This document shows positions 1 through 64,000 of a stretch of 64,000 bases of DNA, piece after piece. The notes under the pieces are model-generated. The model made no database searches. It was not told the DNA's origin and saw only the letters and a program-made list of their open reading frames with translations. Made by a program: the position numbers and the translations under genes. This stretch comes from Nannochloropsis oceanica (lineage: Eukaryota > Sar > Eustigmatophyceae > Eustigmatales > Monodopsidaceae), in contig CP038131.1 of assembly GCA_004519485.1 (NCBI GenBank), positions 688,501-752,500 on the forward strand. Reading direction: 5' to 3'. The number at the start of each line of letters is the position of its first letter. Position 1 is the stretch's first letter.

Positions 1-975
1 CTCTGTGAATAATTGATAAACGTTTGCTCTAGGAGAAATGGAGGCCGCTGGAGGGACATGGGACAGCGCAGGCTCGGTGCGAGAAGAATATCGCGCAGGC
101 ATCACACATCCCGTCTACGCATACAACGGACACTATAGAAGAGTGAGTGTGAGAAGGAGTGTTCCTGTTCCACATGGGCTCCTCGTGCTTTTTTGCTCCA
201 CGCCGCGCATTTGCTGTGTCACCGTAAGAAAGATGGGAGAGCGGGGAGAGGCCAAGACCCATTACCCGCTGCCGTGCTCGGTCAACCATATTACAATTTC
301 TCGTCCAGACAACCCATCGCGCTTCCTAGCCCATGTTTCTATGACACCCCAATGCCAAAGAAACAGGTGGCACGGTGTGCTCGGATCGTTCTCGTTTCAC
401 CTCAGCGACGGCGCCCAAGTTTGTTTCGCCGTCGCGTTGAGATGTGGTGCGATCTTCTGTGGCCCATGAACAGTAGGAGGTCAGGCAGCAAGTCTTTCAG
501 TTTATTCTCTTGTTTCTCTCTTCTTTGGCATTTGGAATCATAATCATTCATGTACAGATATATATCTCTTATTCGGAAGCGAATTTACATTTTGGGGGAC
601 TATCGCCCACACCCTCGTCCTCGTCCTGCTTAGGCCCAGGCCTCCTCCTCTTCCTCCTCCTCCTCCTCCTCCTCTTCCTCCTCCCCCTCCTCCTCCTCAA
701 CCTCTTTTTCCGCCTTCCCTCTCAAACCCCTTTCGATAGGAGTGGCACAGATAAATTAGACACCGTCAGTTACATTCGTTGGACAGCTTTCATCACTCTC
801 AAGGTCGCCCGTACATGACTTCTTGCCCCATTCCATCGTTCTCCGTGCCTCCTCTTCTCCCCCCTAACCCACCTACTCCAGCAGGCCATCAATGACTTGC
901 CCGACTCCCTCCAATACAAGGTAATACTCCCGTACCATTCCCATGAGTGATGCCTGACAGCTGAGGACTCCCCCC
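1..975. other. No recognisable gene; contains a pyrimidine tract
   Basis: Several open frames cross this stretch on both strands, but none shows a family motif or balanced amino-acid composition. A CTC/CCT-rich pyrimidine tract lies at about 636-712. The last 100 bases or so are probably the 3' UTR of the antiporter gene that ends at 976 on the minus strand. Confidence 0.5.
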
Positions 976-3072
976 TTACGATGCTGACGATGGCGCGGCG
1001 ACAGGACCTTTGGCAAAAATTGATTTATGAATGCCTTTCTTATACTCGTTGCGATCGACTCCTTTGAAGGCATGAGAAGCGAAGGGCGTAAGGATGAGGA
1101 GGATGATTGTGGTAGCCACCACCATCAGGTAGACATGCCGGGAGATGAGCTTGTATTCTTGGGCGCGGGAGACGAGGAAGAGGGAAAGTTCGGAGATGTG
1201 TGCCATGGACAACGCTCCAAGCAGAGAGGCTTTCAGCGAGTAGTCCAGCACGCGCATGCCGATAGAAACAGTAGCAATCTTAATCAGCAACACCGCCGTT
1301 ACACACAGGACAATGGTGCCCATGTGATGAACCAGGAAGAGAGGACTGAGGATCATGCCCAATGACCCGAGGTACATTCCGCCAAACAAGCAAGTCAAAG
1401 GCTCCATCACCACAACCGCCTTCCCAATCTGAGGTACATCCGCCAAGACAAGCCCAGCAAGCAATGCACCCGCTTCGTGGCTCAACCCCATCCATTCCGT
1501 CAGCAAAGACATTAGAAGGCAATACGACACCAAGCCCAAGATGAACAAATCGAGACTTAGTGAATTCTCCGCGCGATTCCTCAAATTTATAATCCGAGGC
1601 ATATACTTCTTGCTCAACATCGCCGCACCCGTGATCGCAGCGGCGTAACGAGCAAGAATCAGAATCGTATGCAGCAAGCCGTGCTCGGACATAAGCTCTT
1701 TCACCGCGGTAGGAATGGAAAGAAGGGGGGCCATCAACAGATCTTGGACGGACATGAGCTCAATTAGCGTTTGGCCATAACCCGTCTCTCGCAGCCGATT
1801 GGCAACCAGCACATGCGCGGTTGCTGTGGTCGAGGACAAGGACACGGCAGACGCGACTAGCGTGGCTTGATAGAACTGAGCGCTGCCCACAAAGCATGTG
1901 TAGGCCAAAATGATTAGAAAGAAGATTATCGATAGGATAAGCACCCCTGCCGCGAAAGTATCCGAGAGAGTTCCTCCTAATTGCGTGATATGAAATTGCT
2001 GGCAGTAAATCATGCCATGACCAAACAACAAAAAGATGGAGCCGAACTGTGCGAGTGTCTCCACCTCCACTACCTTCGTCATCAGATTCATGCCCGATGG
2101 ACCAATAAACATCCCAGCAATCATGTACCCACACGCTGCCGGTAAATGAAGCACAGTGGCCGCAAAGCCCCCCAAGGCCGTGCTTACTGACAGTAACACG
2201 ACATCTCGCAATAACTCCACGTCCAGGTGTAAGACCGCCGGGTCTGCCGCCTGTTGAAGCTTATTCACCGCTGCGGCCATCTCTTGCTGTTGCTGCGTGA
2301 TTGCCGAGGAGGACGAGGAGCCAGTGCCGATATGGCCGTTGTCAGCCTCGCCTATAGCGCGGTGCTTTTTGTGCCCGCGGGGTGCATCTGTTGCTTCTCC
2401 ACCACCATCACCACCCTCTGCAGCATTGTTCGTAGCCGCTGCTGGATGGTGACGAGCGCTTGTTAGATTGCTCAAGGCCGCGGGAGCCAGCTCGCCTGTC
2501 TCGTAATTGACGCCCAGTTTGCCTTCTCGGACGAGCTGTTCCAGGTCTTGGAGCGTTTCCTTTTGATCGATCGCGTCGTGGGCTTGGGTTAAGTCTTGCT
2601 TCGTCTCGTCCATGTGAGATATGAGCGTCAACAAACTTTCTTGAATGCGAGACATTTCCCTCTGGAGCTCTTGCCGGTTGGACAAGTCTTTCTTACTCGC
2701 TACACCGTCTTTGCTACTGCTTGAGCCGCTGCCGTCACCGTCGGTGGGATTGTCAAATACTTTCTTCCAGAGTGCTTGAAGCCGGTCTACTTCCACCTGG
2801 ACCTTGCTGACTATCTCCGCATCTCTGTCCATTTCGTCCTCTGCCTCGGCGAGCAGGTCACTTGGTTTATCACCTGCTTGGGATCCACCCTCGTCTTTCT
2901 CAATTGTATGGTGGGCATTATCATCGTATGCATAATGCTTGATCACCGCCACGCCCTGGTTTTCGGTTGCTGCGGTGGGGCGTAAGACACCATGAAGCAA
3001 CGCCAAAACCAGCGGAATCACCACAAAGAGAGGAAGCCGCCGCCACCATGGCTGCTGCCACCGTCTCCTCAT
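976..3072 (-). CDS. TMCO3/KEA-type cation:proton antiporter (CPA2 family)
   Basis: Predicted membrane antiporter of 698 residues that exchanges K+ or Na+ for protons. The start is an ATG at 3072. Residues 18-35 form a hydrophobic signal-anchor. Residues 70-180 are charged and helical, probably coiled coil, and include a Ser/Gly-rich break. From about residue 283 there are roughly 12 membrane segments of the Na+/H+ exchanger fold, with the family-like stretches SLSSTTATAHVL and LMSVQDLLMAPLLSIP (the serine motif, then the QD motif). No C-terminal RCK/TrkA nucleotide-binding domain follows, which matches TMCO3 and plant KEA4-6 rather than KEA1-3 or bacterial KefB/C. The frame is uninterrupted, so no intron is needed. 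It diverges from the PPR gene at 3433. The family call is firm; ion preference and membrane (Golgi/endosome versus plastid) are not visible. The Ser/Ala-rich tail after residue 685 has no known motif. Confidence 0.9.
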   Translation of the reverse strand: MRRRWQQPWWRRLPLFVVIPLVLALLHGVLRPTAATENQGVAVIKHYAYDDNAHHTIEKDEGGSQAGDKPSDLLAEAEDEMDRDAEIVSKVQVEVDRLQALWKKVFDNPTDGDGSGSSSSKDGVASKKDLSNRQELQREMSRIQESLLTLISHMDETKQDLTQAHDAIDQKETLQDLEQLVREGKLGVNYETGELAPAALSNLTSARHHPAAATNNAAEGGDGGGEATDAPRGHKKHRAIGEADNGHIGTGSSSSSAITQQQQEMAAAVNKLQQAADPAVLHLDVELLRDVVLLSVSTALGGFAATVLHLPAACGYMIAGMFIGPSGMNLMTKVVEVETLAQFGSIFLLFGHGMIYCQQFHITQLGGTLSDTFAAGVLILSIIFFLIILAYTCFVGSAQFYQATLVASAVSLSSTTATAHVLVANRLRETGYGQTLIELMSVQDLLMAPLLSIPTAVKELMSEHGLLHTILILARYAAAITGAAMLSKKYMPRIINLRNRAENSLSLDLFILGLVSYCLLMSLLTEWMGLSHEAGALLAGLVLADVPQIGKAVVVMEPLTCLFGGMYLGSLGMILSPLFLVHHMGTIVLCVTAVLLIKIATVSIGMRVLDYSLKASLLGALSMAHISELSLFLVSRAQEYKLISRHVYLMVVATTIILLILTPFASHAFKGVDRNEYKKGIHKSIFAKGPVAAPSSAS

Positions 3073-3432
3073 GCTGGTGGAGTTAATTGCCTGTCGTTGT
3101 TGCGTGGGCTGTAGGTGGGTTGGTGAAAAAAGTGTGAGGCGCGGGGCGTGCTCTGGCAGCAGCTGTGTACGTGTGCGCCCATGATCGAAGCTCAGCTACA
3201 TTTGTAGCTAGCCCCTCTACCCCTTAAGCCTTGGACGTTCCATCACCTATTTATCGAAGTGGCGGGACCTGGAGAAGGAGTCTCGCGCATCGCATCATGT
3301 GGGTGGTGGCATAAGGGGTGATAATGCATGCGATTCGTGTGCTGCTCCTCATTCGCAGGAGGAGGAGAGGCATTATGGCACTGCACACTCTCAACCTCTT
3401 TTGACCACCATACACCTCAACAACCACAGAGA
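3073..3432. promoter_or_regulatory. Divergent intergenic region between antiporter and PPR gene
   Basis: This 360-base gap separates two genes transcribed away from each other and must hold both 5' UTRs and promoters. No clear TATA element is seen. An in-frame ATG at 3328 could extend the PPR protein by 35 residues, but the added residues are Cys/Ser/His-rich and do not resemble a targeting peptide. Confidence 0.5.
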
Positions 3433-4839
3433 ATGGAGCCATCCCTCATGCGGCAGATCCTGCGGCGGGTGCCGCCCCTAGCAGGCCCGTCAATGCGACA
3501 CACGACCGGAGTGCGGCCAAAATCGGTTGGGGCAACCTCCCGGCGGTCATCCAACAACAGTCGTAGTCACAGCACCCTCTCTAGGCTGCTGTCCACACCA
3601 CCACTATCGGCCCAAATCTCCGCATCGCGTGCGTTATCCTCCTCTTCCTCCTCTTCTTCCTCTTCCTCCCCACCTTTTTCTTCAACCGCCTCCGCAACTG
3701 AAGGCAAGACGACCCTCCAAGCCCTCGTCCAAGACCTCGCGCGTGCAGCAGCGGCTTCAGACGCAGAGAAGGCCGTGACAGCCCTCAACAAATTCCCCCA
3801 CATGCCTGCCGAGCCTACTATCCTTGTCTACAATGTTGCTATCGGTACCTGCGTGCGGGCCGGGCAAATGGGGAAAGCCATTGGCCTGCTAAACCAGCTC
3901 TTTGAAAGCCAGAAAACGCATGTCGTCCCAAACCATCTCACCTACAACCTCTTAGTCTTCGGCGCCGCACGCGCGGGCGACTGGACTCAAGCCCAAAGCT
4001 TTCGCGATGAAATGCTGCAGCATCAACTCCGCCCGGACGCGCATACGTACCAAGGCTTGCTCATGGCATGTGGCAAGGCCAAGGAAAAAAAAATGGTAGC
4101 AGAGCTCCTTAGTCAGATAGACGGACCGAAGCTCGTCCCTATTTATACGACTGCCATTGCCGCCTCGGCCCGTTGCGGGGACTGGCAGGGTGCGCTAGCA
4201 TTGCTCCGACAGATGAAGGAGGAAGATGGATTGGAACCAGGGGTAGGTGCGTACCAAGCCGCTATGTTTGCTTGCTCGAAACCCGACCCAGCACGATGGA
4301 CGGAGAGTCTGGATCTGTTGAGGGAGATGCGTAGTAAAGGGTTACCTGTAGGACTGACGGCTTATAACACCGCTATTTTATGTGCGGGGATGGCGCATGA
4401 GACGGCGGTAGCGCAGCGGTTGTTGGATGAGATGAAGAAGGAGGGTGGGCGGGAGGGGGGTGAGGAGGGAAAAGGGGGAAGGCTGGTGCCGAATAATGGG
4501 AGCTATAGGGGTTTGATAAAAAGTTTGGCTAAAGCGGGAGCTTATGAAAAATGTCTGGGGGTGCTGGAGGAGATGGCGAAGGAGGGGTTGGAGCCTGATT
4601 TGTTATTGTACACAGATGCCATGGAGGTGTTTGCGAGGAGTCACAACCCGGGGGCGACGATGAGGATTTTGAACCAAATGAAGGGGGCGAAGCAACCGGA
4701 TCTAAGGTTGTACCTAGCGCCATTAATTGATGCAGATGAGGCGGCAGAAAGGCCGGTGGTGGAGATGTTCGTGAAGGAGGTGGAGAAGTTGGGAGGGTTG
4801 CATGTGGCGGAGCAGGGAGGAGAGGGAGGGGGGATGTGA
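3433..4839 (+). CDS. Pentatricopeptide repeat (PPR) protein, probably organellar
   Basis: RNA-binding helical-repeat protein of 468 residues from the ATG at 3433, which begins MEPSLMRQILRRVPPL; the Arg-rich, acid-free start fits an organelle presequence. A Ser/Thr/Ala-rich segment follows to about residue 95. From about residue 125 there are some eight tandem 35-residue units with PPR signatures, such as TYNLLVFGAARAGDWTQA, DAHTYQGLLMACGKA, AYNTAILCAGMA and LYTDAMEVFARS. Each pairs a Y/N-rich helix A with a helix ending L..M...G. PPR proteins of this plain (P) class guide splicing, stability or translation of organelle transcripts. No E/DYW editing domain or SMR nuclease follows. A basic/Gly-rich insert (about residues 335-350) interrupts the later repeats. 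An upstream in-frame ATG at 3328 would give 503 residues. Which RNA it binds, and whether it acts in mitochondrion or plastid, cannot be read here. Confidence 0.88.
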   Translation: MEPSLMRQILRRVPPLAGPSMRHTTGVRPKSVGATSRRSSNNSRSHSTLSRLLSTPPLSAQISASRALSSSSSSSSSSSPPFSSTASATEGKTTLQALVQDLARAAAASDAEKAVTALNKFPHMPAEPTILVYNVAIGTCVRAGQMGKAIGLLNQLFESQKTHVVPNHLTYNLLVFGAARAGDWTQAQSFRDEMLQHQLRPDAHTYQGLLMACGKAKEKKMVAELLSQIDGPKLVPIYTTAIAASARCGDWQGALALLRQMKEEDGLEPGVGAYQAAMFACSKPDPARWTESLDLLREMRSKGLPVGLTAYNTAILCAGMAHETAVAQRLLDEMKKEGGREGGEEGKGGRLVPNNGSYRGLIKSLAKAGAYEKCLGVLEEMAKEGLEPDLLLYTDAMEVFARSHNPGATMRILNQMKGAKQPDLRLYLAPLIDADEAAERPVVEMFVKEVEKLGGLHVAEQGGEGGGM

Positions 4840-5349
4840 GGGGGAAGGGAAGAAAGAGCAAAGAAGCAAGCGAAGTGCGAGTGTGAGATAGAATAGTTTG
4901 GATTTTCAACTATCCTTTCTTTTCCGTTCTTTTGTTTACTCATGGTGTGTGGACAGCGTGTGATGTCTTCCATTTTGATTGTCCTCGTCTTGCCTTCGGG
5001 TTATTGTCTCCCCTCCCCCTCCCCTTTCGCTCCCGAGCTCTTTTTTGAGGTGGGTACCACGTGCGGCAGGCCTTAGAATCCTTTGTAACCCTCGGCATGA
5101 CCATCGCCGTCTCGTAAAGACTCCTGCTGCAGAAGGGCTCTCTTTCAATCACTTAAGGGAAGGCATGGCTCACGGCCTTCCTACCGCCCGTACACGACAG
5201 CCACTCCCCCCCTGTGAATTCGCAACAGTCTGCTTCTATCTAATGTTTCATTACACACATCTATTTGATTCCTGTCGACTTTTCATTCTCAGTACCTAAT
5301 TCCTCTACCCCATTCATCCCTCTCTCGCTCCCACATTCTCTTTCCCCCC
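4840..5349. other. Convergent intergenic region
   Basis: The 3' ends of the PPR gene (+) and the lysine-rich protein gene (-) face each other here. The sequence is pyrimidine-rich on the plus strand from about 5290. I see no gene, RNA or repeat. Confidence 0.5.
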
Positions 5350-6923
5350 TCAAAATTCCTTTTTTTCTCCTCCCCCCTCCACGTCGCCCCCCCCCCTTTC
5401 CTCCACCACTTCCCACCCTCTCCTCCTCGCTTCCTTATCCGCCCTCCCCGCATCCAGTTTCTCCGCCCATCTCCTCTCCTTGTCAATCCGTTTCTCAAGC
5501 TTATAGTTTCCCCCTTCGTGCTCCATAAGTTGCCGCTTTTGTTCATCCAAAGCCTTGAACAACAACTCCTTGAGCTCTGCCGACGGTTTCCTTGAAAAAT
5601 TATTGAAGTTCGGGCAGGTGGCGTGGTCCCGCTTGTCGAGCACGTGACCAATGCGAGGGCCACGGACGCAGACAAACACGCCGGGGTACCCCTCCAGCGT
5701 CTCGTAGTTAGGGGGGGGGGGCTGAAGAGGGAGAAAGGGAGGAAGAAAGGGGAGTGAGTGCGTGGACCTGGTGTCGTCGGAAGCGTCCTTTCATTCATGA
5801 CCCATAGAAGTATGACTGGCATGAAGAGGCGACACGCAGAGAATTAGTGTCACGAAACCCCACAACCCTATCTTCAACACGTCCACCCTTTCCTCCCTCC
5901 CTCCCTCTCTCCCTTCCTACTTACCAGCGTGGCACAGGCTGCATCGGGCCACTCAATCGCATACCACCATCGCCGTAACAATTTTTGCACCAATTCACCC
6001 TTGTCCAACTGGTAGAAATCTTGTGTTCGCGCCCCGTGCGCTGCTGACTTGCTGCTGCCGCTGCTCCTCGACAATGACTTGGCCTTGCTGCTATTCGCCG
6101 CCTCCGTACTGCTCTCCGTCTCCCGCTCCAGCTCTTTTTTATTTTTTTTCTTTTCTTTTTGCCTTGCCGCCTCTTCTTCTTCCTCCTTTTCCTTGTCAGA
6201 CTTAGACTTTTTCTTTCTCTCCTCCCCTCCTCCTCCGCCGCCACCCTCCGATTCTTTTCTCTTCTTCGCTGTGCTGCTGCCGCCGCCATTAGCAGAGGCA
6301 GCAACAGGTGGATAATGAAAAAGCTTGGAAATAGGCATGTCGTCGTCATTCAAATACTTCGGTGCTGCTGCTGTCGATGCTGCGGGTACTGGTGCGGGTG
6401 CTGCTGATGCAGGCGCCGCCGCCGCCTTGGGAGCAGGAGCAACAGCGACAGCAGGATTAGAGGCCGCACCGCCTGAAGAAGAGGAGACAGCCGTAGTCCC
6501 GCTTGAATCGTCACCGGTGACGGCTTTTCCGTTCTTAGCCAACGAAGTGAGAGGCATGTCGTCCTCGTCGTCGCTTTCAATGACACCGGAGCTTCCGGCG
6601 ACGGCTTTGAGGGAGGCCGAGGGTGGGGGAGGGTCAACCTGGGCTGCGGATACAGCTACAGCTTGGGCGGGGATGGCTTGAGTCACTGAGGCAGCAGGAG
6701 TGCTGGATGCAGCGTCGTTGCTGTCGTGGAGTTAGATGGAGGGTGTAAGTGGGCCTTGTGCCTTTGGGAGACGGGTGGTGGATGGAAGCACATTTGGCTG
6801 ATCCTCGTTCCCTCTTCTACAGTCAATTGACCACCTACCTGGTGCCGTGCTCCATAAGCAAGGCTACCAGAAGCGTGATGGTGTTCGCGTCCCCGCGTGA
6901 CCAAAAGGGGGCGTTACGGTCTC
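5350..6923 (-). CDS. Unrecognised lysine-rich, probably nuclear protein (5' end unresolved)
   Basis: Three exons were placed by reading frame: 6923-6839, 6720-5925 and 5721-5350 (minus strand), with donors GTAGGT and GTAAGT and AG acceptors. They join to 416 residues of open frame. The first exon opens inside a codon and has no ATG, so at least one coding exon lies upstream (6924-7355). The long middle exon is low complexity: Ala/Pro/Ser runs, two acidic DDMP motifs (DDEDDMPLTSL and NDDDMPISKL), and a KKRK...KKKNKK basic stretch that could be a nuclear signal. The only folded-looking part spans the last junction: KLLRRWWYAIEWPD, then ETLEGYPGVFVCVRG and IGHVLDKRDHATCPNFNNF, followed by a helical charged tail. 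I do not recognise this domain; the W/Y/P content is loosely like chromatin-reader modules. The acceptor before the proline run at 5721 gives a continuous frame. Confidence 0.62.
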
Positions 6924-7355
6924 CTGTGATGTATTATGTTGCGTGTGGTGAAAGAAGAATCAGAGGATGCGAGTGTGAAGAAAATAAGCGAAAAGACGCG
7001 GACAAGGTCGTCCACGCCCCCTGACCAGGAACTTCTCAAGATCTCTACGCTGCCGTTAGGATGGCACAACGTCCGGGATAAATGGTGAACCACAGAAACC
7101 AAAGCAAGGAATTGGTAAGCCAGCCTCCCCCCCCCTTGCATTAGGCGACGATGGAGAAAGCGATGATGTCTCGGCCTCCCCAACGACCGAAATCTCAAGC
7201 CAGAAGGAATCCTATTACGCAAGTAGAAGCCAAGTATCTGTTGAGCTGAAGTTGTCGATCAATGATCGAGGAGTGCTTTGGATCAAGAATGCAAATAGTA
7301 TGTTCTCACTTTCCCACCACCCACGCCCTATCCTTTCCATTAGGAAAGCCAGCCA
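6924..7355. other. Region holding missing 5' exon(s) of the minus gene and the promoter of the plus gene
   Basis: The minus-strand gene that ends at 5350 still needs a first coding exon, which should lie here, but no ATG plus donor combination could be chosen with confidence. The plus-strand FMN protein starts at 7356, so its promoter is also within this stretch. Confidence 0.4.
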
Positions 7356-9094
7356 ATGAGAAGACCAGCAAATACGGCATGGTTGGCGGCCCTAGGAAGC
7401 TTGCTCCTGCTCCCTTGCGCCATGGCCTTCCTGGCCGTGCCCCTCCGCAGCCGGGGCCGGCAACATCCTGGCGGTACGTATACTATTATGCATGGTTGGC
7501 GAGGAAGGTGTGAGGCAGGAGGGAAGAGATGGGGGAGGACATTGGCTGTGGCTGTTGTGACGAAGACAAGCAGGCTCCTCTTTCTTCTGGTTCCCAAGCC
7601 CCGCTGCTACCATCATATCGTGCACAGGCGGGCAGGGGTCAATAGGAGGGGGATGGATTGATGGTCCTGACGGAAACCCTTTGATAGAGCCACAAGCGTG
7701 GCATGTGTGTGGAGTTTCAGAAGCCCTGTTGTCGAAACCCGACGCTCTATTGCCCCCCCTTCTCCGGGAGAAAACAAAAGGGAATCACATTATGTATACC
7801 CATAACTCTACACCACGAGGAGGTTGATCGCGTCAATTTACTCCAAATGACAATCAATTCACCGTCGCCCTCCCCCTACTTCCTCTCTTTTCCTCCCTTT
7901 ATACAGCTGTCCTGTCCTCTTCACCCTCCCCCTCCCGTCTCCATGCGGTTGCCACCGTCGCCCCCGTCCAAGCCAACCCTAGCACAAGTAGCAGCACACC
8001 ACAGGACCAACAGCAACAAGAACAGCAGCAGCAGCCCGCGGGTGATGGGTTTGGAGGCGCCCACCCTATCAGGCTGAGTATATCGGAAAGGGCAAGAACG
8101 GTGACGTACGTGGCGACGGCTGCTACGCTGGGCACATCCAGTGAGTCAGACACGACGCCTTTTGGAAGCTATGTCGATTATATCTTGGACGATAAGGTGA
8201 GGAAGTAGGAGGTTTGGGAAGGATAGAGGGAAGTATAGAGGGAAGGATAGAGGGAAGGATAGAGGGGGATGGTAATTTGTATTCCTCTGTTATGGCCAAC
8301 TCAAAATTGTCAGACATGGCTTCGTGCATCGAGTTGTCCTCGCTTCCTCACCATCTCACCCTCCCACCATCGCTCCCTTCCTCCCTTTCTTTTCTCGCTA
8401 GGGCTGGCCCGTCCTCCTCCTCTCCGATCAATCCCTCCACACGCAAAACATTAAAGCCAACCCCCAAGTCAGTCTCTTCGTCCAAATGCCCAAAACCGGC
8501 AAAGGGGACACGAGCACGTCCGCCGCGCTCTCCCGTGTCACGTTGATCGGTAACATCGTCCCCGTAGAGGCGGAGGAGCTCCCGGCCATCCGCACGGCGT
8601 ACAGCATCGTGCATTCCTACTCCGAGCGACTGGTGGAATCACCCAAGTTTTCCTTCTACAAGCTACAGCCGGAGCGCGTGTACTTCGTGGGGGGCTTTGG
8701 CGTTTTGAGCAAGTGGATCCCAGTGGCTGAGTACGAGACGGCCGTGCCTGACATCTTGGCCCATGAGATGTCGCGGATCGTAGCGAGGATGAACGGGGAG
8801 CACGAGGCAGAGCTGCGGCTCATGTGTCGCCATTTTCTTGGCGCGCAGGAGGTGGACCAGGTGACCGCCACCACAGTTGACAGGCTCGGGATTGACCTGA
8901 GGGTAACGTCCGGGGAATTAACGGACGAGTACCGGGTCGGGTTTAGGGAAAAAGTGACAAGCACGGAGGACGCTAAGAGCGAGCTGGTGAAGATGTTCCA
9001 AGAGGCGTGGGAGAGGGAGCATGATTATGCCTGGATTGAGGAGTTACCGCCTGTGATTAGATATGCAGAGGATATTTTGAGAAAGCGGGGTTAG
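7356..9094 (+). CDS. Plastid HugZ/PNPOx-like FMN split-barrel protein with DUF2470-like C-terminus
   Basis: Three exons, 7356-7473, 7907-8196 and 8402-9094 (donors GTACGT and GTGAGG), give 366 residues with consistent phases. Exon 1 encodes a signal peptide (LAALGSLLLLPC) followed by AMAFLAVPLRSRGR, an A-F junction plus basic transit peptide as in secondary-plastid proteins. A Gln-rich linker follows. The core then matches the pyridoxamine-phosphate-oxidase-like split barrel: TPFGSYVDYILDD, GWPVLLLSDQSLHTQNIKANP, SRVTLIGNIVPV, and FYKLQPERVYFVGGFG. The last 110 residues (HEMSRIVARMNGEHEAELRLMC onward) fit the DUF2470-type domain found in HugZ haem-degrading enzymes and in the plant glutamyl-tRNA reductase-binding protein. 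A role in tetrapyrrole metabolism in the plastid is therefore plausible but inferred. The 3' end has a decayed duplicate downstream. Confidence 0.85.
8217..8264 (+). repeat. Intronic 12-bp tandem repeat (x4)
   Basis: Four copies of GGAAGGATAGAG (the second reads GGAAGTATAGAG) lie head-to-tail within the second intron of the FMN split-barrel gene. It is a simple minisatellite with no evident function. Confidence 0.9.
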
Positions 9095-9191
9095 AGGAAA
9101 GAAGAAAGGGAGGGAGGGAGGGAGGGAAGTGTTTTCGGAGGAGGCGTGGGAAAGGGAGCGTGGTTGTGCAAGGGTTGAAGGCTAGCGCCTG
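8990..9191 (+). repeat. Decayed tandem duplication of a gene 3' end
   Basis: Coding bases about 8990-9055 recur at about 9127-9191, after the stop codon. Shared blocks are GAGGCGTGGGAGAGGGAGC versus GAGGCGTGGGAAAGGGAGC, and CGCCTGTG at the end of each copy. Identity is about 70 percent by eye. The second copy is out of frame and sits in the presumed 3' UTR. A GGGA tetranucleotide run lies between the copies. Confidence 0.75.
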
Positions 9192-9986
9192 TGCGTGTGA
9201 TGGGACACGCAGAGATCTATCGGTGAAGAAGAATGGGAGGCTTTCTTGGGATACTTTAATGTTCATTTCCCTCGTCTTGTCCTTTCCCCTCTTCTTATCC
9301 GGTGTTACCGCGGGGGAGGATGGAGGGAAAAGCGGAGAAGGAAGAGAAGAAAAGAGTGTTAACAGGGTATTTGGGTGGGAAAGGGAGGAGAGGGAAGTGA
9401 AAACGTGAAGGGAACGACAATCCCGGAAGGAGTGTGGAACTGACAGAGGGGAAAGCGGGGAGAGGGAGAGGTGGGGACACGGTGTGTGTTTCTCCAACCT
9501 CAACATAAGAAGCAACCGAAACAAAGAGAGAACGGCAAGTGTGGGACACATAGCGCAAGATGAAATGAACTAAAGAAGCCTAGATCGTAGACTTCATCAT
9601 TGTACCAAGGAAACGAGAAAGAGTTAAAAAGGATGAGAGAGGGTAGGTGGCACATGTTGGCCGAAGACTAGTCACTGGAAGCCATTGCCAACAAGCAAGA
9701 ACGCGATGAAGAAAGAAGAGCAACAGAATTAAAAGATGCGCGCACTTTGCCATTGCATTTTATGACTCCCCCTCATGTCTCCTCGAAATGTCATTGGTCA
9801 GGTCTACCTTACAATGGAACAAGAACAAGAGAGAACATACAGGCAATATCTCGTGCAACGTGACGCTCACATTTTCCCTTCCCCTTTTATTCATTCTTTC
9901 CTCCATTCTCGTCTCTGTACATGCACATATCGCATCATTACTCATTCTTGACACGTACACCAGTCGGCGCGGCACCCGCGGCGGTA
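9095..9986. other. Convergent intergenic region
   Basis: This stretch lies between the 3' ends of the FMN split-barrel gene (+) and TOM7 (-). Apart from the duplicated 3' fragment at 9127-9191 and short purine runs, nothing recognisable is seen. Confidence 0.5.
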
Positions 9987-10329
9987 TTAGAGGACAGCAA
10001 TTAGGTAACGCGGCAAGTCAGACCAATTGGGCGCTGCGTCTCCATTCATACCTACGTACAGCACAAAGGGAATCATGCCATAATACGCTACGGGCCGGCA
10101 GAAGTTATAGCCCAATGTTATAACGTGCTTCAGTCGCTGCAGTGAGGGAGAGATGTGTGCGAGGTGTGCTATCAGCGCGAATCCTCGGAGGACACCCTCC
10201 CTCCGTCCTTTCCCCCTCTCCACTTCACAAACCCCCAACTGCACGATACCATCGCCACCGCCATATCTGCTCCACACCCCTTCTGCATGGACCTACCTTC
10301 ATGGGCGTGTTCTTCTTGCGACCGGCCAT
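9987..10329 (-). CDS. TOM7: Mitochondrial outer-membrane import subunit TOM7
   Basis: A 60-residue protein from two exons, 10329-10297 (11 codons, MAGRKKNTPMK) and 10136-9987 (49 codons), with donor GTAGGT, acceptor CTGCAG and a phase-0 junction. It reads RLKHVITLGYNFCRPVAYYG then MIPFVLYVGMNGDAAPNW, the Tom7 pattern: a short basic cytosolic segment, one membrane helix interrupted by the invariant G-x-I-P-x-V/L, and a G-containing exit. Tom7 is a small tail-anchored subunit that modulates assembly and stability of the TOM40 translocase, through which nuclear-encoded proteins enter the mitochondrion. Length is close to the family norm of 55-75 residues. The upstream open frame without splicing has no family resemblance before RLKH, which supports the junction. 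It diverges from the SET gene at 10680. Confidence 0.88.
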
Positions 10330-10679
10330 GCTTCCTTGCGTGCTTCCGAGTGCTACTGGACGGGAAAGGGGGATGATGATGATGATGATGATTATCATAA
10401 TGATGGATGATGTTGAGTGGAGGGTGGAGGAGGCTGGAGGCGATCGACGGTGACAAAGACAAGACGACTGTCAGCCAGGCCGGTGGCACAAGGGTGGTGG
10501 CATCTATCAGACCAACGCGGATGCGCAGGAATGTAGTGCCTAGGCATGGCGTCTGCTGTTAATACATATGAGTATCCGGCGCCAAGCATACGGTAATTGC
10601 CGGCGATACGTGCCCTCAGCCTCCCACCCCACTCTTTTACCGCGATCTAACGACGCATTTCTTCCCACTTACCCACAGA
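10330..10679. promoter_or_regulatory. Divergent intergenic region between TOM7 and the SET gene
   Basis: The 350-base gap holds the 5' ends of both genes. A (GAT)n microsatellite lies at about 10372-10391. The bases just before the SET-gene ATG (pyrimidines then CCCACAG) look like a splice acceptor, so a non-coding first exon is possible. Confidence 0.45.
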
Positions 10680-12185
10680 ATGTCTTGTACAGACGAGGAT
10701 TATGAAGATGACGTTGTGGACTGCCCATCTATCCCGGTCTCGGTGTCGCAATATTGTCGTCTACGCAGTGGGAAGAGGGGTCGCATAGTTAAGGCGGCCC
10801 AGGCCATTCCCTCTCCTGGCACGACAGTCCTCCGAGATGACCCCTTTGCCGCCGTAGTTTCCGACACATACCGGAGTGTTTGTTGTGCCTGTTGTCTGCA
10901 TGTCTGCACGACTCAGATTTTTGTCTGTGGGGGTTGCTCCGTTACGTTCTATTGCTCTACTGAATGCATTGCGCGAGATGGGGCCCTGGTGCACACGGGA
11001 CTGGAATGCCAGGCATTAAAAAAGCTAAACGCGATGGGTGTGGAGGGTGATTCACAGGCAATGCGATTGGCCTTACGCTTGGTACGTGAAATTTGGGTTC
11101 ATATGCACTGATCGATTGTATTTAGAGATGCAGATTAGGGAATAAGGGTTGGTAGGTTGCAATGGGGATTAATATTTTGACTGCAAGTCGGCGTGAGAAA
11201 GACAGCATATACAAGTAGCTTATAATTTAAAATGAGTTGTATTAAGTCTGTACAATTGCTGTTAATGCAATCCTCCTTTCTTGCGCCCGTTTTTCAACAC
11301 AGGCGTGTCTTGCCAAGAAGAAGGAAGATGCCGTCGTCGATAGGACTAGCAGCAGCAATACCACTCCAGCTCCACCTGTCTTCCACTCCCCTGCCTTCAT
11401 TTTTACCTTGGAAGATCACTATGACAACGTTATGCAAGACCTCGCAGTCCGTCGAGGCATTCTTGCTGTAGCAGAAGCCCTCTCCAGTTTCCTCAACAGC
11501 AGCAGCGGCACCTCCACCACCATCACAGCCCCTACATCACGCAAAGAAATTGCGTCCCTCTTGCTCACGATCCAATGTAACGCCCACGGTATACGCAATT
11601 CTCTGGGGCAGATGCTAGGCCTTGGGCTATTTCCTCTCGCGTCAATGCTGAATCATTCTTGCCTTCCTTCATGCCACCATGTCTTTTCCCTCCATCCTGG
11701 GCAAGGACCACCAACCTTAACTTTCAAAACTTTGCGTCCGATTCAAGAAGGTGAAGAGCTTGTGTATAGCTACACGGACTTGATGCGGCCAGGGGGAATG
11801 CGAAGGGAGATATTAGGGAGGGCTTACTCTTTCACGTGTGCGTGTGCGAGGTGTCTGATAACTCTAGGAGGGGGGATAGGGGAAGGAGGGGGGAAGAGAG
11901 AGGCTATGGGCAGTAGTGGTCTTGCCAATGCTTTGACCGAATGGGCATTGGAATCCCCGGCATGTGATTCCCCCGGATGTGTTGGAGCATTGTGCTCGCT
12001 GCAAGGGGAGGTGAAGGAAGTAGAAGAGGATGGTAATGGTGACGATAAGGAGAGATATGAGCCTAGTGAATGTAGCATGTGGAAGTGTTTGGAATGTGGA
12101 AAGCAGGAAGAAACAGCGGAGGTGCAGTCAAAACTGATTGCTGCTACGACACTGCTGCAAGCCTGCTTATTTGCGTTACAAGAGG

Positions 12186-12218
<33 letters not shown>

Positions 12219-12775
12219 CACATAATGGAGGAGGCATCGCAGCGCTACCGGCAATGCCCCTTTCGGATGCAGCTTACTCGCTGGCATCTCATCTCTTTGG
12301 AAGCAACCCACCCTTGAGGCTGCATGTCCGACATTGGTTAGTCTACCATGCGTTAACCTCACTAAGTCAGCACCTCATGCCCGCGATGACGGCCACTCAC
12401 GCTGGAGAAAGGGGAGAAGAGAAGACAGAATTATCAACAGGGGGGGAAGGTGAAGAGGTGGCTTGGCTCCGGGCTGCATGCGAAGTATGGATGCTTTGCA
12501 ATCTCTGGCGGCTCAGTGGTTGGATCGAGGGCAAGAGTAAAGATGCGAAGGAGATTAATTATTATCCGGAATTGGGGCAGCGGCTTGTGGCGACAGGGAA
12601 GGCTTTGCTGGACTACAGAGCGTCGACGGGTGGATCGAAGAAGTTTGAGGAGGAGAAGAAATGCGGTGCGTGGAGATTACCGGCTGTTTACCATGAATTT
12701 AATGATGTGATTGTTCGAGGTCCGCAGGCCTTGCTGCATTTGGGCCAGAAGATTTTAAGGGCGAGTAATTATTAG
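10680..12775 (+). CDS. SMYD-like SET/MYND-domain protein (putative lysine methyltransferase)
   Basis: Two exons, 10680-11081 and 11303-12775 (donor GTACGT, acceptor ACACAG, phase 0), encode 624 residues. The N-terminus begins the SET fold (GRIVKAAQAIPSPGTTVLRDDP). It is interrupted by a MYND-type zinc finger at about residues 76-120, with Cys pairs CCACC, CGGC, YCSTEC and a final H...C. After the finger, the SET core resumes with GLGLFPLASMLNHSCLPSC (the NHSC motif that binds S-adenosylmethionine), GEELVYSYTDL and the post-SET cysteines CACARC. This split-SET layout defines the SMYD family, whose members methylate histones or other proteins on lysine. The C-terminal 300 residues are helical and contain an expanded CAG tract (10 Gln, about 12187-12218) and a second Cys cluster (CDSPGC, CLEC). 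The substrate cannot be inferred. Confidence 0.87.
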
Positions 12776-13512
12776 GAAATGAGGTGGGTTCAAACTGTGT
12801 CGGAAAGAAGCAAGGTACCAAAAGCCGATTTCATGCGAAAAATTACTCCCGCGACATACAAACGACATACAAACAAAGAATTTGCTTGACAGTGGGACCT
12901 CCTCAACTGCCGTGGGCCAGTAGGACATGCCACAAGTAATAGTGACAATTTGCGGTAGAACGCCATCGATTGTGCCATCCCAAAAACTCAAATACGGCAG
13001 GGTCTGTTTCTGCTTCAAGAAATGACTTTTTTCGCTTTCTGGGGCATTAAGCCCACACAGCAGCGTACGCTGTCTCTAGAGTTTTTAGCAGATGTACTAT
13101 TTACGAAGCAAGGCGACTGACTGCCGAGGAGCGACTCCAAAGCCCCCTCCGGCCGGCCATAGATGTACAATTACAGCCATCGTCCAAGGGGAACAGATGA
13201 GATGTGGAATAATTATCTCGGTGGTAACGAACTGTCACTTTAGAAGAACAGGACAAAAGCGAGAGAAGAAGCAATCAACACGGTGCCATCCTTGAGCCCC
13301 CCGGTTGCGGCCTCCCAAACCACGAGCACCACGACAACCCATGCCTCACACGCAGTGTAGAAGCACTAGGTAATTATGATCAGTTCAAAGCATTCCTTTC
13401 CGAACCCAGACACGGCTCTATTTTATCGGTGCCGCTCCTATCGAGAGGATTGGAGAGGGAAGAAGGAAGAAGAGGAGGAGGAGGAGGAGGAGCGAGATAT
13501 GTCTCGATGTAG
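12776..13512. other. No recognisable gene
   Basis: Short frames on both strands lack motifs. A GGA/GAA-rich tract occurs at about 13450-13490, just upstream of the Fanzor-like fragment. The frame reading NYDQFKAFLSEPRHG (about 13373-13417) could be additional decayed element sequence, but this is weak. Confidence 0.4.
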
Positions 13513-14062
13513 GTCTACTTAAGCGCGACGAAGGAGAAACTGGAGAAGGAGCGACAGCAGAGACAGGAAAATCCGCAGCAAGATGAAGACCCGCGCATTG
13601 TCGCGATCGATCCCGGTTGTTTCAACCTGGTTAAGGCACTGGACTCTCGGACCAATAAACTCAAACTGCTGACGCGGGAAGATAATTACGAGAAGGGGCG
13701 GATATACGAGTGAAACAGGAAGTTGAAATCTCGGGGAATTCCGTCACACCTGCATGGGAGAGACGAGCGCTCCAGTCAACATGATGCTCAAGGCGTGCGA
13801 AAAGCACTCCAAGACCGTGCCTGTCCATAAATACCTGACGACAAAGATGCACCACGCTTGTGGGCAACGCCTCAGCCCGATAACGAGAAGGGCACGAGAA
13901 GAAGAAGCGATCGGGAAAGGAAGAAGAGGAGTAGGGAGGGGAGGGGGAGAAGGAGTGAAAAAAGGGGGGGGGGGGGGGGGGGGAGGAAGGATGGCCCACG
14001 TGTGTAATCCTAAGAGGAGGCACGCTCATGTAAACGCCGGTATTTGCATTAACCTGTGGTAA
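13513..14062 (+). pseudogene. Decayed Fanzor/TnpB-like nuclease fragment
   Basis: Fragment 1 (13513-13713, 66 codons to a TGA) reads RIVAIDPGCFNLVKALD and then KLKLLTREDNYEKGRI. The pattern hhxxDPGxxN with L(T/S)xxxYxxxG downstream is the RuvC-I region of TnpB/Fanzor RNA-guided nucleases, where the Asp is catalytic. Fragment 2, in the next frame (about 13725-13925), reads MLKACEKHSKTVPVHKYL and so on, resembling the helical segment that follows RuvC-I in Fanzors. A run of 20 G interrupts the locus. After it, RRHAHVNAGICIN vaguely recalls the terminal RDVNA-NI motif. No ATG, no RuvC-II Glu motif and no zinc ribbon are found, so this is a relic, not an active element. A chance DPG match is the main alternative for fragment 1; fragment 2 reduces that likelihood. 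Confidence 0.5.
13964..13983 (+). repeat. Poly-G tract (20 G)
   Basis: A homopolymer of 20 G follows AAAA and precedes AGGAAGG. It lies within the Fanzor-like relic. Such runs are often mis-sized in assemblies, so frame relationships across it are unreliable. Confidence 0.9.
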
Positions 14063-15110
14063 GGTTGCATGTGATAATTTTAGGAAACTACAGAAAAAGA
14101 ATTAAGGGGAGCTTGTATTAAAACTTGGCTAGATTTTATGACGGCTGGGTAGTGACGCTCTCCCTCCACCTTTCTGTCTGATGTATTCACTTGAGACCAA
14201 AATGTTAACCGAGTCTGGATAATTCAATGCACTACATATTTCAAAACATGTGAATAGAATAGACATGAATGCGTACACGGTAAGGGCGCTCAGTTTGGTT
14301 TCAGAGGAACACCCTCTTGATTGCACTTCTTCACCCTATTCTATCGCGACACAGGCCGAACAAGACAACAACTCTGTAAAGTGCCATGAAGTATCCTTAT
14401 CTTAGGATTAAATCTCCAAGATATCATTATTTTTTATGACGTGTGAGAGAAAAAAAGGGTTCTGCTGACGAACACACTTAGAACCTTTGTCGTCCCTCTC
14501 TCTCCTCGAATTCAATACCCTGACTCACCCCTTTGACACATGCACAAATAAAAGAAGGAGCATGATAGCAACAAAAACAGAAAACAAAATTATTACCAAA
14601 AGAAGTTGGACCAATCCATCCCCTCTAGAGAAAGAAAAGAAACTAGAACACTGTGTGTCTTTGCGACAGCAGGACACCCGGATGAACCGCTCTCTGTTGC
14701 CTGCTGCTCAAGTTATGACGCTGTAACTCGAAGTGTGTGTCCCCAGGGCACACCATGCCTGCATCAGCACAGTCGTTCCACCTCTTTGCTGGTGGCTGCA
14801 ACAGGTGAAATGTGTTTACGATGTTGTCATTGGATAAGCCTAAACATCTGCTTGTTGGCAGCAAGCAAGATCATTCTTCCACCACCTCACTAATCTCCCA
14901 ATGCCCACACCTCAACCACCAGGACACAGCGCAACAAGGATTAGACCACGCCCATACGTCAGGAGTAGGTCGCTCAATAGGTTACTGCAGACACGGTAGG
15001 CGACCGCCTCTTTCTTGGTGCGCCGCGGCTAGACAGCCTTACCACTGCCGTTGTCCCGGACGACGCCGGCAGCATTTCCAACCCACACAACGACTCCCCG
15101 CACCACCATC
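14063..15110. other. No recognisable gene
   Basis: This 1-kb stretch has lower GC than its surroundings up to about 14650 and no motif-bearing frame. The last part must hold the promoter and 5' UTR of the VIT1-like gene that starts at 15111. Confidence 0.45.
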
Positions 15111-16926
15111 ATGGAGCTGCCCGGTCAGATGGACGGTCACTCTAATGGGCACGCTAACGGAAATGGCTTTCATGCCACGGAGAAGACGAGCTTAGTCCAG
15201 GCAGCTCAGCATGCCTACCGACTAAATGATATCGAGGCTTCCCGGTACGTACAACCAAAGAAGAGAGCAGGCGAATAGCAATGCACTTGTGAATGGGGCG
15301 GAGATGAAGGGTACATGCGAGTGGATACGGATGTAGATAACTGCAGAGGTGATGTTATTAATCATTGGTTTTCGGCCTCCCGTCTCGGGTGCTTTTGCTG
15401 AAAAGTCCCATGTAACACGAACCATTCTGGACGTGCATCGACTTCCTGTCGGCATGATGTCCCTCATTGCCCGCAATCCCTTCCCCTCCGGCTCCTTTGG
15501 ATCTTGTCCATCCCTTCATATATTTTTTTCGGAGTCGAGTCCCGGATGCTTTTTGTAAGCAACCCTTCTGGTTTGTGCTCAACTCCCTCCCTCCCTCTGT
15601 TCCTCTTCACCTCACCTCTGCAGACTAATCCACGAGCAGAAATTTGAGGCGAAGAATCACGACGAGACGCATGATGCTGTGGGAGACTATGTCAAATCCA
15701 TGATTTTTGGGGGACTGGACGGCATCCTGACTTCCTTCGCCATTGTTGCTGGCGCGGCTGGAGGTGGGCTGCCGGTTGAGGTGGTAATGGTGTTAGGGTT
15801 CAGCAATATATTCGCGGATGCTTTCAGCATGGGTATGGGGGAGTATCTGAGCAGCAAGGCGCACAATGAGTTTGTGTTGAAGGAGAAAGAGAGGGAGAGT
15901 TGGTGAGTGTCCTTATGAGGGAGGAGGGAGGGAGGGAGGTGGTAGTGGATGCAAGTGGTGAATTTGCAATCGCAGCAACGGCACCTTTTTTAGTCCTGAC
16001 ATTGCTGACCGGAAGAGATTGATCGGCATCACATGTTATTATCTGATCTTGCAAGGTTAGATGCACACAAACTCGCTGAAAGCCTCCTCTCTCTCCATCT
16101 TCTTACCTCTCTTACTTCAGGGAGCTGCAAAATTTCCGGGAAGGAGAAATAAAAGAGATGATCGATATTTATGTGGAGAGAGGGATGGAGGCAGATGATG
16201 CCGAGGTACGTGCATATAATATCTGAGGGTATACGTAGATGGAAGTGGAGGAGATTGTGCGTTATGTTTTTCCTTTTATTGAGCGTTGTGCATTTGTTTT
16301 CTTCCCTTTTTTGTGCCTTGGGAGGGAGTGCTTGAGAATTAGAGCGCGGGGTGGAGGAAGTGTGAGGGCGGGTGGCACAGACGTGCGTTTTCATGCTCGA
16401 AAGATAAGAAGAAAGAGGATAGGGATGTGGACGACGAAGTACGGGAGTGGCGACTGTTTTGTTGTCTCCAAGCCGCTTGATGTGATTCCTTCGTTCACCC
16501 TCTCTCGCTCTCTCACTCTTCTTCTCACAGGACGTGGTGCGGAAGATGAGCAAGTACGACAACTTTTTTGTCAACGTGATGATGGTGGAGGAGCTGGGGC
16601 TGCAAGTGCCAGATCCAGACGACGATATCGTCAAGGAAGGGGTTGTGATGTTTTTGGCCTTTGCGGGGTTTGGTGCGATGCCCCTGTTGGGCTACGCGCT
16701 GATTCCTTTGTGTTTCCCGCATTTTGGACCGAAGGCCTTATTCAATGTTGCGTGCATTGTGACTGCGCTGACGTTATTTGTGATGGGCGCGGTGAAGAGC
16801 AAGTTTTCTACGCGGGGATGGCTGCACTCGGGGATGGAGATGTTGGTGCTGGGAGGGGTGTGTGCGCTGATGGCGTATGAAATCGGGCACTTGGTCAGCA
16901 GTCTGGTGGGAGTGGGGGAGGTATAG
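15111..16926 (+). CDS. VIT1/CCC1-family vacuolar iron/manganese transporter
   Basis: Four exons, 15111-15244, 15624-15902, 16121-16205 and 16531-16926 (donors GTACGT, GTGAGT, GTACGT), join in phase to 297 residues. Family landmarks occur in order. First is a cytosolic N-terminus (HDETHDAVGDYVKSMIFGG). TM1 contains GGLDGILTSFAIVAG. TM2 has NIFADAFSMGMGEYLSSKA, with the Asp and Met residues of the metal path. A charged cytosolic helical region follows (EIKEMIDIYVERGMEADDAE), equivalent to the Glu-rich metal-binding domain. Three C-terminal membrane segments run from FLAFAGFGAMPLLGYA. CCC1/VIT1 proteins load Fe2+ or Mn2+ into the vacuole in exchange for protons, protecting the cytosol from excess metal. 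The ATG at 15111 is the first in frame; the upstream frame has none. Confidence 0.92.
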
Positions 16927-18153
16927 GGAGAGCGGATAAAGGAAGACAAGAGGGCGAGAGTGACAGGAAATGTGAGTGGAGAAGAACTGTGCCTGTCGGT
17001 GAATAGAAAGGGGAATATTTTTGGATGGAGGGATGCACGAAGACCATGGCAGGCGAGGCAGAGGCTAATGAAACTGCGCATAAAGGAAGGAAGGGAAACA
17101 GAAGCAGCAGCCGGACAGCGGCAGGATTAAGAATAATCGAGGGTGAGATGGTAAATGGTGGTCGTCAGATTTCTATACATACAGCAATCCAACCATAGTG
17201 TCGAAATGTTTTGTGCAAGCAATAATCAACCTCATCCAAAAAGATAAGCTACAAACGAAGAAAAAGGCGGTGATGGACCGAGAACGATACAAGACAGAAG
17301 ACGAAAGAGAAGACGAAAGAGAAGAAAAGGAGGTGAAGAGAAAAAGAAGGAAAACAGCACGGAATATTTGTTCGCAGTCCAGGTTAAGTCGACCATTGTC
17401 TTCTCTCCTCTTTGTTTAGTTCTATGGTTCTTTTGATAGCACCCGAGTTCTTTTGATTGCACCCTCCGGGGGGGCTTCTTATGGCGAGCGCCGAAGCAGG
17501 CCGAGTGTGTCGAGACCCACACACATTTTATGTGAGAATGGTGGGTGGGCTCTTCTTTTCCCGGCACCCACACCTCCCTTCTCCTCCTCCTCATCCTCCT
17601 CCGAAGGTGGCGGAAACTAAGCGTCTCTCCCAAGGCTTGCATAAGGGCCTTAAGTGTGTGAACGTTATTTCTTCCAACTGCTCGATCCAACTAGACGGCA
17701 GCGCAAGCGAAAAATGCAATCCACACGACGGTGCAAAGACATGACTCTCGTCAAAATAAAAGGCATTCATGTTTATACCTAAGAGAGAAAGCAAACTGTG
17801 TGCAAACGAAAAAGATAAGGCGAAAGCCTCGTCGCTGTGCTGTCCGTCTGTTAGGCCGTGCATTCGCGCAGAAAACTGGCCTGTGCGCAGAAAATGAGGT
17901 ACACACATCCACCACAGAGATCCTTCTGCCATGACGCTTTAACTGGCACGTCCAAACCACAAAGCCACTTGCCTGCGTGAGACCTCGCTGGAGCTAACCA
18001 AGTGTCCCCTCCCCTCCTGTGCCACCCACCCGCGCATCACATCCACCTCCTGCCCCCCATCCTCATCTTCCCTACACAGGCATAAAGGAGACCCGTCTCC
18101 TTCCGTTTTACGACCTTCACCACCTCATCCCACCCCAGACAAACCATTCAGCC
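16927..18153. other. No recognisable gene; promoter of FtsZ at the right end
   Basis: The frames here are short and lack motifs. A small direct repeat, TTCTTTTGATAGCACCC and TTCTTTTGATTGCACCC, lies at about 17430-17465. The FtsZ 5' UTR lies before 18154; an open frame continues upstream but has no ATG. Confidence 0.5.
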
Positions 18154-19635
18154 ATGAAGGTACAAGCAACCCTCTTCCTGGGTGCGGCAATTGCTACTAC
18201 CACTACCACCACCGTGGCCTTCCTCGTCCCCGCCCCTATCTCTCACTCTAGCCTCCTCTCAAGAACAACAAGTTCCTTCACCGGCGCGGCCACGGGCGCA
18301 AGCCGCACGAGCGCCCGACAAGGCACCAACCAGTCTCGTCTATTTGCTCAGTCCACGACGAACACGGAGCTGCATATGTCTTTGCAGCCCGAGGGTGGGG
18401 GACTGCCCTGCCAGATCAAGGTAATGGGAGTAGGCGGCGCAGGCGGCAACGCCGTGAACCGGATGATTGAGGAGTCTGTGGCCGGCGTGGAGTTCTGGGC
18501 GATCAACACGGACGCCCAGGCGTTGAAGTCGCACAAGGCAGAAAAGAAGCTGAACATTGGACAGCAGGTGACGAGGGGATTAGGTGCGGGTGGGATTCCT
18601 GACATTGGTCGACGGGCCGCTGAAGAGAGCAGGGCCGAGATCGCAGATGCTGTGAAGGGGGCGGATTTGGTATTTGTGACGGCGGGGATGGGAGGGGGGA
18701 CGGGTTCGGGTGCTGCGCCGGTTGTGGCGGAGGTGGCGAAGGAGATGGGGGCGCTGACAATCGGTGTTGTGACAAAGCCGTTTCAGTTCGAGGGACGCAG
18801 GAGGTTGAACCAGGCCACGATGGCCATTGAGGAGTTGGGCAAGGCGGTGGACACATTGATTGTGGTGAGCAACGACAAGTTGTTGCAGATCATCGAGCAG
18901 AACACACCGTTGGACAAGGCGTTCAAGGTCGCTGATGATATTTTGCGAAATGGCGTGGTCGGGATTACCGAGATCATTGTAAGGCCTGGTTTAATTAATG
19001 TCGATTTTGCCGATGTCCGCTCCATCATGGGCAACGCCGGCACGGCTCTCATGGGGATGGGTGAGGGTGTAGGGAAATCCCGCGCGGTCGAGGCGGCGGC
19101 GGCAGCGATTTCTAGTCCGTTGCTGGAGTTCCCTGTGAACAACGCTAAGGGGATTGTGTTTAACATTATGGGCGGCCCGGATATGACGCTGCAGGAGATC
19201 AACTTGGCGAGTAATTACATCTACGACAACGTGGACCCGAACGCGAACATTATCTTTGGGGCGTTGGTGGATGAGAAATTGGGCGACAAGGTCCGAATCA
19301 CGGTTTTGGCGACTGGTTTTGACAACGCCGGCAAGAGCAGCAGCACCAGCAGCACCCTGCCCCTGACGGTCGGGAAGAAGGACTCCGCTTCCAAGCAACA
19401 GCAGTCCCCCTCCTCCTCTTCCTCGTCCAGTAGCCTATCTACGACTGCCGCAGGAGCCGCGGCTGCTGCCAATGCGCGACAGCAGCAGATGGATGACGAC
19501 CTTGCTTTGAGCGAGGATCGCCTTCCTGCCCGCCCCAAGGAGCCTGTTTACCAGCAGCAGCCACCACCCCCTCCCCCTGCCCAGCAAGCCCCCCAGCAAG
19601 ACCAAAGCTTTCTGCAAAGCTTCCGACGGATGTAA
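18154..19635 (+). CDS. FtsZ: Plastid cell-division GTPase FtsZ
   Basis: Tubulin-like GTPase of 493 residues that forms the plastid division ring inside the organelle. The start is the ATG at 18154 ([20 protein letters not shown]); it opens a signal peptide ending near VAFLVPAP, an A-F junction. A Ser/Thr/Arg-rich transit peptide follows, as in algae with secondary plastids. The FtsZ core starts near residue 88 ([17 protein letters not shown]). It carries the GTP-binding signature [20 protein letters not shown] near residue 180 and the catalytic T7-loop sequence [11 protein letters not shown] near residue 282. The C-terminal domain runs to VLATGFDN, then a Ser/Gln/Ala/Pro-rich linker and the tail [11 protein letters not shown]. 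That tail lacks the usual FtsA/ZipA/ARC6-type DxPxFLR consensus. The gene has no intron. It is most like the alphaproteobacterial-independent, cyanobacterial/red-plastid FtsZ type; a mitochondrial FtsZ is the alternative, but the leader argues against it. Confidence 0.94.
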
Positions 19636-21139
19636 AAGAAGGAGAAGGAGTTCAGAGGGAAGAAGGGCCAGGGAGCGCGAGGAGGGAGAGGCAAGTTAAT
19701 TACTTTTTTTTATTCTCATTTTTTCGTCGTCGTCGTTGTCTTGGAGAATGTGAGGACTTCGAAAAGAAGAGAAGGAAGGCATGGGTGGATGGATAGATAT
19801 GTGGATGGATGGAGGGAAAAAGGAAGAGTGAAGAGAGAAGAGAGAAAGCACCCCGTTCTGGTAGTAAGAGGATGAAAGGAAGACATCATATGAGTGCACC
19901 CACATCCCGATTTTCATTTTTTACGTGTTTCTGTGTCTTGGTTGAAAATATTGAAAAGAAGGAACGAGAGGGTGAGATATAGAAGTAGAAAAGGTGCTTG
20001 AATGGTCAGTATCTCGGGGAAAAAGGAAGGAGGAGGGAGGGAGGGAGGGAGGAATTTGCGCACAGCATGCGCGCCTCCGTCTGTGCCTGTGTGTGTCTGT
20101 AGTTGTATGCGTCTGAGATTGTCATTTATTAGTTCTCGCGACTGAAACAAGCAGAAAGCAACATCCAGGTCTCTCATTTTAATTGGGACTTCACTAGTGT
20201 TCCTCTTACCTCCACCTCCCCCTCCCCCTGCCCCCGTACCGGCTCGTCTGGCGCCCACTGCTCCTTTCCCCCGCTTTTTGTGCGTTCTTCTTTTTTGCTA
20301 CGACAGCATGTGTACTTAGTTAGGAGGAAATCGCCCTTAATCTCATCCCACCACAACTATCATCCTCCCGTCACTAGCGTTTGCATAGTGTGTCCTTGCG
20401 CCTGGAATGACGGACAAAGCGGAACCGATAAAGATCGAAATCAAAAGAACGGAACACGTCTATCATAAAGGTGAATAATTCACAATGCCCCAAGCACTCG
20501 TCATCGAGCAAGAGTCAAGCAGAAGTAGAAGCCGAAACAGCGAATTTGAGAGAAGGGGGAGAAGAGAAAAAGAAGAAACAAACTTAAAGCTAGCACCCAG
20601 CTACCGCAGAAAGGCCATGCCAGCGTTTAAACCCCTTCTTCCTTTACGCTTCTTGTTCTCACTGCAGAGAGCTCTTTGAAACCACAATGGATGATAGATA
20701 TTCCTCATTTCCCCCTTGTCTGCGACACCTGTTCACACTCTCTCCCTCTCTCACTCCCCCCCCCCCTCTTCCTTCCCCCCCTCTCTCTAGCTCGCCTTCG
20801 ACCAAGCCCGATATCCCAACTCACTACATGCTCTTTTCAAGCCCCGCCCCCCCCCCCCCACCCTCTCCCCCTCGCCCGTCTGTGTCCATAGCTACTTCTA
20901 TTATCCTTAACAGGCTCTTTGTATAACTTTGTACACTCTCTCCTATCCTCCCCTCTCGTTTTTCAGTCACATGTCTCTACTCATCCGACCCTTCGTCCAC
21001 CCATCTCTCTGTACCCATAACCCTTACCCGTTGCTCTCTCCCTATATAATAATGGTCTTGAGCATGTCTCTCTTCCTCCTCCCTCCACTTTTTCTCCACT
21101 CCGCTATCATTTCGGTCTTATTTCAGTCTCTCCTCCATC
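19636..21139. other. Convergent intergenic region without a recognisable gene
   Basis: This 1.5-kb gap separates the 3' ends of FtsZ (+) and the epimerase-CutA gene (-). It contains a (GGGA)n run at about 20030-20052, and long CT-rich stretches at 20740-20880 and 20930-21170 that produce meaningless Pro/Ser/Leu frames. No RNA gene or motif-bearing frame is seen. Confidence 0.5.
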
Positions 21140-22828
21140 TCATTTCACTTCCCTCCCCGCTTCCTCCTTTGGCTTTCGAGTGCTATCGCGCAACCATTGA
21201 AGATATTCATCCCCCCCTCCTACAATGCCTGCCGCTATCGTCTCGGGCACTTCATAGGAATGATGCTTGAGGACAAACGCTGACAGCTCACCTAACAGGC
21301 TCCCCCGTGTTTTTGCCATCATCAATACCTCTCCACTTCGTTCGACCTTTCCCTCCCATTTGTAGACGGACTCGATGTTAGGCACCAGATTGACGCATGC
21401 CGCCAGGTCGTGATGTACGAGGCCCTCTGCGAGCTTGGCTGCTTCGGCGGGGTTAGGGGCAGTTATCCAGACAACGACAAACTCAGGGTGTTGGGGTGAA
21501 GTGGTCCCCGTGCTCGTGCCTGTGTGAGTTGGACCGCTGGTGCGTCCTGTGGCCTCATCAGATGGAGTAGCGGTGGAGATGGAAGAGGGAGGGAGGAACA
21601 CTGGCGTGGGAGTCAAGGACTTGTGGATTATGTCCTCGCCGCCTGTCCCTCTCTCCCCCCCTCCCTCGGCCCCTTCCTCGTCCCAGCCCTCGATCTCGAC
21701 AAATTGACGGATGCCCTGATACGCCGGCAAATGCTCTTCATCCAAGCGGTATTGAACCTTCATTTTAGGAGGCACGAAGCGTCCGCCTAGGTAGTGGCGG
21801 CCCCGGAAGAATGCAGCGCATCTTTTGGGCGCCGTGAGGGAGACGAGGGCCTCGGGCATGAAGCTAGTGTGATAGACGTCGCCTTGCTCGACATCCCACC
21901 CTGCATAATTGACATGGTGGTTCGGAGAATTAAAGGTGGGTTGAACGATTTGTTAATGAGTAGGTGTGACTGAATGCCATGGCCCTCCCTCCCTCCTCTC
22001 CCTTCCTCCCTCCCTCCTTCCCTCATTACCTGACGGGATATCCACCGACACAATGGGCGTAGTAATCTCGGTTAGCCTCTGCATGATCGCATCGAATGGC
22101 GCCCGTAATGCCCCCTTCGTTCCGAAGCCAAACAAGGCATCTATGACACAATCGAACCTGCCCTCGATATCCCCTGGGAGTTCCACCCCCACCTCCACCC
22201 CCAGGTCCTCGCACTGCTTGACCAAGTTGACGAACAAAGGCTTGTTCGATCGCTTCGGATAGACAACCACAGGACAGTACCCAAGATGAAACAAATGACG
22301 CGCAGCCACTAGACCATCGCCTCCGTTATTTCCCGGCCCGCAGAGAATGAGGATGGAGGCAGACCGGGCGGGTTGTTGGAGGAAGTGGTCGACAGCATGG
22401 GAGACCGACAAGCCTGCTAGCTCCATTAGTTGATCGACGGAGAAACCAGGAGTGCTCATTAACTCTTCGTCTATGGCTTGAGCTTCTTTTTGGGTGAGAA
22501 GTGTGATGCGCTGTCGCCAGGAGAAGAAAGGGGGAGAGGGGGAGGACGGGTCGGAGGAGGGTTCCATGGCGATATTGCTGTTGCTGTGAACTGGACCGAT
22601 CGAAAAGGATCGACACGTGCCTCTGCTCCTGCTGGGGGTAGTGGCCTCTTCCTTCCGTGTGGCGGCGGCAACGGCTAGCGTGGCGGACGAGGATAGGACA
22701 CGGAGGGAGCCCCAAGACAAGGAGGGGGTCAGGAACGTGATGGAGTGGTGATGTAGAGGACGAGAAGCCTTCGAAGAATGGGAAATTGATGCCAACAAAA
22801 GTTGTACGAGATGTGTCCGGCTCCTCAT
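21140..22828 (-). CDS. NAD(P)H-hydrate epimerase (YjeF_N) fused to CutA
   Basis: Two exons, 22828-22030 and 21900-21140 (donor GTAATG, acceptor ATGCAG, phase 1), encode 519 residues. After a Ser/His/Arg-rich leader (about 100 residues, possibly organellar) comes the YjeF_N fold. It includes TQKEAQAIDEELM, FSVDQLMELAGLSVSHAV, the nucleotide-binding CGPGNNGGDGLVAARHLFHLG, DALFGFG, and SVDIPSG-WDVEQG, which spans the exon junction. This enzyme interconverts the R and S forms of damaged NAD(P)HX so that the partner dehydratase can repair them. The same exon continues through an acidic and Thr/Ser-rich linker (about residues 350-405) into a complete CutA domain: FVVVWITAPNPAEAAKLAEG, LAACVNLVPNIESVYKWEGK, VLMMAKTR, and HHSYEVPETIAAGIVGGGDEYLQWL. 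CutA trimerises and has been linked to copper tolerance, though its role is unclear. The fusion is described under findings. Confidence 0.9.
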
Positions 22829-23086
22829 TCAACTGTATGGTATGAATATGAACGAGGAGTTTGTGAGTGTGTTTGAAGGGCAGGGGTGAAGCCGCTTAGA
22901 ACAAATAGCACTAGTAGTTGATGGGGCATATGATGACGATTGGAGCCTGAGGGCGGGCTTTGCCTTGCCACCGGAGGCCACAAAAGCGACATGCACAACC
23001 CTTTAATCAACACCAGCACTCAAATCCCTCCATCCTCTTCCTACGCACATCCGTAGACCTCTTCGTTCGCTTCAACGCAAGCCACC
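22829..23086. promoter_or_regulatory. Divergent promoter region between epimerase-CutA and the secretory ubiquitin
   Basis: These 258 bases separate two start codons on opposite strands, so both promoters must lie here or overlap the 5' UTRs. No clear TATA box was identified. Confidence 0.5.
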
Positions 23087-23966
23087 ATGGTCTCAAGAAG
23101 CAGTAAGTCCAAAAGCCTCCAGGTCCTGGTGATGCTGGTCCTCGCCTCCCTTATCCACACGTCCTCAGCCGCCATGGGCATGTCCCCGGGCCTGTTTTGC
23201 ACCGTCCGTGGTGGAACACAACAGCCATCCGCCTTTCAACGCCTCATGAGCGTCCGGGGTGGCATGCAGGTACGTCATGTGCCTTGTTGGGTGGATTGGA
23301 GAGGAGGAAAAGGGAGGGAGGACGGGGCTGGGGCAAGGGATGGGCTGGGGCAGACCCGGTTGAGAGTGTATGCGGAGAGTAAGCAAATGGCTGTGTACAT
23401 CAACACATTATCTTAGGTCATGTGATGATGACCAGGGAGGGTTGTGGTTGGCTCCGCGGGACGCAGGCTCAGGATCAGTGCACATTTGGTATGGCATCAT
23501 CACATGCAACATACGAGAGAAAGGCACATATGGATCTGAATGGAGGAAATTCTGCGCGGCAGGTTAAGAACTCAAAACGTGGCTGCTGTGGTCTGTTTCA
23601 CACCCCACTTCGCATCCATCGATGACCTTTTGAACCCTTAGAATCCTTGTCTTCCACGTCCACCCATATGCCCCGTCCCTCCTATCTCAACCCCTCCCCC
23701 TCCTTCTCTCTCCCCTTGCCCCATAGATTAATGTCAAGACTCTGAACGGTAAGACCATTTCGGTGGATGTGGAAGAGGGTGATAGCATTGATGAAGTCAA
23801 GGCCAAAATTGCTGAGAAGGAGGGAATCCCCCCTGACCAGCAACGTCTTATTTTTGGGGGAAAACAGCTGGATGGGCTGAAAAGCCTATCTGATTATGAT
23901 ATTGGTGACGATTCAACGTTGCATTTGGTGTTGCGATTGCGTGGGGGATGGGCATTTGGACGGTGA
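23087..23966 (+). CDS. Ubiquitin with secretory/plastid leader (sUBI/PUBL-like, SELMA)
   Basis: Two exons, 23087-23269 and 23727-23966 (donor GTACGT, acceptor CCATAG, phase 0), encode 140 residues. Residues 1-28 form a signal peptide (hydrophobic [18 protein letters not shown]). A 31-residue linker containing two RGG motifs ends SVRGG directly before the ubiquitin Met. The 76-residue ubiquitin fold aligns without gaps to canonical ubiquitin and ends [10 protein letters not shown]. Lys6, 11, 27, 29, 33 and 48 and the Leu8/Ile44/Val70 patch are kept, but Phe4 is Asn and Lys63 is Asp. Five residues (WAFGR) follow Gly76 and would be trimmed. Algae with red secondary plastids use such a ubiquitin in the periplastid space with a symbiont-derived ERAD-like translocon (SELMA) to import plastid proteins. 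Location is inferred from the leader; the transit part has no Phe right at the predicted cleavage site, as expected for periplastid residents. Confidence 0.87.
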
Positions 23967-24388
23967 AGAGAAGGGGGATTGCTTTGCACATACGTGTTCG
24001 TGAGAGGTAGTGGAGGACCAGCCGGGTGAAATAAGAAAACGAGAAAAAGAAGAAACGAAGAAACAAAGAAATAAAACAGACAAGGCGCAAGAGAAAAAGA
24101 GAAAAAGAGAGAGATCGGCGGTGAAATGTTACGGAGAGTAAAAGTGTGCATGTGAAAGCACTCGGACAAGCATTCCTCCTTCGACATTTTCTTCATTTTT
24201 AATCGCGTGTGAGTGCATGTTGCGTTGTGCACTGCAAACGTCAAAATAAATTGGGACCCCTGACTAAATGGCTTGCTTGCTCGCCCCACTTTTATCTAAC
24301 GCTATTACAGAAACCATTTTTTTTTTGCTCTTTCTATCCTCTCCATTTCCTTCCACTGTACATTGTTCCTATTCTCCTCCCTCCTCCC
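23967..24388. other. Convergent intergenic region
   Basis: This stretch lies between the secretory ubiquitin (+) and the lectin-like gene (-), whose 3' ends meet here. A purine-rich GAAA/AAGA patch at about 24030-24110 is the only compositional feature. Confidence 0.5.
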
Positions 24389-26299
24389 CTATGTTGGTGA
24401 CTTCCAATGAATTGAGTTCTCAAGATAGACAACTAACCTCCCTTCATCGCTCACAAACGCCTGGTACTCCTCATTCTCCTCCCCCTCCACATTCGACCTC
24501 CACAACCATGTGCCACTCGGCCCCCTTAACTCCAGAACCCCCCTCGGCGACAGCACCAATTCATGCCCCCCCTCTCTCCTTCCGTCCCTCCCTTCCATCA
24601 CCCTCTTCTGCCGTGCGAACGAAAAAGCGAGCAACCGCTTCTTCGCACCCCACCTCTTTTCTTCTCCCTCCCCCCACCCCTCCCTTAGCTCTAGCCTCCC
24701 CTTGCTGTCCAGCAGGAGGTGTGTGGCGGGCGCGCACCAGCCTTCCACACCTTGTTCATAGCACCTATTTCCCATCTTGTCGCCTTCTTTTAATGAAACC
24801 CCCACGCGGAGTATATGGGAAGGTCGAGGGACGGGATTTTGCCGCTGCCGCTGCCGCTGCTCGCGGTTCGCGTGATGACGACGAGTGTTTCCAGCGGGCG
24901 TTGGTGTTGGTACAGTAGTGCTGCTGCTGGGGTTGGACTTTCGGGGAGCAGCAGCAGCGGCGTCAGCAGTAGCAGCCGCGATGTTTTCATCATTGTCTCC
25001 CTGTGGCTGCTCTTGGTGTGATGAAGGTGTTGCAGTTTGAGTAGGGGGGAGGTGATTACGGGGTGTCGATGATGGCGGCCTCGGCATACCATCTGTATCT
25101 TCTCGTGTGAGAGGCTGCTGCTGCTGCTCATCATCCTGCTCCGGCACCTGCGGCTCCGGTGAAGAGTCGGTGGCTGTGGGAGAAGGCTCTCCTTCAGGGC
25201 TACGCTGCGATTCCATGTCCGGATGCTCCTCGTGATGTTCTTCGTCCATTTCTCCGTGCTGCTGTTTTGGTAATTGGGACGTGTCAAATACGTCTGCTTG
25301 CACGCATGGGCCTACGATCGGCTGCTCCAAGGGTGAAGGCCGGAAATCTGGGGCATTTTCTTCTTGTTGCTGCGGCGGCTGATGCTGGTGCAGCTGCTCG
25401 TGCTGATGCTGTTGCTCTCGTGAAGGCACTTCAGTGGCAGACACGGACGCCTCTACATCCTCCACCTGCTGCTGCTGCCCATCCGATTCCTGCTCGGCCA
25501 CACGGGCTGCGTCTCGTGCTTCCTCCTCAACGACCGAGATGTCAGATTTGGACATCATCGTGGCGGGCACCACCTTTTTCTCCACCCTCCCATTCCCTTC
25601 CCGCTCTTCCCCTTTATTCTCAATTTCTTTTACTTGTACTGGTTCTGCTTCTTGACTCTTACTCTTAAACTTCCTTTGGAGCGGCAGCTGCTGCTGCTGA
25701 TGTTCCTCCTCCTTCTTCTCCCTCTCCCCCTCCTCATTCTCCTGCTGCTGATTGATATTGGTAGAGGGAGCGGCAGTGGTGACCACCTTGAGGTTTTGCC
25801 TTGACAAGGACTCCCATTTCGATCCTCCCACTTTCTTCCGTATTGAAGCCCACGACCAAGACGTAGACGAGGGCGAGGAAGAAGAAGCTATGCCGAAGGC
25901 AATGGCATGTATGCTGAGCACTACTACCAGCAGGGCGACCAGATACGGTCCTCGCAAGCGATGCGCATCATGGTCCTCCTTGGTGGTGGCACCAATTGAT
26001 GCTATCCCACATCCTTCTTTTCCTCCTCCTCCTTCTACTCCTCCTCCTCCAGCAGTAGCATCACCATGGAAAGTATTATTTGACGGGACAGAGGCTGCCT
26101 TTCGCCGACTTCCTCCACCTCGTTTTGTCGCGCTCCCGGGAGTCGCAATCCCGGGAGTCTTTCGTCTTGATCGGGTCGGGGAGGGTGTTCTGGTGACTGC
26201 CGAGTCCCTTGCTAGGGCGGACTTGCGAGGGGAGCGTCGCCGGGAAGGTGATTTAGATGGCGAGATTCCTTTAGCGCTGGCCCCGCGCACCTTGGCCAT
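24389..26299 (-). CDS. Single-pass membrane protein with bulb-lectin-like C-terminal domain
   Basis: A 636-residue protein from the ATG at 26299, without introns. Residues 1-70 are strongly basic and rich in SP/TP motifs (SKSPSRRRSPRKS, RTPSPTRSRRKTPG). One membrane segment lies at about 118-138 (YLVALLVVVLSIHAIAFGI). Then come some 330 residues of low-complexity Glu/Gln/Pro/Ser sequence with CAG-type Gln runs. The last 140 residues look folded: HELVLSPRGVLELRG, WLWRSN, then YQAFVSDEGRLVVYLENS and a final IHWKS. This hhhxxxGxLxhx...W...hxxxGxLVhY pattern is that of the mannose-binding bulb-lectin (beta-prism II) fold. The topology would place a basic, phosphorylatable tail in the cytosol or nucleoplasm and the lectin in the ER/perinuclear lumen, or at the cell surface. 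I know no named homologue, and the lectin call is by pattern only. Confidence 0.72.
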   Translation of the reverse strand: MAKVRGASAKGISPSKSPSRRRSPRKSALARDSAVTRTPSPTRSRRKTPGIATPGSATKRGGGSRRKAASVPSNNTFHGDATAGGGGVEGGGGKEGCGIASIGATTKEDHDAHRLRGPYLVALLVVVLSIHAIAFGIASSSSPSSTSWSWASIRKKVGGSKWESLSRQNLKVVTTAAPSTNINQQQENEEGEREKKEEEHQQQQLPLQRKFKSKSQEAEPVQVKEIENKGEEREGNGRVEKKVVPATMMSKSDISVVEEEARDAARVAEQESDGQQQQVEDVEASVSATEVPSREQQHQHEQLHQHQPPQQQEENAPDFRPSPLEQPIVGPCVQADVFDTSQLPKQQHGEMDEEHHEEHPDMESQRSPEGEPSPTATDSSPEPQVPEQDDEQQQQPLTREDTDGMPRPPSSTPRNHLPPTQTATPSSHQEQPQGDNDENIAAATADAAAAAPRKSNPSSSTTVPTPTPAGNTRRHHANREQRQRQRQNPVPRPSHILRVGVSLKEGDKMGNRCYEQGVEGWCAPATHLLLDSKGRLELREGWGEGEEKRWGAKKRLLAFSFARQKRVMEGRDGRREGGHELVLSPRGVLELRGPSGTWLWRSNVEGEENEEYQAFVSDEGRLVVYLENSIHWKSPT

Positions 26300-26816
26300 G
26301 ATTTATTTCTCCCTGTACCGCAGGTATTTATCGATGATCGTGATTTTCCAGTTCGGTGTGGCAGGCATGTCTGAGTGAACATGGAACTTAAGGTTAGGGA
26401 AGGGAAGAAGAGCTTATCACATCCAATTAAACCAATGTATCACACGTAAGGTTAATTGTGCCTCCCTTTGCTAGGGCCCTTGTTGTAAGGTAGGCTGTCG
26501 TCGTCGTGAGTGTGATATTAGAAATGGTCCGCTTTGCTGCTTCGGCGAGGACAGAAACGGACTGCCAACCCGTACCCGAGGTGCCCTGCTAGTAGTGAGA
26601 TCTGTGTCTGTGCGTCCTTTAGCCCATTTTGCTCCCAAGAATCCTCGTCAAGCGCATCCTTAAATTGGTGACCTCTCCCACCCGCCTGATCCCTCCACCA
26701 CAGCATCCACTGTTACGGCCTGCCTGGCCCAAGGAGCTGAAGACCTGAGGCTCGCCTCCTTGTATCGCGGAGACCCATTTTGCCAGGCTGCGCCACCATC
26801 CGCAGCACCGACAATT
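26300..26816. promoter_or_regulatory. Divergent intergenic region
   Basis: This 517-base gap separates the lectin-like gene (-) and the plastid-directed unknown (+). No motif-bearing frame is seen. The open frame of the plus gene extends to 26760 but has no ATG before 26817. Confidence 0.5.
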
Positions 26817-27443
26817 ATGAGAATACCTCGTCAGCGACATGGTGTCCTGCTCTTAGTTCTGTGCCTGTACCGGGGCCTGCCGCTATTTTCCGCCTTCCAT
26901 AACACTCTCCTCTCTCGTCGGCTCGCCCAGCGGCTAGCTTTATCATCCTCCTCTTCGCAATCACACCCCTTGCATTCGTCAAGCAGCACCGTTGCCGTGC
27001 AACGTGCGAGCGAACCATCCAAGTCAACAGAAAAGGGGAAGCCATTGCCGGTGTCGCCTGTGCCTCTAATACCAGAGATTCCAACAAAAACAGCCCCTTC
27101 AAAAGAAGCAGACATGTCATTGGTGGCCTCGTTAGCCTTGTGGGAAGTGATCCGAGAGCTGGGACAGCGCCAGGTCAATTTTACCGTCTTGCAGCCACGC
27201 GAAGAGCTCAACGAGCTACTTCTTGAAGCTCGGCAAGGGAAAAGTGTCGGTGCCCACAGCGGCATTAGCGGCAATAACAGCACTGCTGCGACGACCAACA
27301 GGAGTTCACTTCCCACCCCTCTCGTACTTGGAAAAGAGGTTAAGGTAGAGGAGGACGCAAGCTTGCACGATCTAGAAAAGGAAGGAGAGGTAACAGAGAA
27401 TAAAAGTGCATCTGTCTTTCCTCCTTCCTCCGTTCTCCCCTTG

Positions 27444-27484
<41 letters not shown>

Positions 27485-27667
27485 TCCTCCTCCTTCTTCT
27501 TCTTCTTCTTCTTCTTCTTCTTCTTCTTCTACTTCCTCCTCCTCCTCCCCTTCCTCCTCTTCTTCTTCTCCACCTCCTCTTCTTTCTCCCCTCGCCGCAG
27601 TTCCCAAACCTAAAGCCTCCTCCCCCAAACCGTTTTCGGAGACACCAGTACCACCACCATCACCACC

Positions 27668-27699
<32 letters not shown>

Positions 27700-28988
27700 C
27701 TCCAAGCGAACGTGAGAGCCGATCCCTTCCCCCTCCTGCTCTAGCAGCAGCAACTGTACCTGTCTTCACCTCCATTGCGGATGCTCTGGCATGGGCGTGC
27801 ACGTTATCCGCAGAAGAAATATTGGTCGAGTTGGATTTTCTGCATATCGAGGAAGGGGCAGAGGGAGGGAGGGAGGGGTTGAGGCATGCGGAGCTGGCTA
27901 GGCTGTTGGCGAGAGCGGTATTGGTGGAGAGAGCGAGTGGGGGAGGGAAGGAGGAAGGGATGCCAGGCAAGGCAACGCTACCGATAGCGATGACGGGCAG
28001 CAGTGTTGCTGCTGATGCTGGAGCTTCACAAAAAACGAAGGGGGTTGTACGTCCTCTTCCCTCTCTTGTGGCAAATGCCAAGTCCAAGGCGCGGCAACGG
28101 CGTCTGCTGGAGCAGCAGCAGCAGCAGCAGCACCTGCATGGAGACGGGGCAGGAAAAGTGGGAGTTACAGAGGACGAAGAGGGGGGAATTAGGGGGGGAG
28201 GGAGGGAGGGCCACGTGCTTGACCTAGAGCACGCCCAAGAGGAGTTAGCAGCCCTTCGACGCCGAGCATTGGAGACTGCCGCATCCTTAGATAGCACAGG
28301 CAGCAGCAGCAGCAGCACGAAAGGTGCCACGCGAGGTCGAATTCCTTCTTCATCTTCCTCTTCCGCCTCCTTCCCCTCCTCCTCCTCTAGCAGCCGTCGA
28401 CCTCCTCATATCAGCAAGAAGACCAACAAAGGCAACAAATACAGCTCTCGCGGTGCATCTCTGTTTAACGACGCCTACGACCAAGTCAAATTCTCAGAAG
28501 GCGGGGACCTCGCCCTCCGGGTATTTGAAAAGATGAATCGAGGCACAGATAAAGCCCGTTATTGGGCTACTTATGCAAAGGGCATGGCCCGCGACGCCAT
28601 TATCGCTGCCTCTCTCAACGAACAAGACGCTGATCGCCGCACCCATCAAAAGAAGAGCGGGAAAACAAGTGCATTGCAGCAGAAATCGAGGAAGTTGTTA
28701 GGGCCGCGAGGGAGAGGGTGGTCGAAGCTGATGGGGCATGTGACGCGGGCATGGGCGGAGAGTGCGTGGCAAGTGGTCATGGCCTTGGCGAGCTGGGCGG
28801 GAGGAGGTCTACTGCCGGGGCGATACGTTCTGTTGGGCGCAGGGGTGTTCGCAATGCTATTGAGGCAGGGAGTTGGGACGTTTTTCGCGGCCTTGTTGGT
28901 AGTGCGGACGTGCTCGAGTACGTTGAGGAATATGATTGAGGATGATGAGGATGAAGGGATGGAGGGAGCGATGGGGGTAGGGTTTTGA
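26817..28988 (+). CDS. Unknown plastid-directed protein with C-terminal membrane segment
   Basis: A 723-residue protein from the ATG at 26817, uninterrupted. The leader reads MRIPRQRHGVLLLVLCLYRG, then LPLFSAFHNTLLSRRLAQRL. This is a signal peptide ending in an S-A-F junction followed by a basic Ser-rich transit peptide, typical for a secondary plastid. The middle is low complexity: poly-Ala from a (GCT)n tract (about 27445-27481), poly-Ser (27495-27540), and Pro/Thr runs. Two parts look folded. One is an acidic helical segment (ADALAWACTLSAEEILVELD...HAELARLLARAVLVER). The other is a C-terminal block starting SLFNDAYDQVKFSEGGDLAL and containing GTDKARYWATYAKGMARDAI, followed by one or two membrane helices (WQVVMALASWAGGGLLPG; LLGAGVFAMLLRQGVGTFFA) and an acidic tail. 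I do not recognise a family. Its 3' end is tandemly duplicated downstream. Confidence 0.7.
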
Positions 28989-29088
28989 TGGGGCAGGGGG
29001 TTGGGATGTATTGCACAGCCTTGTTGGTAGTGCGGACGAACTCGAGTACGTTGAGGAATGTGATTAAGGATGAGGAGGAGGAAGGGGG
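28864..29088 (+). repeat. Tandem duplication of the 3' end of the plastid-directed gene
   Basis: Bases about 28864-28960 (coding) recur at about 28992-29088 (after the stop), an offset of 128. Shared blocks include CCTTGTTGGTAGTGCGGACG and CTCGAGTACGTTGAGGAAT. Copy 2 differs at scattered positions and lies in the presumed 3' UTR. Confidence 0.9.
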
Positions 29089-29342
29089 GAGGGAGGAGGG
29101 GAGAGAGGAAACGGTTGGGGAGAGGAGGGATTTTTGAGAAACAAGGGTGGATGTACAAAGATGTTTCTAACAACCATTTCCATCTTCTGTTTGATAACTT
29201 GTCATGTTTAGTTTCCAGAGTCAAAGGATGAGATAAAGAAGCATTTAGAGTAAATTATACAATTAGCGTACAGAATCTTCTACTTTTGCCTCCCAATTTT
29301 ATTCATCAACGAATAGTTGTCTAAACATGCTTTTTAAAAATA
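28989..29342. other. Convergent intergenic region
   Basis: Beyond the duplicated 3' fragment, this gap becomes AT-rich (29200-29340), consistent with facing 3' UTRs of the plastid-directed gene (+) and XPG (-). No gene is seen. Confidence 0.5.
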
Positions 29343-32300
29343 TTACTCGCTTTTTTCTTCCCCTTCCTCCTCCTCCTCCTCCTCCTCCTCGTCCATGACT
29401 ACCACCTTACGACGGCGGCCCGAGCTCCTCGTTCCTATCACTCTCGCCTCCTGTGTCTCAATTTCCTCCGTCCCTCCTTCTCTTCCTTCCTCTCCTTCTC
29501 CTTCCTCTCCTAGCCCTCTCTCTGTTTTCATCTCCTCGCTACTGCTGCTACTACTGCTACGACTGCTGTAACTCACCTGGCCCTCCCCTCTCTTCACCCT
29601 GTTAGTCGTCTTCTCCTTCGGCGCGGCCTTTTCCCATGTCTTGGCATCTATAACCTTCTTCTTCCCTCCCCTGTCCCGTTCCCCTGCTTGTACCCCCCTC
29701 TTATCTTTTTCACCCACATTCCTCTTCCAACTTTCACCCTCAGCCCCCTCTTCCCCCCCCCCTCCGCCAGCGTCTTCAATCTTCTTCCCTCCTCCATGGC
29801 CTCTTTTTTGCTCCTCTTCCTCCTCCTTCTCTTCTTCAATCCCCCCGCCTCCACTTCCTCCCCCTCCCCTCAACTCCTTCACCGCCTCTCTCAACCTCCT
29901 ACTCTTGATCTTGGCAAACGTTACATTATCCTTGTAGCTCAGAAAGTAAGAATCTAACCTTCTCTGTATCCCCACGGTCTCCCCCATCCTCTTCAACATC
30001 GGCAGTAAGTGCTCATCCGTCTCACTCACAAGCCAGCCTAATTTTCGCGCCAAGTATACGCGCAACCGATCCAAATCAGGCATGTCCCACGTGAATTCCG
30101 CCGTGCTCCGATTAACCTGCGGGTGTAAATATGCCTTATAGATAGCCGGGTCTGGGAAACGCTCATCCACAATCCACCTCGTCCGGGCACTTTTGTGCTT
30201 CCTGTGGAAAGCCTCCACTTCCTCAGTGACCCATGGCTCCTTTTTTTTCTTCTCCTCCTTTCCCTCCTCCTCGACATCTTCAAATTCCTCTTCCCCTTCC
30301 TCCTCATTCTCACCCTCCTTCCCTCCCTTCCCCCCCTTCTTCTTCTTCCTCTTCTTCTTCTTCCATGCCTGCTCCTTCAAATCATCAAGCGGGTTAAATC
30401 CATCCAACCAATCCCTAAAATGTTTCAATCCCTCTTCCGGGGGCCCTGTCTCCTCCCCTCTTCTTCCAGACGCAAACGCCCGAACTACTTCCGTGGCATT
30501 TACAATTCCCACCCCCTTCACTCCCTCCGTGTAGTCACTACCCAGCAACAACGCCAGTGACACCAAATCAACCCTTCGCAAGCCTAGCTCCCTCTCCACA
30601 TCTTCTGCTCTAAACGCTTCCACGTACTTTTTTTCGTCAAAAATGTTTTTGTACACGAACTTCGCGCCAAATAAGAAAGAGTCACTGTCGTCGCTCACCA
30701 CACCATCCACCAACCCTAACCGCTCCAGGACAGCACACTGGGCCTCCGCCTCCATCGGTGCCACCAGGTAGGGCACCCCAAAAAGGTTTAACAGCTCCAT
30801 TATATCTTCACGCATCTCCTGCGTCACCGCCTCTGCGTCCCTCAACTCCTTTCTCATTCTGTTCTTGAGAGTGCCTTCGTCTTCCAGGCCAAGGAGCAAG
30901 TCGTCGTCTATCTCCCCTGCGTCCTCCCTCCTTTCCCCACCTCCAATCGCTACGCCATGGTCGTCAAGCGCCACACCATTATACCCTTTCATGGATGCAT
31001 ATGCATCCAGGACGTCTCCAGGCTGGTTAGTTTCCTCCCGGTCCTCGCGAGGAATGATGGAATTTTCGTAAGCCACGGCTCTATTCACTCCGGATACTCC
31101 GCCTGATCCAGCTGCTGCTGTTGCTGCGACGCTTGTTGTTGTTGTTGTTGTTGCTGCTACGGCTGCCACTGCTCCATCTGTATTCACACTCATACTCATG
31201 TCGTCCAACTCCTGTTCATCCTCATCCTCGTCCAGCAGCTCCATGACCTGCTCGCTAGCAATTGTGGAGGGTTTGACTGTACCACCAGCGGCGCTTGCAG
31301 CAGCTGTACCAACTAGAGCTGACGACGAGGACGAAGGCAAACATTTAGTCTGGTGTGCAGCAGCTGTTGCTGCTACTTCTGCTGCTCGCCGTGCCTCTGC
31401 TTCTGGTCCTCCAGCCGCTCCCTGTCCTTTTTCTTCTTCTGGTGACCTGTCGATCTCTCTGGCTGGTCCTGTGAGAGCAGTGATCCTAGAGTCTACTGTT
31501 ATGCTGTTGATCTTCGCTCCTTCCACTGCCTCCCTTCCCTCCTGCCTCTTTTCCTCATTTTCCACAACTGTTGCCACCTCCTCCTCCTCCTTCTCTTCCT
31601 CCTCCTTCTCATCAGCCTCCCATTCAACATCATCGTCACCATCATCATTGTCCTCCTTCTCCTCTCCCTTCTCCTCCTCCTCGTTTCCCAACAAAAAAGG
31701 CATGCCCCCCCTCCACCCTTCCGCATCTTCCTTCTTCTTCCCTCCTCTTCCACCGCCAGGACAACCATCAGCAGCAACAGCCGGGCCTGCAGTACTTTCA
31801 GATTGCACGTGCTGTTTGATCGCCCTCCGTACGGCATTTCCTGCCCAAATCGTGAGATTAGAAGCAGTAGCAATGGCATGTTCGTAAGCTTGGCTTGTGG
31901 GCACTACCACCTTAGAAGAGGATGAGGACGAGGAAAGGAGGAAGGAAGAAGAGAAAGAGGAGGAGGGATCCGTCTTCTTTGTACTGTGAGAAGCGCTGGT
32001 ACTGGTGGTGCTACTGCCGGAGGGTCGGTGCGATGATGACGAGGAGGAAGAAGAAGACGAGATGCCGGTCCACCGCGGACGAGGAGGAGGAGGAGTGGGA
32101 GGACGATCCGGTGCTAGAGCTGCCAAAAAGTCGCCCAAAAGAGGCATGTCTTCCTCTTGTGGAGGCAAGTCTGGAAGGGATAACACCAACCCTGTCGGCT
32201 CCTGGTCCTTCGCTGCTGCTGCTGCTGCTGCTGGTGTTGCTGTTGCTGCTGCTGCTGCTGCTGGTGTTGCTGTTGCTGCTTCTGCTGCCATTAATCTAGG

Positions 32301-33984
32301 CACTTCCTCGTCCTCCTCATCACCCTCAAGCAGCTCAATTACCTCGTTTCTTCCCTTTTTCTGTTCCGTTTCTTCCAATGACATCTTCATCGCCAACGCC
32401 AAGGCCTCATCCTCATTCTCCTGCCATTGCTGCTCGGCACTCTTCCTCTCTTCCCCACTCCCTCCTTCCTTCTGCAGCCGCTGTTTGGGGCTATTCTTCT
32501 TCTTCCCTTCACCCCTAACTTCCTTTAATTCCGCATCATCCGTCTTCTCCGTCTCTCTTATCCCTGCTATAGAGGCTGTAACTTCACAATGCTGTCCATC
32601 CGCTGCTGATACTCCCTCCCTCCCTTCCTCCCTCTTTTCCTCCCTGCCTTCCTTTTCCTCCCCCTCGTCCGACGCGGGCAAAACGTTGCCTCCCTGCCCT
32701 AGGGCTGCAGCATCCCGCATTTCCTCGCCCTCTTCCTCAGGGAGAAACCCACCGCCACCCATCCCATCTTGCCGCTGTCGGGGCGGTGGCCCGGCACGAG
32801 GTTGGGCCATGCTCCTGCTGCTGCCCTTCCCTCTCCCCCCCCCCCCCTCCTTCTCCTTCTTCGAACGCATCCTTCATTAACACAGATTTTCTTGACCCAA
32901 GCTCTTCCCCCCGTGCATCACCACTATCTCCCCCCTTCCTACCCACCCTCCCTCCCTCCCCTTCCTCCCCCTCCCCATTCAGACCCCTCAAACTCATCAC
33001 CTTCTGATTCAACCTTGAGCTCTTCAGAAAATTTGCAATCTGTGCCTGAGAATACAAAGCAGGATTACCGGCAACGGGCATAAAGGCCTGCCGGGATAAC
33101 ATACGCTGACGCCGCTTCGCGCTTTCAACCACATCTTTTTGAAGTTCCGGAGGCAGGGATGCAAGCACCCCTACGTCTACATTCTCATCTTCCAGTAAAA
33201 TATCCCCTGCCTCATCCTCCTCCTCCCATTCCACGTCATCGTTGTCATCATCCTCTTCATCGTCGCTTCCCCGAGCGGGCAAAGCTTGAGCGAATGCCGC
33301 AGCGGCGCTCCTTTGGCGGATGTTGCCTCCTGTTTCCCTCCCTCCTCCCTCACCACCTCTTCCCTCCTCCATAACGTCCTCGTCGTACCTCTCTTCTCTC
33401 TCTTCATCCTCATCCTCGTTCCCATCTAAAGCTACCATCCCGGCCGCAGTCCTCTCGGCTGCGTTTACAGCTGCTGGCCCTTTCTGCCGTTCTTGTTCCC
33501 CAGGGTCAAAACCCGCGACAAACCTCGCCACTTCCGGTGCTCCCGCAGCCGCCTCCTTCCTTGCTTTTTTGCCTTTCTTATTGTTATCATCATCACGATG
33601 GTGCGCCACGGGGCCCTTGCGCGTGAGCATGTGCTGCTTCTTGAGCTGGGCGAGGAGGAGGCGCTGGGCTGTCTTGCGCACGCTCACCTCTTGATCCTCC
33701 CGACGCCGCTTACGGGAAATGACTGTGCGTCGCTTGATCTCAGGCGTCCCACCATCAAATACAAAAATGGGACGGATGCGATAAAAGAGCAGCTTGACAA
33801 TTCGTCGAAAGGTACCAATAATGTGAGCGTTCTTGACCACCTTGCCTTCGTCGTCTCTCATGGCCTTGATAAATTGCGTCAGCCAAATGCTCACATCGAT
33901 GGCTAGAGTTTTGCGCTCCAACGACTCCACATTAACTCGACGCCCCACCGGCAACAGCAGCTGCCACAGATTGTGTACCCCCAT
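29343..33984 (-). CDS. ERCC5: XPG/ERCC5 (Rad2-type) DNA-repair endonuclease, frame interrupted once
   Basis: Structure-specific nuclease that makes the 3' incision in nucleotide excision repair. The N-terminal frame (33984 to about 32848) begins [20 protein letters not shown] and carries [16 protein letters not shown] and [16 protein letters not shown], the XPG-N motifs with metal-binding Asp. The long spacer is acidic and repeat-rich, as in the family. The downstream frame (about 32847-29343) contains [39 protein letters not shown] and [17 protein letters not shown] (XPG-I and helix-hairpin-helix), then a C-terminal basic region ([10 protein letters not shown]) and an acidic tail. The two frames overlap at 32737-32870 and differ by one base. 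Dropping one C of the 13-base tract at 32835-32847 joins them into about 1,540 residues. A short intron is the alternative. Clear sequence evidence supports one gene, not two. Confidence 0.88.
32210..32292 (-). repeat. GCT-rich coding minisatellite in the XPG spacer
   Basis: Two near-identical units of about 33 bases made of GCT/GTT triplets encode a repeated [11 protein letters not shown]-type segment on the minus strand. It lies in the low-complexity spacer of XPG. Confidence 0.75.
32835..32847 (+). repeat. 13-base C tract at the XPG frame break
   Basis: A homopolymer of 13 C (G on the coding strand) lies exactly where the two XPG reading frames overlap. The frame offset equals one extra base, which makes this tract the likely site of a sequencing/assembly error or a real indel. 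Confidence 0.85.
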
Positions 33985-34406
33985 CTTAACTCTATGGGCT
34001 AGTACGTGAGGGGGGGAAGGGGAGAATATGAGACGATGTGGAGCAGGGGGTGACGGCGGTTAAAGCTTGCCATCCTGCTGCTTCATTAATCTCCAGTCAC
34101 AACAGGCGCGCACTACAGAGGGATACATCCATGGCCTTGTGGTCAGCGTGTGGGTAGTCTTGGTGACGGCTGATGCCGGTGTAATACTGGTGGTCAATGA
34201 AGGACGGGGGGACGGGAGGTTTTACTGAAGTACGTGCCCCAAAGCAACGCAGCATCTGTCCAAAATGCTTTCACATGTGTGTATTTTCATTTACTTTATG
34301 ACATTTTGGTTCCATTTGGGTCGTTGTCATTCTTGCTTTTCTTTGCTATGTATCATTCAACTCCTTCCCGCCTCCACACAAGTTCCACCTCATTCATCCA
34401 CCTCAT
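33985..34406. promoter_or_regulatory. Upstream region of XPG; 3' flank of TAF2
   Basis: XPG and TAF2 are both on the minus strand, so this 422-base gap holds the XPG promoter/5' UTR and the TAF2 3' UTR. No other gene is seen. Confidence 0.5.
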
Positions 34407-37400
34407 TCATCCATCCAAGTACATGCCGTCACCTCCGGCGCCTCCCGAAGGTGCTATCACAGAAGACGAAGATGACGGCGCGATAGAGAGCTTTAGACGC
34501 ACCTTGGAGTTACTCTTGGTGATAGCCTCTCGGGACTCCAGACACTCCTTACGCTCGCCGCGTTCGTCCTCCGACAAATCGTCCCAGGACAAAGTCTTGG
34601 TGCCGTTCTCCCTCCTACCCCCCGCGCCTTGCTGCCCCTGCAACATGTCCAGTCGCCGCGCCCGTCGGTTTCGCCACACCCGCCAGTCCCGCTCATCAAA
34701 TAGAGTGGATCGTAAGGAAAATATCCCATCCGCCCGCTGACTCAAGAGTTCCAGATACACATTTTCCAACCCCGCAAAATCCTTTTTGCTACTGATGCTG
34801 GTCGTTAGCATCTCTTCCCCCTCCCCTTCCCTTACTCCCCCTCCGAGTGGAAAGGGACACCAACCCCAAATAGCTTGATGCAAGGACATCGCCATCCCCC
34901 TTAGCGGCTGATTGTACCATGTCTCCCGCGTGATAAATCGCCACAATTGCCGCCGGACGCCCGCACTCGCCTCGGCACATGCCACTGAACGCAACGAATT
35001 CAGGAAAGGATTCTCACGACTGCTACAGGGGGGATGGGTGAGATTCAATATGCCTGCATCGAGTTTGTCGTAGGCGGGGCCTTCGTGCGTTAAATGGTCG
35101 AGGAAATGCGTCGGAGCCAAGGCGATTGGCTGGTGGATCGTCACTAAGGAAGGACGATAATCCAATGGATGCCGTAAAGTTTCAAACATAATTTGCAGGG
35201 CTTTATACCGGAAAATGGTAGACCCCGTCGCCTTCTCATGCTGTACTACACTCAACACCCACTGCAACGCCCGTATTGGTCCCTCCAACCCTTCTCCCGC
35301 CTTTGCCGCTGCCGCCGTGGTCGGTGCACCAGGCACCTTCACTTCACGCACACGCAGCCGCGCCACTGCTTCCAAGGCCGCCAAACGCAAGGACACGACG
35401 GAGGAAGGGTTCATTAGTGCTGCTTTTCCCAGCACTCGATCAGGCACGGGCTTGGCGTACTGCAGATAATCGACACTCTGTCCAGGGATCCCTCCACGGA
35501 TGAGCTCCAGGTTGCACATGGCGCGAAGAGCAGCTGCTTCCACAATATGGTCATACGAGCCGACTTCTTGGTGCCAGCTTAAAAATCGATGGACCAGGGG
35601 AAATAGGTCAGAGGCGAGGCCAGCGCCGGCTCGATCTTGGGAAGGGCCAATGTGAAGATTGGCGACACCCATGAGGACCGTGCGGAGAAAGGCGGAGTCA
35701 TCAAAGGGGTTGTGAGAGTTGTCGTGTGCCTCAAGAATGGTTCGAAGAAAGTCCCAGATTGATGAAGGAGTGCACCCGTCCTTGGCTCGGATGAGAGAGA
35801 CGGCGTAAATCAAACTTTTTTGGATCTGATATTCTGCTTCGTCTGTGAAATCTGCGGGTAACGGTATGCGACCACTGGCATCAAAAAAACGCTCCCGGTA
35901 ATCTTGAAGGAGGAGTTCCAGACCCCTCCAACCCGTCTCCTGAGCAACCATAGACCCGGGTGCATGGTTGTTCTGCCATGCTGCCAAGGCCCGAGCTGCT
36001 TCCATCCGCACGCTCAACGACGGCTCGACCCAACCAGGACGGACCTTGCCTCTCAGACAATCACTCATGGCCAAAGCTGCCATGGAGGGTCGCGTCACCG
36101 CCCCCATCCCTCCAGCACCTACTGCAACCGCTGCATCTTGACCAGACTTGGGATAAGCACTAAGAGCGCGTAAGGCAAGGCATTGAGCAGCGGCGTCGGT
36201 ATCGCGGTGGAGCTGTTCGAGAAAGAGATACTCGGGAAAATTCTCCCATTCCCATTCTGTAATCCACTGCAAGTCCGGATCGAGCCGCACCCACACAACC
36301 GGACTGTAGTGCTCGCGTCGCGATGCCGCGTACTCATCCTCGTCTCGGCGGATGTTCATACCAATGCTTGTGACACTCGCTCCTACGGCTGGAGTTGCCA
36401 TAGGCACTCCTCCTATTGCTGGTGCCTCACCTCCTCCGTGTCCTTCACCGTAAGGTGCACTGAGTGCAGCGGCAGCTTCCGCAGCCAGTTCGGCCTTCTT
36501 GCGACGCTTTTTCGGCTTCTCTCCCTCACTGCCTTTAGCAGTGCCACAACTTTCCTCCTTTCCTCCTTCTGCTGCTGCTGCTGATGCTGCTGCTACCTCT
36601 GCCTGAAACTTCGCCGCCTTGGTCAGATTTGGCCCCCCTACAGGCGTAGCACCGCCAACCGCCCCCTCCACCACCTGCAGCTTCTTCCGACGCCCGCCGC
36701 CCGTCTTGCGCACCTTAGAATGCAGCTTGAACGTAAATACATGCTCAGCCTCGTTGATCTCTCGATCGTAATCGTAGGGACCTGCGTCCTCCATGATCCG
36801 AATCCGTAACGTGCCCACAAACAAACGGCCCCACGGAGGAACGACCTGACGAATGGTTAACGTCAATTCAGTCTTGGCCGCACGGCGATCATAGGTATAA
36901 GAAACGGTGAAATATGCCGGTCCTCGGCCTTCCAACCAACATTCACGGAGGTTCTTGAGAAAGTCCCCCCGACTGCTCGTCTTGAGGCACAGGCGGAGGA
37001 AACCCAGAGTTTTTAATGCCTGGGGATGGACATGACCCGCGGTGGAAGTGCCGTTCGCGGGTGCGATGAGTCGGGCATTATCATTGACGTCCATGGCATT
37101 GGCACCTCCTCTTTCTCCTTTTTCTCCTCCTCCTCCTCCTCCTCCTCCTCCTCCTCCTCCTCCTCCTCCTCCTCCTCCTCCTCCACTTGCTGCTGCTGGT
37201 ATTGCCGACACGACGGGCGTGGGGCACGCCACGGAGCGCAGGACATCTCGCAAAGATTTGCGGCCGACACGCTGTTCAATCATATGCATAATCACTGGAG
37301 GCTTGACTCGCACCAATTCCAAGCTAGCAGGACTGTATATCTCACTCGCCAAAAGGACTGAGTCTGGAGGCAGTAATGGCGTGCTTTGCCCCGAGCGTTC

Positions 37401-39020
37401 CAAAGCTGTGACTGCATCCATCAATCTCAGCAGACGATATCGGTATTCATGCTCGCCGTATCGCCGCCGTACGTACATTAGGACGAGATATCCTAACACG
37501 CCGTGATAGATCCAACGGTCGCGGGTGAAGCGGGGACGAACTCGAGGGAGAAGCCAAGACGCGAAGAGGCCCTCGGCGAGAGCGAGGTGAAAGGTCATGG
37601 AGTGGTCGAACACACGAGGAGGGTGCACGTCCTCTACCCTATGCAAGGAGAGGCCGTGGAAAGCCATACTGGCCTCAGGTAGGCCCTTGACGAACACAAT
37701 TCGGTGCTCGAGGTAAGGAACTACGACAGAAGGGGTAGGGGCACTGCCTGTTGCTGCTTCTCCGCCGCCTGGAGCGAGGTGAAAGAAATCCGCCAGAAAG
37801 CTCATAGCCGGACCCATGCCCTCCACGCTGTGACTTACCCACGATCGTGGTGGCGGTGGTGGTGGCAATGGCTTCTCTATTGTTGGAAGGCTATTTCTTC
37901 CATTGGAAGCTTTGAAGGTTGCTGCTCGTCGCTCCTCCCGCAGCAGATAATGGTGAGTCAATCGAGGCACGCCCGGATCCACATACTTCCCAAAGTGACC
38001 CACAACCAGCGAGACAGCTGATGCCGTAATGGGTGTTTCTATTGCATAACGCCACACTACAGTCCCGTCCGCCACCTTTCTCTCCTTCCCCAAAAGCTGC
38101 CCACCTCCAACCAGCACTACTACTGGATGCTCCTCATCTCTGTTGATGGCTGTGCTGCTGTTGCTAATTGTGGTGCTTGCTCTACTACTACTGTTGGTAC
38201 CACTGTCGTTCACAATGTCAACCTTTCCTACATGATTGCCCTCTCGGTCATTAGCCTCGGTGTCCCCATTCCCAACCTCCCCTCTATTCGACGACGCTGG
38301 AGAAACAACCGCTACCACCATGTCCAGAGTAAAAATGTCCGTAGTGCGGTCGGCGCAAGGGAACCAACATCGGGGCCCATCAAAATCGTGCAGGACGCTG
38401 GGACAACGCATGCTATAGGCATGGGCAGGATGACTATCAAAACGCAGGCCAGCCACAGGATTCTGCAACCTGTAATCAATCTCGATCTTGCAAATCCGGA
38501 GGGCAGCTATGCCGGCATTCAGGACCACTTGTGGAATATTTTTGACAGTTTCGTCGCCTTCCTCTTGGACGTCGGACGGCGGTGGCCTCCATGATTGTCG
38601 CTTGGGCAGTTGTAGGCTAAGCTCACCCTCCTGCGAAGCAATGAGTTGACATCGGTAGTGAAGGTCCAAGGCCTCCCCGTCCATTCGCGCAGACGAGCCA
38701 CTCTTCTCCCTGTCATCAATGTCTTCGCTCCCGGGTGGAACAAAATCACGAAGGAGGTCGACGGGGTGCGGGTACATGTAGGAGGCCGGCATGTCATTCA
38801 CTTTGACCTCGTGGATTTCCATCTGTCGGGCATGCAGCCGGTATTCCATAACGCCCTCGTCAACCGTCCCCAAATCTCCCGCAGGTAAGGGCGGCAACAG
38901 CACCCAGACGGTGGCATGACCCTTAACTTCACGCTTCTCCAAGTCCACGCGCAGGTCTAGGCTCTCATGCAAAACCTCGGCCCGGGATGCCGCCGTGGCT
39001 GCTGCACCCACCGTCGCCAT
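34407..39020 (-). CDS. TAF2: TFIID subunit 2 (TAF2)
   Basis: Core-promoter factor subunit of 1,537 residues from the ATG at 39020. The frame is open to 39203, but the family-like start VLHESLDLRVDLEKREVKG follows soon after 39020. TAF2 has an aminopeptidase-N-like architecture. The beta-rich N-domain runs to about residue 300 and includes CPSVLHDFDGPRCWFPCADR, equivalent to the family P-x-x-D-x-R-x-x-FPC..D element. The peptidase-like domain then reads VFDHSMTFHLALAEGLFASW and RDRWIYHGVLGYLVLMYVRR, but the zinc motif HExxH is absent, as expected for a non-catalytic TAF2. HEAT-like helical repeats follow, from about residue 960 (EQLHRDTDAAAQCLALRALS). Inserts include a 21-Gly run coded by a (TCC)n tract and a KKRRKKAE basic patch. 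The intronless frame of 4.6 kb is notable. Confidence 0.88.
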   Translation of the reverse strand: MATVGAAATAASRAEVLHESLDLRVDLEKREVKGHATVWVLLPPLPAGDLGTVDEGVMEYRLHARQMEIHEVKVNDMPASYMYPHPVDLLRDFVPPGSEDIDDREKSGSSARMDGEALDLHYRCQLIASQEGELSLQLPKRQSWRPPPSDVQEEGDETVKNIPQVVLNAGIAALRICKIEIDYRLQNPVAGLRFDSHPAHAYSMRCPSVLHDFDGPRCWFPCADRTTDIFTLDMVVAVVSPASSNRGEVGNGDTEANDREGNHVGKVDIVNDSGTNSSSRASTTISNSSTAINRDEEHPVVVLVGGGQLLGKERKVADGTVVWRYAIETPITASAVSLVVGHFGKYVDPGVPRLTHHYLLREERRAATFKASNGRNSLPTIEKPLPPPPPPRSWVSHSVEGMGPAMSFLADFFHLAPGGGEAATGSAPTPSVVVPYLEHRIVFVKGLPEASMAFHGLSLHRVEDVHPPRVFDHSMTFHLALAEGLFASWLLPRVRPRFTRDRWIYHGVLGYLVLMYVRRRYGEHEYRYRLLRLMDAVTALERSGQSTPLLPPDSVLLASEIYSPASLELVRVKPPVIMHMIEQRVGRKSLRDVLRSVACPTPVVSAIPAAASGGGGGGGGGGGGGGGGGGGGEKGERGGANAMDVNDNARLIAPANGTSTAGHVHPQALKTLGFLRLCLKTSSRGDFLKNLRECWLEGRGPAYFTVSYTYDRRAAKTELTLTIRQVVPPWGRLFVGTLRIRIMEDAGPYDYDREINEAEHVFTFKLHSKVRKTGGGRRKKLQVVEGAVGGATPVGGPNLTKAAKFQAEVAAASAAAAEGGKEESCGTAKGSEGEKPKKRRKKAELAAEAAAALSAPYGEGHGGGEAPAIGGVPMATPAVGASVTSIGMNIRRDEDEYAASRREHYSPVVWVRLDPDLQWITEWEWENFPEYLFLEQLHRDTDAAAQCLALRALSAYPKSGQDAAVAVGAGGMGAVTRPSMAALAMSDCLRGKVRPGWVEPSLSVRMEAARALAAWQNNHAPGSMVAQETGWRGLELLLQDYRERFFDASGRIPLPADFTDEAEYQIQKSLIYAVSLIRAKDGCTPSSIWDFLRTILEAHDNSHNPFDDSAFLRTVLMGVANLHIGPSQDRAGAGLASDLFPLVHRFLSWHQEVGSYDHIVEAAALRAMCNLELIRGGIPGQSVDYLQYAKPVPDRVLGKAALMNPSSVVSLRLAALEAVARLRVREVKVPGAPTTAAAAKAGEGLEGPIRALQWVLSVVQHEKATGSTIFRYKALQIMFETLRHPLDYRPSLVTIHQPIALAPTHFLDHLTHEGPAYDKLDAGILNLTHPPCSSRENPFLNSLRSVACAEASAGVRRQLWRFITRETWYNQPLRGMAMSLHQAIWGWCPFPLGGGVREGEGEEMLTTSISSKKDFAGLENVYLELLSQRADGIFSLRSTLFDERDWRVWRNRRARRLDMLQGQQGAGGRRENGTKTLSWDDLSEDERGERKECLESREAITKSNSKVRLKLSIAPSSSSSVIAPSGGAGGDGMYLDG
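37125..37182 (+). repeat. (TCC)n microsatellite coding for poly-Gly in TAF2
   Basis: An almost pure run of CTC/TCC triplets, about 58 bases, encodes about 20 consecutive Gly on the minus strand. It sits inside a loop between the peptidase-like and later domains of TAF2 and keeps the frame. Confidence 0.85.
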
Positions 39021-39480
39021 GAAATCAAGAAAAGGAAAAACACAGGGCAGAGAGGAGCGACCTGTAATTGAAGGCACGGTGTCGGGTGGTAGCGTGGAAC
39101 AAATATAAGAGTGAGTGGAGGGGCTTGGCGAGTTTGCATGACCGCGGGCTGTGGTGGAAGTGGCAAGCGCAGTGCTTCTCACTCTCATTATTATTATTTC
39201 CATTACCGACTCGCCAACGAAAACAACAACGTCTCAGGAACGGCTCTTTCAATCTCATAAGCTTGTATAAGAGGCGCATTGTTCATACGAAAAATAATAG
39301 CAGTACCTGCACGGCTTTGGACGAGAGTGAGGTTGGCGTGTCGTTGCAAAAGTCAACCTCCCCCACCTTGGCCCGACAGTCACCCCACACAATAAAAAAG
39401 GAAATCCCAACGCAACAGCGATGATGGTAGTGCCAACAATATGGCATACTTTTCTTCGATGTACTAGTGCTCTACACTTC
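39021..39480. promoter_or_regulatory. Upstream region of TAF2; 3' flank of PNGase gene
   Basis: This 460-base gap lies between two minus-strand genes. The TAF2 frame stays open to 39203, but the extra residues have no family match and are read here as 5' UTR. Confidence 0.5.
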
Positions 39481-42400
39481 TCATACCGCTGTCGTAGAAT
39501 TCATTTCCGCCATTATCCTCGTTAAGTTTGTGTCAAGGCGCTTGACAGAATAGAGGAGCGTCGAGGGGGCCACATTGGGCAAAGGAAGCATGTAACACGC
39601 CTCTTCCTCTGGCTCATGTCCCTCCGTCTTTGCCGCTACAGTGGCAATTGCCGCTACGTGCTCAAATCCCAAAGCTTGCATCAAGCTGCCCGACCCCGGC
39701 AAGCTCCCAATATTGTCCAGGAAGAATTTGCTTCGGACGCGAATGAGCCGGAATGTCGTATTGCTCGGGTCCTTGAGGCAATTTTCCAGGTAACGACGAG
39801 CTGCACGCAATGCTGCCACCACCTTGATCTTCTCCCCTCCACTCCAGTACAGAAGCTGTCGACTTGCACGGTCGACTGGGCAGGCAGTATAAATGCCCCA
39901 GGCGTCCGCAGGCAAAGACAGGTTTCCCCAGGATTTTGAAACTTGCCTCCTTGAGACAATGCCCAAACGTTGCATGCCCTCCCCGCCCATAATACCATAA
40001 AATGCAACAATTTCCATGCCGCGCGGCACCGATAAGCTGGTTGTGGCAGTGCCGCTGGGATCGGATAAGCCGAAGAAAATCGATCGCTGTGCAGTCGTCG
40101 TAAAATTCACGCCAAGAATGCAAGCATCGCTGGTGTGTATACCAACCATTACCAAATTTTCCTCGCGACCTAGTACTAGGGTACCAGTGACTTCCTCATT
40201 GACGAAGGCAGACGACGGCGATTTCGATGAAGGGTGATGCACGGGAGCCCAATAAATAGGTGAATCAGCGGAACCCTGAGGCTGATAGCCTGCCTGAAGT
40301 CCTAACATACCGCGCGGCGAAGTCCAGATGCGCACGCGCCGCATTATTAGAAGTGGAAAGCTTTCCTGCCATTCTGCCATGGCCTGGACAGGTGTAGCTA
40401 TCTCAGAATCATCAAACACGTGCAGAGTCTCACTGAGCGGCGGGTGTACGGAGGTCCCGATCAACGGGCCATAGACAACCTTGAATCTGGTAACACTGGC
40501 CGAAGCTTGCTGCTTCTCTTGCAGCATCGTCTCCTTAATGTGGGACAGGGCCTGTAGAGCTGCCATATTCGGAGTCATTCCATCCGCGACAAGCTTAGTG
40601 AACGCCTTATGAATTCGCACCTTTAAACCCTCTCCATCAGGCGCCAACATCGGTGAAGACACTTGGTGCGTCCTCCAACCGGCTCCGCCCCGCAATCCGC
40701 TCGTCCACGCCATCCCCATGAGGCCACATTCAGCCTTGTAAGAAAATCCTGCCAGAGGCGCCTGAGAAAAAGCAGTGCACATTGCTTGATAAGCCTCCAG
40801 CGGCGGTACGCTCAAAACACCGTCGCCCTGGGCTCCCATCGAGTGCACAAGAGGCACTGCAGCAATGGCATCGTGCCACACTTTCATATCGGGACTAGGT
40901 GTAGATGTAATTGACGGGTGAATAGGAGACAAGGGCATTGTCACGATAACCTTCAGCGGTCCTTGACCGGCGGCACGCGTCTCGGCCGTCACCCAAGCAT
41001 CTGTTGATCCTCCTGTTATGACCAGCCACGGCTCGCTCCGACCAGGAATCTTGCGTGGGCTTCCGAAGGCATCCTTCCAGAGGTCTGCCCCCGCCTGACA
41101 CAGCGCGTGCGCACCAGATCCCAATATGACAGCCACCACCACCATACCCTGTGCCAGTTTCTCGCGAAGGAAGGCAATGGCGACAACCCTAGTGTCATCA
41201 TCAACCGCGTCGCCATCTCCGTCTTCTGGCACATCAAAAGCCACGCTCTGCTCAATGACACTCCGGACTAAGTCCAGTACCACCACATTCAGGCCTCGTC
41301 GACCCACAGCCACGGGCAGTCCGTTAATGGTGACTGCCCCTGGACCGAAACCTCCGTAACTGCCGAGCAGCGTGAGAGACTCTCCCTTTAGCGATCCGAC
41401 TGAAGTGGCCGATACTAGCAAAGACCCGCCACCCGCTACATACGACCACAAGGGCAACCCTGCCATTTCCTCCCGCTGAATCATAGGCTCACTGGCCTTT
41501 CTCTCGATTTGTGCCGGAGGTACTGCACACGTCGCAGCGAGCGACGAGGCGCATGGAGTCTCTGCGCCCCCACATTCCAGCTCCCTCCCAGGCTCACCCA
41601 AGCCATCTTCCCCTCGCGCGCGCTTCCACGCTGCATTCCCCGAGATCCTCCCCCGCAGCTCGCCAGGCTTGATGTATACTAATTCACTGGCCTCGCCCAA
41701 TACGGTGTGAGAATGTAATTCAAATTGTTCTCGGCGCGCCCGTTCCTGAACTGATCGCCCGCTACTGTTGTTATTGCGCAACTGCTGGTTCAAGGCTGCC
41801 ACTTGCTGCGCCAGTACAAGCTCAGGAACGTTCTGTCGACGGCTCAAGAGCTGACTCTCGAAGGTGCGGGTGTAGCGCCGAGTCACGTCCACGCAATGAT
41901 CCTTACCAAAAGCCACGACATAAGAAAGTTTCTTTCCCCACCCACCCTCATACATCAAAGGGGTGTCAGCTGCATTCTCACACGGGTCTAAGTGAAGAAA
42001 GCGCCCTTCTAAGGGCGACCATACCTCGGTCCAAACATGGTCCGTCCAGTCCATCACATATCGCGCCTCAAATCCAAGCGCAACACAGCACAAGGTGAAA
42101 CAATTTGCCCACTCACCACAACGTCCTCGCCGAGTGGCCAGCAGCACCCCCGGATCGTTATACCTTGGAAAGCGGGTCTGAGCTTGACACGACTCACAAG
42201 TATATACTTCCACGCGACCGGCCTTGCCCGCGGATTCCGCAGGTGTCGGAGCTGCTCCACCCAACAAGGTTGTATCGGTCGCTCCACAGCGTTCGCAAGG
42301 GGGATTGTTGACCCATGAAAAAAAATCGTGCTTAAACCAGGCCAGCAGCTCCCGCAGCAAGATATCCTGAAAGTGGAGAGGATTCCGCTGTGGATCACCT

Positions 42401-43362
42401 CCTGCCATCATGGCCCGCGCGTGCAGCGCGGCCGTGGGGATGGTGGACAACGCCTTGTTCTTCAACGCCGGAGCATCGTAAGCCAAAATGGTGCTCCTGC
42501 CGCTTTGCAATCGAGCCATCATTTCCGCCGCTTCCCGACTATACTGGTCAAAACCCAAAGCTTGCTGAACATATGCGGCTTGACGAAAGGTCGCAAGCAA
42601 GGCCAAAGCTGGTGGTGAGAGCATGAAAGCTTTGTGGGTCGTGGCGCAGGAATTTCGTGATTCCTCGGCTTGAATGGTTCTGGTCGCCTCACCTTCCTTC
42701 TCTCCTTCTCCACCCCAAATGGTGTTGGCCTCATGCAAGCGTTCTTTGAAAAGGTATACACCCAGGCCTTCGGAACACAGGGCTGGCGCACCACACACAA
42801 AGGGTTCCATGGGCGCACCCACTTTGGCCAGCAGCAACCCTTCGGGAAAACAGAGCGCTTGACAAGTCTCACACACGCTCTGATCGCTCCCCGGAATCAC
42901 GTAGCACGGCTGGACTACGGCGCGCTCTCCGAAGTAGACGCGAGAACAGCCGTCCTGGATGCTGGCCCGCAAGAGACTTGCGGGCAGCACACTGATAAAA
43001 GCCTGCTGCGTGGCCGAGGTTACGGGAAAGGAACCGTCCTCTGGATCTCCCGCGGGTAGCATAAGAGCTTCCACGTCCGCATCGTCTCTGATAGGGTAAG
43101 CGACATCGCCGTACAAGATAAGCTGATTGCAGGGCTCAAGGCCTGTGTGGGAGTGGACCAGAGCTTGGAGCGAGGAGAAGAGGGCTTGAGTGGGTGTGGA
43201 TGCTCCTTGACCGATGGGCCAGGCGACGGTAATGTCTTTGCTTGGCGTCCTCGTTGCCGCCTCGTAGACGTTTAGGCGAAGACGGGCCATCCCTTCGAAG
43301 AGAGAGAGAAGGAATGGGTAGCCGTACGTGGGTGAGTGCGTAATGTGGACGACGTGGCACAT
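39481..43362 (-). CDS. Multi-domain peptide:N-glycanase (PNGase) with ILEI-, jacalin-like and C-terminal PUB domains
   Basis: Cytosolic deglycosylase of misfolded glycoproteins exported by ERAD; 1,293 residues from the ATG at 43362 (a second start, MARLRLNVYE at 43290, may be the true one). Residues 25-125 resemble a ubiquitin-like fold. A Cys-rich segment follows (CETCQALCF). The transglutaminase-like core spans about 330-500: zinc Cys pairs CERC and CESC, then RRGRCGEWANCFTLCC (catalytic Cys), DWTDHVWTEVW (His) and FLHLDPCE (Asp), all as in PNG1/NGLY1. About 635-800 fits an ILEI/FAM3 domain (GRRGLNVVVLDLV, AIAFLREKLAQGMVVVAVIL). About 1010-1135 fits a jacalin-like lectin (GTLVLGREENLVMVGIHTSD, ending EIVAFYGIMGGEGMQRLG). 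About 1180-1245 fits a PUB domain (AARRYLENCLKDPSNTTFRL, SLMQALGFEHV) that would bind p97/VCP. In animals PUB is N-terminal. No intron. Confidence 0.87.
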   Translation of the reverse strand: MCHVVHITHSPTYGYPFLLSLFEGMARLRLNVYEAATRTPSKDITVAWPIGQGASTPTQALFSSLQALVHSHTGLEPCNQLILYGDVAYPIRDDADVEALMLPAGDPEDGSFPVTSATQQAFISVLPASLLRASIQDGCSRVYFGERAVVQPCYVIPGSDQSVCETCQALCFPEGLLLAKVGAPMEPFVCGAPALCSEGLGVYLFKERLHEANTIWGGEGEKEGEATRTIQAEESRNSCATTHKAFMLSPPALALLATFRQAAYVQQALGFDQYSREAAEMMARLQSGRSTILAYDAPALKNKALSTIPTAALHARAMMAGGDPQRNPLHFQDILLRELLAWFKHDFFSWVNNPPCERCGATDTTLLGGAAPTPAESAGKAGRVEVYTCESCQAQTRFPRYNDPGVLLATRRGRCGEWANCFTLCCVALGFEARYVMDWTDHVWTEVWSPLEGRFLHLDPCENAADTPLMYEGGWGKKLSYVVAFGKDHCVDVTRRYTRTFESQLLSRRQNVPELVLAQQVAALNQQLRNNNSSGRSVQERARREQFELHSHTVLGEASELVYIKPGELRGRISGNAAWKRARGEDGLGEPGRELECGGAETPCASSLAATCAVPPAQIERKASEPMIQREEMAGLPLWSYVAGGGSLLVSATSVGSLKGESLTLLGSYGGFGPGAVTINGLPVAVGRRGLNVVVLDLVRSVIEQSVAFDVPEDGDGDAVDDDTRVVAIAFLREKLAQGMVVVAVILGSGAHALCQAGADLWKDAFGSPRKIPGRSEPWLVITGGSTDAWVTAETRAAGQGPLKVIVTMPLSPIHPSITSTPSPDMKVWHDAIAAVPLVHSMGAQGDGVLSVPPLEAYQAMCTAFSQAPLAGFSYKAECGLMGMAWTSGLRGGAGWRTHQVSSPMLAPDGEGLKVRIHKAFTKLVADGMTPNMAALQALSHIKETMLQEKQQASASVTRFKVVYGPLIGTSVHPPLSETLHVFDDSEIATPVQAMAEWQESFPLLIMRRVRIWTSPRGMLGLQAGYQPQGSADSPIYWAPVHHPSSKSPSSAFVNEEVTGTLVLGREENLVMVGIHTSDACILGVNFTTTAQRSIFFGLSDPSGTATTSLSVPRGMEIVAFYGIMGGEGMQRLGIVSRRQVSKSWGNLSLPADAWGIYTACPVDRASRQLLYWSGGEKIKVVAALRAARRYLENCLKDPSNTTFRLIRVRSKFFLDNIGSLPGSGSLMQALGFEHVAAIATVAAKTEGHEPEEEACYMLPLPNVAPSTLLYSVKRLDTNLTRIMAEMNSTTAV

Positions 43363-43522
43363 CTATGTACACATAGGTAAACAATGACGGAGTTTCATGA
43401 AAACGTAGGCGTCATCGCTGTCTCGCCGATGCTGCTTCAAGGGCACAACAACGACCAGACGGCACCCGACACTTCACCATCACACTATCCACTGGTACGC
43501 ACAGGCCTCTGGGTGCTTAGAT
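43363..43522. promoter_or_regulatory. Compact bidirectional promoter between PNGase and the ASPM-like gene
   Basis: Only 160 bases separate the two outward-facing start codons (232 if the PNGase starts at 43290). Both promoters must be shared or overlap coding sequence. Confidence 0.6.
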
Positions 43523-46500
43523 ATGCACTGCATCAAGCCGGAGCTGGAGGACAAGGAGAATCTGGCTGTGGGCACAGCCCAAGCAGCCGGAGCTGCCTCC
43601 ACGATCCACAAGACACCTACGACCTTGCCCACGCTCTACGTGGAGGGTTTCCGCGAGTCCCTCTTCCTTGATTTCGGGCAAGTACCTGTCGCCAGTAGCA
43701 AGGCCTTGACCTTTGCCATCTCCGGCACCGCGAGTGGGCCTGGTCGCGTCGAGATAGACAGATGTCCCAAAGGTGTTCATGTCTCCTTGGGGGAAAAGGC
43801 GGGGTTGGTGGAATGGGGCCCCACGACCCGGGGGTCCATGCGAAAGGTACTGCTGCTGCGATACAACAAACACCATCGGCTGCAAATTACGTTACTCGGG
43901 CGTGGAGTGGCGAAGGGTGCGGTAACAATGATATCGGCCGCCGACAAGACCGCCATGCCTAACACCAACGCTCCTTCTACAACCACCAGGCAGCCCCTAC
44001 ATACCACACTTCACCACAACCAGGGAAAATACTTCCCGCAAGGCTACTCAATAAAGAAGCAGCAAGACATTGTCGTCAACAACCCTCCTTTTTGTGATCC
44101 CTGTGGCCCTGATCTGACAGGATGGCACGGCGAAAATGATACTGACCAGGGTTGCATCTATCCCTCCTCCTCGCCTTTCCCCCGTCTAGACTCGTTTCTG
44201 CTTTCTGGTCTAGATGACGCGACAGCGAGTGTACGCACGTCTCGACAGTCCCTGAGTGCGCCTTCCAGCCCGCTACAACGACAACGTGGCCGCGCTTGTC
44301 AGCGTTCTGTGCATGATGCAAGTCTGGCTTCCAGAGCCAGCAGCGCAGGGGTTCTCTCGGAGGGCCGCCATTGCGGAAGCTCTACCAGCAGTACGGTTCA
44401 CAAGCCCAGCAGCATTGTTTCTACATCCACACACCACACGAAGGAGCGCCCACATGTCCAGACCTTCCGACAAGAGAAATTCCTGGTGGAATGGCTAAAT
44501 TTTGCTTTGTGTCCCCCTGATGCAGCCCAGTCCAAACCCGGCGACTTTCTAAAGCGGCAAGACGATGAGATCGAGGCCCAAATGCAAGCAATATACAATT
44601 CGGCCGAGATGGGGGCCGTTCAACACGCTATAAAATTGGAAATCGGTCGCAAACGGCTCCAATTGCGTAGCGATCGGGATCTGCATATGGATTTGAGCCT
44701 GCGCGAGGCATTCCTGGAGCTATTGCTTTCGTATAACCTTCCTTGGTTGCGAATAGGATTGGAAGTGCTGCTGAAGACAGATATCGCCACGGCCCGCCTC
44801 GTCAAATCACGGGACGGCCAGCTGATTCGCGTGCGGAAGCTGATCGTCACGCGAATCCTCAGTGACCCCACCATCGCCAAGGCCTATGCAGGCCGGCCCA
44901 GTCCGAAGGTCCGAGAAGCGATGAAGGTTGAGCTCTGCGCCCACACCTTGGAAAGATTTCTTTCGCTTGTCATTCTGCTAGACCAAGCAAAGCGCATGGG
45001 ATTGCTGCCTCGGCGTTGTCCTCTTTTCAAGAGCACCGCCAGGATCAAGAGCTCCGCGGCGATACTTCATTCGTTCGCAAAGGAGTACATGGCGGGAGAA
45101 GGCAACTTGGCAAGACACTTGCTGGGACTCGGCTACGGGGTAGAGATTCAACAACAGTACTTGGAGGAATTTGACTTTCGGACTACGGCGCTGAGCCGTG
45201 ATCTGCGCGATGGCGTCCGGCTAGTTCGACTAGTGGAAATATTAACTGCAGCTGGCGACAAGGACGGTGACACAGCTTCTTTGCACCTGAGCAGCTCTCT
45301 CCGTGTGCCAGCAATCTCGAGGCTGCAAAAGGTGCACAATGTAAAGCTTGCCCTGGAGGCGCTTCGAATGTGTGGATTCCATCACGACCAAGCACCACCC
45401 AAACAAGAGAAACACCTCCTAGGACGGCTCGGCAGTGCCTTAGTCTTGGGCAGGCTTTGCCCCGATGATATTGTAGATGGGCATCGGGAGAAGACTTTGA
45501 GTTTACTCTGGGCGATTGCACGTCATTTCCAACTTGACTACGTGGTGTCGTCCTTGACAGGAATAACACGTATGCAAAGTTTAATTAAATCCCGATTGAC
45601 GCGCCATCGCTTTCTTCGCATCAAGCACCTGGCCGTTACTCTCCAACGTCTCTACCGCGCCCGCCGCGTCTTCTTTCGCTGCCACTCATTTTCTCCAGCA
45701 GCTGCTGTCGCCTTGCAAAGCGCCTGGCGTGGCGTGTGCGTCCGTCGTCAAGTGGTGGCCCTTCGCGCTAGCATCCTCACCCTGCAAGCGAGAGCTAAAG
45801 GTTTCTTGATCCGTCGTCGTCAGGCGCGCCTTTTATCTGCAGTGCGCCTCCTTCAAGTCTATGTTAGAGCACATTTGGCGCGTCTGCGGCACGCCATTTT
45901 CTTGCGCGGCGTAGTGGTGTTGCAGCGACTGATTCGTAGACATCAAGCAACGATGCGGTTCCGCGTGGAGCGGCGAGTACGAATGACCGCAGCCACGACC
46001 CTCATTGCATCCATCTGGAAGGGGCACTGTGTTCGCCTTGAGATGAGGCAGAGGCAGGACAAAGCTGTCTTCATACAAGCTGCGTATCGTCGTTACCGGC
46101 TCCGGCATAACTACCTGGAGTTGAGGCGGGCGACCGTGAACGTCCAGGCTTGGGTACGGGGGGGGCAAGCACGGCGGCAGCTCGCTCAGCAGCAGCAGGC
46201 TGCGGCTATCCTTCATCGTAAGCAAATTTCGGCCGTGATCCTGATTGGCTCCACCTGGAAGGGTTTTCGTGTCCGAGGATATATGCGGCTGATGCAGAGC
46301 AATGCCGTGGTTCTCCAAGCTGCTTACCGCCGTCGCCGGGTGCAGCGAATCTATTTGGAACTGAGGCGGGCCACGGTGTGCGCTCAGGCTTTGGTGCGGG
46401 GATGGCAGGCGCGGCGCCAGCTTTATGACCAGCAGGAAGCTGCGCGGGACCTTGAGCGGCAGCAGATTTTGGCTGTGACCTTCCTTGCTTCCGTTTGGAA

Positions 46501-48247
46501 AGGTTATCGCGTCCGAGCAGAAATTCTGCGGAGGCAGGACAAAGCTGTGATCATTCAAGCTGCCTACCGCCGTTGTCGGGTGCGGCGGATCTATTTGGAA
46601 CTTAGACGGGCGACTATCAATTCTCAGGCATTGATACGGGGAGCGATCACGCGGCGCCAGCTAGCTCAGCATCGATGGGCAGCCAATACACTCACGCGCC
46701 ACTGGCATGCCCGGCAGGCACGCAAGAGGTTTAGCGCTCAAGTAGGAGCGGCAATAATAGTGCAGCGGCTGCTGCGTGGGCACCTGGCCCGTCGTGAGTC
46801 TGAGCAGCAACGCTCCGCCCTTCTGGTGCTTCAAGGTGCTTTCCGGTGCTATTTGCTTCGAAAGCAGTTTCTCGTCGAGAGAGATGCAGCAATCATGGTG
46901 CAGAGGTTCTGGCGCTCGTGCCGTGAGCAGCGACGATGGCGGAGGATCAATTTGGGGATGGTGGCTTTGCAGGCTTTCGCACGCGGGAGGATGGCGCGAT
47001 GTGTGGCACGTGGACGAGCAGAAGCTGTTTTGATGATTCAGAAGACTTGTCGTGGGTTCTTATCACGTGAGGCTCTCCGGTGGCGACAAAAGAGTGCTCA
47101 GCTGATCCAGAAGGCATGGGGGGGGTATCATGCGCGTTGTAGGTGGGCGCTTGCTGTTCGTGGAGTCGTGCGATGCCAGACACTGGTGCGAGGCCGAAAA
47201 GCCCGCCGAGAAGCAGGTCGTCGACGGAATTCTTTGCTACTCCTACAGCGTGTAGTCCGTCGATTCGTCTACGATTCGCACCGTGAGAAGGTTGTTGCTT
47301 CGGTGCATGTACAGCGATTGTGGAGGGGCTATGCTTTGCGCAAAAAGCTCGTCATGTGGACACAGGCGGCGACCCGTATCAAAGCGGCCTACAAGGGATC
47401 GCGCGTTCGTCAAGCTCAGCGTCGTTGTCAGTTAGCCGCTCGATGCCTGCAGAGCTGGGTCCGGGCTGGCCGTGCTCGTCGGCATATGCTTCGTCTCCAC
47501 CGAGCGGTGGTGCTAGTCCAGGCAGCAATGAGAGGGTGGCTGGTGCGGCGGATTTCGGTACCCGAAGTGCGTGTATTGCGGACGCGCGTCCTCGAAGCGA
47601 CGGCTCGAGCGGAGGTTGATCCTTCATTGCGTTTGGGGGTGAGGCATGCGGCCGCCTTGGAGGTGTTGTTGTCAGGCAAGAGCTGTGCCCAGCTGCTTCG
47701 GAGCTGCCTGACTCTCGTGGTGTCCACATCCTTAGCTCGAGAGTGCTGTGAGGCCCTGGTGGAGGTGCAAGGGGTGCCGAAGCTGCTGGCCGTAATTCGG
47801 TCGTGCAACCGTAGCACCCCCCACATGGAGCTCCTTCGAAACGTCCTCAGTGTCTTGGGCCACGTGACTGCACACCCACCCTTGCTTCCGGCCCTAGGCG
47901 AGGCCCCTGGCGCTGTGGAGTCATTGGTGGAGCTCCTGCAGACGTACAGGCCCGATGACCACACTTTCTTGCCTGCTGCAAGATTGCTCTTGAATGCGTG
48001 TGAAAGCGAATGCGGAGCCCAAGCGCGAATTGATTTGCACCATCCCAGCGTCCAACGACGTCTGCAAGGATCGTTGCGGTTGCTGGAGCGGAAGGCAATG
48101 GTAGAGAAAAAGAGCAACAGCAAGACGGCGATGCGCCTTCCGAAGGGGGAAGGGAAAGAGGTGGGACTGACAGGACCTATTCGTGTGTTGCGTAGCATAT
48201 TGAATGTGACGGCGACAGGAAAGATGGGGAAAGCGTCGGGTTTCTAG
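43523..48247 (+). CDS. ASPM-like spindle protein (ASH, CH and IQ repeats, ARM-like tail)
   Basis: A 1,574-residue protein from the ATG at 43523 without introns. Residues 35-130 form an ASH/MSP-like beta domain (ESLFLDFGQVPVASSKALTF, GLVEWGPTTRGSMRKVLLLR). The ASPM-specific helical part runs from about 310 (FLVEWLNFALCPPDA). A calponin-homology domain spans about 530-672, with SRDLRDGVRLVRLVEIL, RLQKVHNVKLALEALRMCGF and the end DIVDGHREKTLSLLWAI. From about 690 to 1345 there are roughly 25 IQ motifs (pattern IQxxxRxxxxR), which bind calmodulin or light chains, including a recent internal triplication. The C-terminus (about 1345-1574) is armadillo-like. ASPM/abnormal-spindle proteins focus microtubule minus ends at mitotic spindle poles. 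It is shorter than human ASPM because it has fewer IQ units. Confidence 0.9.
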   Translation: MHCIKPELEDKENLAVGTAQAAGAASTIHKTPTTLPTLYVEGFRESLFLDFGQVPVASSKALTFAISGTASGPGRVEIDRCPKGVHVSLGEKAGLVEWGPTTRGSMRKVLLLRYNKHHRLQITLLGRGVAKGAVTMISAADKTAMPNTNAPSTTTRQPLHTTLHHNQGKYFPQGYSIKKQQDIVVNNPPFCDPCGPDLTGWHGENDTDQGCIYPSSSPFPRLDSFLLSGLDDATASVRTSRQSLSAPSSPLQRQRGRACQRSVHDASLASRASSAGVLSEGRHCGSSTSSTVHKPSSIVSTSTHHTKERPHVQTFRQEKFLVEWLNFALCPPDAAQSKPGDFLKRQDDEIEAQMQAIYNSAEMGAVQHAIKLEIGRKRLQLRSDRDLHMDLSLREAFLELLLSYNLPWLRIGLEVLLKTDIATARLVKSRDGQLIRVRKLIVTRILSDPTIAKAYAGRPSPKVREAMKVELCAHTLERFLSLVILLDQAKRMGLLPRRCPLFKSTARIKSSAAILHSFAKEYMAGEGNLARHLLGLGYGVEIQQQYLEEFDFRTTALSRDLRDGVRLVRLVEILTAAGDKDGDTASLHLSSSLRVPAISRLQKVHNVKLALEALRMCGFHHDQAPPKQEKHLLGRLGSALVLGRLCPDDIVDGHREKTLSLLWAIARHFQLDYVVSSLTGITRMQSLIKSRLTRHRFLRIKHLAVTLQRLYRARRVFFRCHSFSPAAAVALQSAWRGVCVRRQVVALRASILTLQARAKGFLIRRRQARLLSAVRLLQVYVRAHLARLRHAIFLRGVVVLQRLIRRHQATMRFRVERRVRMTAATTLIASIWKGHCVRLEMRQRQDKAVFIQAAYRRYRLRHNYLELRRATVNVQAWVRGGQARRQLAQQQQAAAILHRKQISAVILIGSTWKGFRVRGYMRLMQSNAVVLQAAYRRRRVQRIYLELRRATVCAQALVRGWQARRQLYDQQEAARDLERQQILAVTFLASVWKGYRVRAEILRRQDKAVIIQAAYRRCRVRRIYLELRRATINSQALIRGAITRRQLAQHRWAANTLTRHWHARQARKRFSAQVGAAIIVQRLLRGHLARRESEQQRSALLVLQGAFRCYLLRKQFLVERDAAIMVQRFWRSCREQRRWRRINLGMVALQAFARGRMARCVARGRAEAVLMIQKTCRGFLSREALRWRQKSAQLIQKAWGGYHARCRWALAVRGVVRCQTLVRGRKARREAGRRRNSLLLLQRVVRRFVYDSHREKVVASVHVQRLWRGYALRKKLVMWTQAATRIKAAYKGSRVRQAQRRCQLAARCLQSWVRAGRARRHMLRLHRAVVLVQAAMRGWLVRRISVPEVRVLRTRVLEATARAEVDPSLRLGVRHAAALEVLLSGKSCAQLLRSCLTLVVSTSLARECCEALVEVQGVPKLLAVIRSCNRSTPHMELLRNVLSVLGHVTAHPPLLPALGEAPGAVESLVELLQTYRPDDHTFLPAARLLLNACESECGAQARIDLHHPSVQRRLQGSLRLLERKAMVEKKSNSKTAMRLPKGEGKEVGLTGPIRVLRSILNVTATGKMGKASGF
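45990..46690 (+). repeat. 240-base internal tandem repeat coding for IQ units
   Basis: Three units with an exact 240-base (80-codon) spacing are visible at DKAVFIQAAYRR (46058), SNAVVLQAAYRR (46298) and DKAVIIQAAYRR (46538). Each is followed by YLELRRAT and a WKGxRVR segment. This is a recent amplification of IQ motifs in the ASPM-like gene. Confidence 0.92.
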
Positions 48248-48917
48248 GACGGGCATGAAAGAGAAATTTAAAGCAGAAGCGATGGATTGAAGAAATTTGA
48301 AAACAGAAATAATGTACCATGACGGATGAAATACTCAAAACAGCAATGGATAGCAATATATATTAACTCTTTCACCGTATGAATATGAACATTATTCTTT
48401 ACCCTCTCCGCTTAGTTTTGTCCTCTGCGTGGCTTTCTCATGCCTTTTTGTGCACTTCCCCTGTACGTATTGAAGTGCAGGACATGAGCAGATGATACTT
48501 ACCCTTCCTTACTTTTTCTTGCACTTCTTCTTGGTGTTACCGGTGATATTCTTGTCGTCTTGTCCGTGATATGTGAAAGCTCTTTTTTATTCTCATGCCT
48601 CCGACACGTTTTCATTCTTGCTGCCAGTGCTCTCTCTATTTCTTTCTTTGTACAAAACCACACACATTTCCACATACGTTTAACTCTTGATTTTTATCTA
48701 TCGAAAGAAAAAACAACGAATCCACAATTCTCCTTTTCTAGGGCATCTTTAAGTGGAAAAGGAGTAGAAAGATGTGGAAAGGGGGGATGAAATCTCTGTA
48801 GGTGGACTACACACACGAATGTGCACTGAGAGTCCTTCTTGAATTGACGACGAAAAGAAAACGCCACTGCGAACGCACCCTCCCACCCCCCCCATCCCTC
48901 TATCTGCCGAAGACGGT
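48248..48917. other. Convergent intergenic region
   Basis: The ASPM-like gene (+) and the RING gene (-) end towards each other here. The sequence is AT-richer than coding DNA, with no gene seen. The fully open RING frame stops at 48918, inside a CTG run. Confidence 0.5.
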
Positions 48918-50132
48918 TTATACTCTGCTGCTGCTGCTGCTGCTGCTGCTAGTCTGCTGCATAAGCGAGTTGCCCACCCTCATAAAAGCCATCCTGGGTA
49001 TCTCGTAAATATTCTCCAAAAAAGACTTCGGCGCCTGCCCTCTGCTGCCGCATCCCTCTCCTCCATTTCCCTCCTCATTTCCTTTCCCTCCCTCCTCCCT
49101 GCTCTTGACCTCCCCCTCCTTGAGCAAAACAGAAAGGGAGGGAGGAAAGAAGTCAATAGGGGTCTTACACGTCGGACAACTCCGGGTATAGCATGCCTCA
49201 TAGGACGCTGCTCCCCTCAACCAAACATCTAGACACCGTTGATGGTGAATGTGTTGGCAAGCAGGTAATTCTCTGACCACATCCCACGGTGTAAATCCCT
49301 CCAAGCAAATCACACACAGGTGCCGCCCGCCTTCCCCTTCCTCCACCTCCCACTCATCTCCTCCCTGCACCCGAAACCCTTCCTCTTCGTCCATCACAAA
49401 GTAGGCCTCCTCGGCCTCCTCATCCACCAGGACCCCCATTCCCGATTCTCTCTCCAACCGCTCGCGACGACGGCGGGCAATCAACTCCTTATACACCGTA
49501 GACGGAAGCTGTACCAACTCAGAGAGGCCAACATGCCGCGTCCTAAACCTTTCTTGACGCGCTAGGTCCATCTGAGTCAGAGACGGACGGCCCGTAGAGA
49601 AAGATGGCTCCCAAACCAAGTCCTTAAAACCACGCGTGGCAGGTGCATGGCGAAAGACGCCAACGTATGCGCTTTTGCTCGGAAGAAGAAGGGAGGAGGA
49701 AGAGGAAGATGAGGAGGAAGAGGTGGAGGTCGTGGAGGCGCCGAGGCCGCTCAAGCCGATGCTTCCGCTTCGAAGGCGGCGGGGGGTGGCATTGGCGGAG
49801 GAGGAGGCAGAGGATGAATTGTAGATGGGCGCAGGTGAGCCAAGTGGTGTACTGGAAGGGAGGGAAAGGAAGGTGAGGAGTTACGGTGACATGGTGTGGA
49901 GAGGTTGCATGATGTTCAATACTGAAAATATAGGACGCCTGTCAATTGAACCCTACCACCGCCGTTGAGGCCATGGTAGATGGTATGTTGCAATTGGAGC
50001 TTTTTGAGTCAAGAGCAGGGATCTATCAGATAGGGGAATGTAGAGCGCCCCCTTCCTCCCGCCTAACAGAACATCCACAGTCTAGTCTAATCTACGCCCT
50101 ACTTACCGGCACAGGTGCGGCGAGGCTGCCAT
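48918..50132 (-). CDS. RING-H2 finger protein (putative E3 ubiquitin ligase)
   Basis: Two exons, 50132-50107 (8 codons plus 2 bases, MAASPHLC) and 49851-48918, with donor GTAAGT and acceptor TTCCAG, give 319 residues. The N-terminal third is Ser/Ala-rich, then carries VGVFRHAPATRGFKDLVWEP. A basic helix (YKELIARRRRERLERE) and an acidic stretch precede the RING-H2 domain at about residues 185-240. That domain is LCVICLEGFTPWDVVRELPA, then CQHIHHQRCLDVWL and SCPTCKTPI, with ligands C-C-C-H-H-C-C-C in C3H2C3 order and a 14-residue loop insert before the last Cys pair. Such domains recruit E2 enzymes to transfer ubiquitin. No membrane segment is seen. The C-terminus ends in poly-Ser coded by a CTG run (about 48926-48952). 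Substrate and location are unknown. The tiny first exon rests on splice-site and phase agreement. Confidence 0.82.
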
Positions 50133-51143
50133 GGAAGGGAAAGTACTGCTACTAAACGGCGACGATGTATGCTTGTGGTGGAAGAAAGGGTGGTGGTGAT
50201 GGTTGTGGTGTGTTATAGGTGAAGCCCCGAGCTTGGTGCCTCCGCGGCTCTGTACGTTCAACCTCCGCCATTTCTCCTCTTCCATAGGCATGATCCCAAA
50301 AAGGCTGTCGACAATGCCTTTGATGTGTATTTACGAGAAGGGAGCGTGAGAAGGGGATGCTGTGAAGTGTTGTTGCTGTAGGAATAAGGCACAGAAGGGG
50401 GACGAGTTGAGGTGTCAGGCGCTAAGGAAGGAAAATGCTTGCTCCAGCAAGCAAACCACACCGACACCGAGCGAAGGCCAGGGGCAGAGAGCGTACTGTA
50501 AGCTATCAATTTTCTAGCAAACGGCGTGTGTGGAGGGGCACACGCAAAAAATAAACAAGGTGTAGATATATTGTAGGCACAGTTGAGGCACGAGTCCGCC
50601 CCTGTTTTTTTGGGTCTGGCGAATGACAGCTGTCTGGACCATGCCATGTATGTAGTTTCCTACAACCCTAAAACTATAGCGTGCAACCTGTACCCGCAAA
50701 CGAATACATGCCCGAGGAATGGGTTTGAATGCGCTTCATTTAATGCGTGTGCAGGTTTACATTCTTCGTTGTCATTGTAGAGTGCTTTGATCATTATGTG
50801 TATTGAATAATGTGCCTCTTGGTTGGGGTTGGAAGACGTCAAATCAGTTTCCGGTGCCCCTCCACTTTTTCTACTAATATGTTTATACACTTTTCTATTT
50901 CCCTTTTATGTACATCGACACCTAGGCAAAAAGGGGAAACAACATTTTTTGACAGCGGCTCTTACCTCGGTCACTGATTCCCTATGATGGTCACCCTCCG
51001 GCAACACCTTCACCCCCAAGTCAAAATGAGCCTCGTTACCCCTGTCAGTCGCCTGCACCGGGCTTTCTCGCACAATTTTTCACGCCCTTCCTCCACTTTA
51101 CTTGCAACTCCTTATCTTCAAACCCTCATGATCTCAAGCCCTC
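50133..51143. other. No recognisable gene between RING and SLC37-type genes
   Basis: Frames here are short or low complexity; a minus-strand frame at 50258-50647 has no motif. The left end should contain the RING-gene promoter (minus strand), the right end the 3' UTR of the transporter. Confidence 0.45.
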
Positions 51144-52766
51144 CTACCTCCCCCTTCCAGCATCCCTTATTTCCCGCCACGCCAACCGCGACAAGGCCAG
51201 CGCCCCCACCAAACTCCCACACGCCAACATATTAAACACATTCGGCAAGTCACACGTCGTCATCGTTTCGACCTCGCCCTCCCCTCCTCCTCCTCCCTGC
51301 CCCTCACCCTCCTCCCGACTACACGACGCCAAGTTCCCCACCAACACCTGCACGATCGCTGCCCCCAAACTTCCAATCCCATCAATCACACCCGTCATTG
51401 TCGCAATGGCCCTTGCGTTCCCCTTCAATCCATGACTCTGCCCCAAGTCCTGTGCCACCGATGTCACCAACAAATACTGCGGCGCCGACAGCAAAAAGCC
51501 AACCAACACGAGAAACAGACCCGTTACACCCAACTCTCCCCCTCCTCCTTCAGGGAGGATCCCCATCAGGTACGTCGGCAATGCCGAAGCCAATATACTC
51601 AAGGTATAGACAAAAATGGGTCGGCGTGTCCATGTGGCGAGAGCGCCAATAGAAATCGAACCGGCGATGCAACCGAAATCAAAAAGCATCGCAAAAAAGT
51701 TGGACTGCTTTGTACTGAGGCCCCAGCCACCGGAGGAGAGCAGGGTGGGCAACCAGAAGGTGAATGCGTATGCACAACCTTTGAGGCAGGCGTAGGAGAG
51801 ACTCACTTCGAGAACGCCTGGGGTAAGGAAGGCACGCGTCAGGGTGATGGGTGGGAGGAGGTGTGTGCGGTGGTGGGACAGTTTTTCTAGAGGGAGGACG
51901 AGAGGACTGCTGTTGTCGCGGCTGCTGTCGTCATTGGCGTGAGGAAACAAAGAATGGGCATCGTGTTGCACCATTGGGGTTTCCCCCAATGAAGTCACTG
52001 CGACGACGCCGTCCTCATTGTCTTCAAGTTGGTGATAGAGCCAATCAGTTCCCTCCTCTTTTATCTGTCCATCTCCAACCTCATCCTCCTCTCTTTCTTT
52101 TTCGGCTAAACCTTGCCTCTTCGAATTCATCCCCGGCGGCGGCAAAGGCGTGAGATGAAGAAATACCAGCACCGGCGCCATGAGCATTAACAACGCATTC
52201 GCCATCATGACAGCTCCCCATCGCTTTTCTGCCGCAGCCACCATAGCCACCTCTCCGACACTCGTCCCTAGGAGATTCCCGATATTATTGGCACAACACC
52301 ACAAGCCCATCACGGCTGCTCGACGTTTGTAAGGGAACCATTCTCCCAAGACGGCAATGCACCCGGGCCAGACGAGTGCTTGGGCAAAAGCTTGCATTCC
52401 CCACAAGAGGCAAAATGCTACAACACTGTGGATGTCAAAAAAATCACCTAGACCGAAGCAGACGAGCAACGCAGCGGCCATAAGTAGGGAGATAGTTATG
52501 ACAAGACGTGGGTCTTTGGAATCACTGATCTTGCCGAAGCCGCATCCAACTGCATAAAAGAGAAAGAAGCTGGTGTCAGCCCACGACACTTTGACAGCCG
52601 TGTCCGTGCCGAACCAGCTGTTGGAGACCAGTATCGGCTTGATGATGGAGTAGGACTTGCGTCCCGCATGAACAGAGGCCCATACGAAGAAGGTGAGGCC
52701 AAAGACGGCCGCGTGGGTGGGCAGGGGCCACGGTGAGAGATGTGCGAGGGGACGTGGTGGCGGCAT
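51144..52766 (-). CDS. SLC37-type sugar-phosphate/phosphate antiporter (MFS)
   Basis: Major-facilitator membrane protein of 540 residues from the ATG at 52766, uninterrupted. It shows 12 hydrophobic segments in two halves split by a hydrophilic loop (about residues 215-300). The N-terminal segment VFGLTFFVWASVHAGRKSYS carries the organophosphate:phosphate antiporter signature (an RKS/RKxYS element after TM1). FYAVGCGFGKISDSKDPRLV follows TM2, as in GlpT/UhpT/SLC37, and LGEWFPYKRRAAVMGLWCCA marks the segment after TM4. SLC37 proteins exchange glucose-6-phosphate or glycerol-3-phosphate for phosphate at the ER membrane. No ER-retrieval KKxx is seen at the C-terminus (REIRDAGRGR). Substrate is inferred from family only. 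A plastid leader is not apparent; the first 15 residues are Pro/His-rich. Confidence 0.88.
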   Translation of the reverse strand: MPPPRPLAHLSPWPLPTHAAVFGLTFFVWASVHAGRKSYSIIKPILVSNSWFGTDTAVKVSWADTSFFLFYAVGCGFGKISDSKDPRLVITISLLMAAALLVCFGLGDFFDIHSVVAFCLLWGMQAFAQALVWPGCIAVLGEWFPYKRRAAVMGLWCCANNIGNLLGTSVGEVAMVAAAEKRWGAVMMANALLMLMAPVLVFLHLTPLPPPGMNSKRQGLAEKEREEDEVGDGQIKEEGTDWLYHQLEDNEDGVVAVTSLGETPMVQHDAHSLFPHANDDSSRDNSSPLVLPLEKLSHHRTHLLPPITLTRAFLTPGVLEVSLSYACLKGCAYAFTFWLPTLLSSGGWGLSTKQSNFFAMLFDFGCIAGSISIGALATWTRRPIFVYTLSILASALPTYLMGILPEGGGGELGVTGLFLVLVGFLLSAPQYLLVTSVAQDLGQSHGLKGNARAIATMTGVIDGIGSLGAAIVQVLVGNLASCSREEGEGQGGGGGEGEVETMTTCDLPNVFNMLACGSLVGALALSRLAWREIRDAGRGR

Positions 52767-53230
52767 TGGAAGGGGTAGAGCGGAGGAGAAAAAAGAGGGT
52801 AGGAGAGTTGCGGCGTGCGGTAGGGTGGCTTAATGATTCTGCAGCCGCTACTTCTAATCCCGCAGATGTCTTCGTCGTGTCGTGCGGAGGCTTCCTGTCG
52901 GAGTGTGGGTGGCATGTGAGTTTCGAGCCAGGTTTAAGGGGCAGGTACTGGTAGATGAGGTCATGGGTTGAAGGAATGGCGATGACGCTGCTACTGCCAC
53001 AAAAGCAAGCACGATTAGAAGCCAAACCGAGTCGATTTTTTCACTAATCTCCTCCATACACTCTTCACATATTGTGCCAAGTGCTGGGCGCAACCGCTGT
53101 GGAGTTGGTCCACGACGCTTCGACTTCTCAGACTTACTCGCCAACCTGAGAGCGAGCGGAGGCTTCTTCGTCACCCTTCTCACACATCTCTCCACACCCA
53201 CTGCACGCACAACCATCACACACAGCTAAG
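52767..53230. promoter_or_regulatory. Divergent intergenic region between SLC37-type gene and TRAPPC11
   Basis: This 464-base gap holds both promoters. Open frames on both strands lack motifs and are taken as 5' UTR shadows. Confidence 0.5.
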
Positions 53231-56200
53231 ATGTTGGACAGTGTCTTGCCCGAGGAGGTATGGAAAGAGGCTCAACCTGTGCTCTCCATCCAGGGTGAGG
53301 TGGACTGGGAACCCCACATCCACGACGTCTTCATCCGTGCCCTCCACACCGTAAGCCTCGACAAGGGAAGCAGCATCAGCGGCCCCTTGGGCAGCACCCT
53401 GACGAGCGGTGGCCTCAGCAGCATGGCAGCGACAATTTCAACTCCAAATAAAACTCCGGGCCTTAATGGCATTGTCAACGTGCCCTTTCGTTTTCTGAGT
53501 CTGGCCAAAACAGTCGTCTTTCCCCCAAAGAAACCTACCCATCCCCTCAAGGCTGCGGACGGTCGCCCCCTGGAGGGCTACACGGTGGGAGGCCTGGTCA
53601 AGCAGAATTGGATCAAGAAACACGTGTCACAATTACCCTCCGCTGCCATCTTGCTTGCCCCATTTGACAACAGTTGGTCAGCGGCGGAGTGGGGGCGGAG
53701 AGAGTTGGTGCTGTGGCAGGACATGGAACGCTTGAGGCAACAAGTCGGCCCACGCGATGTCCGCATTTTTGTGGTGTTGATAAGGAGGGCGGGACTGCCT
53801 AGCGGCATGAGCGTTGGGGATGCAGCGGAGGATGCAAGGGAGAGCGAGGAAAGGTTGGTGGCTTTCAGGCGACGGACGCCTCCGGTGTTTGAGGCGGGGA
53901 AGATGGTGTACGTCCTGCAATACCCCCAGGATCTGCAACCTTCCGCACCGGGCCTCAGAAGGATGTATAAGCATGTAAGGGATTTATCATCGGGCTACTA
54001 TTTTTTGCATGGGAAGCGAGTGAAACGCTGGGAGAGTGCCTTGAACAGACATGCGCAGCTGCCGCTGATTGTGAGGTATCGCTTCAAACAAGCCTTTTGG
54101 TACGAATTTATGGGGCACGCCGAGAAGGCTCTCAAACACTTCAGAAAAACATTTGATGCACTAATAGAGCTACAAGCAGGGTGGTCTAACTTGAATCCAT
54201 CTACATTTACTGAAGGACCGGTGGTGCGAGGGGGAGCGCCTGCTCTAGGGTTGACTACGTCGACGTCCCCCTCAGCTTCCCAGGCGAGTGCGCTTCAATC
54301 GAGCAATGCGCATGTGTTGGGGGGCTGGGTATCGCAGATTAAGGCGGTGGCGGAGGTGGTGGCGTTTAAGATTTGTTACTACTCGATGAGGGAGGCGAGG
54401 CATGGAGAGGCCTTGAGGCAGTTCCGGTTGTTGATGTCCACATGGGGGTGGAAGAAGCAGCAGAGGGTAGGGAGAGCTGTCGATGGCGATGCTGGAACAG
54501 GCAGACCCTTGATAACGATGATGCCTTCTTCGTCGTTCTCGTCGTCGTTCTCTTCCTCCTCTACGTCGACTTCTTCGCCACTGGATGGGAGTTGTAGCGG
54601 GGGGCTTGACACCACGCCACGAGGAGCAGCAGGAGCTCCTTCAGCAGCACCACCCACAGAATACAACCGTCTTGACTTTCTCTCCTACAAATGGACCGCA
54701 CGGCAAAATCAAATTTTTGGCGATCTTCTCCAACTATTTCCGTGCTTTCCCTCCCCCCCTTCCAGCATCAGCAACAGCAGCAGCAACAGCAGTAGCGCAA
54801 CAGCAGCAGCTACAATAATGACGTATATGGACCCGGACCACTATTTCTTTAATGCTGCGCTCGAGATAGCAAAACAAAGGGAAATGGGTCTTTTCCTACA
54901 GGCAAATCCACGGCCGGAGAGTAAATTAATGGTCAGGTTCGAGTCGCACATGGGCTCAGGGGCGGGGCCATTATTGGGGTTGCCTTTGTATATGGGTGGG
55001 AGGCCGAGGTTGGTCGATTCGAACATAGAAAATGGAATCGGGGAAGGAGATATTTGTGACTTAGTACAATTGATTTTAGAGAGGGAAGAGGCGGCGGGCG
55101 GGGAGGTGCGGAGGGAAGAGGTGTTGCGCTTGTTGGTGGCGGCTGTAAGTGTGTATGATCCGTCGAGACCGAGGAGGCCACGGTTTAAGGGAATGCAGCA
55201 TGTGAGGCTGGCGGACGAATTGATGGAGGCGGGGAGGGAGAGAGAGGCTTGGGGGCATTATTGCACAGCGTTGAAGAGGTATGAGAGGTATGAGAAATTA
55301 GGGCTGGAGGGAGGAGGATGTGGAGGGAGTGTGGGATGGAGTTTGCCGACGGTGGTGATGTTGGGGAGGATGAGGGTGTGCGCGTTGAGGCTGGGAGGGG
55401 TCGAAAAGAATTTGGGACAATACCTTGATTTGACTCTGAAGCTGTTGAGTCAGGATTTGCGTGGGATGGTGGGGGAGGAGACTCGAAAGCTATTTTGGGA
55501 GGAGGTGCTCTTCTTGGTGTTTGGGATCCAGCGGGAAGAGAGGGGGCAGCAGCAGCAGCAAGCCTCCTCGTTATGGTCATCGATTTTCACCTTCCACGAG
55601 CAACAGCAGCGACAGCCCCCTACTAATTTTACCTCGTCCGTATCGAAGCTTGGACCCGTTACTTACGACGACAGTGGGGAAGAGACCGCCTCCTCCGTTT
55701 CCACCTCCCTGGAGCCAATGCTCACTCTTCTGACCGACACGGTGCAAGTGGACTTGAACTGCGGCTGGCGACAGCTGGTTTCCTTCTCCTTGTGCTTTCC
55801 CGATGCTACTGCTGCAATGGGGTGTTCTTGTCTTGTGCTCCTGCGGGTTGTCTCCCATTTACCCTTGCCCTTGCATGTGAGTGAGATGCTGCTTCGTTTT
55901 AACAAACCTTACATTGGCGCCGTTCGGATTGTGGAGGCGTCCTCCCTCCCTGCCTCAACCGCCTCGGCCTTGGATAGGATTAAACAATCATTTACCGCCG
56001 CGCCTGCTCTTGTTGCTCCTCCTCTTCAACCAGCAGTAAAAGTTGATGACCAGAACACTGCTCACGTGACGCTTTCCCTGTTGCTGCAGCCCGACAAACC
56101 CCTCGACATCCCCCACACCCTCTCCCTCCCCATGGGCGAGGCCGTCGAAGTAGGCGACCTGCTCCACGCCGTGCAACTTCAACTTCTGATCAACGCCCCC

Positions 56201-58141
56201 AACTCAACCTCCCCCTCCTTCTCCTCCCTTTTTTCACCTTTTCCTCCTTTGCGTCGCTCTCTCTGTCTGAATCTCCCATCGGGGGTCGCCTACACAGATG
56301 GCCTCGGTGTTACGAGAGCCAACGTCTTCAAAGGCCCCGTGTCGGCCGCAGCAGCAACAGAAGTCTATCCTCCCTCGAGCCCGGCCACACATCTCTCTTC
56401 CCTTCCTGTCCCCCTGCAAGCGTCCCTCCGCGGGTTTCCTGCCCTCGAAGTCACCCGTCCCGTCGCCCATGCCTCCTTGGCTCTTCGCACCCAAAAAGAA
56501 GCAGAAAACAGATTAGTCACTAGTCTAGTCGGGCACCTGCATTGCTTGTGGTTAAAGGTGGAAAGTAATGAAGACACGCTCTCTAATCCTGTACTGCATG
56601 TACGGAGCGACCCTCCTGCGCGGTCTTCACAATTGGAGGACGCGTTCTTTTTTGAGAACAACAGCAATAGCAGCATCAGTAGACGTGGACCCACTCCTTT
56701 AAAGTTGGGCAAAGACATGCAGCCTGAGGCTGCCTTACCCGTACTCCTACCTTTGGCCCCTCTCTCGTCGTCTTCTACTACAGATGCTGCTGTGTTATCA
56801 CCTCAGAGTAGCGTGCTGGTGCCTGTGTGGGTGCGCCCCAAGCAGGAAGGAAGGGTGAAGATCAACATCGTACTTGTGTACCATGCTACTGCTTCTGCTG
56901 CTGTCGGCGAGACGGACAGGAGGGAAGACATTTATTCAAATCGGCTGGTATCGTATGAGTATGTCTTTGACCTTGAGAGCTATGCCCCCTTCGTGACTGC
57001 TTTTGATGTTGCCAGCCCATGTCCTGCCCTCCCCCCCGCTCCTAGCAGCAAGATCGCGCGTGCCCTCCAAGGAGACACAGACGATAAGAGCACTGCTGAT
57101 GCTGGTGCTGCTGCCGCTCATATATTCTATACTGGGGAGCAAGTTATGATGCGGCTCTCAATCAAGGCGTTGCACCCTTCGTCGTGGGGGGAGAGTCAGG
57201 GGGGAGGGCGACCGCGGATCGAGCAGGTAGTATGGCATCCTGTAGAAAGCGGGAATTGGGCTCCTGACAAAGTAGCGGCAATCAGCGATAAGAGGAAAGA
57301 GAAAAGGAATGAGAATGGAGAGGGGCGTGTATTGTATTCCTTTGCGCAGGATAGGCATGGGAGAAGGGGAGGGGGAGAGCATGATGAAAGGGGGATGCAG
57401 CCTCACGATGTGCTCACTTTGACGTTTCCGTTTTTGTGCCCTGAGACGGAGAGTAGTCAGGCATTATCTTTGGGCCACATGCGACTGTACTGGCGCGTTG
57501 TGTCTACCTCCTCTTCTTCGTTTCCCTCTTCCTCCTTTTCGGAGAAGCCCACTGCTGCTACTACTGCATCCCCCTCCTCCTCTTCCTGGCTTGCGTGCAC
57601 TGAGGCCGAATGTCCCATCGTAGGGGTGGTTGCACCCGATATAATTGTCCACTTACATGCGCCTTCAGATGTTATGCTCGGGCAGGCATTCAAGTTGCGC
57701 TGGACTTTGAGGAATCTAACCGAGAAAGTGTTGACTATACGTGTGGTTCTCAAGGAAGGGGGGGGGGGGAATTCGGGTCCCTCCACGGAAGAGGCGTTGG
57801 TGTGGAGTGGGGCGAGGGAGAGCGTGGTGCAGATTTTACCACACGAATCGATACATTTGCGGTATCGTGTTGTGGCGGTGCTTACGGGGCCCATAGCCTT
57901 GCCTCGGTTGGTTTTGACGCAGATGCCCGACGCTGCTGCTGTTAGCAGTAGCAAGAAGGAAGAGGGAGGGACCTCTTTGCCTCTCCGGGTGGCTTACCGA
58001 TACGTAGATAATGTTTTGTCAAACTCCACGTTATCTCTCTCCACGCCCCGCAGTGCTGAGAATCGTGGGAGTGTTGTTGGGGGCCAGCCCTCTGATACAC
58101 GACACCTATTTGTGATTCCTGAGGCGGCGCTTAACCAATAG
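53231..58141 (+). CDS. TRAPPC11: TRAPP complex subunit 11 (Foie gras homologue)
   Basis: Vesicle-tethering subunit for ER-to-Golgi and autophagy traffic; 1,636 residues from the ATG at 53231 without introns, longer than the human 1,133 because of low-complexity inserts. The N-terminal part resembles TRAPPC11: VGGLVKQNWIKKHVSQLPSA, AAILLAPFDNSW, VRIFVVLIRRAGLP. The Foie-gras domain begins about residue 280 (IVRYRFKQAFWYEFMGHAEK, ALKHFRKTFDALIELQ). It continues after a Ser/Ala insert with AEVVAFKICYYSMREARHGE and further helical repeats to about 780 (LADELMEAGREREAWGHYCT). The C-terminal beta-rich part ends in a gryzun-like domain (DIIVHLHAPSDVMLGQAFKL, LTGPIALPRLVLTQ). Ser-coding AGC/TCC and CAG runs mark the inserts. 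Start, length and ordered domains support the call. Confidence 0.88.
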   Translation: MLDSVLPEEVWKEAQPVLSIQGEVDWEPHIHDVFIRALHTVSLDKGSSISGPLGSTLTSGGLSSMAATISTPNKTPGLNGIVNVPFRFLSLAKTVVFPPKKPTHPLKAADGRPLEGYTVGGLVKQNWIKKHVSQLPSAAILLAPFDNSWSAAEWGRRELVLWQDMERLRQQVGPRDVRIFVVLIRRAGLPSGMSVGDAAEDARESEERLVAFRRRTPPVFEAGKMVYVLQYPQDLQPSAPGLRRMYKHVRDLSSGYYFLHGKRVKRWESALNRHAQLPLIVRYRFKQAFWYEFMGHAEKALKHFRKTFDALIELQAGWSNLNPSTFTEGPVVRGGAPALGLTTSTSPSASQASALQSSNAHVLGGWVSQIKAVAEVVAFKICYYSMREARHGEALRQFRLLMSTWGWKKQQRVGRAVDGDAGTGRPLITMMPSSSFSSSFSSSSTSTSSPLDGSCSGGLDTTPRGAAGAPSAAPPTEYNRLDFLSYKWTARQNQIFGDLLQLFPCFPSPPSSISNSSSNSSSATAAATIMTYMDPDHYFFNAALEIAKQREMGLFLQANPRPESKLMVRFESHMGSGAGPLLGLPLYMGGRPRLVDSNIENGIGEGDICDLVQLILEREEAAGGEVRREEVLRLLVAAVSVYDPSRPRRPRFKGMQHVRLADELMEAGREREAWGHYCTALKRYERYEKLGLEGGGCGGSVGWSLPTVVMLGRMRVCALRLGGVEKNLGQYLDLTLKLLSQDLRGMVGEETRKLFWEEVLFLVFGIQREERGQQQQQASSLWSSIFTFHEQQQRQPPTNFTSSVSKLGPVTYDDSGEETASSVSTSLEPMLTLLTDTVQVDLNCGWRQLVSFSLCFPDATAAMGCSCLVLLRVVSHLPLPLHVSEMLLRFNKPYIGAVRIVEASSLPASTASALDRIKQSFTAAPALVAPPLQPAVKVDDQNTAHVTLSLLLQPDKPLDIPHTLSLPMGEAVEVGDLLHAVQLQLLINAPNSTSPSFSSLFSPFPPLRRSLCLNLPSGVAYTDGLGVTRANVFKGPVSAAAATEVYPPSSPATHLSSLPVPLQASLRGFPALEVTRPVAHASLALRTQKEAENRLVTSLVGHLHCLWLKVESNEDTLSNPVLHVRSDPPARSSQLEDAFFFENNSNSSISRRGPTPLKLGKDMQPEAALPVLLPLAPLSSSSTTDAAVLSPQSSVLVPVWVRPKQEGRVKINIVLVYHATASAAVGETDRREDIYSNRLVSYEYVFDLESYAPFVTAFDVASPCPALPPAPSSKIARALQGDTDDKSTADAGAAAAHIFYTGEQVMMRLSIKALHPSSWGESQGGGRPRIEQVVWHPVESGNWAPDKVAAISDKRKEKRNENGEGRVLYSFAQDRHGRRGGGEHDERGMQPHDVLTLTFPFLCPETESSQALSLGHMRLYWRVVSTSSSSFPSSSFSEKPTAATTASPSSSSWLACTEAECPIVGVVAPDIIVHLHAPSDVMLGQAFKLRWTLRNLTEKVLTIRVVLKEGGGGNSGPSTEEALVWSGARESVVQILPHESIHLRYRVVAVLTGPIALPRLVLTQMPDAAAVSSSKKEEGGTSLPLRVAYRYVDNVLSNSTLSLSTPRSAENRGSVVGGQPSDTRHLFVIPEAALNQ

Positions 58142-58487
58142 ATGGGGAGAGCATGTAAATTTAAGGACAGAATCAATGAGAAACCAGTAAATGCCAAAGG
58201 AAATGATCAAAGCACCCTTGGAAAAGGCACCCAAAAACGCTTTAGACTCGTTTCCTTTTTTAAAACGGCACACACATTTTCCGTATAAAAAAATAACTAA
58301 TTATTCCTTTATATTTTTCTTTTCTTTTCTGCTCTTGCATCATTCGCAAGTCGCTTTCTTTTGCTTTATTCCGTTTCCCTCCTTTGCTTGCCTCTTACTT
58401 GTCTCTTCTGTCTCTCTGTGTATATATCCACCCTATCAACCACATCACCACCATATTCCCCCCCCCTCTTTTCCTTCCTCTACTCCC
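58142..58487. other. Convergent intergenic region
   Basis: TRAPPC11 (+) and exportin-1 (-) end here tail to tail. The stretch is AT- and pyrimidine-rich with no gene. Confidence 0.55.
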
Positions 58488-61400
58488 CTACAAATCACCC
58501 ATATCCTGATCAGGAGCATCGTAAGGGTTCACCATCCCTGGAACCGCCAAACGGCTCGCGCGCTGCTGTTCTTCTTGCTGCGCACGCTGCAGAGCCGCTT
58601 CTTCATGGAACAAATCTGAATTATCCTCAACGGAAAATTCTTTAAGTTGCACCAAAAAGTCTCTCAAATGCGTCTTGTACGCTGCGAGGTCCTTTGATTG
58701 GTCGAACAATCCCGATACAAAAGCCACAGTCATCGTCCGGGTCAAATTGGGAAAGGATCGAGAAAGGAGCTCTAGCACAGATTCACGCATAAATTGCTGG
58801 TTGGTCTGCTCGGGGGGTTGAGAAGCAGTGTCAAACAACGGCGCTGTAACCTGCCCTAGCTCAATCAAGGTGAAGATCTGCCGCAAAAGAGTCGCATGCA
58901 TCTTAAAACCACTCTTATGCAATCTATCCGTCATCACCACGAAAATATCGCTGATTAAATCTGGCAAATAAGCCTGATAGAAAGCTGGGGCGACCTCAGG
59001 AGCCCTTCCTACATTCTGCAGCAAATCAAACAGAATCTCCAAGGCCATCTCGGCGATATTCCGATCCGTATGCTTCATCCCCCAGACAACCGCATCCACT
59101 ACAAGTTTCTGATGCTCCCCTTTCAACTGCAGGATTGCCTCGAACGTCGCGTTATTCACAGCCTTCAACAGAGCGTAGAATCTTAAGCGGTGCTCCGGGA
59201 AATCCTCAAAATTCTTGTTGATCATATCAAGCGTCACTTCCAAAACATGATCCAAAATTCGAGGAACTTCTGGGACGAGCTGCGAGCCCAGTTTCTCCAC
59301 TGCTGCCGCAAACAATGTTAATACCTCGGCATCCCTGGCCTCCGGCACGCTTGCCCGGTAATCTGTCAGCACCGGTTCCAAGATAGGGGGCATGATTTGT
59401 TGCGCCACATAGGCAGGGGTCGACTCCGGTTCGCCGCTCTTCTCAATAAAAGTGGTCAGCAACCGCAAGATCTCCTTTTTTATTCCACGCATTGCCCGTA
59501 CATTCGACATCCGCGTCGCATACTGCCCTTGTGTCGCCACTGCTTGAGCAACCTGCGAGCTATACGTGCTGTACAAGTTGAGCAAATCCAAGAAGATAAC
59601 CCCCAACTGATGCACGTACAACGGTCCCACAGATGCGCACACCGCCGCGTTTGTCTTCAAAATCTTGGTCAATTCCCGTATAACCCCCGCGTCCAAGAGA
59701 ACCTGCACATTGGATGCCGCCTGCGCCATAATCCCCCTCCACACCGAATTCGGCAAGTCCATCAACTTAGCCAGCACCCCAACCCGATCAAGGGACACCT
59801 GAGGGCCCCTTTCACTCAACATCGTTCCCGTCGCCTCATAAAACACATAAATTTGGTGCGGCTCCAAATCAGAAGTGTTATCCCCGATCTTCGCTACTAA
59901 CTCCTCGATATACGGCGCAGATTCATTTGCTTGGACCGTGACAAATTTCCGTTTGCATTTCTGGGCGATTTTGAGGTAGGTGTCACAGGCCATGTCTTGC
60001 ACGCCCGGGTGTTTTTCGTGCATGAATTCAAAGAATTTTGTGACGACGGTGCGGAGGAATTTCCAATGTTTCGGTGCCCGTAAGAAGCGGGGATATTGCC
60101 CGACGACATACATGATGTTACTCGCAACTACAGCTTTGTTATCCTTCCCTCGTTTCATCTCACACAGGCCCAACAAATCCTTTATCACTGTCACCAAAAA
60201 TCGTTTCTCCTCCTCCTCCCCCATGGCACCCGATATCGAACCAATCGCCCAGCACAACGTATTCAGATTGTTCCAACTCCACTCCGTCCCATCCACCTGC
60301 TGCGCCAATTTCTCCAGCATAATGCTCTCTGTATCATCCTGATCCAAGTGCGTGAAATAAACCAAAGCCTCTCTCATCGTCTTATACTGCGCGATCACCT
60401 CCGTATCCTTCGTCTGCTCTCTCACGATATTCCCTGCCTCATCCTCCACCACCAACACTTCCTCCGGCTTCGCCATCCTGCTGATAAAGACTACCCGGAC
60501 TCTCGACAAAATCTGGGCATACAGTTGTTTCCTCGGCGACCCTCTCCCCCCCTCTCCGTTACCACTTCCATCACTGTACGCCAAAGTCGTGGTTGACAAG
60601 CTCGAGCGATATTGGACATCACCCATGTAAAGATCCTGCGCCAACACATGCCAGTAATCCAAGCAAATCTTGAACACTTCCTCCTCCGGCACCTCACTAA
60701 TCCGCACCAGATAGACCATCCCCATCAGCAATGAATCCCGACATTCTGGAACCTCCAATACTTGCAAATGCAACCGGAAAAAATTACAAAAGAATAAGGC
60801 CAATCTCTGAATGAACAAACAATCCACCTCGTTTTGATTATGGAAAGGAGCGGAGAGATCCGAATCGGGAGGGATGATCGTCTGCAATTGCGTCAAGAAG
60901 GCCAAGAACATTTTTTGATACAACGGCTCGTACTGCGGGTCCAGATCTTGTAGCGACGCGATTTCCGTAAGGCATTCTAGCGTTTCCACTCGGAAGGCAG
61001 GAACAACGAAAAAGGTGTCGATGAGGGACTGAATGAGGGAGGTCTCGAAAATAAATGCGAGCGGGATCCAAGTCAGAAAGCGTTGCAGTGTCTGCAGGGT
61101 GGCTTTGATGAGGGACGGACGTTGGGACCGGGAAAGAATGAATGAGAGCAGCTCGAAGATCTTGGCAAACTCATGCTGCAGGCTCTCTTTCAGGGTCTTA
61201 ATTTTGGCGGTGGTCATTTGGTCCTTTGAGAAATCGAAGACTTCTTCCGAGAGGAGTTTGAGTATGCGAACATTGTTCTCGCAAAGCACTTCGGAGGTTT
61301 GGGAGAATTGGACGATGTCGCTGATGAAGGACGGCCAGTTGTGCGGCCACTCTTGCTTGAGGACTTGGACTAATGCCATGTTGAGCTTGTTGAGGAAGAG

Positions 61401-61875
61401 ACGCTCGGCGGCCATGCTGGCGTCGTCTTTACTTATGTCCACCACCTTACCGACGATATAATTCTTTATCCCTTCTCTCTCCTCAGCTGGCAGGATCTTC
61501 CACCGAGTCTTGATGGTGTCTTCGAGGATTTGAAGACCGAAAAAACGGGTGGCAGGATTTGTCGAGCGTTCTAGCACGGCGTCCACCCGCTTCCACATCT
61601 CCGAGTCTTGCTGCATCTCCATCATGAGCTGGTGGGCAGCTTGTCGGTTCGGATCGGATGGATTCTGCGAGCAGGTAACAACCTGTGGACAGAGGGAGGA
61701 TGGAAAGGGGAGAAGAGGTTTATAAGGTAGGAGTCACGTCAGTGCTGCCGGAGAAAAAAATGCCGGCAAAAACTACTCGCCATCCCACCCCACTCCTACA
61801 GTCGTATACATTATCCAGTAGCGCCACATCAAAGGGATGTTCATTGCTCAAAAGGCTGATCCGTGCTTGATCCAT
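58488..61875 (-). CDS. XPO1: Exportin-1 (CRM1)
   Basis: Nuclear export receptor for leucine-rich export signals, 1,086 residues, the usual family length. Exon 1 (61875-61810, 22 codons, ending ALLDN) joins exon 2 (61682-58488, starting [17 protein letters not shown]) to restore the conserved LLDNVV element; the donor is GTATAC and the acceptor CCACAG, phase 0. HEAT repeats run throughout. The CRIME region near the N-terminus reads [11 protein letters not shown]-like ([20 protein letters not shown]) with [20 protein letters not shown]. The cargo-groove region reads [20 protein letters not shown], then [20 protein letters not shown] and [14 protein letters not shown]. It includes the Cys that leptomycin B alkylates in sensitive species. 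The C-terminus ends [12 protein letters not shown]. The Ran-GTP cycle drives loading and release. Very high conservation makes the call secure. Confidence 0.96.
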
Positions 61876-62578
61876 GGCGATGAATAGGAAGTGATGACGA
61901 CGTTTCGTTCGCCACTGGGAAGAAGCGCCACCACCAAATGCACGCCAAGAAAGATGACGGATGCCGCAAGCTTAAGTCTGCAAGAACCACTGTGAATAAC
62001 AAATTTCTGCGCTCAGCTGTGGGACCACGCGCAATACTTGTCTGCCAGGCCTGTGTATGCGCCGGGTTCGCTTACTTCCTTCTTCCTTCTCGACCCTGAG
62101 AAACCGACACGCGAAAAGCGCCCCCCCACCAATAACAGAAGCGGCCCGACGATTCCACGCGAATCCTCCTTCGTACTATCCGTCTGCACCACGAGCGTGC
62201 CCTGTGTTGTTGGTCGCAAGTGCGAGAAAGAGAAGCGTTGGCCTGTGTTCTGTCGCGTTCATCTTGACGAAGGAATCGAGGCACACGTCGGCCAACCTGG
62301 TGGGAGGCCGGCAATCCATAAAGATGACATTGCCCAGAGCCGACAAAATTCTGCCTGAGAGCAAGATATCGTGCCGGGGCAAGGGCATGCCGGCATGGGG
62401 GTAATGCTATTGTCATGAGTGTGATCAAAGCAATGGAATGATCACAGTGAAAAGAAAGATGGAGACTCTGGGCAAGAGGCGAGGGCTCCTCTGCCCGCTC
62501 GCTTGACAGAAGAAACGCACGTGCAGCAGCACACTACAGCCCCTATCAGCCACACCTTTATAGCACAGACTAAGACAC
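61876..62578. other. Divergent intergenic region between exportin-1 and the pseudouridine synthase
   Basis: This 700-base gap must hold the exportin-1 promoter (left, minus strand) and the promoter of the TruA-like gene (right). Frames such as 62038-62358 show no motif and are judged non-coding. Confidence 0.45.
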
Positions 62579-63946
62579 ATGATTAAGGCGAAAAGGAAAG
62601 CGCCCACGATGCCTAGCAACCAGCTGCTGGCCTTAACCTCCTCACCTCGAAAGCACAACCAAAAACAACGTATGGACGCCTCCACGCTTATAATGCCCTT
62701 ATGTACTCACATTGTTAAGGCTAGTGCCGGGGTTGCCAGTGCTCGCTGTACATTTTCTATTGGAGCGGCGGAAAGTTTAGTCGTCTCATTCACGCCCCTG
62801 CGCCGCAACAATTGTCACCCAACTCTCACTCTTCTAAAAATTTCGTCTCCTGAGTGCGTTCATGCCGACCTCTCACAGAAAAGCCTCACGGACAAGCGCC
62901 ATGACGTGAGAAATCAGTTTTTCCCACCTTTCAAACGGCATTCAGCAATGCAGCGTTACCGCGTCGCACTTCAATACATTGGCACGCCCTACAGCGGCTG
63001 GCAACGGAACCCCGATGCTCTCAAACCGGCCGTGCAAGACGTAGTGGAGGCGGCTTTATATGGCTTTGTAGGCAAAGGGAACTTTGAGCCATGCTATATC
63101 TCCAGTCGCACTGACGCAGGTATGGCGATGTAGGAGATGGTATGCGAGACAATAATTAATTTTATGCCAATGCTGAATCTGTATTCACTGATCAATCATT
63201 TGCATCCAAACTTTCGCACAGGAGTACATGCCCTCCACAACGTCCTACATGTGGACTTGCTCCGCCGTGCCCGCCAAGTGGGCGAAGTCCTAGAGCCGCA
63301 TGCACCGGAAACTGTCTGTCGTGCTCTCAATGCATTACTACGAGGCAGTGGTGTGCAGATCCTCGATTGTCAGGCCGTGCCACGGGAAGGCCAGGGCTCT
63401 TTCCATGCCCGATTTGCAGCAAAGGAGCGCAAATATGCCTACCGGCTCCTGACTGGCCGCAGTGTTTTTGAAGCAGAGCGAGCGTGGTGCCTCGACTTAC
63501 AATCTTCCCAACAAAAATTGAATGTGGAAGCCATGCATGCTGCGGCTCAAGTCCTGGTAGGACAAAGGTACGACTTTTCGAGTTTCCGCGGTAAAGATTG
63601 TCAGGCAAAGAGTCCGATAAAGATGATTCGGAGCATTGACGTTGTGAGGATTCGTCCTGAGCTTAGCCACACTGAGACATTTGGGGAACTGATCCATGTT
63701 CATGTGTGTGCGAAGTCTTTCTTGTATCATATGGTCAGAAATATCGTCGGGGCAGTTACCGCCGTTGGAATGGGACAATTGCCCTTCGACGCGATGAAGG
63801 ACATTCTAGAAGCAAGAGATAGGAGTGTGGCTCCTCCGATGGCGCCAGCCCAAGGGTTGTTTCTCGAGAGAGTTTTGTATGAGGAGGATTTAAGAAATCA
63901 AGATGAAGCGAGAAAGGACGGGTTGGAGTATGAAGTAGTTGAATAG
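62579..63946 (+). CDS. TruA/PUS1-type tRNA pseudouridine synthase
   Basis: Two exons, 62579-63119 and 63222-63946 (donor GTATGG, acceptor CGCACAG, phase 1), give 421 residues. The catalytic domain starts MQRYRVALQYIGTPYSGWQR (ATG at 62948). The active-site motif SSRTDAGVHALHNVLHVDL spans the intron; its Asp attacks the uridine that is isomerised, usually at tRNA positions 38-40. Further TruA motifs are FHARFAAKERKYAYRLLTG, GQRYDFSSFRGKDCQAKSPI and FLYHMVRNIVGAVTAVGMGQ. The catalytic part is 298 residues, close to bacterial TruA. The 123 residues before it include a possible organelle presequence (from an in-frame ATG at 62672, MDASTLIMPLCTHIVKASAG), so the enzyme may be dual- or organelle-targeted. 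The start is uncertain among 62579, 62672 and 62948. The C-terminus is complete. Confidence 0.92.
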
Positions 63947-64000
63947 AGGTCTGGATTCAAGGCAACAGGGCGGGTAAGTGCTATCCTCGTCTTCCCACAT

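Follow-up and report, generated by a model that had tools for sequence, protein, structure and literature searches.

An NAD(P)HX Epimerase Fused to CutA in a Single Reading Frame in Nannochloropsis oceanica and Other Ochrophytes

The Gene and Its Surroundings

The window, the whole stretch of 64,000 nucleotides of Nannochloropsis oceanica DNA analysed here, carries on its minus strand a gene of two exons. Its spliced frame comprises 519 residues, contains no internal stop, ends at position 21140, and joins, in this order, a presequence, a complete YjeF_N domain (NAD(P)HX epimerase; NAXE), a linker, and a complete CutA domain. The features are as follows:

22030..22828, minus strand: exon 1, coding for the presequence and the initial three quarters of YjeF_N (NAXE) (spliced translation, Pfam)
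21901..22029, minus strand: intron of 129 nt, GT...AG, with an in-frame stop if unspliced
21140..21900, minus strand: exon 2, end of the YjeF_N domain, linker, CutA, and stop in a single open frame
22568..22828, minus strand: presequence (residues 1-87), preceding the second in-frame Met (Met88)
21818..22435 (intron included), minus strand: YjeF_N / NAD(P)HX epimerase domain (residues 132-294; Pfam E 5.3e-40)
21824..21826, minus strand: Lys292 (Lys205 of P0001), equivalent of the catalytic K192 of E. coli YjeF
21500..21646, minus strand: low-confidence linker (residues 352-400; AlphaFold2 pLDDT <50 at 265-283 and 285-313 of P0001)
21185..21478, minus strand: CutA domain (residues 408-505; Pfam E 6.8e-32)
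22829..23086, no strand: 258 bp separating Met1 of the fusion from the initiation codon of a divergent gene with a ubiquitin domain

The coordinates, strand, and exon structure that an initial annotation had assigned to 21140..22828 are borne out by the spliced translation. As it had also stated, the second exon opens inside the motif SVDIPSG/WDVEQG, whose glycine codon is split by the intron (exon 1 ends in TCA-G at 22030, and GG-TGG opens exon 2 at 21900), and translation and Pfam place in this exon a complete CutA domain without an internal stop. The YjeF_N match covers positions 2-169 of the 169 positions of the profile and the CutA1 match positions 1-98 of 99; Pfam detects no domain other than these two in the protein, which thus differs, as had been proposed, from the plant fusion with PPOX and from the bacterial one with NAXD. 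The linker had been described as rich in Thr, Ser, and Glu, a description that holds for the first two residues and not for the third, since the 53 residues preceding CutA comprise 12 Thr and 8 Ser, together with 8 Pro and 6 Gly in place of Glu, which occurs just twice; the acidic part of the interdomain region lies upstream of this segment. An NCBI record from N. oceanica (P0001; 432 amino acids) is 100% identical to the 519-residue frame and begins at its Met88. A six-frame search, exon by exon, of the 29.3-Mb assembly yielded one CutA and one YjeF_N match genome-wide, both of them in the fusion gene on contig C5; the NAXD dehydratase is encoded on contig C8.

The divergent neighbour on the plus strand (23087-23269 and 23727-23966) consists of a signal-peptide-like exon and, past an intron, a ubiquitin domain (Pfam E 1.7e-27), and resembles the periplastid (SELMA) ubiquitin of diatoms. 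On the same strand, an FtsZ gene at 18151-19635, with the Pfam domains Tubulin/FtsZ GTPase and FtsZ_C and a long N-terminal extension, probably encodes a plastid FtsZ.

Conservation and Fold of the Two Halves

The lysine at the position equivalent to K192 of E. coli YjeF (K205 of P0001) is present in 67 of 67 aligned rows. The available part of the E. coli study, whose text and mutagenic primer served to locate this position, reports that replacement of K192 by alanine costs the enzyme at least 95% of its activity as an epimerase (PMC5938422). In the CutA half, the five aromatic residues that an excerpt of the work on SIB1-CutA1 gives as conserved at the subunit interface (Tyr45, Trp47, Tyr81, Tyr98, Trp101; PMC3004244) are all present in the N. 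oceanica fusion with unchanged spacing, and they are retained in 55-57 of the 57 fused rows. Stand-alone CutA proteins have 16 positions with a conservation of at least 95%; the N. oceanica fusion retains every one of them, and their conservation in the other fused rows lies between 0.79 and 1.00. When fused and stand-alone proteins are compared column by column, conservation correlates with a rho of 0.86 for CutA (98 columns) and of 0.91 for NAXE (213 columns). The AlphaFold2 monomer model of P0001 has a mean pLDDT of 85.6 and a disordered linker. Foldseek relates its epimerase half to mouse AIBP (2dg2; TM 0.92) and yeast YNL200c (1jzt; TM 0.89), and its CutA half to rice CutA (2zom) and human CUTA (1xk8; TM 0.94-0.95 for both), all TM scores being normalised to the target. 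The protein is a genuine joining, by a flexible linker, of an epimerase with intact active-site residues to a complete CutA, and both halves look working in sequence and model.

It might be argued that CutA serves here as a mere trimerisation tag that confers stability or avidity, its ligand pocket being no longer important. CutA trimers are described as very stable in the excerpt at hand (PMC3004244), and, to judge from the titles of the papers concerned, trimers with the CutA fold serve as building blocks of designed cages; the retention of all 16 conserved CutA positions, beyond the interface aromatics, speaks against this explanation, which we consider distinctly improbable.

Distribution of the Fusion among Ochrophytes

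Our own domain scan of the best 120 of 2072 homologues found both domains in 73 and YjeF_N alone in 47. Among the matches listed, the epimerase precedes CutA in 73 of the 73 fused proteins, both domains are long in 58 of them, and the linker measures between 8 and 117 residues. Named fused records come from at least eight ochrophyte lineages, and wherever the taxonomy was looked up, the organism was an ochrophyte: Nannochloropsis (Eustigmatophyceae), Heterosigma (Raphidophyceae), Chrysoparadoxa, Rhizochromulina (Dictyochophyceae), Ochromonadaceae, Spumella, and Ochromonas (Chrysophyceae), Pinguiococcus (Pinguiophyceae), Triparma (Bolidophyceae), and Phaeothamnion (Phaeothamniophyceae), the CutA part of the last being incomplete.

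These records bear directly on the question of whether two adjacent genes have been read as one through an artefact of the assembly or of the gene model. That the data contain no transcript of the N. oceanica locus itself leaves some room for such a reading. Against it stand the occurrence of the same fusion in many independent records, the single continuous exon that carries both the end of YjeF_N and the entire CutA, and the absence of a second CutA or YjeF_N match from the assembly. Four of the fused records (P0010, P0018, P0033, P0046) bear MMETSP transcriptome names; these are transcriptome ORFs, and the fusion is therefore transcribed as a single frame in those species. Two separate genes in close relatives, which the initial annotation had named as the contrary case, were not encountered, the closest full-length homologues among the matches listed being fused. 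In view of the fused relatives and the sole copies in the assembly, we reject the artefact as hardly credible; the one-frame NAXE-CutA fusion of N. oceanica is confirmed.

The named epimerase-only records among the matches listed include brown algae (Scytosiphon, Ectocarpus, and P0113, by its tag presumably Undaria), two diatoms (Cylindrotheca and Pseudo-nitzschia delicatissima), and dinoflagellates. In some ochrophytes, the epimerase can do without CutA. The figure of 47 out of 120 overstates the loss of CutA because some of the records with an epimerase alone, P0005 and P0111 among them, are probably fragments. No stand-alone ochrophyte CutA was recognised among the named records within the best 120 of 7998 matches, most of which lack names, so that brown algae and diatoms may yet have one.

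Several homologues depart from the common architecture. A WW domain lies between YjeF_N and CutA in P0018 (residues 291-314; 29.0 bits, above the Pfam cut-off), and P0091 contains a candidate WW domain (residues 316-339; 15.2 bits) below that cut-off. By eye, the epimerase of P0096 is followed by a degenerate CutA-like tail at the C-terminus, in which Pfam finds no CutA even at E 1; it is possible that P0096 is a decayed fusion. In the epimerase-only proteins P0082, P0102, and P0110, CutA is replaced by an acidic C-terminal tail with a repeated W-E-x-x-Y-x-A-Y motif, to which no Pfam family corresponds at cut-off.

Evolutionary Origin and Genomic Neighbourhood

A NAXE tree was computed by a quick method from those 107 of the 120 rows that were long enough; after removal of 8 near-identical ones, it comprised 99 rows (57 fused, 42 alone). 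The fused label undergoes 10 changes on this tree versus a mean of 32 on shuffled labels, with many branches being weakly supported and some of the rows counted as alone being fragments; 10 changes therefore require several losses or truncated gene models. The brown algae adjoin the fused Chrysoparadoxa (support 85), and a clade with diatom records adjoins the fused Triparma (support 88). A CutA tree was built from 127 rows and 102 columns, with 11 of the 81 stand-alone rows and near-identical rows left out. In an AU test on it, neither a single clade of the fused rows (p-AU 0.477) nor a deliberately wrong union (p-AU 0.303) was rejected. Read from these sequences, the distribution would most simply reflect a single origin of the fusion early in the ochrophytes and a later loss of CutA from the brown algae and the diatoms.

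In bacteria, a YjeF_N ORF was found near CutA in 0 of 80 loci (flanks of up to 8 kb per side, shorter at contig ends), and the same profile recovered 10 of 10 known YjeF_N loci in a control; YjeF_N was present somewhere in the genome in 25 of the 26 genomes searched, which account for 26 of the 80 CutA loci. This result speaks against a universal link between CutA and NAXE. Searching genome contigs with the fusion protein as the query detected no relative.

A functional tie between the two proteins, as initially suggested, is supported, not proven, by the fact that eight ochrophyte lineages retain the pair with conservation of both halves. That the tie is obligatory is made less likely by the NAXE proteins that lack CutA in brown algae and in two diatoms among the matches listed and by the lack of YjeF_N in the fetched flanks of all 80 bacterial loci. 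The same data can be read as a neutral fusion of convenience, through which two proteins of the same compartment share a promoter and a targeting signal without any mechanical or regulatory coupling. The long and variable linker (8-117 residues among the 73 fused matches listed), the loss of CutA in brown algae and diatoms, the missing bacterial neighbourhood link, and the fact that plant CutA records are named chloroplastic all fit this reading. The persistence of the fusion in eight lineages with both domains conserved argues against it, a pattern that would also be expected if each domain were needed on its own. We judge this explanation to be nearly as likely as the functional one that we develop below.

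Translation Starts and Proposed Location

The sequence context of Met1 (TGA-ATG-A) is poor, and that of Met88 (codon 22567-22565; GCC-ATG-G) is good. Translation probably starts at Met1 (22828) as well, because the 87 residues that precede Met88 can be aligned with the presequences found in three close relatives (P0002, P0003, and P0005), which are taken for eustigmatophytes and each of which has a Met near the start of the domain. Among the motifs in these presequences, SACSAFVPP (P0003) and LAFLTP (P0005) resemble the ASAFAP motif that serves plastid import in such algae; the fusion of N. oceanica has ITFLTP. It is possible that the presequence is mitochondrial.

A twin-arginine-like pattern, followed by a hydrophobic stretch and AxA, occurs in 21 of 73 presequences, compared with 4.0 on average after shuffling (none of 500 shuffles reached as many), the pattern having been picked after some cases had been inspected and the shuffles disregarding the composition of signal peptides. 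The presequences concerned include those of P0006, P0008 (Heterosigma), P0009 (Chrysoparadoxa), P0102, and P0110. Import into the thylakoid lumen is only a lead that this pattern offers.

A Possible Role for the Fusion

CutA is nearly universal and belongs to the PII-like proteins; NAXE, which takes part in the repair of damaged NADH and NADPH, is itself a dimer. Selim et al. are said to have treated CutA as a PII-like small-molecule carrier (FEBS J, 2020). Since CutA is PII-like and has a proposed carrier or signalling role, the added domain may therefore sense or hold a metabolite. CutA proteins are trimers according to the accessible text of PMC3004244. The initial annotation held that a CutA trimer would impose its own threefold arrangement on the epimerase, which is too strong a claim for a protein whose linker is predicted to be disordered and varies so widely in length among its 73 fused homologues; moreover, the YjeF_N domain of Edc3 is reported to dimerise (PMC4059234, seen in part). 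A YjeF_N dimer combined with a CutA trimer would therefore lead to hexamers or larger assemblies and not to a rigid trimer.

What we infer for the oligomer, the ligand, and the location of the fusion protein can be set out as follows. The CutA part would assemble as the usual trimer and thereby gather epimerase domains that tend to pair with each other, so that hexamers or larger particles might form; the PII-like pocket between the CutA subunits may bind a small molecule and tune or position the epimerase. The long form would be directed to the plastid by its presequence, and the short form, starting at Met88 through leaky scanning past the poor Met1, would remain cytosolic. This combination of clustering by CutA trimers, a PII-like pocket, a plastid long and a cytosolic short form, and an old ochrophyte fusion is the explanation that we tentatively prefer, at somewhat less than an even chance. 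A more specific version would make CutA a third member of NAD(P)H repair: its pocket would bind a metabolite related to nicotinamide nucleotides or vitamin B6, and an epimerase particle of hexameric or larger size in the plastid would repair or sense damaged NAD(P)H, next to a cytosolic form from the second start. We regard this version as unlikely.

The conserved ochrophyte fusion links two puzzles, namely, the role of CutA and a suspected second function of the epimerase. In the excerpts available, the functions of CutA are called not well clarified (PMC3004244), its role in metal tolerance is contested and was not supported in Synechococcus (PMC7694984), and a second function is suspected for the epimerase (PMC5938422). 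With single copies of both domains in a tractable alga, there is one gene on which the link between CutA and NAXE can be tested.

Comparison with Known Systems

The initial statement that no CutA fusion is known agrees with the searchable open-licence papers, among which we found none describing a NAXE-CutA fusion; none pairs "CutA1" with "YjeF", and those that pair "CutA" with "Nannochloropsis" look unrelated from their titles and abstracts. It does not extend to public protein records, which already hold both Pfam domains; the domain pair is thus on record, without a descriptive paper found in the open-licence literature.

Of the solved chains, stand-alone plant CutA (rice 2zom) matches best in sequence; it has the same fold and no epimerase domain. 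Edc3 resembles the N. oceanica protein in carrying YjeF_N inside a multidomain protein, and differs from it as an mRNA decapping factor without CutA; its YjeF_N domain is reported, in the part of the study available, to bind NADH and to be required for dimerisation (PMC4059234). Further parallels are the fusions of NAXE to NAXD in prokaryotes and to PPOX in plants, both described in the accessible text of PMC5938422. The prokaryotic proteins (YjeF/Nnr; TM0922, 2ax3) share the N-terminal YjeF_N with the N. oceanica fusion, but their partner is the dehydratase (Carb_kinase), whereas NAXD is encoded on another contig in N. oceanica. Arabidopsis At5g49970, like the ochrophyte protein, joins NAXE to a second conserved protein, and this plant fusion has been taken as a functional hint (PMC5938422, in part); the partner there is an oxidase of vitamin B6 salvage, whereas it is CutA here. 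The ochrophyte protein hence represents a third kind of epimerase fusion, with NAXD as the partner in prokaryotes, PPOX in plants, and CutA in ochrophytes.
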